Shown one piece after another: positions 1 to 35,662 of a stretch of DNA of 35,662 nucleotides. The DNA is from Sporosalibacterium faouarense (lineage in GTDB: Bacteria > Bacillota > Clostridia > Tissierellales > VENL01): the NCBI RefSeq assembly GCF_016765695.1, contig NZ_JAETGO010000002.1, positions 1 through 35,662 of the forward strand, written 5' to 3'. Both the position numbers and the translations under genes were made by a program. Position 1 is the first letter of the stretch. The number at the start of each line of letters is the position of its first letter. The notes beneath the pieces are model-generated. The model saw nothing but the letters and a program-made list of their open reading frames with translations. It made no database searches and was not told the DNA's origin.

Positions 1-23
1 CTCCACCTGAAGAGAAATCTTCT

Positions 24-45
24 CTCCCACTTATAGAAGTGGGAG
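24..45. other. Perfect hairpin at the window edge
   Basis: Nine-base arms (CTCCCACTT / AAGTGGGAG) close on a four-base loop. A second small hairpin (GAAGA-GAAA-TCTTC) lies just before it at 9-22. No clear U-tract follows on either strand. It could be a terminator of a gene outside the window, or an end hairpin of an IS200/IS605-type element. The sequence does not decide between them. Confidence 0.45.
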
Positions 46-471
46 TCTTATCAAAAGATAAATTTTTTCAAAAAAAAGATTCCCAATGAATCGAAAGATT
101 TTCTTTTTGTCTTTCTACTCCTAAGGAACATCCAATATTTTTACATAGAAACTTTATTATTTTTTTATCTATTGATCATTATTATCTATTCTTTCTTCTG
201 GTGAAATCAATTCTAATAACTATATACTACTCTGGAGCGCCAAAAATATAATAATCATACTTTTGGATTAACGTTCTTGTTTTTCATCAATAGAGCCAAT
301 GTAAGGCTTACAGAAACTACTTATGATTTCTACTTTTTTAGCTGTAACCTTTTTCTATTCTAAAAAAGTAAAATACCTATAATATAAATAACTTGTCAAG
401 GTATTTAATTTTAATAGAATTAGGAAAATTTATTTCCAAAGGAATCTATTATTTTAAACTATATAAAATAT
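46..471. other. AT-rich stretch with no gene seen
   Basis: All six frames are interrupted by frequent stops and no ORF has a ribosome binding site. I see no RNA gene or repeat here. It may be decayed sequence between two transcription units. Confidence 0.5.
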
Positions 472-505
472 AAGAGCCAATTGGTTGTTCAACCAATTGG
501 CTCTT
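472..505 (-). terminator. Terminator after the repeat lipoprotein gene
   Basis: A perfect 14-bp stem (AGAGCCAATTGGTT and its complement) has a GTTC loop. U-rich sequence follows on the minus strand, about 60 bases past the lipoprotein stop codon. T-rich sequence also flanks it on the plus strand, so it may work in both directions. Confidence 0.8.
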
Positions 506-562
506 TATTTTCTAAAGTTTGTCCTATTTTATAATCCTATTTTATAATCCTAAGTACTAGAA

Positions 563-1546
563 TTATTGTACTTCTACAGATCCAGTTACAGTACAATCTT
601 CTGGTATTTCTGAACTTGCTTTATACTCTTCATTTGCAAAGTATAAGTTACCATCAATTGTTGCTCCACCACTTAAATTAAATCCGTTAGCTTCAACGTA
701 TACATCACCTTTTACAGTTCCACCTTGAAGTCTAGTGTTTGGACTCTTAATAGTCATTTTTGGTACAGTTATAGTAAATCTGTCAAGTATGTTATGCTCA
801 TCATCTTGAGTATATGGAGCTAACTTACGATATACATCTTGACTAGCATCACCTTTGTTATGGAATTCACCTTCTACTACTACTTCATCTTCAATAGTTA
901 TGTCTTGAACTGTAGCAATAATCCACTTACCATCTTTACCAACAGATTTTTTGAATACTTCTCCATCTGTTATATCAAGAGAAGCAGCTGCTACTGCATC
1001 AGTCATCTCTTTTACTTCAACTTCACCAGTTACAGTACAATCTTCTGGTATTTCTGAGCTTGCTTTATACTCTTCATTTGCAAAGTATAAGTTACCATCA
1101 ATTGTTGCTCCACCACTTAAGTTGAAACCATCAGCTGCAACGTATACGTCTCCCTTGATAGTTCCACCTTGAAGTCTAGTGTTTGGACTTTGAATAGTTA
1201 CTCTTGGTACAGTGATTGTAAATCTGTCAATTATGTTATGCTCATCATCTTGAGTATATGGAGCTAACTTACGATATACATCTTGACTAGCGTCACCTTT
1301 GTTATGGAATTCACCTGCAACTACTATTTCTTCATCAATTGAAATATCATTTAATGTTGCTATGATCCAAGTACCATTTTCGCTTATAGCTTCAGTAAAA
1401 CCATCTGCATCATTTACAAGTGATGCTGTTGTTACTACGTCTGCTCCTTGATCTCCTTCATTATTATTATCTGTTGAATCAGTACTACAACCAGCAAGTA
1501 AAGATACAGATAATAAGAATGCTAATCCTAATGCTTTTAACTTCAT
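563..1546 (-). CDS. Lipoprotein with two near-identical tandem domains
   Basis: This is a predicted secreted lipoprotein of unknown function, 327 aa. The start at 1546 is chosen because AGGAGG lies 8 bases upstream of that ATG; the frame stays open further upstream without another ribosome site. A signal peptide ends in the lipobox LLAGC, with Cys20 as the lipidation site, followed by an Asn/Asp-rich linker. The rest is two copies of a domain of about 145 residues with a 148-residue period. Each copy ends in short Gly-rich strands (GGTIKGDVYV, GGATIDGNLYF, a CTVTG motif) spaced about 20 residues apart, which resembles the stacked beta turns of polymer-forming or bactofilin-like proteins. That fold assignment is inference. 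The copies are close to identical even at DNA level, so the duplication is recent or kept uniform by gene conversion. It is monocistronic, with its own promoter and terminator. Confidence 0.85.
   Translation of the reverse strand: MKLKALGLAFLLSVSLLAGCSTDSTDNNNEGDQGADVVTTASLVNDADGFTEAISENGTWIIATLNDISIDEEIVVAGEFHNKGDASQDVYRKLAPYTQDDEHNIIDRFTITVPRVTIQSPNTRLQGGTIKGDVYVAADGFNLSGGATIDGNLYFANEEYKASSEIPEDCTVTGEVEVKEMTDAVAAASLDITDGEVFKKSVGKDGKWIIATVQDITIEDEVVVEGEFHNKGDASQDVYRKLAPYTQDDEHNILDRFTITVPKMTIKSPNTRLQGGTVKGDVYVEANGFNLSGGATIDGNLYFANEEYKASSEIPEDCTVTGSVEVQ
582..1316. repeat. Tandem DNA repeat inside the lipoprotein gene, 444-base period
   Basis: Bases 582-872 and 1026-1316 are about 291 bp each and nearly identical. 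They differ only at scattered, mostly synonymous or conservative positions. Similarity continues at a lower level between the units, up to about 935 and 1380. The period is exactly 148 codons, so the reading frame is kept. Confidence 0.9.
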
Positions 1547-1599
1547 GAAAAATTCCTCCTCGTTTTCTAAAAAATTTAGTTTGTTATTTAACAAATAAT

Positions 1600-1641
1600 A
1601 TTTTAACACAAATGATAAATAAATAACAAGTATTATTTATT
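1600..1641 (-). promoter_or_regulatory. Promoter of the lipoprotein gene with overlapping palindrome
   Basis: Reading on the minus strand, TTGTTA (1629-1624) and TAAAAT (1605-1600) are 18 bases apart, a plausible sigma-A promoter. A perfect inverted repeat (AATAAATAA, 1618-1626, with its complement at 1633-1641) covers the -35 region, so an operator is possible. Confidence 0.5.
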
Positions 1642-1680
1642 TTTTGTTAAGTTTTGCTAATTACATTTTCTTTATATTTA

Positions 1681-2625
1681 TCATATTATAACTGATATGG
1701 CAATTATAATAACTTGAGTAACATTAATTATGACAAAGTTCTTAATCGATAAAATAAAGGTATCCTTTTTCGACTGATTTTCACAAAAAATGTTTATATG
1801 CTTTTTAACTATAAACAGTGTTAATAAAGCGACTAATGCTAATAAAGGAAGTACTCTCACAATTACTAATAATGTCAAAGAAACATAACCAATATAATAT
1901 AGAAATCTATATACTTTTAAAGAATTCTTCTTTCCAATATATATAGGAAGTGTATATCTCTTGTTTGCTATATCATCCTCAATATCACAAATGTTATTTG
2001 CTAACATAATGTTTGCAATCCCTGTAACACATGGAATAGATAATAGAAAAATATATATTATTTCTAAATAGTTTATTTGCATATTTAACAATCCTGTATG
2101 CAAAATAATAGAAACTAAGTTCTGATCAAATACATGTATATATATTGAAATAAAAGTAATTATGAATCCCATAAATAAACCAGAAAATATTTCTCCAAAA
2201 GGCGTTCTAGATATAGGAATTGGTCCAAAGGAGTATAAAACACCTATAGTAAAAGAAATTGCACCTAAAATAAGTATAATAATATTAGTATTTAAAAATA
2301 GTAAAATACCAAATGTAATTGCTATAATTAATATTATGAAAATAATGGCTACTACAGTTGATTCCTTCAAATTAAATTTTACTATAGCATTATGAGTCTC
2401 ATATCCATATCCATGCTTCTTATTTGCCCTTCTAAAGTCCTGATAATTATTAATCGCTGTTGTTGTCATGTCTACAAATAGTAGCGATATAAACATATAA
2501 ATGAAATTCTTTAAATTGAATGTGTCAAATCTATATATTGCATAAAAAGTTCCTAATAAAAAAGGTATTAAGCTTGCAACTTTTGTCTGAATTTCCACGA
2601 GCTTTAAAAAACTTATAAACGACAT
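1681..2625 (-). CDS. UbiA/MenA-like polyprenyltransferase
   Basis: This is an integral membrane protein of 314 aa in the UbiA prenyltransferase superfamily, closest in pattern to MenA (1,4-dihydroxy-2-naphthoate polyprenyltransferase). The second Asp-rich motif is clear (NNICDIEDD, residues 210-218, followed by a KRYTLPIYIG stretch), as is a MenA-like YSFGPIPIS segment near 131-139. The first motif is unusual: NNYQDF at 59-64 in place of the common NDxxD. About eight or nine hydrophobic segments follow. The ATG has AGGAGG 9 bases upstream. No other quinone-biosynthesis gene is in the window, so the substrate is unknown. Family confidence is high and specificity is low. Confidence 0.8.
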   Translation of the reverse strand: MSFISFLKLVEIQTKVASLIPFLLGTFYAIYRFDTFNLKNFIYMFISLLFVDMTTTAINNYQDFRRANKKHGYGYETHNAIVKFNLKESTVVAIIFIILIIAITFGILLFLNTNIIILILGAISFTIGVLYSFGPIPISRTPFGEIFSGLFMGFIITFISIYIHVFDQNLVSIILHTGLLNMQINYLEIIYIFLLSIPCVTGIANIMLANNICDIEDDIANKRYTLPIYIGKKNSLKVYRFLYYIGYVSLTLLVIVRVLPLLALVALLTLFIVKKHINIFCENQSKKDTFILSIKNFVIINVTQVIIIAISVII

Positions 2626-2696
2626 CTCATCACTCCTCCTATATATTAAAAAATATCTTAAATTAAATACAAGAATAACTTTAGATTAAGCTAACT

Positions 2697-2724
2697 ATTA
2701 TATCATAACCAATATAAATAAGAA
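2697..2724 (-). promoter_or_regulatory. Extended -10 promoter of the prenyltransferase gene
   Basis: On the minus strand a TGATATAAT extended -10 lies at 2705-2697. A weak -35 (TTCTTA, 2724-2719) lies 16 bases upstream. Confidence 0.45.
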
Positions 2725-2817
2725 TTTCAATTTCATTAATATGTTTTTTATGTAATTTCACCATTATCTTCCTGTTTATCTCTTTTTTGTACATATTCAA
2801 TACATATATTGAAATAT

Positions 2818-2872
2818 AGAAGGAGAGTAAAGATTTTTCTGATATTATCCTTAAAACCTTTACTCTCCTTCT
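2818..2872 (-). terminator. Terminator of the exporter operon
   Basis: Fifteen-base complementary arms (AGAAGGAGAGTAAAG at 2818-2832, complement at 2858-2872) enclose a 25-base loop. It lies just past the stop of the last exporter gene. A T-run on the plus side could let it work in both directions. Confidence 0.7.
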
Positions 2873-2899
2873 TCTATATATTTTTTAATCTCATTAAAT

Positions 2900-4774
2900 T
2901 TAGCTTGCTGAGGTTACTTCAAATTGACTATAATATAGATTTGCGTAGAATGCACCTTTTTCAAGTAATTCTTTATGATTACCTTGTTCAATAATATCTC
3001 CATTATTCATAACAAGAATCTTATCAGCATCGCGAATTGTACTCAATCTATGGGCAATTATAAAGCTCGTTCTATTCTTCATAAGATTATCCATAGCTTT
3101 TTGAATTTGTATCTCTGTTCTTGTATCCACCGAACTAGTAGCTTCGTCAAGTATAAGAACCTTCGGATCTGCTAATATAGCTCTTGCGATGGTTATAAGC
3201 TGTTTCTGTCCTTGAGAAACATTGGAAGCATCTTCATTAAGTATCATGTCATATCCTCCTGGTAGGTTATGCACAAAACTATCTACATGGGCAGCTTTTG
3301 CTGCTTGTATCACTTCCTCATCAGTTGCATCAAGTCTACCATATCGAATATTTTCCATTATACTTCCGTTATATAACCATGTATCTTGTAGAACCATTCC
3401 AAACAAATCCCTTAGGTCTCCACGTTTAAATTCTCTTATATCATGATTATCAACATTAATTGATCCCTTATTTACATCATAGAAACGCATTAATAGCTTA
3501 ACTACAGTTGTTTTACCTGCACCTGTAGGACCAACAATAGCAATTTTCTGTCCTGGCTTAACAGATGTATTAAAGTCGTTAATAACCATTGTATCTTCAT
3601 CATATCCAAAGGATACTTCTCTAAAATCCACACTTCCTTTAATATTTTTGTTTTTAACTGGACTTGAAGTTTCTGGCACTTCTTCTTCCTCTTCTAAAAA
3701 TTCAAATACACGCTCTGCTGCTGCTGCAGTTTGCTGTAAAATGTTAGAAATATTGGCTATTTGAGTAATCGGTTGTGTGAATGACCTTACATACTGTATA
3801 AACGCTTGAATCTCTCCCACTGTGATAATTCCTCTAACAGCAAACCATCCTCCCATAACACTTACTATTACATAACCTAAGTTACCAACAAATCTCATTA
3901 TGGGCATCATCATACCAGATAAAAATTGAGATTTCCAAGCTGAATGATAAAGATTTTCATTATGAGAATCAAATTCATTGATACTCTTTTCTTCACCATT
4001 AAAAGCTTTCATAACTGTGTGTCCACCATACATTTCTTCTATATGTCCATTTACATTACCTAGATATTTCTGTTGTTCTTTAAAGTACTTCTGTGAGTGC
4101 TTTACTATAATTACGATAAATACCATAGATATAGGCACAATACAAAGGGCTACCATTGTCATTTGCCAGCTTATACTGAACATCATAATCGTAATACCAA
4201 TCACGGTTGTAATAGATGTGACAAACTGTGTTAAACTTTGATTTAATGTCTGACTTAAGGTGTCAATATCATTTGTAACACGTGATAATACTTCTCCTTG
4301 ATTAGTTTTATCAAAATATTTTAGAGGTAATTTGTTTATCTTTTCAGAAATATTCTTTCTTAGTTCATAGGTTACCTTCATTGAAACGCCGGACATTATC
4401 CATCCTTGAATATATCTGAATAATGCACTTAACAAGTATAAGCCTGCCAAAGTAATAATTATATTTCTAATATAATCAAAATCTATTCCGCCACCTGTAC
4501 CTGCTATTTTAGACATAATCCCTTCAAATAGCTTATCAGTTGCAAGGGCTAATACCTTAGGACCTGCTATATTAAACACAGAGCTTAAAGCTGCGAATAT
4601 AAAAACTATGATTATCCCTGTCTTATATTTACTCAAATATTTTATTAGCTTTTTCATGGTCCCTTTAAAATCTTGGGCCTTTTCTCCACCTCTCATCATA
4701 TCTGGTCCCTGTCCAGGCCCACCACCACGTTTTCTTCTCATATTTGGAGCATGCTTTTTGTTGTTTTGACTCAT
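2900..4774 (-). CDS. ABC exporter half-transporter, catalytic subunit (permease-ATPase)
   Basis: This is a type IV ABC exporter half-transporter, 624 aa, with the membrane domain at about residues 45-340 and the ATPase domain after 370. The N-terminus is a Gly/Arg/Met-rich cytoplasmic tail (to about 35). Visible motifs are Walker A GPTGAGKTT (415-423), an altered signature VSQGQ (519-523), Walker B ending in Asp543-Glu544 with the catalytic Glu present, and the switch His575. It pairs with the upstream gene, whose stop overlaps this start as ATGA, so the two are translationally coupled. The canonical ATP site should form from this subunit's Walker motifs and the partner's VSGGQ. This matches the asymmetry known for heterodimeric exporters such as BmrCD and TM287/288. 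The substrate is unknown, probably drugs or lipophilic compounds given the marR context. Confidence 0.93.
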   Translation of the reverse strand: MSQNNKKHAPNMRRKRGGGPGQGPDMMRGGEKAQDFKGTMKKLIKYLSKYKTGIIIVFIFAALSSVFNIAGPKVLALATDKLFEGIMSKIAGTGGGIDFDYIRNIIITLAGLYLLSALFRYIQGWIMSGVSMKVTYELRKNISEKINKLPLKYFDKTNQGEVLSRVTNDIDTLSQTLNQSLTQFVTSITTVIGITIMMFSISWQMTMVALCIVPISMVFIVIIVKHSQKYFKEQQKYLGNVNGHIEEMYGGHTVMKAFNGEEKSINEFDSHNENLYHSAWKSQFLSGMMMPIMRFVGNLGYVIVSVMGGWFAVRGIITVGEIQAFIQYVRSFTQPITQIANISNILQQTAAAAERVFEFLEEEEEVPETSSPVKNKNIKGSVDFREVSFGYDEDTMVINDFNTSVKPGQKIAIVGPTGAGKTTVVKLLMRFYDVNKGSINVDNHDIREFKRGDLRDLFGMVLQDTWLYNGSIMENIRYGRLDATDEEVIQAAKAAHVDSFVHNLPGGYDMILNEDASNVSQGQKQLITIARAILADPKVLILDEATSSVDTRTEIQIQKAMDNLMKNRTSFIIAHRLSTIRDADKILVMNNGDIIEQGNHKELLEKGAFYANLYYSQFEVTSAS

Positions 4775-6996
4775 GCTAATTCCTCCTTTGAAAGCTGTGA
4801 TAATGCAATTTCCTTATATGTTGGGCAGCTCTCCATAAGCTCTTTATGAGTTCCAACTCCTACTATACTACCTTCTTCAAGTACAATGATTTTCTCTGCA
4901 TTCATAATAGTAGAAACTCTTTGAGCTACTAATAGTACTGTACTAGATTCTGTATGAGGCTTCAAAGCCTTTCTTAAAGTAGCATCTGTCTTAAAATCAA
5001 GTGCAGAAAAACTATCATCGAATATATATATTTTAGGTTTTTTAACAAGAGCACGTGCTATAGACAATCTTTGTTTCTGTCCACCAGACACATTAGATCC
5101 CCCTTGAGATATTTGGGTTTCAAACTTCTTATCCTTTTCGTTTATAAATTCCATTGCCTGAGCAATTTCAGCAGATTTTTTAATTTGTTTTTCAGTTGTA
5201 TTCTCATCTGCATATTTTAGATTTGACTCAATTGTTCCACTAAATAGCACACTGTTTTGTGGTACATATCCAATTATATCTCTAAGGTCGTGCTGAGTAA
5301 CATCCCTAATATCTTTATCATCAATAAAAACTGTACCTTCTGTGACATCGAAAAATCTAGGTATCATATTAACAAGGGTTGTTTTTCCTGACCCTGTAGA
5401 ACCAATAATTGCAGTAGTTTCACCTGGTAGAGCTTTAAAACTAACATTCTTAAGCATATTTTCTTCTCCACCTGGGTACCTGAAGGAAACATTTTTAAAT
5501 TCAACTACACCTTTTAGATTCTCTTTTATATCCTTAGGTTTCTTCGGATCTTTAATTGTTAGTTCTGTATCTATTACCTCAGCAACACGAGTAGCTGATA
5601 CTGAAGCTCTCGGAATCATAATAAACATCATTGAAAGCATTAAGAATGACATTATAATTTGCATTGCATACTGCATAAATGCCATCATATCTCCAACTTG
5701 CATAGCAGAGTCTGCTATTTGATGAGCTCCAACCCAAACTATTAGTAAAGTTACTCCATTCATTATTAACATCATAGCTGGAAACATAAAAGCCATTACA
5801 CGATTAACAAAGAGACTTGTATTTGTGAATTCCTGATTTGCTTTATCAAATCTTTTTTCTTCAAATTTCTGAGTATTAAAAGCTCTAATAACCATCATAC
5901 CCGATAGATTTTCACGAGTAACTAGATTAATTCTATCCACAAGCTTTTGTATCTTCTTAAACTTAGGCATAGCAATTGAGAAGATAATTAATATCATTCC
6001 TAAAAGAACTATAACAGCTAATGCTATAATCCATGACATGGAAGTACTTTTATCTAGAGCTCTGATTACTCCACCTACACCCATTATAGGTGCATAAAAT
6101 ACCATTCTTATCATCATAACAACAAGTATTTGAATTTGAGTTATATCATTCGTTGTCCTTGTGATTAATGAAGCAGTTGAAAATTTATTGAATTCCGTAC
6201 TAGAAAAGCTCTCTACTTTACCAAACACCTTCCTACGTACTGTTTTAGCTAAGCCAGCGGCGACTCTAGCAGCCAATAAACCAACAATTATAGTACAGAC
6301 TCCACTTAATAAAGATACTAGTAACATCCATATTCCTGTTCTTACTATATAACTATTTTGAAGTTTGTCTGTATCCATACCTAATGCTTCATATTCGTTT
6401 TTAACCAGTACAACAGCTGATTGATTAACCATACTGTCTTCCAAAGCTAAAAACTGTTCGTTCATAGTATCCCTTATTTGACTAAGCTGTTCTTGTGGTA
6501 AGCTCCTTAATAATTGATATATATCTGTTTCAACCGGAATTTCTTTTCCATTAAAAGAAATCATACCATTTTGAGCATTACTTTTCATTTCTTCTATCCC
6601 AGACATTGCTAAGAAAGCTTTACCTATTATAGGATTTAGTTTATTCTCTTCTTCTTCACTGATATCTTGTAATACATAAACAGGCTCATTTTCTATTGCT
6701 GGATATTCCTCAATATAATTATCATATTTATCACTATTCCTATCAATGAGCTCATAGTTCTGTAATACATCTTTTTTGTCTTTTTCATCCATAAATAAAA
6801 TGAGTTTATCCATCTGACTCTCCCTAATTGCCTCAGGTACAGCTGTTACAATACCACCTTGCTGAATTCCTTTATTAACTATGTTAGCCATATAATCAGG
6901 TAAAGCAAGTTCACTCATTGCTTGCACAAATAATAGTCCTATAGCTAATATAATCGTTAGGGTAAAAGGTTTCAAATATCTAATTAACTTAAACAT
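4771..6996 (-). CDS. ABC exporter half-transporter, degenerate-site subunit with extracellular insert
   Basis: This is the partner subunit, 741 aa. After TM1 (about 13-33) it carries an insertion of roughly 170 residues, hydrophilic and acidic, before TM2 near 222-245. That places an extracytoplasmic domain between TM1 and TM2, as described for some heterodimeric exporters. The ATPase domain has Walker A GSTGSGKTT (532-540) and a canonical signature VSGGQ (636-640). The catalytic Glu is replaced by Asp661 (FDD), and the switch His by Gln692 (VAQRVST). These are the expected marks of a degenerate ATP site. It is cotranscribed with marR (52-base gap) and overlaps the next subunit by four bases. 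Confidence 0.93.
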   Translation of the reverse strand: MFKLIRYLKPFTLTIILAIGLLFVQAMSELALPDYMANIVNKGIQQGGIVTAVPEAIRESQMDKLILFMDEKDKKDVLQNYELIDRNSDKYDNYIEEYPAIENEPVYVLQDISEEEENKLNPIIGKAFLAMSGIEEMKSNAQNGMISFNGKEIPVETDIYQLLRSLPQEQLSQIRDTMNEQFLALEDSMVNQSAVVLVKNEYEALGMDTDKLQNSYIVRTGIWMLLVSLLSGVCTIIVGLLAARVAAGLAKTVRRKVFGKVESFSSTEFNKFSTASLITRTTNDITQIQILVVMMIRMVFYAPIMGVGGVIRALDKSTSMSWIIALAVIVLLGMILIIFSIAMPKFKKIQKLVDRINLVTRENLSGMMVIRAFNTQKFEEKRFDKANQEFTNTSLFVNRVMAFMFPAMMLIMNGVTLLIVWVGAHQIADSAMQVGDMMAFMQYAMQIIMSFLMLSMMFIMIPRASVSATRVAEVIDTELTIKDPKKPKDIKENLKGVVEFKNVSFRYPGGEENMLKNVSFKALPGETTAIIGSTGSGKTTLVNMIPRFFDVTEGTVFIDDKDIRDVTQHDLRDIIGYVPQNSVLFSGTIESNLKYADENTTEKQIKKSAEIAQAMEFINEKDKKFETQISQGGSNVSGGQKQRLSIARALVKKPKIYIFDDSFSALDFKTDATLRKALKPHTESSTVLLVAQRVSTIMNAEKIIVLEEGSIVGVGTHKELMESCPTYKEIALSQLSKEELA

Positions 6997-7048
6997 TCTT
7001 GCATCTACTCCTTATTAAGTATTGTTGTCATATAAAAAATATCTATGC

Positions 7049-7501
7049 TTAAAGATCTTCTTCGTCTTGATGTTTATCTATTACTTTTTCTAATACATCC
7101 AATCCCTTCATAATAGTATCAATTTCTTCTTCTGTAGCATTATTTAATAGCTCTTCAAATATATCTTTAACATCATTATGATGCTGTTTTGATTCATCTT
7201 TAAATTTTTCTGTTATACAAACTAAAACTACTCTTCTATCACTTTCACTTCTAGTCCTTTCAACAAATCCATGCTTTTCTAGTCTATCAATAATTCCTGA
7301 TACTGTACTATTTGATAAGGCAACGTGCTTACTTAAATCGCTGATTTTCATCGGACCAAACCGAGATAATGTACCAATTATCATTCCTTGAGGAGCAGTT
7401 AAGTTCATAGCCTTAAAGCTATTCTCAATTTTATCCTTCACGGCATACTTTAACCTTTTAATAATTCGCATTATTCTTATTCCCTTTCCTGTATCCACCA
7501 T
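7049..7501 (-). CDS. MarR-family repressor of the exporter operon
   Basis: This is a winged-helix regulator, 150 aa. The recognition region is MKISDLSKHVALSNSTVSGI (about 61-80) and the wing contains RSESDRR, typical of MarR. The C-terminal helices are acidic and would complete the dimer. It is the first gene of the operon with the two ABC subunits, and a GGAGAG ribosome site lies about 9 bases upstream of the ATG. A palindrome covers the promoter, so autorepression with ligand release by the exporter's substrate is likely. That is inference from position. Confidence 0.88.
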   Translation of the reverse strand: MVDTGKGIRIMRIIKRLKYAVKDKIENSFKAMNLTAPQGMIIGTLSRFGPMKISDLSKHVALSNSTVSGIIDRLEKHGFVERTRSESDRRVVLVCITEKFKDESKQHHNDVKDIFEELLNNATEEEIDTIMKGLDVLEKVIDKHQDEEDL

Positions 7502-7583
7502 TAAATAAGTCTCTCTCCTTTCTATTCTAATTATTAGTTTTTTTATTGATTTTTATTATTTGTATACTAATATTTTGCATTGC

Positions 7584-7605
7584 AATATTTCGTATACGAA
7601 ATATT
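7584..7605. promoter_or_regulatory. 22-bp perfect palindrome, likely MarR operator
   Basis: The half-site AATATTTCGTA is followed directly by its exact complement. It overlaps the -10 box and the expected start point of the marR promoter. A related imperfect dyad (AATATTTTGCA with TGCAATATT, from about 7569) abuts it and shares the central AATATT. Confidence 0.7.
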
Positions 7606-7631
7606 TTATTCTAAAAAAATATACAAGTCAA
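7603..7631 (-). promoter_or_regulatory. Sigma-A promoter of the marR-exporter operon
   Basis: On the minus strand, TTGACT (7631-7626) and TAAAAT (7608-7603) are 17 bases apart. Transcription would start near 7597, inside the palindrome. Bases 7632-7814 hold no gene that I can see. Confidence 0.75.
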
Positions 7632-7814
7632 GACACTTTTCATTTTTTAATTGTTAAGTTTTTTTAAGTAACTATCTTAATAGCCTTAAATATAGGAAAG
7701 AATTTATATAATAGAAGAGGTTAAGTCTGTCGGGTTATCTAAAAATAGCTTATAAGAAAAACTATTAGCAAAGAGCAAACTACAAATATTATTGCTTTTT
7801 ATTTCCTCAAAAAT

Positions 7815-7853
7815 AAAAGGTCCCGAAAGACTGGGACTCTTTCGGGACCTTTT
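7815..7853. terminator. Terminator of the lactate operon
   Basis: A 15-bp stem (AAAAGGTCCCGAAAG and its complement) has a short loop and U-rich flanks on both sides. It lies about 30 bases past the permease stop on the minus strand. Confidence 0.88.
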
Positions 7854-7882
7854 TGAGGTGTATTTGTATGTGGGGAGATTAC

Positions 7883-9547
7883 TTATAATGGTAATGGATC
7901 AAATCCAACATATATAAGAATTGCTACAAATACTGCAACAATTATTGCATATATAAAGGTAGGAATTGAGTTCCTCCTAATTAACTTACCTTCTGCTCCT
8001 ATAGCTCCAACTGTAGCACAGGCAGCAACAACGTTATTAACACAAATCATATTTCCTATAGCCCCTCCAATTACTTGTAAGGCTACGATCAGTACTTCTG
8101 ACATCCCTAGTATATTTGCTGTCTCAAACTGTAACGAAGAGAATAGGATATTAGATACAGTATTTGACCCTGACATAAATGCCCCAAGTATTCCTATAAA
8201 GGGAGCAAATATTGGATATACTGGACCAGATATACTAGCAGCAGCTTGAGCCATTTCAGTTAACATACTCTCTAGTCCTGAGCCATTTACTCCTGAGTTA
8301 AGCATCAACTGTACCATTGCAACTCCTGCAAATAATGCTATGGCTGCTCCACTAATCTGTTTGAATGTATTTCCCCATGCTGTTTTTATTTCTTTACCTT
8401 TCATTTTAAACATAAAATGGGTAAATAACGCTACCAGCATAAATGGTATAGTTCCTGGCAAGTACGCCCATTTAAGTGCATAATCCAAATTTTCTATTCC
8501 TAAAATATTTTTTATAGTTATAGTTTGAGCAGATAATATTGATTTTAATCCAAGGCTTGGAATTCTTGTTATAACTAATATTATTGCTATCAATAGGTAT
8601 GGTGTCCAAGCTTTAAATAAAGACATCTTAGCAGTTTTTACAGCTCCAGTATTCCCCATATCTACACTAGACTCCCAATCATCTGACCATTCTTCTTTAT
8701 TTGGAAAGTCCCATTTATCCTTCGGTACTAAAAATCCTTTCTTCGCTGCAATTATAACAATAGGTAATCCTATAAATGCTCCTACTAATGATGGTAACTC
8801 TGGTCCGAATATAACTGCCACTAAAATGAAAGGTACTACAAAAGCTAATCCAGCAAATATTGCAAATGGTGCAGCAGCTAATCCTGGTTTAATTGACTTT
8901 TCTTTTCCGAAGAATTTTGTCATCATACATATACCAAGAAGTGGTATTATAATTCCTGCTAAACCGTGACTTATTGCTATCCATTGTGTAAGACTCATTT
9001 GGAATGCTTCAGCACTAACGCCTGAAGAGCTAATATGATTGGCTATTGTACTCATAGTTCCAAAAATTGGAGTACCTACAGCTCCAAAGGATACAGATGT
9101 ACTATCAAATATTAAAGCTACCATAGCTGCTGCTAGTGGTGGAAACCCTAAACCTACTAACAGGGGCCCAGCTAGTGCAGCAGGTGTTCCAAATCCAGCT
9201 GCTCCTTCTATAAAAGCTCCAAACATCCATCCAATTATTATAGCTTGAATTCTTCTGTCTTTTGTTATTCCTCTAAATCCATTGTTAATAACAGACATTG
9301 CTCCTGATTCTTTCAATGTATTAAGAATTAAAATAGCTCCAAATATGATTATAAGAACATCGATTGCTTTAAATATTCCAAATACTGAATAAGACATCAC
9401 ATGGTGGAAATCCATTTTCCATATTCCCAATGCTACAAGAGCAGCAAGAACCCATGCAGTAGGTAGTGCCTTTTTAGCAGGCCAGTTAAACACTACCATT
9501 AGTACAATAGTTGCCAAGATTGGCAAAAATGCCATGAATGCAAACAC
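7883..9547 (-). CDS. Lactate permease (LctP/LldP family)
   Basis: This is a polytopic membrane protein, 554 aa, of the lactate permease family, which takes up lactate with protons. Family marks include [16 protein letters not shown] (about 110-125), [18 protein letters not shown] and the C-terminal [14 protein letters not shown] segment. The start is GTG at 9547, because AGGGGG lies 7 bases upstream of it; the next in-frame ATG (9535) would be 19 bases away. It is the last gene of the lactate operon. The equivalent gene in Acetobacterium woodii is called lctE. A 68-base gap with a hairpin separates it from the dehydrogenase gene. Confidence 0.95.
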
Positions 9548-9577
9548 TTAAATTCCCCCTTAATATTTTTTGTGTAT

Positions 9578-9612
9578 AATCACATTAATTCTTTAAATAT
9601 TTTAATGTGATT
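9578..9612 (-). other. Intercistronic hairpin between dehydrogenase and permease genes
   Basis: Eleven-base perfect arms (AATCACATTAA and complement) enclose a 13-base loop. The minus-strand transcript has no U-run after it, so it is more likely an mRNA processing or stability element, or a weak attenuator, than a terminator. Confidence 0.55.
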
Positions 9613-9615
9613 TAT

Positions 9616-11010
9616 CTAACAAACCTTACCTGGATTTAATATTCCTTTTGGATCAAAGGATAGTTTTATATTTTTTAGTAATTCCATACCAAAGCTACCC
9701 ATTGATTCTTGAAGATAAGGTTTTTTAGCATACCCAATACCGTGTTCACCTGAAACTTTTCCCCCTAGTTCATTAGCTTTACTATACATAGCCTTGAAAA
9801 CATCGGCTAGTTTTTTCTCCCAAACTTCTTCTGATAAATCATCCTTTAACACATAGATGTGTAAATTTCCATCTCCTGCATGACCAAAACTTTTAATTCG
9901 AATATCAAACTCTTTTTGAAGCTCATTAGAGAATTTAACAAACTCTGCAACTCTATTTCTTGGAACAACAACATCACATTCATCCATCTCTGTAGTTGAT
10001 GCTTTTATTGCCTCTAAGAACGCACCTCTGGCAGACCAAATTGAGTCTTGTCTTTCTTGTGTATTGGAAATAAGCACATCTAGAGCTCCTGCATCTAAGC
10101 AAATATGAGCAACTTTTTCATATACTTGTTCTATCTCTTCTTTACTATTACCATCAAATGTAAGCAGCAAATAAGCATCCGATGAATTGTCTGGGAATTT
10201 CTTACCTAAAAACTCTTCTGAAGCTAATATTACATCCTTTACCATATATTCTATAGCCGTAGGAATAACCTTAGATTTAATTATCTTTGGAACTGTCTCA
10301 ATCGCCATCTCTAGATTAGGAAATGGTATTAGTAAACTTATAGCTTTTTTAGGCAATGGCAATAACTTTAAAACTGCTTTAGTTACTATTCCTAAGGTAC
10401 CTTCTGAACCTACCATTAAATCCTTTAAACTATAGCCAGAACTATTTTTAACTACCTTACCACCGATTTCCATTATTTCTCCATTGGATAGAACCACTTC
10501 TAATCCTCTAACGAAGTCTCTAGTCACTCCGTATTTTACTGCCCTCATACCACCAGCATTTGTATTGATGTTTCCACCTATTGTTGCACTTTTTTCTCCT
10601 GGATCTGGTGGATAGAATAAGTCTCTATCCTCAACGAATTTAGATATTTCCATCAATAGAACTCCAGGTTCAACAGTCAATGTTAAATTTTCTTCATCTA
10701 TTTCTAAAATTTCATTCATTTTACTCATATCTAGCATTATTCCACCATGTAAAGATACAGATCCTCCTACTAGCCCAGTACCTTGTCCTCTAGGTGTAAC
10801 AGGAATATTATTATCATAAGCATATTTCATAATCTTTGATACTTCTTCTGTATTTTTGGCTTGAACAAGCACTTCTGGATATTTATGAATTCCTGCAAGC
10901 TCATCGTGGCTATAATCTTCATTTATTTCATTTTCAATAAAAACCCTGTCTTGTTCACAAACGGATATAAGATAATCTATGTCATTTTTATCAACTTTTT
11001 TGAAATCCAT
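9616..11010 (-). CDS. FAD-linked lactate dehydrogenase, LctD type
   Basis: This is a GlcD-family flavoprotein, 464 aa, that oxidises lactate to pyruvate. The N-terminal FAD-binding domain shows [14 protein letters not shown] (about 72-85), [17 protein letters not shown] and [17 protein letters not shown]. The C-terminal domain shows [13 protein letters not shown] and [11 protein letters not shown]. In A. woodii, LctD with the Etf subunits LctB and LctC oxidises lactate with NAD+ while consuming reduced ferredoxin (electron confurcation). The same three genes are contiguous here, so the same reaction is inferred. The AGGGGGG ribosome site lies just before the upstream gene's stop, 14 bases from the ATG region, so translation is probably coupled. 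Confidence 0.94.
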
Positions 11011-11024
11011 TATAGTCCCCCCTT

Positions 11025-12245
11025 TTAATTTTTAGCTGCTGCTATTAATTCATCTACACACAATTCTTGACTTTTTATACTATTTATCAATTTAGGTATA
11101 ACTTCATATATATCACCAATAATCCCATAATGAGCTACATTGAATATTGATGCACTTTCATCTGTATTAATAGCTACAATACAGTCAGAATTATTCATTC
11201 CTGCAACAAACTGAACTGATCCAGATACACCACAGGTTATTATTAGCTTAGGCTTTACAGTTCTACCACTTAAGCCTATCTGCTTACGAGGGTCAGCCCA
11301 TCCTGCTTCTATAAGTGGTCGTGTTGTTGCTACATGAGCATTTAGTAATCCAGCTAGCTCATGAATCATTTTTAAATCATCTTCCTTTTTGATTGCTCTA
11401 CCTGCAACAACTATAACTTCTGCATCCTCTATACTAACTTCCTTTTCTTTCTTCTTAACATCTAGTACTGCAATATTTGAAGCTAATTTGTCTTTATCAA
11501 TATCACATGATGTTATTTTTCCAGTCATTTCGTCAGTTCTTTCAGGTGCTGAGAAAATTTTATATCTCACTGTTGCAAACTGAGGTCTATGATTCGGTGT
11601 GAAAATATGAGCCATAATGTTTCCACCAAAAGCTGGTCTTATCTGATCTAAATCAGTATTTTCTTGAACATCAAGAATAGTACAATCAGCAGTTAATCCT
11701 GTTCTAAATCTAGCCGCTGTTCTTGGTGCAAGAGATCTACCTATAGTTGTTCCGCCAACTAAAACGATACTTGGCATTTGATTGTTAATAAAATCTTCAA
11801 ATACAGCTGTATATGGCTCAACTCTAAAATACTCTAGCTCATCAGCTTCATATACAAATACTTCATCTACACCATAGTGCAGTAATTCATTTGCCTTTTC
11901 CTTAATATCTTTACCCATGAATAGACAATATACTGGATGATTAATCTTGGCAGCAAGTTCCTTAGCTTTGCCTATCAGCTCATAGGTTACAGGATGTATT
12001 TCACCTTCAAGATGATCAACATAAACTGCTATACCCTTCCATTTATCTTTGTCTATTTCTTCTACTTTATCTTCAATAAATTCAAAAGCACCTTCTGGTC
12101 CATTTTTCACACATATCTTACACATTTTACAGGCTGCGTTTATTGATAGACTTCCATTTGTATAGTCAATAGCATCAAAGGGACAAATCTTTCTAACTTC
12201 TTCTGGATTTTGTACCTTATCTTGATGAATTATTATCTTAGACAT
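11025..12245 (-). CDS. Electron transfer flavoprotein alpha subunit with ferredoxin domain (LctC)
   Basis: This protein, 406 aa, is longer than plain EtfA because of an N-terminal cluster-binding region. Cys21 (CPFDAI) and Cys39, Cys42 and Cys45 (CKMCKIC) could ligate one [4Fe-4S] cluster. The Etf alpha/beta domain follows from about residue 70. The C-terminal FAD domain has [20 protein letters not shown], the GLSGRTVKP motif and GVSGSVQF. It should relay electrons between the lactate flavoenzyme, NAD and ferredoxin in the cytoplasm. It is preceded by GGGGGG that overlaps the EtfB stop. Confidence 0.94.
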
Positions 12246-12255
12246 AATATCCCCC

Positions 12256-13044
12256 CTATATAAACTTCAATTCTTTTAGTTTTCCGAATAGCTTTTCACC
12301 TAGTTCATCTCCACTACCTTTCCAAATCTCATGATCTGAATTGGCTTCAGGTGGAAATACTCTCTTTACCTGAGTAGGCGATCCATTTAAACCATACTTT
12401 TTCTCATTGTTATCCTCTAAATCTGCTAGTCCATAGAAAGGAATTTCCCTATCCTTTGTAGCAATTTTCTTCTTAAAGGATGGAAGCCTAGGCTGATAAA
12501 TATCTTTATCTACAGTTATCAAGCATGGTAGATTAACTTCAACTACCTCTATCGTATAAGGCATATCCATTTCTACAACAACTGAGTCTTTTTTAATTTC
12601 CATTATCTTTTTAACATTTGCTACATGGGGTATTTTTAAAAATTCTGCCATTTCTGGTCCAACTTGAGCAGTATCTCCATCAGTAGTCATTTTCCCACAT
12701 ATAATTAAATCTGGTGATCCTAGTTTTTTAATTCCTTGTGACAAAGTATAAGCAGTGGCTAAAACATCTGCTCCTGCAAACTTCCTATCGGAGAAAAGTG
12801 CTCCCCTATCTGCACCCATCATATAAGATTCTTTTATGATTTCTGATGCTTGTGGAGGTCCCATACTTAAAACAGTAACTTCTCCACCTTTATCTTCTTT
12901 AATTCTTAGTGCAGACTCTAAAGCGAAAAGATCATAAGGATTCATTTTAGAATCAATACCCTCTCTTTTAAGAACTCCAGTTTTTTCATCAACTTCAACC
13001 TCTGTAGTTCCTGGAACCTGCTTAATACAAACAAATATTTCCAT
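12256..13044 (-). CDS. Electron transfer flavoprotein beta subunit (LctB)
   Basis: This EtfB protein, 262 aa, is about the usual length. It has the N-terminal [20 protein letters not shown] (about 35-44) and a [17 protein letters not shown] loop. In bifurcating Etfs this loop region binds the bifurcating FAD in place of AMP. An AAGGGGG ribosome site lies 7 bases before the ATG. An operator-like sequence sits directly upstream of that site, so this gene may have extra regulation within the operon. Confidence 0.94.
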
Positions 13045-13060
13045 TCAATTAACCCCCTTT

Positions 13061-13079
13061 TGGTATTATGGTAAGACCA
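13061..13079. promoter_or_regulatory. Operator-like site between larA and etfB
   Basis: It matches the central 19 bases of the dyad at 14406-14428 except for one base. It contains TGGTAAGACCA (13069-13079), which fits the TNGTNNNACNA pattern known for FadR-type regulators such as LldR. It lies a few bases upstream of the etfB ribosome site. I could not find a convincing promoter next to it. Confidence 0.55.
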
Positions 13080-13101
13080 TATTTCCTTAATATACATTTT
13101 A

Positions 13102-14382
13102 TTATTTCACTATAACTGAAACACCATCAGGTATTACAGCTACCTTGGCATCATTTCCTTGAATCTCAAATGCCATTCTTAATGCTTCATCCATTGTATA
13201 AGCATGCTTCATATGCATTGATGTTATCATGCTAGAATCACACATATCAGTTACCAATATAACTGTATGCTTACTTAAAATTCTCGCTAAAATCTGGAAT
13301 TCCCATTGATCAGGTAATGTTTCATTTCTTGGTACCTTTAAAACCTTCTCGATAACAGCATTGGGACAACTAGCTTTTGCCATGTTCTCATAGAAAGATT
13401 CTCCACCATGTCCATCATTACAAGCTGATGCAATAATTATTATTCCTGACTCCTTACATGTGGCTTCGGCTGCTGTCATTCCCTTTACCGATTGATATAT
13501 ATTTTGATCAAGGGGATATCCACCATTAGATGTTATTACTATATCAGCCTCCTTTTTCTCTACTTTTGAAAGTTCTAGTAAGAATTCACACCCAGCTCTA
13601 TGGGCTTTTTCTCCATCTCCTGCAAAAGCATTTATTATTTCTTTTTCAGCATTAATAACCACATTTAATATAAATGCTAGATTTGCTTTTTTAGCTGCAT
13701 ATAACATGTCTAAATGTATTGGATTCTTCTCTAAGATTCCTGTTCTTGCATTTTTACTACTAATAAATTCTGAGCAATGATTTGCTAAAACAGTTTCAGC
13801 TCCAGCGATGCCAGGTAATACACTTTTCCTTCCCCCAGAGAATCCAGCAAAAAAGTGTGGTTCAATAAATCCTTCTGCAATTAACAGTTCAGTTTCCATG
13901 GCTAGTTTATTTAACCATAGCTCCCCACCAGAAGGTAAGATTCCAACGTACTCCAAGCTACTATTATCTTTGGAGTCGTGAACAACTATTTCCTCATTCT
14001 CAACTATCTCCTTACCAAATTTCTCTATCATTTCTTCATGAGTTGTTGCTCTATGAAATCCTGTCGCTATGAGTATCTTAATTTCTATACTAGGATTGGC
14101 TTGCCTGATTTTTCTTAACAAGATTGGTAACGTAATTTTACTTGGAACTGGTCTTGTATGATCACTGGTTATAATAACCATGTTATCTTTGTCCTTTACA
14201 AGTTCTTCTAAATTTGAACTTCCAATTGGATTTTCCAACGCTTTGTAAACGATTTCCTCTTGATCAACATCTGGTTGATATTCATTTACTTTAGACTCTA
14301 ATACACCTAACAGATTATTTTTAGGTACATTAAGCTCTAAAAAAGACTTAGAATAAGGTATCTTGATACTTCCCATTTCCAC
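13102..14382 (-). CDS. Nickel-dependent lactate racemase
   Basis: LarA, 426 aa, interconverts D- and L-lactate using a nickel-pincer nucleotide cofactor. Residues matching the Lactobacillus plantarum enzyme are shifted by two: His110 (GFHRATT), His176 (EPHFFAG), Lys186 (GGRKSV, the residue that binds the cofactor covalently) and His202 (ANHC). DHTRP at 74-78 is also conserved. The start is GTG at 14382, 6 bases after AGGGGGG; the ATG two codons later is the alternative. It leads the lactate operon, so the cell can use both isomers with one dehydrogenase. The cofactor-building genes larB, larC and larE are not in the window. Confidence 0.93.
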   Translation of the reverse strand: MEMGSIKIPYSKSFLELNVPKNNLLGVLESKVNEYQPDVDQEEIVYKALENPIGSSNLEELVKDKDNMVIITSDHTRPVPSKITLPILLRKIRQANPSIEIKILIATGFHRATTHEEMIEKFGKEIVENEEIVVHDSKDNSSLEYVGILPSGGELWLNKLAMETELLIAEGFIEPHFFAGFSGGRKSVLPGIAGAETVLANHCSEFISSKNARTGILEKNPIHLDMLYAAKKANLAFILNVVINAEKEIINAFAGDGEKAHRAGCEFLLELSKVEKKEADIVITSNGGYPLDQNIYQSVKGMTAAEATCKESGIIIIASACNDGHGGESFYENMAKASCPNAVIEKVLKVPRNETLPDQWEFQILARILSKHTVILVTDMCDSSMITSMHMKHAYTMDEALRMAFEIQGNDAKVAVIPDGVSVIVK

Positions 14383-14405
14383 AACATTCCCCCCTAATAC
14401 TTATT

Positions 14406-14428
14406 ATTGGTATTATGGTAATACCAAT
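14406..14428. promoter_or_regulatory. Palindromic lct operator
   Basis: Perfect 10-base arms (ATTGGTATTA and complement) flank a TGG centre, about 25 bases upstream of larA. It contains TGGTAATACCA (14416-14426), the exact reverse complement of the site at 14478-14488. It is probably bound by the GntR regulator encoded just upstream. Confidence 0.7.
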
Positions 14429-14477
14429 TAAATTTCGTTCAAGCTTCAATAGCTTATGCTGTATGCTATTGGTAAAT

Positions 14478-14509
14478 TGGTATTACCACCTTACCTTGAT
14501 GTTATAATA
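14478..14509 (-). promoter_or_regulatory. Lct operon promoter region and operator
   Basis: TGGTATTACCA (14478-14488) fits TNGTNNNACNA exactly. Just upstream on the minus strand lie overlapping -10 candidates TATTAT and TATAAC (14509-14501). The -35 is weak (TTTTAT or TTGCAA with imperfect spacing). An operator just downstream of the start point would suit a repressor. Confidence 0.5.
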
Positions 14510-14571
14510 GTTTTCAGAATATTGCAATAAAAGTTTATTTTTTAACAAAGATTTTGACAAAGATGTTATAC

Positions 14572-14604
14572 AAATAAAAAACTGCCACGTATCTCAGTGA
14601 CAGT
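14572..14604 (-). terminator. Terminator after the lct regulator gene
   Basis: The minus strand reads ACTGTCAC, an 8-base loop, GTGGCAGT (one G-U pair), then TTTTTTATTTG. It separates the regulator from the operon it probably controls. The rest of the 14429-14735 gap holds only the operon promoter region. Confidence 0.82.
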
Positions 14605-14735
14605 AATTTGACGACTTTTTCTTAAATTGTTAAATATAAAGTTTTTCAATAAATATAATTACTCTTATCTAGAAAACCATTAAAAACTCTTATTTTTTGT
14701 TCTTGTTATATAATTGTCATAAGTAGAGCATTTCA

Positions 14736-15431
14736 TTATTTCTCAGCAAGATGTTCAAAAATCAACTCTAAGTGAGTTCTCATTGCATCAGAAGCTTTAA
14801 TAGGATCATTAGCTATAATAGCATTACAAATATTTTCATGATGTCTAATTAATAAGTCTTCATCATCGATTGCAGTTAGAATTTTTTCCCTTGCGTATAC
14901 TATAAATGACTCCATTAACATAGATATACCATTTAATAAACTAACCATAAAGTAATTACCTGATATTTGAGCTATTTTGTAATGAAGAAGAGTATCATAT
15001 TTAGCTCGGTCTTTTTCATTATCAGAGTTCTTCATATTATCAAGTAAGTTTTTTAGTTCTTTTTCATCTTTCTGTGTGATTCTTTTAGCTGCTAAATAAG
15101 CAGAGCCAATCTCAATTGTGGTTCTAAGCTCTAAAATATCCTCTCTCTTATCCTTATTTAACATAAACATAACAGTCAATGGCTGAAAAAATCCTTCTTC
15201 GACTTTCTCCTTAATAAATGTTCCTTCTCCTTGCCTACTTTCAATAAGCCCAGATATTTCAAGAGATCTTAAAGCTTCTCTAATAGATGTCCTACTAACC
15301 CCTAATTGACTTGCTAATTCTCTTTCCGATGGGAGTTTATCACCTTTTCCTAATCTATCCTCTAATACTAGAGTCTGTATTTGCTCAATGACATGTTCAT
15401 AAACCCTTTTATTTTTAATTGGAGTAAACAT
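14736..15431 (-). CDS. GntR/FadR-family regulator of lactate use
   Basis: This protein is 231 aa. An N-terminal winged helix (about 8-72, with LPSERELASQLGVSRTSIRE) is followed by an FCD ligand domain with His residues in LLHYKIA, IRHHENI and MRTHLEL, the usual metal/ligand pocket of this family. Homologues such as LldR and LctA respond to lactate. It is encoded on the same strand directly before the lct operon but has its own terminator. Three operator-like sites in the operon are its likely targets. Lactate as effector is inference. Confidence 0.88.
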   Translation of the reverse strand: MFTPIKNKRVYEHVIEQIQTLVLEDRLGKGDKLPSERELASQLGVSRTSIREALRSLEISGLIESRQGEGTFIKEKVEEGFFQPLTVMFMLNKDKREDILELRTTIEIGSAYLAAKRITQKDEKELKNLLDNMKNSDNEKDRAKYDTLLHYKIAQISGNYFMVSLLNGISMLMESFIVYAREKILTAIDDEDLLIRHHENICNAIIANDPIKASDAMRTHLELIFEHLAEK

Positions 15432-15529
15432 ATTTTATTTCCTTTCTATGTAATTTCCTATATTATCATGCTATAGTATGAAGTATTGCCTACATTTTGG
15501 ATATTTAAAATTTCACCTGATATAACACT

Positions 15530-15558
15530 ATTTTATCATAATTTACGCTATATATTAA
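15530..15558 (-). promoter_or_regulatory. Possible promoter of the lct regulator gene
   Basis: On the minus strand, TTAATA (15558-15553) and TAAAAT (15535-15530) are 17 bases apart. This gives a leader of about 90 bases. The -35 matches consensus at four positions. Nothing else is seen in the 15432-15694 gap. Confidence 0.4.
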
Positions 15559-15694
15559 CATACTATATCAAATATGAAAAAATTTATTTTGAAATCAATA
15601 TAGTTTTTTATAAAATTATATATCTTTAGTGACAAATGAATCGTTAAATATATATCAATCTATCCCTATAAGTAGTATACAATATAATCTATAT

Positions 15695-15740
15695 AAAAAA
15701 AAGAGTCAATTCAAAGTAGATTCTACTTTAAATTGACTCT
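15695..15740 (-). terminator. Terminator after glyoxalase gene
   Basis: A 19-bp stem (left arm 15702-15720, right arm 15722-15740) has one G-U pair on the minus strand. It is followed there by eight T residues. Confidence 0.9.
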
Positions 15741-15775
15741 CTATTGTTTAACAATATATACCTAAACAAGTCACC

Positions 15776-16159
15776 TTATTTTTGTCTTATAACTTCTACT
15801 TCATATCCATCTGGATCAGTTACAAAATAGTACCTTGGTGGACTTCCAGGCAAGCCCATCAATTCAGTAACTTTATATCCCATTTCTCTATGTCTTTTAT
15901 GTGACTTTTCCAAATCATCTGCAGCAACCGCTATATGACTAAAACCATTACCTATTTCATATGGTTTGTCTGGGTTATAATTATAGGTTAACTCTAATTC
16001 ATAATAGCCCGATTCATCGGTTAGGTATACTAGAGTGAATTCATGTTCTGGAAATTCCTTTCTTGAGCTTTCTTTTAATCCTAATGCTTCTTTGTAGAAT
16101 TGCAGAGATTTTTCTAAATTCATTACTCTTATACATGTATGTAGCATTTTGTACTTCAT
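15776..16159 (-). CDS. Glyoxalase I (lactoylglutathione lyase), VOC family
   Basis: This VOC-fold metalloenzyme, 127 aa, matches the length of short bacterial GlxI. Metal ligands align with E. coli GloA: His7 (LHTCIRV), Glu56 (LELTYN), His75 (FSHIAVA) and Glu122 (YEVEVI). DPDGYE near the end is typical. It converts a thiol-methylglyoxal adduct to a lactoyl thioester, whose hydrolysis gives D-lactate. It adjoins the lactate operon with its racemase, but has a separate terminator. AAGGAGTGATG precedes the ATG. The thiol cofactor is unknown. Confidence 0.9.
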   Translation of the reverse strand: MKYKMLHTCIRVMNLEKSLQFYKEALGLKESSRKEFPEHEFTLVYLTDESGYYELELTYNYNPDKPYEIGNGFSHIAVAADDLEKSHKRHREMGYKVTELMGLPGSPPRYYFVTDPDGYEVEVIRQK

Positions 16160-16191
16160 AAAATCATCACTCCTTTAATCATCTTTTCTAT

Positions 16192-16219
16192 ATTTTATCA
16201 TAATAATTATATACTCCAA
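16192..16219 (-). promoter_or_regulatory. Possible promoter of glyoxalase gene
   Basis: On the minus strand, TTGGAG (16219-16214) and TAAAAT (16197-16192) are 16 bases apart. It lies about 35 bases upstream of the start codon. Confidence 0.35.
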
Positions 16220-16472
16220 TATGAATATTTTCTTAAGACTTTATTTTTATAGGACTAAGTTATCATTTTTAATATTTCTTATTTTAATACTCCTTGTCTT
16301 CAAATAAGTTTTTAGCCTTATCTGAAACAATGAAAAACAATTTTCCAGTATAAATAATTAGTAATTTAGGAAATTATTATAAAGGAGATGAAATTTGTTT
16401 TATAGAATTATATAAATAGCTTTTCATATAATATTTATAGACAAATAAAATCTTTAGAAAAGAGGTGTCTGT
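16220..16472 (+). other. Upstream region of the M23 peptidase gene
   Basis: A TATAAT box lies at 16427-16432 with no good -35. No gene is seen. AAAGGAGATG at 16381-16390 resembles a ribosome site but is followed only by a few codons and a stop. Confidence 0.35.
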
Positions 16473-18071
16473 ATGAAAATAAGAAAAAATAAATTGATAT
16501 TAGTAGTTACAATATTTTTTCTTGCCATAGCAGTTTATTATTACTTTAATTATATTATTGATGCTCCAATTAACCAAATTCAAGTCCTTTTACAAGGCAA
16601 TACAAATTCTATTGATTCAGAGTCCGATATCAGACATATAATAGATAGTTTTGATACAGCAAGAAAAGTTGAAGATATTTCCACTAGTGATTTTATACCT
16701 CTTCAACTTAAGCTATTAAATACTAAAGACGAAGAGTCAATTAGAAATCTATTTGTAGACTATAATAATGTCAATATATATTTTAGAGAGGATTCAGATA
16801 GCAAGTTATATAAAATTACGGAAGATAATGAGCTCTTCCTTTTAACCCATGAATCCTTTAATGATATCTATAAAGATAGAACTCCTCCAACCTTAAAGAT
16901 TAATTTAGATAAAGAGGAGATAAAATACAATAGTAATACGGAGTGGTCATATAGGAAGCTTGACGGAATTTACTATTCTACAAATAGCACTACAGAAAAT
17001 AGTCAAAGCTACAGCTTTAAAAATCATAGTAATTTAATTCTTAACTATAGTAGAGAACCTTCTAAGGTAGAATATACTCTATACAAAGATGATTCCATTG
17101 TGACTAGTGGAGAACTAGATAAGAATTCCTTTGATCTACCAAAGGTAGATGGTAATTATAGCCTTTCCACTGAAGCTATTTATAATGATGCAATTAATGG
17201 CTTTAAAGGTAAGATTGAAACACAATTGAACTTTAAAATGGATTTACCACCTAAATTTATTTTATCAAAAGAAGAGATTTATCAGGGAAATCTTTTAAGA
17301 ATTGATGTTGAAAATTTAAATTCTAATGAAACACCTTTTATTGATCAAAATATTTCAAAATGGTTCTCATTTAATTCAGTTTCCGATGGCAAAGCCTATG
17401 GATACATACCAATTTCTTATAATATTAAAAGTGGACAATATAATATAACTTATGGAATTAACAATAAAAATGTTGGAAAACTATCAATTAATATTCTACC
17501 CCGTGATTTTAATATACAGTATTTAACTGTAGATAATGATATTGAAGAAAGCACTAGAAACGATGCAGCCTATAACGAATATTATAAATATTATTTACCT
17601 ACAAGATATGAATCAAATAATGAGTCTTATTCCGAAGAATCTTTTATATTGCCAGCTAAGGGAAGACTTACAACAGAATATGGTGAGAGAAGATATGTAA
17701 ATAATGAGCCTACTTCCTACCATCATGCTGGTTTAGATATCGCGGCTCCTACAGGCACAACTGTATTAGCTACTAATTCTGGTAAAGTGAAATTATCAAT
17801 GTTTCTAACTTTAACAGGTAATACAGTAGTAATTGATCATGGCAATGGCTTTTTTAGTACTTATTTTCACTTGAATAAAAGATCTATTGAAGAAGGTGAA
17901 ATGGTCAATGTTGGAGAAAAGATAGGTGAAGTAGGAACAACTGGCTTTTCAACTGGTCCTCATCTACATTTTATGATTTCTTATTATGATCAAAATCTTG
18001 ATCCTGGCTATTTGATTTATAATCAACCAGTTACTTATGAAAATTATAAAAGTTTATTTAATTTAGAATAA
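16473..18071 (+). CDS. Membrane-anchored M23 (LytM-type) peptidase
   Basis: This protein is 532 aa. An N-terminal membrane anchor (about 8-27) is followed by some 370 extracytoplasmic residues rich in Asn, Ser and Tyr that I cannot assign. A C-terminal peptidase M23 domain runs from about 390. Zinc ligands are present: His418 and Asp422 (HAGLD) and His499 in HLH (497-499). The domain therefore looks catalytically complete and should cut peptidoglycan cross-bridges outside the membrane. Clostridial homologues of this build occur in cell-wall remodelling or sporulation, but nothing here decides the role. AGAGGTG lies about 7 bases before the ATG. It is a single-gene unit ended by a strong terminator. 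Confidence 0.88.
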   Translation: MKIRKNKLILVVTIFFLAIAVYYYFNYIIDAPINQIQVLLQGNTNSIDSESDIRHIIDSFDTARKVEDISTSDFIPLQLKLLNTKDEESIRNLFVDYNNVNIYFREDSDSKLYKITEDNELFLLTHESFNDIYKDRTPPTLKINLDKEEIKYNSNTEWSYRKLDGIYYSTNSTTENSQSYSFKNHSNLILNYSREPSKVEYTLYKDDSIVTSGELDKNSFDLPKVDGNYSLSTEAIYNDAINGFKGKIETQLNFKMDLPPKFILSKEEIYQGNLLRIDVENLNSNETPFIDQNISKWFSFNSVSDGKAYGYIPISYNIKSGQYNITYGINNKNVGKLSINILPRDFNIQYLTVDNDIEESTRNDAAYNEYYKYYLPTRYESNNESYSEESFILPAKGRLTTEYGERRYVNNEPTSYHHAGLDIAAPTGTTVLATNSGKVKLSMFLTLTGNTVVIDHGNGFFSTYFHLNKRSIEEGEMVNVGEKIGEVGTTGFSTGPHLHFMISYYDQNLDPGYLIYNQPVTYENYKSLFNLE

Positions 18072-18103
18072 AAAAAACCTGAAGAGAAATCTTCAGGTTT
18101 TTT
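18072..18103. terminator. Convergent terminator, M23 gene and csp
   Basis: A perfect 14-bp stem (AAAAAACCTGAAGA and complement) has a GAAA loop. The A and T runs give a U-tract in both directions, so it can serve both converging genes. Confidence 0.93.
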
Positions 18104-18116
18104 GATTATCCTTTAA

Positions 18117-18314
18117 TTAGATAATTGTAATGTTCTCAGCTTGAGGACCTTTAGCTCCGTCAACAACGTCAAAAGTAACTTTTTGTCCTTCTTCTAAAGT
18201 TTTGAATCCTTCTTTGTTAATTTGAGAGAAATGAGCGAATACGTCATTTCCTTCCTCTGTAGTGATAAATCCAAATCCTTTGTCTGAGTTAAACCATTTT
18301 ACTGTACCATTCAT
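18117..18314 (-). CDS. Cold-shock protein (CspA family)
   Basis: This 65-aa single-stranded nucleic acid binding protein has both RNA-binding motifs: KGFGFI (RNP1) and DVFAHFS (RNP2). The usual MNGTVKWFN start is at 18314, with GGAGGT 7 bases upstream. The frame is open upstream without a ribosome site, so longer versions are not real. It probably acts as an RNA chaperone in the cytoplasm. The promoter lies about 165 bases upstream, leaving a long AT-rich leader as in many cold-shock genes. Confidence 0.96.
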
Positions 18315-18479
18315 ATTTTCTACCTCCGAAATTTTTATTTCCTTTAATTCTATGTAAATTGTTGTTACCAATAAAAATTTCGAAATCTATATTTAAAGTC
18401 ATTTATAACCAAGTAATCAAGATAATTCGAAAAATATTATTAAATAAATCATTTACTTTTGAATTAAGGTTCAATATAT

Positions 18480-18507
18480 ATAATACACTATTAAAATAAT
18501 AAGTCAA
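18480..18507 (-). promoter_or_regulatory. Promoter of csp with long leader
   Basis: On the minus strand, TTGACT (18507-18502) and TATTAT (18485-18480) are 16 bases apart. The start near 18473 gives a 5' leader of about 158 bases (18315-18473). Confidence 0.65.
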
Positions 18508-18665
18508 GGCTTTTAAGTATTAATTCTTTTATTTAATAATTAAATACAGAATTCTAAGCTTCTGGTAAGGGTTTATCTTATAAATATTGAACCCCCCTCT
18601 TTTTATTCTTTAGCGTACCTACTTTAATCTTCTATATATTGGCTTTATGATTTGAAAGATATAAT

Positions 18666-18705
18666 TTAGCGTCAAATTCAATATATTTTTTGAATTTGAC
18701 GCTAA
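18666..18705 (-). terminator. Terminator after CMD-family gene
   Basis: Sixteen-base perfect arms (TTAGCGTCAAATTCAA and complement) enclose an 8-base loop. The U-tract is poor on the minus strand. It starts only a few bases after the stop codon. The remaining 18508-18665 holds no gene. Confidence 0.65.
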
Positions 18706-18709
18706 TACT

Positions 18710-19012
18710 TTATTTATTAAAAGCTGAAAGCCCTGCAACGAGAGTTCTATTAGCTGATGTCATATAAGCTAACCTAATAGTTTCCTTAATTTCTTCATCA
18801 GAAACTCCCATACTCCTAGCTGCTCCTGCTAAAGATTTTACTCCTTCTCCAGAGCCCTCTATAGCATCTAAAGCTAAAGTTATTAAAATCTTAGTTTTAG
18901 CATCTAATTTTCCTGGAGCCATTGCTAAATCCATATTCTTACTCACAACTTGAAAAAGTTCTGGATCAATCTCTCTAAGTGCTTCAATAAATGGTGGATA
19001 TTTTTTACTCAT
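18710..19012 (-). CDS. Carboxymuconolactone decarboxylase-like protein without the redox cysteines
   Basis: This 100-aa protein has the CMD/AhpD fold pattern (KTKILITLALDAI helix, then GVSDEEIKETIRLAYMT). AhpD-type members carry CxxC with a His four residues on. Here that place reads GSGEGVKSL, with no Cys in the whole protein, so a peroxidase role is unlikely. The ATG at 19012 is chosen because AGGAG lies 7 bases upstream of it; the ATG at 19018 would be one base from AGGAG. The function is unknown. Confidence 0.8.
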   Translation of the reverse strand: MSKKYPPFIEALREIDPELFQVVSKNMDLAMAPGKLDAKTKILITLALDAIEGSGEGVKSLAGAARSMGVSDEEIKETIRLAYMTSANRTLVAGLSAFNK

Positions 19013-19043
19013 AATCATACTCCTCTCTGACTTTAATATTTTT

Positions 19044-19070
19044 ATTATAGTTAAACTATTAATTAACTAT
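19044..19070 (-). promoter_or_regulatory. -10 box and half-site cluster before the CMD gene
   Basis: TATAAT (19049-19044 on the minus strand) abuts ATAGTTAAACTAT (19047-19059), a 13-bp palindrome. A further AACTAT half-site lies at 19065-19070. The arrangement suggests an operator on the promoter. No clear -35 was found. Confidence 0.4.
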
Positions 19071-19171
19071 TCCTCTAATAATTACTTTATATCAATTAGG
19101 AAATTAATACCAGAAATTTTTAGTATCTTATTTGATTTTTGTTTTTTAAGGGTATAAAAAGTCATTTTCAA

Positions 19172-19200
19172 TTGACAAAAATAGCTTTTTCCTCTATAAT
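19172..19200 (+). promoter_or_regulatory. Consensus sigma-A promoter of the riboswitch-exchanger unit
   Basis: TTGACA (19172-19177) and TATAAT (19195-19200) are 17 bases apart, a perfect consensus match. Transcription should start near 19207, at the 5' side of the aptamer. Confidence 0.92.
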
Positions 19201-19203
19201 TAA

Positions 19204-19306
19204 GTGGTTAGAGGGAGTAACTAACCTTTCAAAAGGGATTGAAGTCGTCATTTCGGAAATTATAGTTTCCCGGCTTCAGTGACAATACGTCTAGTGAGAC
19301 TCTACA
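19204..19306 (+). promoter_or_regulatory. yybP-ykoY (Mn2+) riboswitch aptamer
   Basis: Conserved blocks of the class are in order: GGGAGTAAC after the first P1 strand (19213-19221), GTCGTCATTTCGG (19244-19256), CCGGCTTC (19270-19277), GTGACAATACG (19279-19289) and the closing GAGACTCTA (19296-19304). P1 forms between TAGAG (19209-19213) and CTCTA (19300-19304). This class binds Mn2+ and usually turns on efflux genes. The 3' P1 strand is also part of the terminator stem, so metal binding should block termination. Confidence 0.9.
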
Positions 19307-19350
19307 ATAAATACAAGATTCAAATCTTATATTTATTGTGGAGTCTTTTT
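19297..19350 (+). terminator. Riboswitch expression-platform terminator
   Basis: AGACTCTACAATAAATA (19297-19313) pairs with 19330-19346 and is followed by TTTTT. It competes with P1 of the aptamer for 19300-19304, which gives an ON switch in the presence of ligand. Confidence 0.88.
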
Positions 19351-19415
19351 GTTTATGTTAACCCCTTTATCTTGCAATTATAGTAGCTTTTATTGACAAA
19401 AGGAGGAGTTTTATC

Positions 19416-20474
19416 GTGGAAGTACTTATTCATAATTTTTTAGTTTCATTTCCTACATGGGGATTAATCTTATTAGTAGCCATTTCTCTATATACTTTAA
19501 GCAAGGGAGCAGACATTTTAGTAGATGAAGCTGTCAGTCTTTCTATTCATTGGGGTGTCCCTAAAATGATTATAGGTGCAACTATTGTTTCTCTGGGAAC
19601 AACATTACCTGAAGCTAGTGTATCTGTTATTGCTGCCTTTAATGGAAACCCAGATCTTGCATTAGGTAATGCCATTGGTTCTATCATTGCAGATACTGGA
19701 CTTATTCTTGGTTTGGCTGCCCTCATTGGAAAACTGCCAGTAGATAGAATTATTGTAGAACGTCAAGGAAAAATACAAGTATGGTCTGGTTTATTATTAG
19801 CAATAGTATGCCTCCCATTCTTCTCAAAGGGAAGTACTGGCAATATAAGTCAAGTAATAGGATGGCTTTTCATAGGATTATTAATAGCTTATATCTATGT
19901 TTCAATTAAATGGAGTAAAAGCTCTAGCTCAAATGAAATAGTGAGTACTCCAAATACATCTGATCCTACTGTAGAAAGCACCTCTTCAGAAAGTGTTTTA
20001 ATAGAAGAAAAAAGTCCTATTATACTTCAAATTTTAAAGCTTATTGCGGGTATAGTTATTGTTATTTGCTCATCAAAGATACTTATACCTTCAGTTGAGA
20101 TTACAGCTATTAGAGTTGGTATTCCTCAAAGCATTATTGCAGCAACATTAATTGCCTTTGGCACAAGTCTACCTGAGCTAGTTACAGCTATTACAGCTGT
20201 GAGAAAGGGCCATGGAGAGCTTGCTATTGGAAATATAGTAGGTGCAGATATCCTAAACGTACTTTTCGTTGTCGGTGGGGCTGCCGCAGTAACCAAAGGA
20301 GGTCTTCAAGTTCCTTTAAACTTCTATAAGCTTCAGATCCCAACAATGGTTATTATTTTAACTACTTTTAGATTATTTGCTAGAGGCCAAAACGAAGAAA
20401 TTACAAAAAAAGAAGGTTTTGTTCTATTTTCCATCTATATAATTTATATAGTTTTAAACTACACCTGGATTTAA
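19416..20474 (+). CDS. CaCA-family cation exchanger under Mn2+ riboswitch control
   Basis: This is a membrane antiporter, 352 aa, of the Ca2+/cation antiporter (YrbG-like) family with two Na_Ca_ex repeats. Repeat 1 has SLGTTLPEASVS and GNAIGSIIADTG. Repeat 2 has AFGTSLPELVTAI and GNIVGADILNV. A Ser/Thr-rich acidic cytoplasmic loop (about 167-205) joins them. The start is GTG at 19416, with AGGAGG about 9 bases upstream. The Mn2+ riboswitch in the leader suggests it exports Mn2+, or another divalent cation in exchange for Na+ or H+. Protein family alone would suggest Ca2+. The substrate assignment is inference. Confidence 0.9.
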   Translation: MEVLIHNFLVSFPTWGLILLVAISLYTLSKGADILVDEAVSLSIHWGVPKMIIGATIVSLGTTLPEASVSVIAAFNGNPDLALGNAIGSIIADTGLILGLAALIGKLPVDRIIVERQGKIQVWSGLLLAIVCLPFFSKGSTGNISQVIGWLFIGLLIAYIYVSIKWSKSSSSNEIVSTPNTSDPTVESTSSESVLIEEKSPIILQILKLIAGIVIVICSSKILIPSVEITAIRVGIPQSIIAATLIAFGTSLPELVTAITAVRKGHGELAIGNIVGADILNVLFVVGGAAAVTKGGLQVPLNFYKLQIPTMVIILTTFRLFARGQNEEITKKEGFVLFSIYIIYIVLNYTWI

Positions 20475-20568
20475 TTTGATCATCTATTTTATTTGAAATA
20501 GTAATTTGTTTAAAAATGAGTATAAGTACTAATACTTTTCAATCCAGATCCTATTATTAATAGATACT

Positions 20569-20610
20569 AAAAAAGGGGAGAGCCCAATTCTTTTGGATTC
20601 TGCCCTTTTT
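20569..20610. terminator. Terminator between exchanger and LysM genes
   Basis: AAAAAAGGGG pairs with CCCTTTTT across an imperfect inner stem (CCAA/TTGG). It ends the exchanger unit on the plus strand and may also serve the convergent LysM gene. Confidence 0.75.
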
Positions 20611-20660
20611 AAGGAATTTTATATCTCTAAACCTGTATATTAATTAATCTCTAGTTCAAT

Positions 20661-21659
20661 TCAAAACATTGATACAACCTTTCCAGTTTCAGGATTTACA
20701 TTGTACCATCCTCTAGTAGATATATGGTCCTCCTCCACATCATAAACGTGAATTATATATCTTCCATCATCCATATGATCGTATTCAACCTTTACTTCAG
20801 GGCTATCAGTTAAATCTAAGTATACTCTTACAATATTTTCAGCATCTTCCTCTGTTAGTCTAGTTTCATCATCTAAAAATCTAAGAGTACTTCCAATTGC
20901 TCTTATATACTCTTGATTCGCTCTTAATAAGAAATATGCATACGGCATACCTGATATAAATATAATCTTAGGATATTTAACTATAAGAGCTGCTTGACCT
21001 TTCACATCATCTGGTTGATCTGCTGAAGGCATTATAAGACATGCAGGTTGATTACCTATAGATGTTTTTACAATTGTTGGTTTTGTCCCATAAGGATTAA
21101 ACTCTCCATGGGAATAATTCTCACAAACTTCATCTATTGGCTTAATATCCCAAGGAGTACTTGGATTCGTAGCTATTGCAGTTATTTCAAAGAAGCCATC
21201 TTCACCTTCATATGTTATACCATCTGTTTCGACACTTCTCCATGAACTAGGATAACGGAAGATTATATTATACTTTTGATTAAAATATATATCCCAATTT
21301 ATAGGAATACAAATTCTATGCCCAACCATCAACATATATGGATTTAACCTTGGATTTACTTGCATTATTGCATTTACAGTAGTATGAAATCTTTGTGCTA
21401 AATAATATAATGTATCTCCCGACTTTATACTATAGGTAATACTTCCCCTAGGGCATGTTTTAGGACTAACTTCAGTGGGGATACATATTATTTGTCCTAC
21501 TCTAAGTCTTTGAAGATCTACTGTGGGATTTGCTACTGATAAAGCACCAATAGGAACTCTAAATTGTTGTAATATTGTATATATGTTATCACCTGCTCTA
21601 ATTTCATAAGGTTCCATACCAGGCAAACACTGATTTGTAGCTATATAATAATTGCTCAT
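20661..21659 (-). CDS. Protein with two LysM domains and a PepSY-like C-terminus
   Basis: This protein is 332 aa. Two LysM repeats (about 19-61 and 73-117) share the RAGDNIYTI / KSGDTLYYL start and the VGQIICIP / VGHRICIP end. A beta-rich middle region begins with YNIIFRYPSSW near 130. The last 60 residues (AENIVRVYLDL ... GWYNVNPETGKVVSMF) look like a PepSY-type domain. There is no signal peptide or membrane segment. LysM proteins without export signals in spore formers are often spore-coat proteins, so that role is possible but unproven. GGAGGTG lies 6 bases before the ATG. The gene sits 81 bases after the lipoprotein gene on the same strand. Confidence 0.82.
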   Translation of the reverse strand: MSNYYIATNQCLPGMEPYEIRAGDNIYTILQQFRVPIGALSVANPTVDLQRLRVGQIICIPTEVSPKTCPRGSITYSIKSGDTLYYLAQRFHTTVNAIMQVNPRLNPYMLMVGHRICIPINWDIYFNQKYNIIFRYPSSWRSVETDGITYEGEDGFFEITAIATNPSTPWDIKPIDEVCENYSHGEFNPYGTKPTIVKTSIGNQPACLIMPSADQPDDVKGQAALIVKYPKIIFISGMPYAYFLLRANQEYIRAIGSTLRFLDDETRLTEEDAENIVRVYLDLTDSPEVKVEYDHMDDGRYIIHVYDVEEDHISTRGWYNVNPETGKVVSMF

Positions 21660-21740
21660 ATATTCACCTCCATATTATCATTTCAATATATATTATGAAA
21701 AATGATATACAGATGTGTAATATACGAGCATTAGAAATCT

Positions 21741-22688
21741 CTAATCTACCTCAATTGGTTGCAGAGCATTACTATTTAAAATATCCTCTACTTCTTCATA
21801 CCCTACTGGAAATGCATAATTGTATCTAGCAGGAAGTGCAAAAACATACTTAGAATTATTACCAAGTTCACTTGGTCCAAAAGGTGCTGCACCTATATGA
21901 AATTCTTCCTGTTGTAATGAATTCCATTGCTTATGGGTAAATATCATTATTGGGATATCTTGACGTTCCTTTTCAGAAGTCCATTCAGGATGCCTAATAT
22001 AAATTATTGGTCCAGATTCAGAAATATTGTTTTCACCAGAATCATCTATGGCTAATCCTTCCCACTTATTCTCTATAATTTTATATTCTTTCCAGCTATT
22101 CGGTAAAGAAAATCTAAATCCATATTCTTCATTAATATACACGATTGTATCATTATTGTATTCCCCTAGTACAATAGAATTTATAAGCCAATTACCATCT
22201 ATTTTCTCTACCATCAAAGTAATTGGTCTACTTGCTGCAATTCCACCACTTACTGCTTCTGTACTAGTTATTTCAATTATTTGTCCTTTTACCTTGTAAA
22301 GCCCTTGAGACAATTGCTCAATATTAGAAATCTCTATTCGATCTGGCCAAGGACTTGAAGTTACTCTTCCCGGTGCATCTTCAGGTTTTTCTATCCAAGT
22401 TTCCAAAAGTGTAGAAGATACAAAGTCACCATAGTTCTCCTTAATGCTTTTCTCTACCAACTCCCTTGGTGCCAACAGCGAAACCTTTTGAAGTTGACTG
22501 CCAAAAGCTTTAACTAAATTTTCTATTTCTTTTTCTTCATTCTTCATATCATCATTTCTATTATCTTGTTTTAAGTTCTCTTGTTGTGACATTTCTTTAT
22601 TAGATTGAGCTGAATTTCTCTCAATTGTACATCCTAACAAAGAAACTGTAAATCCAAGAATAATTGTGTACAGTAATACTTTCTTCAT
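21741..22688 (-). CDS. Lipoprotein of unknown function
   Basis: This is a predicted lipoprotein, 315 aa. The ATG at 22688 is chosen because GGAGGG is 6 bases upstream; the ATG at 22694 abuts the ribosome site directly. The signal peptide ends in the lipobox SLLGC, followed by a charged Gln/Asn/Glu linker. A first domain (about 55-175) resembles small NTF2-like or DUF-type secreted domains (KEIENLVKAFGSQLQKV ... INSIVLGEYNND). The second begins YGFRFSLPNSW, which echoes YNIIFRYPSSW in the LysM protein next door. I do not recognise a function. Confidence 0.8.
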   Translation of the reverse strand: MKKVLLYTIILGFTVSLLGCTIERNSAQSNKEMSQQENLKQDNRNDDMKNEEKEIENLVKAFGSQLQKVSLLAPRELVEKSIKENYGDFVSSTLLETWIEKPEDAPGRVTSSPWPDRIEISNIEQLSQGLYKVKGQIIEITSTEAVSGGIAASRPITLMVEKIDGNWLINSIVLGEYNNDTIVYINEEYGFRFSLPNSWKEYKIIENKWEGLAIDDSGENNISESGPIIYIRHPEWTSEKERQDIPIMIFTHKQWNSLQQEEFHIGAAPFGPSELGNNSKYVFALPARYNYAFPVGYEEVEDILNSNALQPIEVD

Positions 22689-22791
22689 TCTCATCCCTCC
22701 AATAAAAATCTAACACTTCTATAGACGAAGATAAGTGAATTTTAGTTCCATCTAAGACTTAAAATAACACGGCATTACTACCTGATTTCAT

Positions 22792-23316
22792 TTAAACATC
22801 ATTATCTTCAATCTGTTTTTCTTCTAAACTTTCATAATTAATATCAAAATCTGTTTTGAATTTTTTATATTTCTCCAAAATTTCAGGATTTTTTGTTAGA
22901 AACTCATTAAAGGCATGAATGCTTTTTAATGTCTTTAAACTCATATCATGTTCTATCATTTCTGTATCTTTAAGCAATGTTTCTTCTATACCAAGTTTTT
23001 TCAAGAACTCTTCTATAATTCTATGTCTCCTTAAAAGAAACTCTCCTATTTCTTTGCCTTCTTTAGTTAGCTGGATAATTCCGTATCTTTGATAGTCTAC
23101 TAATTTCAATCTTTTTAGCTTCTGTACTATTTTAGTCGTAGATGATGGCCTAACGTTTAATTTATTAGCTAATTGGTTTACTCTAACATACCCTTCTTCT
23201 TTACAAGTTCTATATATCATTTCTAAATAATCCTCCATGCTTGAAGTTAATAGTTTGTTTTCAGAATTTAATAATTGATATCCCCTAACTGTATGAAACT
23301 CTTTATCTTTTTCCAC
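22792..23316 (-). CDS. DtxR-family metalloregulator with MntR-type ligands
   Basis: This protein is 174 aa. A winged helix (about 24-90, with VRPSSTTKIVQKLKRL) and dimerisation helices align with Bacillus subtilis MntR. All six MntR metal ligands are present: Asp29, Glu32, His98, Glu119, Glu122 and His123. The start is GTG at 23316, with AGGGGG 6 bases upstream, which gives a 21-residue N-terminal extension and a C-terminal tail beyond MntR. It is divergent from feoAB, so it probably represses them when Fe2+ or Mn2+ is plentiful. Which metal it senses cannot be settled from sequence. Confidence 0.87.
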   Translation of the reverse strand: MEKDKEFHTVRGYQLLNSENKLLTSSMEDYLEMIYRTCKEEGYVRVNQLANKLNVRPSSTTKIVQKLKRLKLVDYQRYGIIQLTKEGKEIGEFLLRRHRIIEEFLKKLGIEETLLKDTEMIEHDMSLKTLKSIHAFNEFLTKNPEILEKYKKFKTDFDINYESLEEKQIEDNDV

Positions 23317-23463
23317 GATTATCCCCCTCTATATAATTTAGCTAATCAATGTAACAAGTAATTACCCTGATACATACTCTATTATTAGCTTCAACAAATA
23401 AAGTTTCTTATGACTAACTTATGAAATAAAAATATAAAAAATTAGTAAAAAGGAGGCTTTTTT

Positions 23464-23709
23464 ATGAAAGAAATTTTATTTCCACTACATGAATTACCTA
23501 TTGGCTCTTGTGGTATGGTTAAAAAACTTACTGCAGAAGGAGGCAGTCGCAGAAGAATGTTGGATTTAGGATTAATAGATGGTACAAAGGTAGAGTCACT
23601 AAGAAAAAGTCCGGCCGGTGATCCTATTGCATATGAAATCAGGGGAGCTGTTATCGCATTGCGTTCAGAAGAAGCATCAAAAATATTTGTGGAATCAATA
23701 AAGCAATAA
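23464..23709 (+). CDS. FeoA, ferrous iron transport accessory protein
   Basis: This 81-aa SH3-like FeoA protein has the typical length and pattern (LPIGSCGMVKKL, RRRMLDLGLIDGTKVE). It works with FeoB at the membrane. AAAGGAGG lies 7 bases before the ATG, and feoB follows after 19 bases. The 147-base divergent gap (23317-23463) must carry both promoters. It contains two CTTATGA direct repeats near 23409-23424 that might be part of a regulator site, but I found no clear DtxR box. Confidence 0.92.
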   Translation: MKEILFPLHELPIGSCGMVKKLTAEGGSRRRMLDLGLIDGTKVESLRKSPAGDPIAYEIRGAVIALRSEEASKIFVESIKQ

Positions 23710-23728
23710 TGATGAAGGAGGTTTTTCA

Positions 23729-25876
23729 ATGGGTTTGACCAATCAATCTACTGGAACAGGTGCTTTAAAGGAGATGTTCCAAGTTGATTTTGAATCGCCT
23801 GACGACATAGTCGTGGCTTTAGCAGGTAATCCTAACACAGGAAAAAGTACAGTTTTTAATAGCCTTACAGGTCTTAATCAGCATACCGGAAATTGGCCAG
23901 GTAAAACTGTAACAAACGCTCAAGGAAAGTATAATCATCATAATAAGAGACATATATTAGTAGATTTGCCAGGGACTTATTCACTATTAGCTAGTTCAGT
24001 TGAAGAACAAGTGGCTAGGGATTTTATATGTTTTGGTAATCCCCATGCAACTGTTGTAGTCACAGATGCTACATGTCTAGAAAGAAATCTGAATTTAGTG
24101 TTACAGATAATAGAAATTACTGATAAAGTAGTAGTTTGTGTAAACCTTATGGATGAAGCAAAGAGAAAAAGCATTAATATTGACTTAAAAAAATTATCTA
24201 AACTTTTAGGAGTTCCTGTAGTAGGCACTACTGCCAGAAATGGTGAAGGTCTAGAGCTACTTAAAGATACAGTATCCAAAGTCGCCAGTGGTGAAATTAA
24301 AACAAATCCTAGAAAGATAAATTATGACGAAATAATTGAGGAATCTATAAAGAAAGTAGACTCTGATATAAATAAACTAATAGATAATAAATTTAATAGT
24401 AAATGGGTTTCTCTACGTCTTATTGATGGAGACCTCCCATTATTAGAATCCATGAATGAGTATCTTGACTCTGATTTAACTAAGAATGAATTACTAAATA
24501 AAAAATTGAAAATAGCTAGAGATAAATTAAAGGATGACGGTTTAAAAATAGAAGACCTTAGGGATCGTATAGTTTCTAATATTATAAAAACTGCTGAAGA
24601 CATTGGCAAAGATGTAGTTAGAGTAGAGAATAAGTCTCATAATCAACTAGATCGAAAAATTGACAGCATATTAACCTCCAGAATATTTGGTATTCCAATT
24701 ATGATTGTTCTTTTAGGTATAGTTTTTTGGATTACAATTGAAGGTGCTAATGTTCCTTCTTCCATGTTAGCTAATGGATTATTTTGGATTGAAGGTCAGC
24801 TGACTGAACTCTTTGGTTGGCTTGGTACACCAGAATGGGTTCATAGTATTCTTATATTAGGTATGTATAGAACACTAGCTTGGGTTATATCAGTAATGCT
24901 TCCACCAATGGCTATTTTTTTCCCTCTATTTACTCTACTAGAGGATTTAGGATATTTACCTAGAGTAGCATTTAACCTAGACTATTATTTTAAAAAGGCT
25001 TGTGCACATGGTAAGCAGGCATTAACCATGTGTATGGGTTTTGGCTGTAATGCTGCAGGAATTATCTCTTGTAGAATAATTGATTCTCCTAGAGAAAGAT
25101 TGATTGCTATAATTACAAACAATTTTGTCCCTTGTAATGGACGATTCCCAACTTTAATTGCCCTTGCAAGCATCTTTATAGCTAGTGCCGCAGGAGCATT
25201 TAGTTCTATTGTTGCTACTCTAACTATATTGGCTACTATTGTATTGGGTGTAATGATTACTCTATTTATATCTAGAATATTATCAAAAACGATATTAAAG
25301 GGACTGCCTTCATCATTTACTCTTGAGCTTCCACCATATAGGAAGCCTCAGATAGGAAGAGTTATTGTTAGATCTATTTTCGATCGTACCTTATTCGTTT
25401 TAGGCCGTGCAGTGGCTATTGCCGCTCCTGCAGGATTAGTTATTTGGTTTATGGCTAATATCACCGTTGGAAATGCAAGCATATTGACTCATTGTGCACA
25501 ATTTTTAGATCCATTTGCAAATTTATTGGGATTAGATGGTTACATTATGATGGCTTTTATATTGGGAATGCCTGCTAATGAGATTGTAATACCAATTCTA
25601 ATCATGAGCTACATGGCTAAGGGGTCTATACTAGAGCTAGATAATTTAGCTGAAATGAAACAACTATTTATTGATAATGGATGGACCTGGCTCACTGCTG
25701 TTTGCACTATGTTATTTTCATTGAACCATTGGCCTTGTGGAACTACTCTTTGGACCATACGCAAAGAGACTCAAAGCTGGAAATGGACTTGGATATCTTT
25801 ATTGGTCCCTACTATTACCGGTATTGTAGTATGTTTCATAGTAGCTCAAGGTGCTCATCTTCTTGGTTTGGTTTAA
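23729..25876 (+). CDS. FeoB, ferrous iron transporter
   Basis: This 715-aa Fe2+ transporter has an N-terminal G-protein domain and a polytopic membrane domain. Nucleotide motifs are GNPNTGKST (33-41), DLPGTYSL (79-86) and NLMDEA (about 138-143). The membrane part has the two Gate regions, with MCMGFGCNAAGI and NNFVPCNGRFPTL. Conserved Cys residues (in FGCNAAG and VPCNGR) match the proposed Fe2+ path. AAGGAGG lies about 8 bases before the ATG. No feoC follows; a terminator lies at once downstream. Confidence 0.96.
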   Translation: MGLTNQSTGTGALKEMFQVDFESPDDIVVALAGNPNTGKSTVFNSLTGLNQHTGNWPGKTVTNAQGKYNHHNKRHILVDLPGTYSLLASSVEEQVARDFICFGNPHATVVVTDATCLERNLNLVLQIIEITDKVVVCVNLMDEAKRKSINIDLKKLSKLLGVPVVGTTARNGEGLELLKDTVSKVASGEIKTNPRKINYDEIIEESIKKVDSDINKLIDNKFNSKWVSLRLIDGDLPLLESMNEYLDSDLTKNELLNKKLKIARDKLKDDGLKIEDLRDRIVSNIIKTAEDIGKDVVRVENKSHNQLDRKIDSILTSRIFGIPIMIVLLGIVFWITIEGANVPSSMLANGLFWIEGQLTELFGWLGTPEWVHSILILGMYRTLAWVISVMLPPMAIFFPLFTLLEDLGYLPRVAFNLDYYFKKACAHGKQALTMCMGFGCNAAGIISCRIIDSPRERLIAIITNNFVPCNGRFPTLIALASIFIASAAGAFSSIVATLTILATIVLGVMITLFISRILSKTILKGLPSSFTLELPPYRKPQIGRVIVRSIFDRTLFVLGRAVAIAAPAGLVIWFMANITVGNASILTHCAQFLDPFANLLGLDGYIMMAFILGMPANEIVIPILIMSYMAKGSILELDNLAEMKQLFIDNGWTWLTAVCTMLFSLNHWPCGTTLWTIRKETQSWKWTWISLLVPTITGIVVCFIVAQGAHLLGLV

Positions 25877-25888
25877 TTTAGATTAATA

Positions 25889-25930
25889 AAAATAATGACC
25901 TCTAACTTTATTGGTTAAGGTCATTATTTT
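25889..25930. terminator. Convergent terminator, feoB and gerB
   Basis: Thirteen-base arms (AAAATAATGACCT and complement) extend inward by CTAAC/GTTA. A/T runs on both sides support termination in either direction. The right arm overlaps the gerB stop codon. Confidence 0.85.
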
Positions 25931-27026
25931 ATGTCTTCTTTAAATTAGATTTTCTACTTTTTACTTCTGCCACGATAACAATAATAACTGGAAGAACAAC
26001 TTGAAATGGGAATGCATAGTATTTCCATACATGGGTTGACCAGCTTATAAAGTCCATTATGCTGTCACTTATCAAATATGCTAAATTTAATTTTACTAGA
26101 GCTACTGGAGTTACTATAAATCTATAGTCTTTAAACCCAAAAACCTTTGTTAACCCTTTACATGCTGCTAAAGAGCATACACTTAGTTTAACAAATCCAC
26201 CTATCAGAAAAACTACTGATACAACTATTTCCATTCTCTGAATAAAATTTCCTACGTTCAAACGCCTTACTGCATCATAGGATGGAAAGTAAACCTCTGA
26301 TACCCTATCTGCTCCTAATACAAGAAGATCCGTTGTTGACGATATCAATATTATGAATCCAGAAATAAATAAACCGGAAAAATAAATTTTAAAATGAGAA
26401 AGTCCTTTCTTTTTTATAGATGAAAAAATCATTGTGAAGATTACAATTTCTCCAAAGGGAAATGAGAAATCAGTAAAGGCACCTTTTAATACTGGTTTAA
26501 TTCCGTTGTATAATAATGGCTTTAGATTATCTATTTCCATTTGAGGAATTAGCAATAATACAGTAATAATTATTAATCCTATAATAAATGGAACATAAAT
26601 CTCAACAAACTTTCCTATTGTCTCTATGCCTTCTTTTATAATCCATATGTTTAATAACGTTACAAATAGCATAGGAACTATCATAGGCGTTTCCGGCGCA
26701 GCAACTGTGACATAAAATTCACCGAAATCTCGGACTACTAAGGAACTTAAATGAAATGCAAACCAAACATATAAAAGTCCAACTATTTTCCCTAATATTT
26801 TTCCAAAACAAATCTCTAAAATATCAAATAAATCTTTACCTGGGTAAAGATAATTAATTCTAGCATATATAGCTACAGCTGGTATTGCAAAAATAACTGA
26901 GCAGATAACCGATAACCATAAATCATTTCCTGCTTCTATTCCTGTTGTAAATATTGATGAAACACCAACTACAAAAAGGATTATAGTAAATACCCCTTGC
27001 TTATTAGAAATCCTCTCTATCCTCAT
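25929..27026 (-). CDS. Germinant receptor B subunit (GerAB/GerKB type permease)
   Basis: This is a 365-aa integral membrane protein with about ten helices of the endospore germination permease family (APC-like fold). The N-terminal segment has GVFTIILFVVGVSSIFTTGI, then PGKDLFDILEICFGKILGK, both typical. It sits in the inner membrane of the spore and probably binds the germinant. It is last in the A-C-small-B operon, with AAAGGAG 7 bases before the ATG and 19 bases after the small gene. The germinant is unknown. Confidence 0.92.
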   Translation of the reverse strand: MRIERISNKQGVFTIILFVVGVSSIFTTGIEAGNDLWLSVICSVIFAIPAVAIYARINYLYPGKDLFDILEICFGKILGKIVGLLYVWFAFHLSSLVVRDFGEFYVTVAAPETPMIVPMLFVTLLNIWIIKEGIETIGKFVEIYVPFIIGLIIITVLLLIPQMEIDNLKPLLYNGIKPVLKGAFTDFSFPFGEIVIFTMIFSSIKKKGLSHFKIYFSGLFISGFIILISSTTDLLVLGADRVSEVYFPSYDAVRRLNVGNFIQRMEIVVSVVFLIGGFVKLSVCSLAACKGLTKVFGFKDYRFIVTPVALVKLNLAYLISDSIMDFISWSTHVWKYYAFPFQVVLPVIIVIVAEVKSRKSNLKKT

Positions 27027-27045
27027 TTATATACTCCTTTAAGTA

Positions 27046-27258
27046 TTATTTTTCTCCAACAATTGCAAAAACAACTTTTTCTATTAAATTGGCAGGACTA
27101 GGAACCTTTACACCAAAGCTAAGTAGCATACTAATTGTAAAAGAAAAACAGAGTAAAATACTATAGACATATATTTCTTTTTTCATTTTCTTTTTTGCTA
27201 ATAAATATATCTCAGTTACCCCTATTATTGCATAAAATATTATCACTAGAATAAACAT
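27046..27258 (-). CDS. Small two-helix membrane protein in the ger operon (possible D subunit)
   Basis: This 70-aa protein has two hydrophobic helices (about 1-20 and 30-49) joined by a Lys-rich turn (KKKMKKE), then a short polar end. It lies 2 bases after gerC and 19 before gerB, with GGGAG before the ATG. Small two-helix D subunits are known beside some Bacillus germinant receptors and can modulate response. Equating this gene with them rests on size, topology and position only. Confidence 0.72.
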   Translation of the reverse strand: MFILVIIFYAIIGVTEIYLLAKKKMKKEIYVYSILLCFSFTISMLLSFGVKVPSPANLIEKVVFAIVGEK

Positions 27259-27260
27259 AC

Positions 27261-28406
27261 CTAATCTCCCTTTTTAATTGGTTTTGATAGTAAAGCGCTT
27301 CTCTTTATCTGAATACTAACATCTACCTCTGTTTTAATCTCTTTAAATTTATCATCCCATTCACTTTCGATTTCTTTCCACATATTTGGCATATTATACT
27401 TGATTTCATTTCCAAAACCAAAGATATCACTGTCATATTCTTGCTGAGCCTTCTTTATTACATCTTCTAACCTTTTTTTTATCTGTTCCCTAGAAGCCTC
27501 CTCCAGCATTTTTCTTTTCCCATCATCCATGAAATCTATTATTCCCGTGATTTCTCCAATAGAAGCATCCATTTCTACCTTTATTTTTACAATTAGCTGT
27601 CCATTTACCATCTCCGGTTTTATTTTACTTTTAATACCGAAACTCTCCAATGTTACACTTTCACCGCTGCCACCAATATCTTTTATTACATATATCCCTT
27701 CTTTAGCTTCTCCTATAATTATTAAAAAACTTTTCGTTTCCAGTCCGTCTAGTTCTCCTATATATTTATCTTCTCTAAATATTGCTGTTCCATTTATCTC
27801 TGGAACTACCTCATCTCCACTTTCAATAACGAATGTTTTAGGTAGGGTTGGTGCAATACCTTTTGAAGATATTTCATTTAGAAAGCTCCATAGTCTAGCA
27901 TCTCTAAAATATTGTACTGCATCCTTGGCGTCCATCATGTCATTCATATGAAAGGATATACTATCATGTATCTTTTCCTTCCCTTGCAATATATTTCTTG
28001 CATTGCAATCCTTTGACATTAAGATTCTTATATCTGCTCTAACTTCAGCGTCTCTATTTACAAAATCAAGAGCTGGAAAAATTCCTTCCTTTGCTATATC
28101 TTCACTTATTATTAAAATTTTTGCATGGGGCCAGTATAGTCTCTTACCATTCTTCAAAATCAATAATCTTACAGCATCAAAGACTGTATCTCCTTCAATT
28201 GAAATCACATCAGAAATCATATTTATATCCTTTTGTCCTTTAGGCGTTGTTATCTCAACAGTGACTATATACTTTCCATTCTCTTTATTTTTATCTATTG
28301 CCATTCCTGTAACTATTGAAAGCTCTTTTAGTTCCCTATAATTCCAACAGCCTGTTAGCAAAATACTCAAAATAATTGTAATCAATAGTATAATCTTTTT
28401 CATCAT
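27261..28406 (-). CDS. Germinant receptor C subunit lipoprotein (GerAC type)
   Basis: This 381-aa lipoprotein has a signal peptide ending in LLTGC, then WNYRELKELSIVTGMAID, the standard GerAC opening. The rest is the three-domain Spore_GerAC fold, with FFxD-type conserved segments (YFRDARLWSFLNEISSKGIAPTL split around 165-187). It is anchored on the outer face of the spore inner membrane. The gene follows gerA by 21 bases. TGGAG lies a rather long 14 bases before the ATG. Confidence 0.92.
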   Translation of the reverse strand: MMKKIILLITIILSILLTGCWNYRELKELSIVTGMAIDKNKENGKYIVTVEITTPKGQKDINMISDVISIEGDTVFDAVRLLILKNGKRLYWPHAKILIISEDIAKEGIFPALDFVNRDAEVRADIRILMSKDCNARNILQGKEKIHDSISFHMNDMMDAKDAVQYFRDARLWSFLNEISSKGIAPTLPKTFVIESGDEVVPEINGTAIFREDKYIGELDGLETKSFLIIIGEAKEGIYVIKDIGGSGESVTLESFGIKSKIKPEMVNGQLIVKIKVEMDASIGEITGIIDFMDDGKRKMLEEASREQIKKRLEDVIKKAQQEYDSDIFGFGNEIKYNMPNMWKEIESEWDDKFKEIKTEVDVSIQIKRSALLSKPIKKGD

Positions 28407-28427
28407 TTTTATATTAACATCTCCAGA

Positions 28428-29969
28428 CTATTCACTATCGTCTTCCTTTCTAACTATATCTTCTTTAACTATTGCTCTAGGACGAAAATACATTTTCCAC
28501 CAAGGAGCTCTTATAAACATATCTTTTTCTTCTTGTCCATTTAACGATGCGATATTGCTCATATAAGATACTCCAAAGGATCTTATACTTATTAGATGAA
28601 TAGACAAAGCCATTACTCCAAAAATGTATCCATAGAGACCCAAAAAAGAAGCGAGAATGACGAAAACGACTCTTATTATAGATAGAGCATCTAGCATTTT
28701 CGGTAGTAAAAAACTTGATATACCTGTAAAAGCAGTAACTATTACAATTGGTGCACTTATTACCTTTGCATCTACTGCCGCCTGACCTAAAACTAAGGCT
28801 CCAACTATGCTGACTGTTTGACCAATAGGTGCTGGTAGTCTTATTCCAGCCTCTCGTATAATATCAAAGACTAGAAGCATCACTAGTGCCTCCACAACTG
28901 TAGGCAATGGAACTCCTTGCTGAGCTGCTGATATACTCATAACTAGTTCTGTAGGCATCATCTCTTGATGAAATGTCACTAATGAAACATAAATTGCAGG
29001 AATGCTAGTAGCTAGAAAAAAGCTTGTTATTCTTAATAATCTTGAAGCACTAGCATATATATAATTTTTATAATAATCTTCATTAGCTTGAAAGTATTCT
29101 ATAAAAATGAAAGGAAGTGTCAACACAAATGGAGTGCCGTCGCATATTAATGCAACTCTTCCTTCAAGTAATCTTCCACAGACAACATCTGGCCTTTCTG
29201 TACTACCTATGGTTTTAAATGGAGAATAAGGTGCATCCTTTATCATTTCTTCAATATAGCCAGTCTCTAGTATTCCATCTATATCAATCTTTTCCAATCT
29301 AGTTATTAGTTCCTTTACTATCTTTTTATCGGCTATTCCATTCATATAACATAAACATACCTTAGTTTTTGTCTCCCTACCTAATTCTCTAAAATTAAAT
29401 TTTAGTTTAGGACTTCTAATCCTTCTTCTTATCAGTGAAATATTTACTCTTATAGATTCAGTAAATCCCTCCCTAGGACCTCTAACATTACTTTCAGATA
29501 GAGGTTCGCATATAGCCCTAGTCTTCCAACCTTTTGTATCAATTACTAAAACTTCTTTTATTCCATCGATCATGAGAATCGTGTCTCCATATAAAATAGA
29601 ACCAATTATATAATCTACGTCTTTTGACTTCGTTATTTCTCCTGCAGATACTATTTTTTCAATAAAGTAATCTAGTGTCGACCTATTGGTAGGTTTGTTT
29701 TCAATGGATGTTTCCATTACTGCCCTTAGAACACTTTCATTCATCTTTCTTGTATCAACTAAACTATCCACAAAAATAATAGAACACTTAATACTATTAG
29801 GCCCTTTAGTCTGCAATCTCCTGTAGACTATACCATCATCTCCTGTGAGTATTTTTTTTAGCATACTAATTTTATCTTCTAAGGAGTTTCCTATTTCTAT
29901 ATTTTCATAGTTGTTATTGTTTTCTCTCTTTTTCTCATCTATAATCAAGTTCTTTACAAATTTAAACAT
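28428..29969 (-). CDS. Germinant receptor A subunit (GerAA type)
   Basis: This 513-aa protein has a soluble N-terminal region (about 1-280), four or five central helices and a short C-terminal tail. The family motif VRGPREGFTESIRVN (about 163-177) is present, as are GSTERPDVVCGRLLEGRVA and RLPAPIGQTVSIVGALVLGQAAV. It is first in the operon, preceded by AAAGGATG. Such operons are normally read by sigma-G in the forespore, but I could not pick a confident sigma-G promoter in the AT-rich 90 bases upstream. Confidence 0.94.
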   Translation of the reverse strand: MFKFVKNLIIDEKKRENNNNYENIEIGNSLEDKISMLKKILTGDDGIVYRRLQTKGPNSIKCSIIFVDSLVDTRKMNESVLRAVMETSIENKPTNRSTLDYFIEKIVSAGEITKSKDVDYIIGSILYGDTILMIDGIKEVLVIDTKGWKTRAICEPLSESNVRGPREGFTESIRVNISLIRRRIRSPKLKFNFRELGRETKTKVCLCYMNGIADKKIVKELITRLEKIDIDGILETGYIEEMIKDAPYSPFKTIGSTERPDVVCGRLLEGRVALICDGTPFVLTLPFIFIEYFQANEDYYKNYIYASASRLLRITSFFLATSIPAIYVSLVTFHQEMMPTELVMSISAAQQGVPLPTVVEALVMLLVFDIIREAGIRLPAPIGQTVSIVGALVLGQAAVDAKVISAPIVIVTAFTGISSFLLPKMLDALSIIRVVFVILASFLGLYGYIFGVMALSIHLISIRSFGVSYMSNIASLNGQEEKDMFIRAPWWKMYFRPRAIVKEDIVRKEDDSE

Positions 29970-30102
29970 ATTCTCATCCTTTTTTTACACAGTTTATTCT
30001 TATATAATATTATTGTTCTTAATGGTATTTTTTATTATTATCTTCAATATTTAGTATAAATACTATTTTTTAAGGGATATTTAGTCTGATGATATAAATC
30101 AA

Positions 30103-30135
30103 AAGAACTTCCCATGTTTCACATAGGAAGCTCTT
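30103..30135 (-). terminator. Terminator after rubrerythrin gene
   Basis: The minus strand folds AAGAGCTTCCTATGT with ACATGGGAAGTTCTT through two G-U pairs and a GAA loop, followed by TTGATTT. The pairing is perfect only on this strand. No gene is seen in the rest of 29970-30274. Confidence 0.78.
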
Positions 30136-30274
30136 AGTGTCGCTTATAAATAATTTTATTAAGCTGAAACTTGTATATTTACAAATTTTAAGTATTTTTA
30201 CAGTATTAAACCAAAACAGTAATTCTCTTAAGAAAATCACCGCTTTAAATCTGAAAATAGTCTTAAAATGATAA

Positions 30275-30835
30275 TTATGCGGTAAAGTGTTTATACATTT
30301 CTTTTCTTGCTCCACATACTGGACAGACATCTGGTAAATGATCTTTTATAGTATGACCACAAATGGGACAAACATATACAGGACCTAATTCCATATCATT
30401 TCCTTGCTTCGCAGCCTCTTGCGCCTCTGAAAAAAGTGTAACATGTATTTTTTCAGCTTCTAATGCATAATGGAACGCTCTCTCTGCTCCTTTTTCATTC
30501 TGAAAACGCGCAGCATTTAGATATACTGGATACATTTGTTCAACCTCGTGTAATTCTCCCTCTATTGCTCCTTGTAAATTATCAGCTGTTTTACCTGATC
30601 CAAAAACTGCACCCGCTGTTACATCGTAGTCACCTTCTCTATCCTTTAATTCTCTAAAATGATTATCAGCATGAGCCCACTCTGCATAAGCTATAGCTCT
30701 AAATAATCTTCCAATATTAGGCATTCCTTCTTTATCTGCCATATCACCCCATATTAAATATCTCATATGAGCCATACTTTCACCACCATAGGCTGATCTT
30801 AAGAAATCAGCTGTCATATCGTTTTTTACTGTCAT
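30275..30835 (-). CDS. Rubrerythrin
   Basis: This 186-aa protein has an N-terminal four-helix diiron domain and a C-terminal rubredoxin domain. Diiron ligands are seen as Glu19 (GGESMAHMRY), Glu52 and His55 (EWAH), the EGELHEVEQ helix and EAEKIH. The Fe(SCys)4 centre is CPICGH ... CPVCGA. It reduces hydrogen peroxide in the cytoplasm of anaerobes with electrons from rubredoxin or NADH oxidoreductases. It is a single gene with AAAGGATG upstream and its own terminator. Confidence 0.95.
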   Translation of the reverse strand: MTVKNDMTADFLRSAYGGESMAHMRYLIWGDMADKEGMPNIGRLFRAIAYAEWAHADNHFRELKDREGDYDVTAGAVFGSGKTADNLQGAIEGELHEVEQMYPVYLNAARFQNEKGAERAFHYALEAEKIHVTLFSEAQEAAKQGNDMELGPVYVCPICGHTIKDHLPDVCPVCGARKEMYKHFTA

Positions 30836-31080
30836 TATTAATCATCCTTTCCATATTATTCTTTAACACTAGTATTATGAGAGATTTTATAAATACTTAT
30901 ACCTATCCCAGAACTTTATGTTTTATTTCTAATTTATTATTATGATTATTAGCTTGATGATATGTCTATTCAGTAATTTAGTTATTTTGTCATAGAAGAA
31001 ATACCTTTATTAAAAACATATTAGGTTTTATTTAAAAGTTTACTTAAATACTAATTACATAATTCATAAATTAATAAAGA
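30836..31080. other. AT-rich upstream region of rubrerythrin gene
   Basis: No gene is seen. TTATTATGATTATTA at 30937-30951 matches the PerR-box pattern (TTATAATNATTATAA) at 12 of 14 defined positions, about 100 bases before the start codon. In DNA this AT-rich such a match could be chance. Confidence 0.35.
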
Positions 31081-31128
31081 AAGCTCCATCATGGTAACTA
31101 CTTTAGAAGTGATACCAAAATGAAGCTT
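31081..31128 (-). terminator. Imperfect hairpin after cbiO, probable terminator
   Basis: AAGCTCCATCATGGTA pairs imperfectly with TACCAAAATGAAGCTT around a TACTT/AAGTG inner stem. T-rich sequence follows on the minus strand. It lies about 70 bases beyond the cbiO stop. Confidence 0.55.
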
Positions 31129-31200
31129 ATATTGTGGATTTATTTTTTAGCAATTACATGTGTCTTATTAGTTTAAATCTCGTGATTATTTCTAATCTTT

Positions 31201-31962
31201 TTAAATTTCTTTTTTAGTGCCACAAACAGGGCAATTTTGCAGTGAGAGAGGAACTTCTAGTCCACAGTTATCTAATAATTCATCATTGGTTAAGATTTCC
31301 TTAGTATTACCATCGGCTACTATTCTACCACCTTTAATTACAATAGTTCTTTTACAGGTATCTAGTACCATATCTAAATCATGACTTGTAATTATTTTTG
31401 TGTGCTTAAATCTATTTAAGAGCTGAATCAATTTTCGTCTGGATTTAGGATCTAAAGCTGAAGTTGGTTCATCCATTATCAGTACCTCAGGTTCCATAGA
31501 TAAAACAGAAGCTATGGCAGCAGATCTTTTTTCACCACCGGATAACTTAAATGGTGACCTATCCTTTAAATGAGAAATGCCAACCATTGCTAATGCCTTT
31601 TCTACTCTATTTTCTACCTCAACCTCATCAAGTCCATAATTTCTAGGCCCAAAGGCAACATCCTCATAAACACTTGTCATAAATAGCTGATCATCAGGGT
31701 TCTGAAATACCATTCCAAGCTGTTGACGAATTTTAGATAAGTTTTTTTTATTTATACTTCTATTGTCCACTAATACTTCTCCAGTATTTGGAAATAAAAT
31801 CCCCATAATCAGCATTAATAATGTAGATTTGCCCGCTCCATTTGCTCCGATAATCCCTACAGATTCTCCTTCTGAAATCACAAATGAAATATCTTTTATA
31901 GCTATATGTTCACCTGGATATGTAAAATGTAATTTTTTTATTATTAGCTTATTATTACCCAT
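31201..31962 (-). CDS. Energy-coupling ATPase of cobalt/nickel transporter (CbiO)
   Basis: This 253-aa ABC ATPase has Walker A GANGAGKST (39-47), Q-loop FQNPDDQLF, signature LSGGEKRSAAIA, Walker B VLIMDEPTSALD and switch SHDLDMV. The FQNPDDQLF segment is typical of ECF transporters. The last 15 residues include CPVCG, a half zinc-knuckle not needed for the ATPase. It directly abuts the cbiQ stop codon, with AGGAG 10 bases before the ATG. Confidence 0.92.
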   Translation of the reverse strand: MGNNKLIIKKLHFTYPGEHIAIKDISFVISEGESVGIIGANGAGKSTLLMLIMGILFPNTGEVLVDNRSINKKNLSKIRQQLGMVFQNPDDQLFMTSVYEDVAFGPRNYGLDEVEVENRVEKALAMVGISHLKDRSPFKLSGGEKRSAAIASVLSMEPEVLIMDEPTSALDPKSRRKLIQLLNRFKHTKIITSHDLDMVLDTCKRTIVIKGGRIVADGNTKEILTNDELLDNCGLEVPLSLQNCPVCGTKKEI

Positions 31963-32772
31963 TTAATTAATCACTCCTGTAAATATCCTATCTATGATCA
32001 AAGGTATGTTATATATTCTCACTATTGTGAAAAAGAAACACCACATCATCAAATATAGAAAGTCTTTAAAAGTAATTTTGCTATTATAACCATTAATATA
32101 TTCCCCTCTAAACCCTCTTAAATTCATGGACTGATATACTCTTTGTGCCCTATCAAAAGTCCTTATTATTAATATTCCTGTAAAAGAACCCCACACACTC
32201 CTATGTATCCCTTTCTGTCCAGGTGCCCGAAGAGAATATGCCCTTATCATTATAGAGACTTCTTCAATCAAAACAGAAAAATATCTATAGGTTAGTAATA
32301 GTTGTAATACAAATATCTTAGGAACCTTAAGCATCCGTAATGCTTCTGCTATTCTATTAATTCCTGTAGTTGCTACAAGTAAAATACTTGCAGTTACTGT
32401 CAATCCACATTTTATTAATATGGATAAAAAAGTAATCCAGCCCCTTGATATATATATATTACCTATAAGTACCTTTGAGTTATCAAATAATGGATTCATT
32501 ATTCCAATCCCAATAATCAGTGGAGCAACGATTAATAATCTTTTAAGAATTGGAGTTATTGGTAATTCCCCTAGCAAAAATATAAACATTGGATAGAAGA
32601 TTAAAGGTAAAAGTCCACTTACATCATATCTTTCAAATGATATAACCACAGCAAGATAAAAAACTGTGGTTATTAGCTTTATAAGTGGATGTACTTTATG
32701 TATAAAGGAATTATGCTTTCCAAGGTCATCCAATAATCTTAAGTGATATAATGAATTTTTAAGTGTGGACAT
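31963..32772 (-). CDS. Transmembrane coupling protein of cobalt/nickel transporter (CbiQ)
   Basis: This 269-aa ECF T-component has four to six helices. The two cytoplasmic coupling motifs are visible as RAYSLRAPG (about 180-188) and SMNLRGFRGEY, containing the AxxxRG-like patterns that dock on CbiO. It lies 62 bases after cbiM and directly before cbiO. It transmits ATPase movement to the metal-binding CbiM. Confidence 0.92.
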   Translation of the reverse strand: MSTLKNSLYHLRLLDDLGKHNSFIHKVHPLIKLITTVFYLAVVISFERYDVSGLLPLIFYPMFIFLLGELPITPILKRLLIVAPLIIGIGIMNPLFDNSKVLIGNIYISRGWITFLSILIKCGLTVTASILLVATTGINRIAEALRMLKVPKIFVLQLLLTYRYFSVLIEEVSIMIRAYSLRAPGQKGIHRSVWGSFTGILIIRTFDRAQRVYQSMNLRGFRGEYINGYNSKITFKDFLYLMMWCFFFTIVRIYNIPLIIDRIFTGVIN

Positions 32773-32834
32773 ATGAAATCAAATCCTTAATATTATTTTA
32801 GTGTAAGTCTTATAATTGCAACGATCTGTTGCTA

Positions 32835-33881
32835 TTAGCTTATTTTCCTTCTCCTACGTTTTATCAAATTAATAATATATCCTGTAGCTCCTATTAAAAC
32901 AATAGTTAATAATCCCCCAACAATACCAGATGTAGTTGTTCCTGAATTTACAGATGGCCATTTGTCTTCTGATTTCATATCTTGTTCTTCATTTTCTCCA
33001 TTAGTTTTAAAATCATAATCCGGTAAAAATGCTGTTCTGCTTTGAACATTTGCAAGTATCTCATGTATTTCACTAGATGTCTCCAATTCAGATGTTCCGG
33101 CAGTTTTTTCCATTGACCATTCTAATCCATCAGGACTCGATGAAGCAAACCATGAGAAAAAGCCACCTACTATAACTACTGCAACTAATAGTGCTATTAT
33201 TACTTTACTAATAGTTGTGCTAGCTAAAGCCTTTCCTTTAGCAGTTCTTTCTAAGATTTCTGGTCTATACTTCCAAATAAAAGTTACAACAGCTGCCGTT
33301 ACAAGCCCTTCTACTATACCTATTGCCAAATGTATAGGCTGCATTAATAAAAAGAATGTGCCAAAGGGAAGCTCTGTCTTTCCTGATAATAATGTTTCTA
33401 TAACAACGCTCAAAGACCCAAGCTGAAGTCCAATCACAGACGATATTAGTGATGCTACAAATATTTTTTTTGAGTTAATACCTTTTCGTGTAAACCATTT
33501 ATATATGTAAGGATATGCAAGAAAACAGGTGTAAAATCCTAAATTAAATACATTACAACCATAAGCAAGTAACCCACCATCTCCAAAGAATAAAGCCTGT
33601 ATTAACAAAATGGAAGCCATAGTTAAGAATCCCGCATGGGGTCCTAACAGTATTGCTAGTAACATGCCTCCTCCCAAGTGTCCACTAGATCCTGTCCCTG
33701 GTATGGAAAAATTAATCATTTGAGCAGCAAAAACAAAAGCCCCCATAACACCCATTAAAGGAATCTTCTTTTCATCTATAACATTTTGAACTTTTTTTAT
33801 TGAATAAGCTGTAATACCACCTGATGTAGCTAACATTGTTCCTCCAACTATTGGAGAAATCAAGGCATCCGCCATATGCAT
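32835..33881 (-). CDS. Cobalt/nickel-binding membrane protein, CbiM-CbiN fusion
   Basis: The start is at 33881, because AGGGGTGG lies 6 bases upstream and the product then begins Met-His-Met-Ala-Asp-Ala, as CbiM/NikM proteins do; the His2 amino end is a metal ligand. It is 348 aa. CbiM fills residues 1-225 (GSSGHLGGGMLLAILLGPHAGF, with ligand His residues). A CbiN-like part with a PDGLE motif (SSSPDGLEW) and a last helix with a basic tail follows. Metal choice between Co2+ and Ni2+ is open; LarA in the same window makes Ni2+ use plausible. No cobalamin riboswitch is present upstream. Confidence 0.92.
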   Translation of the reverse strand: MHMADALISPIVGGTMLATSGGITAYSIKKVQNVIDEKKIPLMGVMGAFVFAAQMINFSIPGTGSSGHLGGGMLLAILLGPHAGFLTMASILLIQALFFGDGGLLAYGCNVFNLGFYTCFLAYPYIYKWFTRKGINSKKIFVASLISSVIGLQLGSLSVVIETLLSGKTELPFGTFFLLMQPIHLAIGIVEGLVTAAVVTFIWKYRPEILERTAKGKALASTTISKVIIALLVAVVIVGGFFSWFASSSPDGLEWSMEKTAGTSELETSSEIHEILANVQSRTAFLPDYDFKTNGENEEQDMKSEDKWPSVNSGTTTSGIVGGLLTIVLIGATGYIINLIKRRRRKIS

Positions 33882-34014
33882 TTTATCCACCCCTCTAAAA
33901 AAATAAAATAACCCATAAAAAGGTAAGTTCTTATACTTATCCCATTCATGGGTGAAATTAACATTATTATTCATGACAATGTTGTTAGAGCCTTCATGAC
34001 TCCATTTTAAACTA

Positions 34015-34044
34015 AATATATCACAATTTATTAATAATTGTCAA
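34015..34044 (-). promoter_or_regulatory. Promoter of the cbiMQO operon with internal dyad
   Basis: On the minus strand, TTGACA (34044-34039) and TATATT (34020-34015) are 18 bases apart. An inverted repeat ACAATT ... AATTGT (34023-34041) fills the spacer and touches the -35, so a metal-responsive or other repressor could bind. The leader is about 125 bases and contains no riboswitch I recognise. Confidence 0.7.
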
Positions 34045-34108
34045 TATTATTCTCTTTAGTTCTAAGTTAACTTTAAATATTTCTAATTCTAAAATTTACA
34101 ATTTTTTA

Positions 34109-34137
34109 TTGACATATCATTTCAAAAAATGTATTAT
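34109..34137 (+). promoter_or_regulatory. Promoter of the gpx-ohrR unit
   Basis: TTGACA (34109-34114) and TATTAT (34132-34137) are 17 bases apart. TATAAT at 34135-34140 overlaps. The start would fall near 34145, at the edge of the palindrome. Confidence 0.75.
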
Positions 34138-34143
34138 AATATT

Positions 34144-34169
34144 AAATTATATTGTGCACAATTTAATTT
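34144..34169. promoter_or_regulatory. 26-bp palindrome, likely OhrR operator
   Basis: A perfect core ATTGTGCACAAT (34151-34162) is flanked by AAATTA and TAATTT arms with one mismatch pair. OhrR-type operators are AT-rich dyads with ACAATT/AATTGT-like halves. It covers the transcription start of the unit that ends in an ohrR gene. Confidence 0.68.
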
Positions 34170-34219
34170 TGAAAAATTTTTAATTGTTATATCAATTAAA
34201 TGATTGGAGGATGCTCATT

Positions 34220-34705
34220 ATGAATGTATATGATTTTAAAGCTAAGAACAATTTAGGTGAAGAAGTCTCATTAAGAGACTATAAAGGAAAGGTTCTACTT
34301 ATTGTAAATACTGCTAGTAAATGTGGACTCACTCCTCAGTATGAAGGTCTTCAACATCTATATGAAAAGTATGGAAATGAAAAATTTGAAATTTTAGGTT
34401 TTCCTTGCAACCAATTCGCTAATCAAGAACCTGGTAATTCTAGTGAAATTAAACAATTCTGTACACTTAATTATGGTGTGACTTTTCCTATCTTTGAAAA
34501 GATAGATGTTAATGGAGACAATACTCTTCCATTGTTCAAATACCTAAAAGAAACTACATCGGGATTTATGGGTAATAAAATTAAATGGAATTTTACAAAA
34601 TTCCTTGTAGATTCAAATGGGAATGTTATAGAGAGATTTTCTCCCATGACAAAGCCTTCTAAACTGGGAAGTAAGATACAGAAGCTTATAAATGAAATAA
34701 AGTAA
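34220..34705 (+). CDS. Glutathione peroxidase family thiol peroxidase
   Basis: This 161-aa protein starts at the ATG with TTGGAGG 9 bases upstream; earlier in-frame starts have no ribosome site. The peroxidatic residue is Cys35 (NTASKCGLTPQY), not selenocysteine. FPCNQFANQEPG supplies the catalytic Gln and a second Cys, and KWNFTKFLVD supplies Trp and Asn. Bacterial Cys-type members usually use thioredoxin rather than glutathione. It reduces H2O2 or organic peroxides in the cytoplasm. The ohrR gene follows on the same strand, so it is probably peroxide induced. Confidence 0.93.
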   Translation: MNVYDFKAKNNLGEEVSLRDYKGKVLLIVNTASKCGLTPQYEGLQHLYEKYGNEKFEILGFPCNQFANQEPGNSSEIKQFCTLNYGVTFPIFEKIDVNGDNTLPLFKYLKETTSGFMGNKIKWNFTKFLVDSNGNVIERFSPMTKPSKLGSKIQKLINEIK

Positions 34706-34784
34706 AAAAGAAAATATAGTTGGTAGAATTGAAACCACAACAGAGCTTCTAGATATGTTTCCTGAAATTGAAAGCCTATTATAA
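34706..34784 (+). pseudogene. Possible remnant of a protein C-terminus
   Basis: The frame through 34701-34784 (agt at 34701, in a different frame from gpx) reads protein-like residues ending TTTELLDMFPEIESLL and a stop. There is no start codon or ribosome site. The ending resembles the LLekyPEl pattern of DUF1858-like domains. It could be the tail of a deleted gene, or chance. Confidence 0.3.
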
Positions 34785-34805
34785 ACTACGATAAGGAGTA
34801 TTTTT

Positions 34806-35243
34806 ATGAAATATGAACATTTAAAAATCGATAATCAATTATGCTTTGCCTTATATTCTGCTTCAAAGGCTATAGTTAATACCTATAAGCCTTTATTAAA
34901 AGATATTGGTATTACTTACACTCAATATATTACTCTTTTAGTTCTTTGGGAAAAGGATAATATAACTGTTAAAGAACTTGGAAAGAAACTCAATTTAGAC
35001 TCTGGTACTTTAACTCCTTTGCTAAAGAGATTGGAAACTAAAGGTATACTGGAGAGAATTCGTAACCCAGAAGATGAAAGAAATGTATGTGTAAAACTAA
35101 CTTCAAAGGGAGTTTCTCTAAAAGACAAAGCCTCTGAAATACCAATGAAAGCCTTCTGTACTACTGGCATGTCTATAGATGAAGCTTCTGATTTAAAGGA
35201 AAGACTCAATAAATTGCTAAAAAATCTAAATGAAAAATCATAA
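34806..35243 (+). CDS. OhrR-type peroxide-sensing MarR regulator
   Basis: This 145-aa protein is closely patterned on Bacillus subtilis OhrR: NQLCFALY with the sensing Cys13, plus Tyr17 and Tyr27, match Cys15, Tyr19 and Tyr29 with a shift of two. The winged helix has LDSGTLTPLLKRLE and NPEDERN. Two more cysteines are present, Cys95 and Cys118. Cys118 stands at the spacing of the resolving Cys127 in Xanthomonas OhrR relative to its Cys22, so a disulfide switch is possible. AAGGAG lies 7 bases before the ATG. It follows gpx by 100 bases and ends in a strong terminator. Confidence 0.92.
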   Translation: MKYEHLKIDNQLCFALYSASKAIVNTYKPLLKDIGITYTQYITLLVLWEKDNITVKELGKKLNLDSGTLTPLLKRLETKGILERIRNPEDERNVCVKLTSKGVSLKDKASEIPMKAFCTTGMSIDEASDLKERLNKLLKNLNEKS

Positions 35244-35257
35244 TAGTTATGATATAA

Positions 35258-35301
35258 AAACACCTCATTTCGATAGATAATTATTCCGAAATGAGGTGTT
35301 T
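35258..35301. terminator. Convergent terminator, ohrR and FMN-binding gene
   Basis: Perfect 15-bp arms (AAACACCTCATTTCG and complement) enclose a 14-base loop, with A/T-rich flanks on both sides. Confidence 0.88.
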
Positions 35302-35352
35302 GATTATTTTTTGTCTGACTTAATATTTTACTTTAATAGATAAATATTTAAA

Positions 35353-35662
35353 TTATTTTGCTTCCTTCGCTGCTGCAAGTATAGCTTTAAGGTATCCTGC
35401 TGTATCTCTTAATGTTGCGCCACTCACTGCATCAACCATGTCCTCTGATGGAACAACTGAAAGTTCGCTCTCTAGCTCTTCTACAGTCATACCCTTAACA
35501 TATTCTTGGATTGCATCATATGACTTGTTAAGAGGAGTTGTAGCTCCAGCTTCTTCTTTCATATGCTCACTATAATATTCTGCATTTAATCTTTTTGAAG
35601 CTAATACTACTGTTGGATCAGCATAGTTTGCTCCAAAATCTCCATCTGAATTTGGAACTCCT
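35353..35662 (-). CDS. FMN-binding-domain protein, C-terminal part (runs off the window)
   Basis: The minus-strand frame is open from the stop at 35353 to the window end, 103 codons; the ATG at 35562 is internal. The text includes NYADPTVVLASKRLNAEYY and ends with DAVSGATLRDTAGYLKAI. SGAT is the FMN-attachment pattern of FMN_bind domains, where ApbE joins FMN to the Thr. Such domains are extracytoplasmic electron carriers. The N-terminus, including any signal peptide, is missing here, so the full architecture is unknown. Confidence 0.75.
   Translation of the reverse strand, partial: GVPNSDGDFGANYADPTVVLASKRLNAEYYSEHMKEEAGATTPLNKSYDAIQEYVKGMTVEELESELSVVPSEDMVDAVSGATLRDTAGYLKAILAAAKEAK

Follow-up and report, generated by a model that had tools for sequence, protein, structure and literature searches.

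Riboswitches of the yybP-ykoY class precede ambiguously annotated cation transporters, and variants of the class with other ligands are expected according to one review (PMC7266159). In L. lactis the riboswitch precedes a P-type ATPase (YaoB in PMC11477304; yoaB in PMC9190785), the contact to Mn2+ is made by N7 of A41, within loop UCA41AUUC, and the switch helix P1.1 is reported to be intrinsically weak (PMC6754395). This element is reported to be an ON-switch, in which Mn2+ stabilises P1.1 and the terminator is prevented (PMC11087558); the class is labelled as OFF switches in one review (PMC11477304), against PMC11087558 and PMC9190785. A UPF0016 member was found under a yybP-ykoY riboswitch in 328 of the 333 screened strains having such a member (PMC7380456), and the yrbG gene of V. 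vulnificus is predicted to be under one (PMC13274385).

The pairing of a CaCA antiporter with this riboswitch is already known from Bordetella, where BP3410, which Pfam classes as a calcium:cation antiporter, follows a yybP-ykoY riboswitch and is induced by Mn, the induction being abolished when two conserved G of the aptamer are changed. Calcium is stated to be without effect on its expression (data not shown in that report), and the Mn content of cells was about five-fold lower with a working copy than without one (PMC8546581). The structurally solved Na+/Ca2+ exchanger NCX_Mj (MJ0091), of the same family, transports Ca2+ and is reported to bind Mn2+ and to be inhibited by it, but not to carry it (PMC9928037).

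In the window (the whole stretch of 35,662 nucleotides analysed, whose class was taken as Clostridia, judged from relatives), a CaCA gene lies directly behind a yybP-ykoY aptamer (Table 1), as in BP3410; that gene belongs to a distant organism and was likened to ours by family and riboswitch class. Common to the window and the L. lactis yoaB leader are the L1 and L3 loops, the Mn2+-sensing A, and a P1.1 helix competing with an intrinsic terminator; the L3 loop of the window is one letter off the L. lactis loop, and the gene that follows encodes a CaCA exchanger, whereas that of L. lactis encodes a P-type ATPase. MntP shares the riboswitch class with the window exchanger but belongs to an unrelated protein family. 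No description of CaCA exchangers under yybP-ykoY riboswitches in Clostridia was found in the literature searched, outside of which lay Dambach 2015 and Price 2015. The present analysis adds a CaCA clade separate from it, the breadth of the pairing in the class, and operons with MntP.

Table 1. Features of the exchanger locus, in window positions.
Feature	Position	Strand	Basis or remark
Sigma-70-type promoter, TTGACA - 17 nt - TATAAT	19172..19200	+	12/12 consensus positions
yybP-ykoY (Mn2+) aptamer	19206..19307	+	RF00080 below cut-off, R2 model, covariation
P1 (switch helix P1.1), 5' strand	19208..19213	+	pairs with 19300-19305; outermost pair 19208/19305 mismatched here
L1 loop GGAGUA	19214..19219	+	GGGAGUA invariant in 18 leaders, in 100/101 wider aptamers
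L3 loop UCAUUUC	19248..19254	+	A19250 corresponds to Mn2+-sensing A41 of L. lactis
P1 3' strand, common to aptamer and terminator	19300..19305	+	alignment and hairpin scan
Intrinsic terminator (hairpin 19296-19347, then a U-rich tract ending at 19354)	19296..19354	+	-26.2 kcal/mol
Ribosome-binding site AGGAGG	19401..19406	+	direct reading of letters
CaCA-superfamily exchanger, 352 aa, GTG start, stop ending 20474	19416..20474	+	PF01699, TIGR00367, NCX_Mj match

The leader and its predicted switch

The first-pass annotation had placed a consensus promoter, a yybP-ykoY aptamer with conserved loops, and a terminator using the 3' strand of P1 ahead of the exchanger gene, and had proposed a covariance search with the Rfam family. 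The promoter and the shared-strand terminator were recovered as described; promoter-like sites were as frequent in the region as in shuffled sequences (7 vs 6.7), so the promoter is distinguished by its perfect score only. The L1 and L3 loops of the aptamer were intact, and the proposed search gave a significant match at an E-value threshold (RF00080, 19201-19354, + strand, E 3.4e-7, 351 nt searched); what failed was the curated cut-off, as no match was reported in the leader at the gathering threshold (31.8 vs 45 bits). Searched genome-wide, the leader (E 9.1e-7) was the sole site of its genome at E < 0.1 with this model. The riboswitch has each structural feature tested, and the curated Rfam score alone, a detection threshold and not a structural feature, was missed.

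The RF00080 cut-off was likewise reached in none of the 46 genomes of relatives and in none of the 391 genomes of the class in strict-filter searches; in the latter search the filters lost even the 31.8-bit site of the window, so the zero count for the class shows only an absence of strong matches. Many aptamers of the class precede families of Mn2+ exporters despite this count, which indicates that the model, the cut-off or the filters miss the class.

Two further models were used: R1, trained on exchanger leaders, and R2, built only from 37 aptamers preceding P-type ATPases. R2 matched the window at 19206-19307 (+ strand, 62.9 bits, E 3.1e-14), and across 47 sources (327 kb, E <= 1) it yielded 18 matches, namely the window and 17 leader-bearing relatives, although its independence is incomplete, because R1 had served to find the P-type leaders on which it was trained.

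A 29-pair structure written by hand, comprising the conserved helices P1 to P4 (our naming), all present in the leader, was tested on an alignment of the leaders of the window and its 17 relatives (n = 18). Pairing was observed in 89.7% of the cells and changes on both sides at 16/29 pairs, and the covariation score was 0.258 vs 0.138 in shuffled alignments, none of 500 shuffles being as high, with the caveat that kinship among sequences can itself beat such shuffles. When the pairing partners were slid by 1 to 3 columns as a control, 27.8 to 53.6% of the cells were paired. The predicted fold of the 154-nt leader was better than 200/200 shuffles (z -4.98), mainly owing to the terminator and P3/P4; the aptamer alone did not stand out (z -1.44, with 17/200 shuffles folding equally well).

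The 5' arm of the terminator hairpin contains the 3' strand of P1, so that P1 of the aptamer and the terminator are mutually exclusive. A comparable hairpin on this strand, followed by a T-rich run, was detected in all 18 leaders with a scan that demanded a T-rich tail and chose the best end, and all five P1 letters fell inside the hairpin in 16 leaders, with four in the remaining two (L019 and L029). A simple terminator scan of the region reported no terminator.

We consider it nearly certain that the leader is a yybP-ykoY riboswitch, and its ligand is very likely Mn2+. Its anatomy, together with that of its relatives, points to ON-switching. At low Mn2+, the terminator would take the 3' strand of P1 and transcription would end before the exchanger gene; a rise in cytosolic Mn2+ would lead to binding between L1 and L3 via A19250, and the bound aptamer would hold P1 closed and block the terminator. 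The exchanger would then be made and would expel Mn2+ against entering Na+ or H+.

Distribution of the riboswitch among CaCA genes and in the class

Among 46 close relatives of the exchanger (a distant match, L051, was kept out of the set), the leader was present in 17/21 from Bacillota and in 0/25 from other phyla; one relative (L030) had merely 229 nt of upstream sequence, and another (L049), whose organism the taxonomy does not include, was assigned to Bacillota by its position in the tree. Seven unlinked loci of the clade (L011, L018, L020, L023, L024, L026 and L034) gave no match with Rfam at the gathering threshold. One of the four Bacillota exceptions, L011 (Mobilitalea), has a decayed aptamer at 2824-2898 that has lost L1 but still has its 3' half and the terminator. 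In L029 (Caloranaerobacter, 2706-2910) the aptamer starts a few bases after a tRNA-Ser gene (2706-2800), perhaps in one transcript.

The R1 search of the class sample yielded at least 85 aptamer sites in 77/391 genomes, a lower bound given its strict filters. The genes that followed were 37 P-type ATPases, 19 CaCA, 10 MntP-like, 7 OadB-like, 3 UPF0016, 2 HtpX-like, 2 of one large type and 5 singles; the longest open frame was assumed to be the next gene, possibly wrongly in some cases. Identities were checked with Pfam for a single protein from each of five clusters (P-type, OadB-like, HtpX-like, UPF0016 and CaCA) and for related MntP proteins. As R1 was trained on exchanger leaders, 19 CaCA genes in 85 is not an unbiased share; with R2, three CaCA genes were among the best 30 loci in the phylum. 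Of the 85 R1 sites, 50 were followed by genes for P-type cation ATPases, MntP-like proteins or UPF0016 proteins, all of them families in which some members handle Mn2+.

To approach the question from the gene side, the best 150 PF01699 matches of a longer ranking were taken, which gave 96 genes in 87 genomes; 30 loci and 60 of 66 further regions provided 90 genes in 82 genomes. One locus (L258) was dropped for overlapping L236, in which two adjoining CaCA genes have a separate aptamer each. Among the matches listed, 41 of the 90 CaCA genes had an upstream aptamer on the same strand by R1 or R2 (R1 alone 38/90, R2 alone 40/90), with an MntP gene in between in three of the 41, and no match to R1 (in the list used) or R2 lay elsewhere in the CaCA loci, each of which was cut to a region of about 3 kb. 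In a FastTree phylogeny of 143 CaCA proteins (37/139 inner branches weak) the aptamer label changes at least 26 times, vs 47 in shuffles (0/500 as low), or 16 times counting well-supported branches only, gain and loss not being distinguishable.

Two arrangements of these genes bear on Mn2+, both counted among the matches listed. MntP (PF02659) and CaCA genes stand together behind a single aptamer in four genomes, in the order aptamer, MntP, CaCA in three loci (L170, L251 and L177) and aptamer, CaCA, MntP in one (L246), always on one strand and 6 to 95 nt apart. Of the 10 genomes for which a pair of CaCA genes was read, seven had the aptamer before only one gene of the pair (G419, G262, G322, G122, G339, G109 and G162), one before both and two before neither. 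The idea that riboswitch-led exchangers occur where MntP is missing was also considered; MntP is present in 271/391 genomes of the class, that of the window included, and a simple replacement is therefore not general.

The exchanger and its cargo

The protein has two PF01699 (Na_Ca_ex) stretches (E 2e-58), resembles NCX_Mj (E 1.2e-28), narrowly passed TIGR00367 (186.5 vs a cut-off of 179.65), and is the only PF01699 gene product found in its genome (E 0.001). It had been called YrbG-like, which holds for its membership in CaCA, a family that includes YrbG, but is otherwise loose, as its score with the YrbG equivalog model (PRK10734) was 152.6, far below the cut-off of 432.

The cation-site residues T50, E54, T209 and E213 of NCX_Mj were kept in the window protein and in 143/143 aligned proteins. 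At seven other positions of the ion site the clade of the window differs from NCX_Mj, with and without the leader, the window having S47, T51, I78, D81, A236, D237 and N240 where NCX_Mj has A47, S51, C78, N81, S236, N237 and D240. This set of changes was found to follow the clade and not the riboswitch. Inside the clade the ion-site residues were near-identical in both groups, except at position 78 (I in 21/22 linked and 17/29 unlinked proteins), and outside it CaCA proteins with and without a linked aptamer could not be told apart by them. A single residue had been considered as a mark of Mn2+ transport (GSI for GSN in alpha-1, read as a change of N81); in the alignment N81 corresponds to D, and the I lies at position 78.

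From the promoter, the aptamer with its metal-site letters, the exclusive pairing of P1 or the terminator, the linkage of aptamer and CaCA gene, and the company of CaCA and MntP elsewhere, all of them observed, we infer the ligand, the ON direction, the cargo and the coupling ion at this locus. The whole chain, Mn2+-dependent antitermination of a Mn2+-exporting CaCA antiporter, is probable. Mn2+ export by the window protein is suggested by the BP3410 precedent, the company that the riboswitch keeps, the MntP operons and the split paralogs, and the earlier proposal that some annotated Ca2+ antiporters export Mn2+ gains support from the experiment on BP3410 (PMC8546581) and from the agreeing gene context here. 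Counting against such export are NCX_Mj, which binds Mn2+ without carrying it, and the ion site, no letter of which tracks the riboswitch; also counted were the 25/25 non-Bacillota and 4/21 Bacillota clade members without the aptamer, the missed Rfam cut-off, and the review that labels the class as OFF switches (PMC11477304).

The same switch could sense Mn2+ and yet control what is mainly a Ca2+ antiporter, either because Ca2+ transport is changed under Mn2+ stress or because both ions are carried. The ion preference of NCX_Mj (PMC9928037) and the kept Ca2+-site residues agree with this, as do the relief of Mn2+ toxicity by Ca2+ in a pneumococcal mntE mutant, in which cell Mn2+ was reported not to be lowered (PMC11434433), and a Streptococcus Mn2+/Ca2+ ATPase that is, by the title of the report, under a Mn2+ riboswitch (Martin et al. 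2019). We regard it as unlikely, since BP3410, likewise a CaCA protein, lowers cell Mn (PMC8546581), CaCA and MntP genes share riboswitch-led operons in four genomes, and the aptamer precedes one of two CaCA genes in 7/10 genomes (both counts among the matches listed).

An aptamer that recognises a different divalent ion, Ca2+ for instance, would be one of the variants of changed specificity that are expected for the class (PMC7266159), and L3 does vary with the downstream gene. In 101 aligned aptamers (6 from the CaCA clade of the window, 29 from other CaCA, 37 P-type, 10 MntP-like, 7 OadB-like and 12 other), the letter after the L3 A was G in 18/29 of the other-CaCA aptamers and in 5/37 of the P-type ones, and the loop UCAGUAC was favoured by CaCA aptamers outside the clade of the window (16/29, vs 2/37 before P-type ATPases). 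However, the C and the Mn2+-sensing A of L3 were kept in 101/101 aptamers, whatever the downstream gene, and L1 was almost as constant across target classes, a constancy due in part to selection by models that reward these letters. The L3 of the window, so close to that of L. lactis, also precedes 3/37 P-type ATPases, and BP3410 expression was reportedly unchanged by calcium (data not shown there; PMC8546581). A change of ligand is thus very improbable. It is also very improbable that the leader has no switching function and resembles the riboswitch only by chance or as a decayed remnant. The low Rfam score and the decayed aptamer of L011 might suggest this; the covariation in 18 leaders, the intact loops and the conserved shared-strand terminator count against it.

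Beyond the Mn2+-exporting antiporter proposed for this locus, a wider reading has about an even chance of being right: CaCA antiporters would rank among the major families of Mn2+ exporters in bacteria and would so far have been under-counted, nearly half of the 'calcium/sodium antiporter' genes sampled in the class (among the matches listed) would be Mn2+-induced pumps, the riboswitch would have been gained or lost often, and the rearranged site of the clade (D81, A236, D237 and N240) may pass Mn2+ where NCX_Mj blocks. If 41 of the 90 CaCA genes, among the matches listed, do respond to Mn2+, many genes are wrongly labelled as 'calcium/sodium antiporter', and how one fold chooses between Ca2+ and Mn2+ would be testable in natural pairs, such as those of the seven genomes (out of 10 with two CaCA genes read, among the matches listed) in which a single copy has the aptamer.

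Other metal-related genes and riboswitch targets

At a distance of 2.3 kb from the exchanger there is a gene for a MntR-like DtxR regulator (22792-23316, - strand, 133.6 bits vs a cut-off of 138), with feoA and feoB (23464-25876, + strand) in divergent orientation to it. MntR-like genes near the exchangers of the clade were considered as a second line of evidence and dropped, as the flanks (up to 3 kb, E 1e-6) matched the MntR-like, FeoA or FeoB protein of the window, or two MntP-like queries, in 0/47 loci. A P-type ATPase match was present in the flanks of a single locus of the 47 (L023).

A second Mn2+ riboswitch was detected in the genome of the window (L099, contig C40:63891-68979; aptamer 3501-3589, - strand, R1 48.3 bits), preceding a stand-alone Na+-transporting decarboxylase beta subunit gene (PF03977, 2308-3438, - strand) that is divergent from a MntP-like gene (3753-4304, + strand). 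Such OadB-like genes followed 7/85 R1 sites and five of the best 30 R2 loci, this genome being represented in both. In the literature searched, the two terms of this pairing were mentioned together in one paper, in the context of Na+ riboswitches. Two aptamers of another genome (L072 and L094, both in G214) are followed by genes for M48 peptidases (HtpX-like, by Pfam for L072), which would not be expected to be controlled by a Mn2+ switch.
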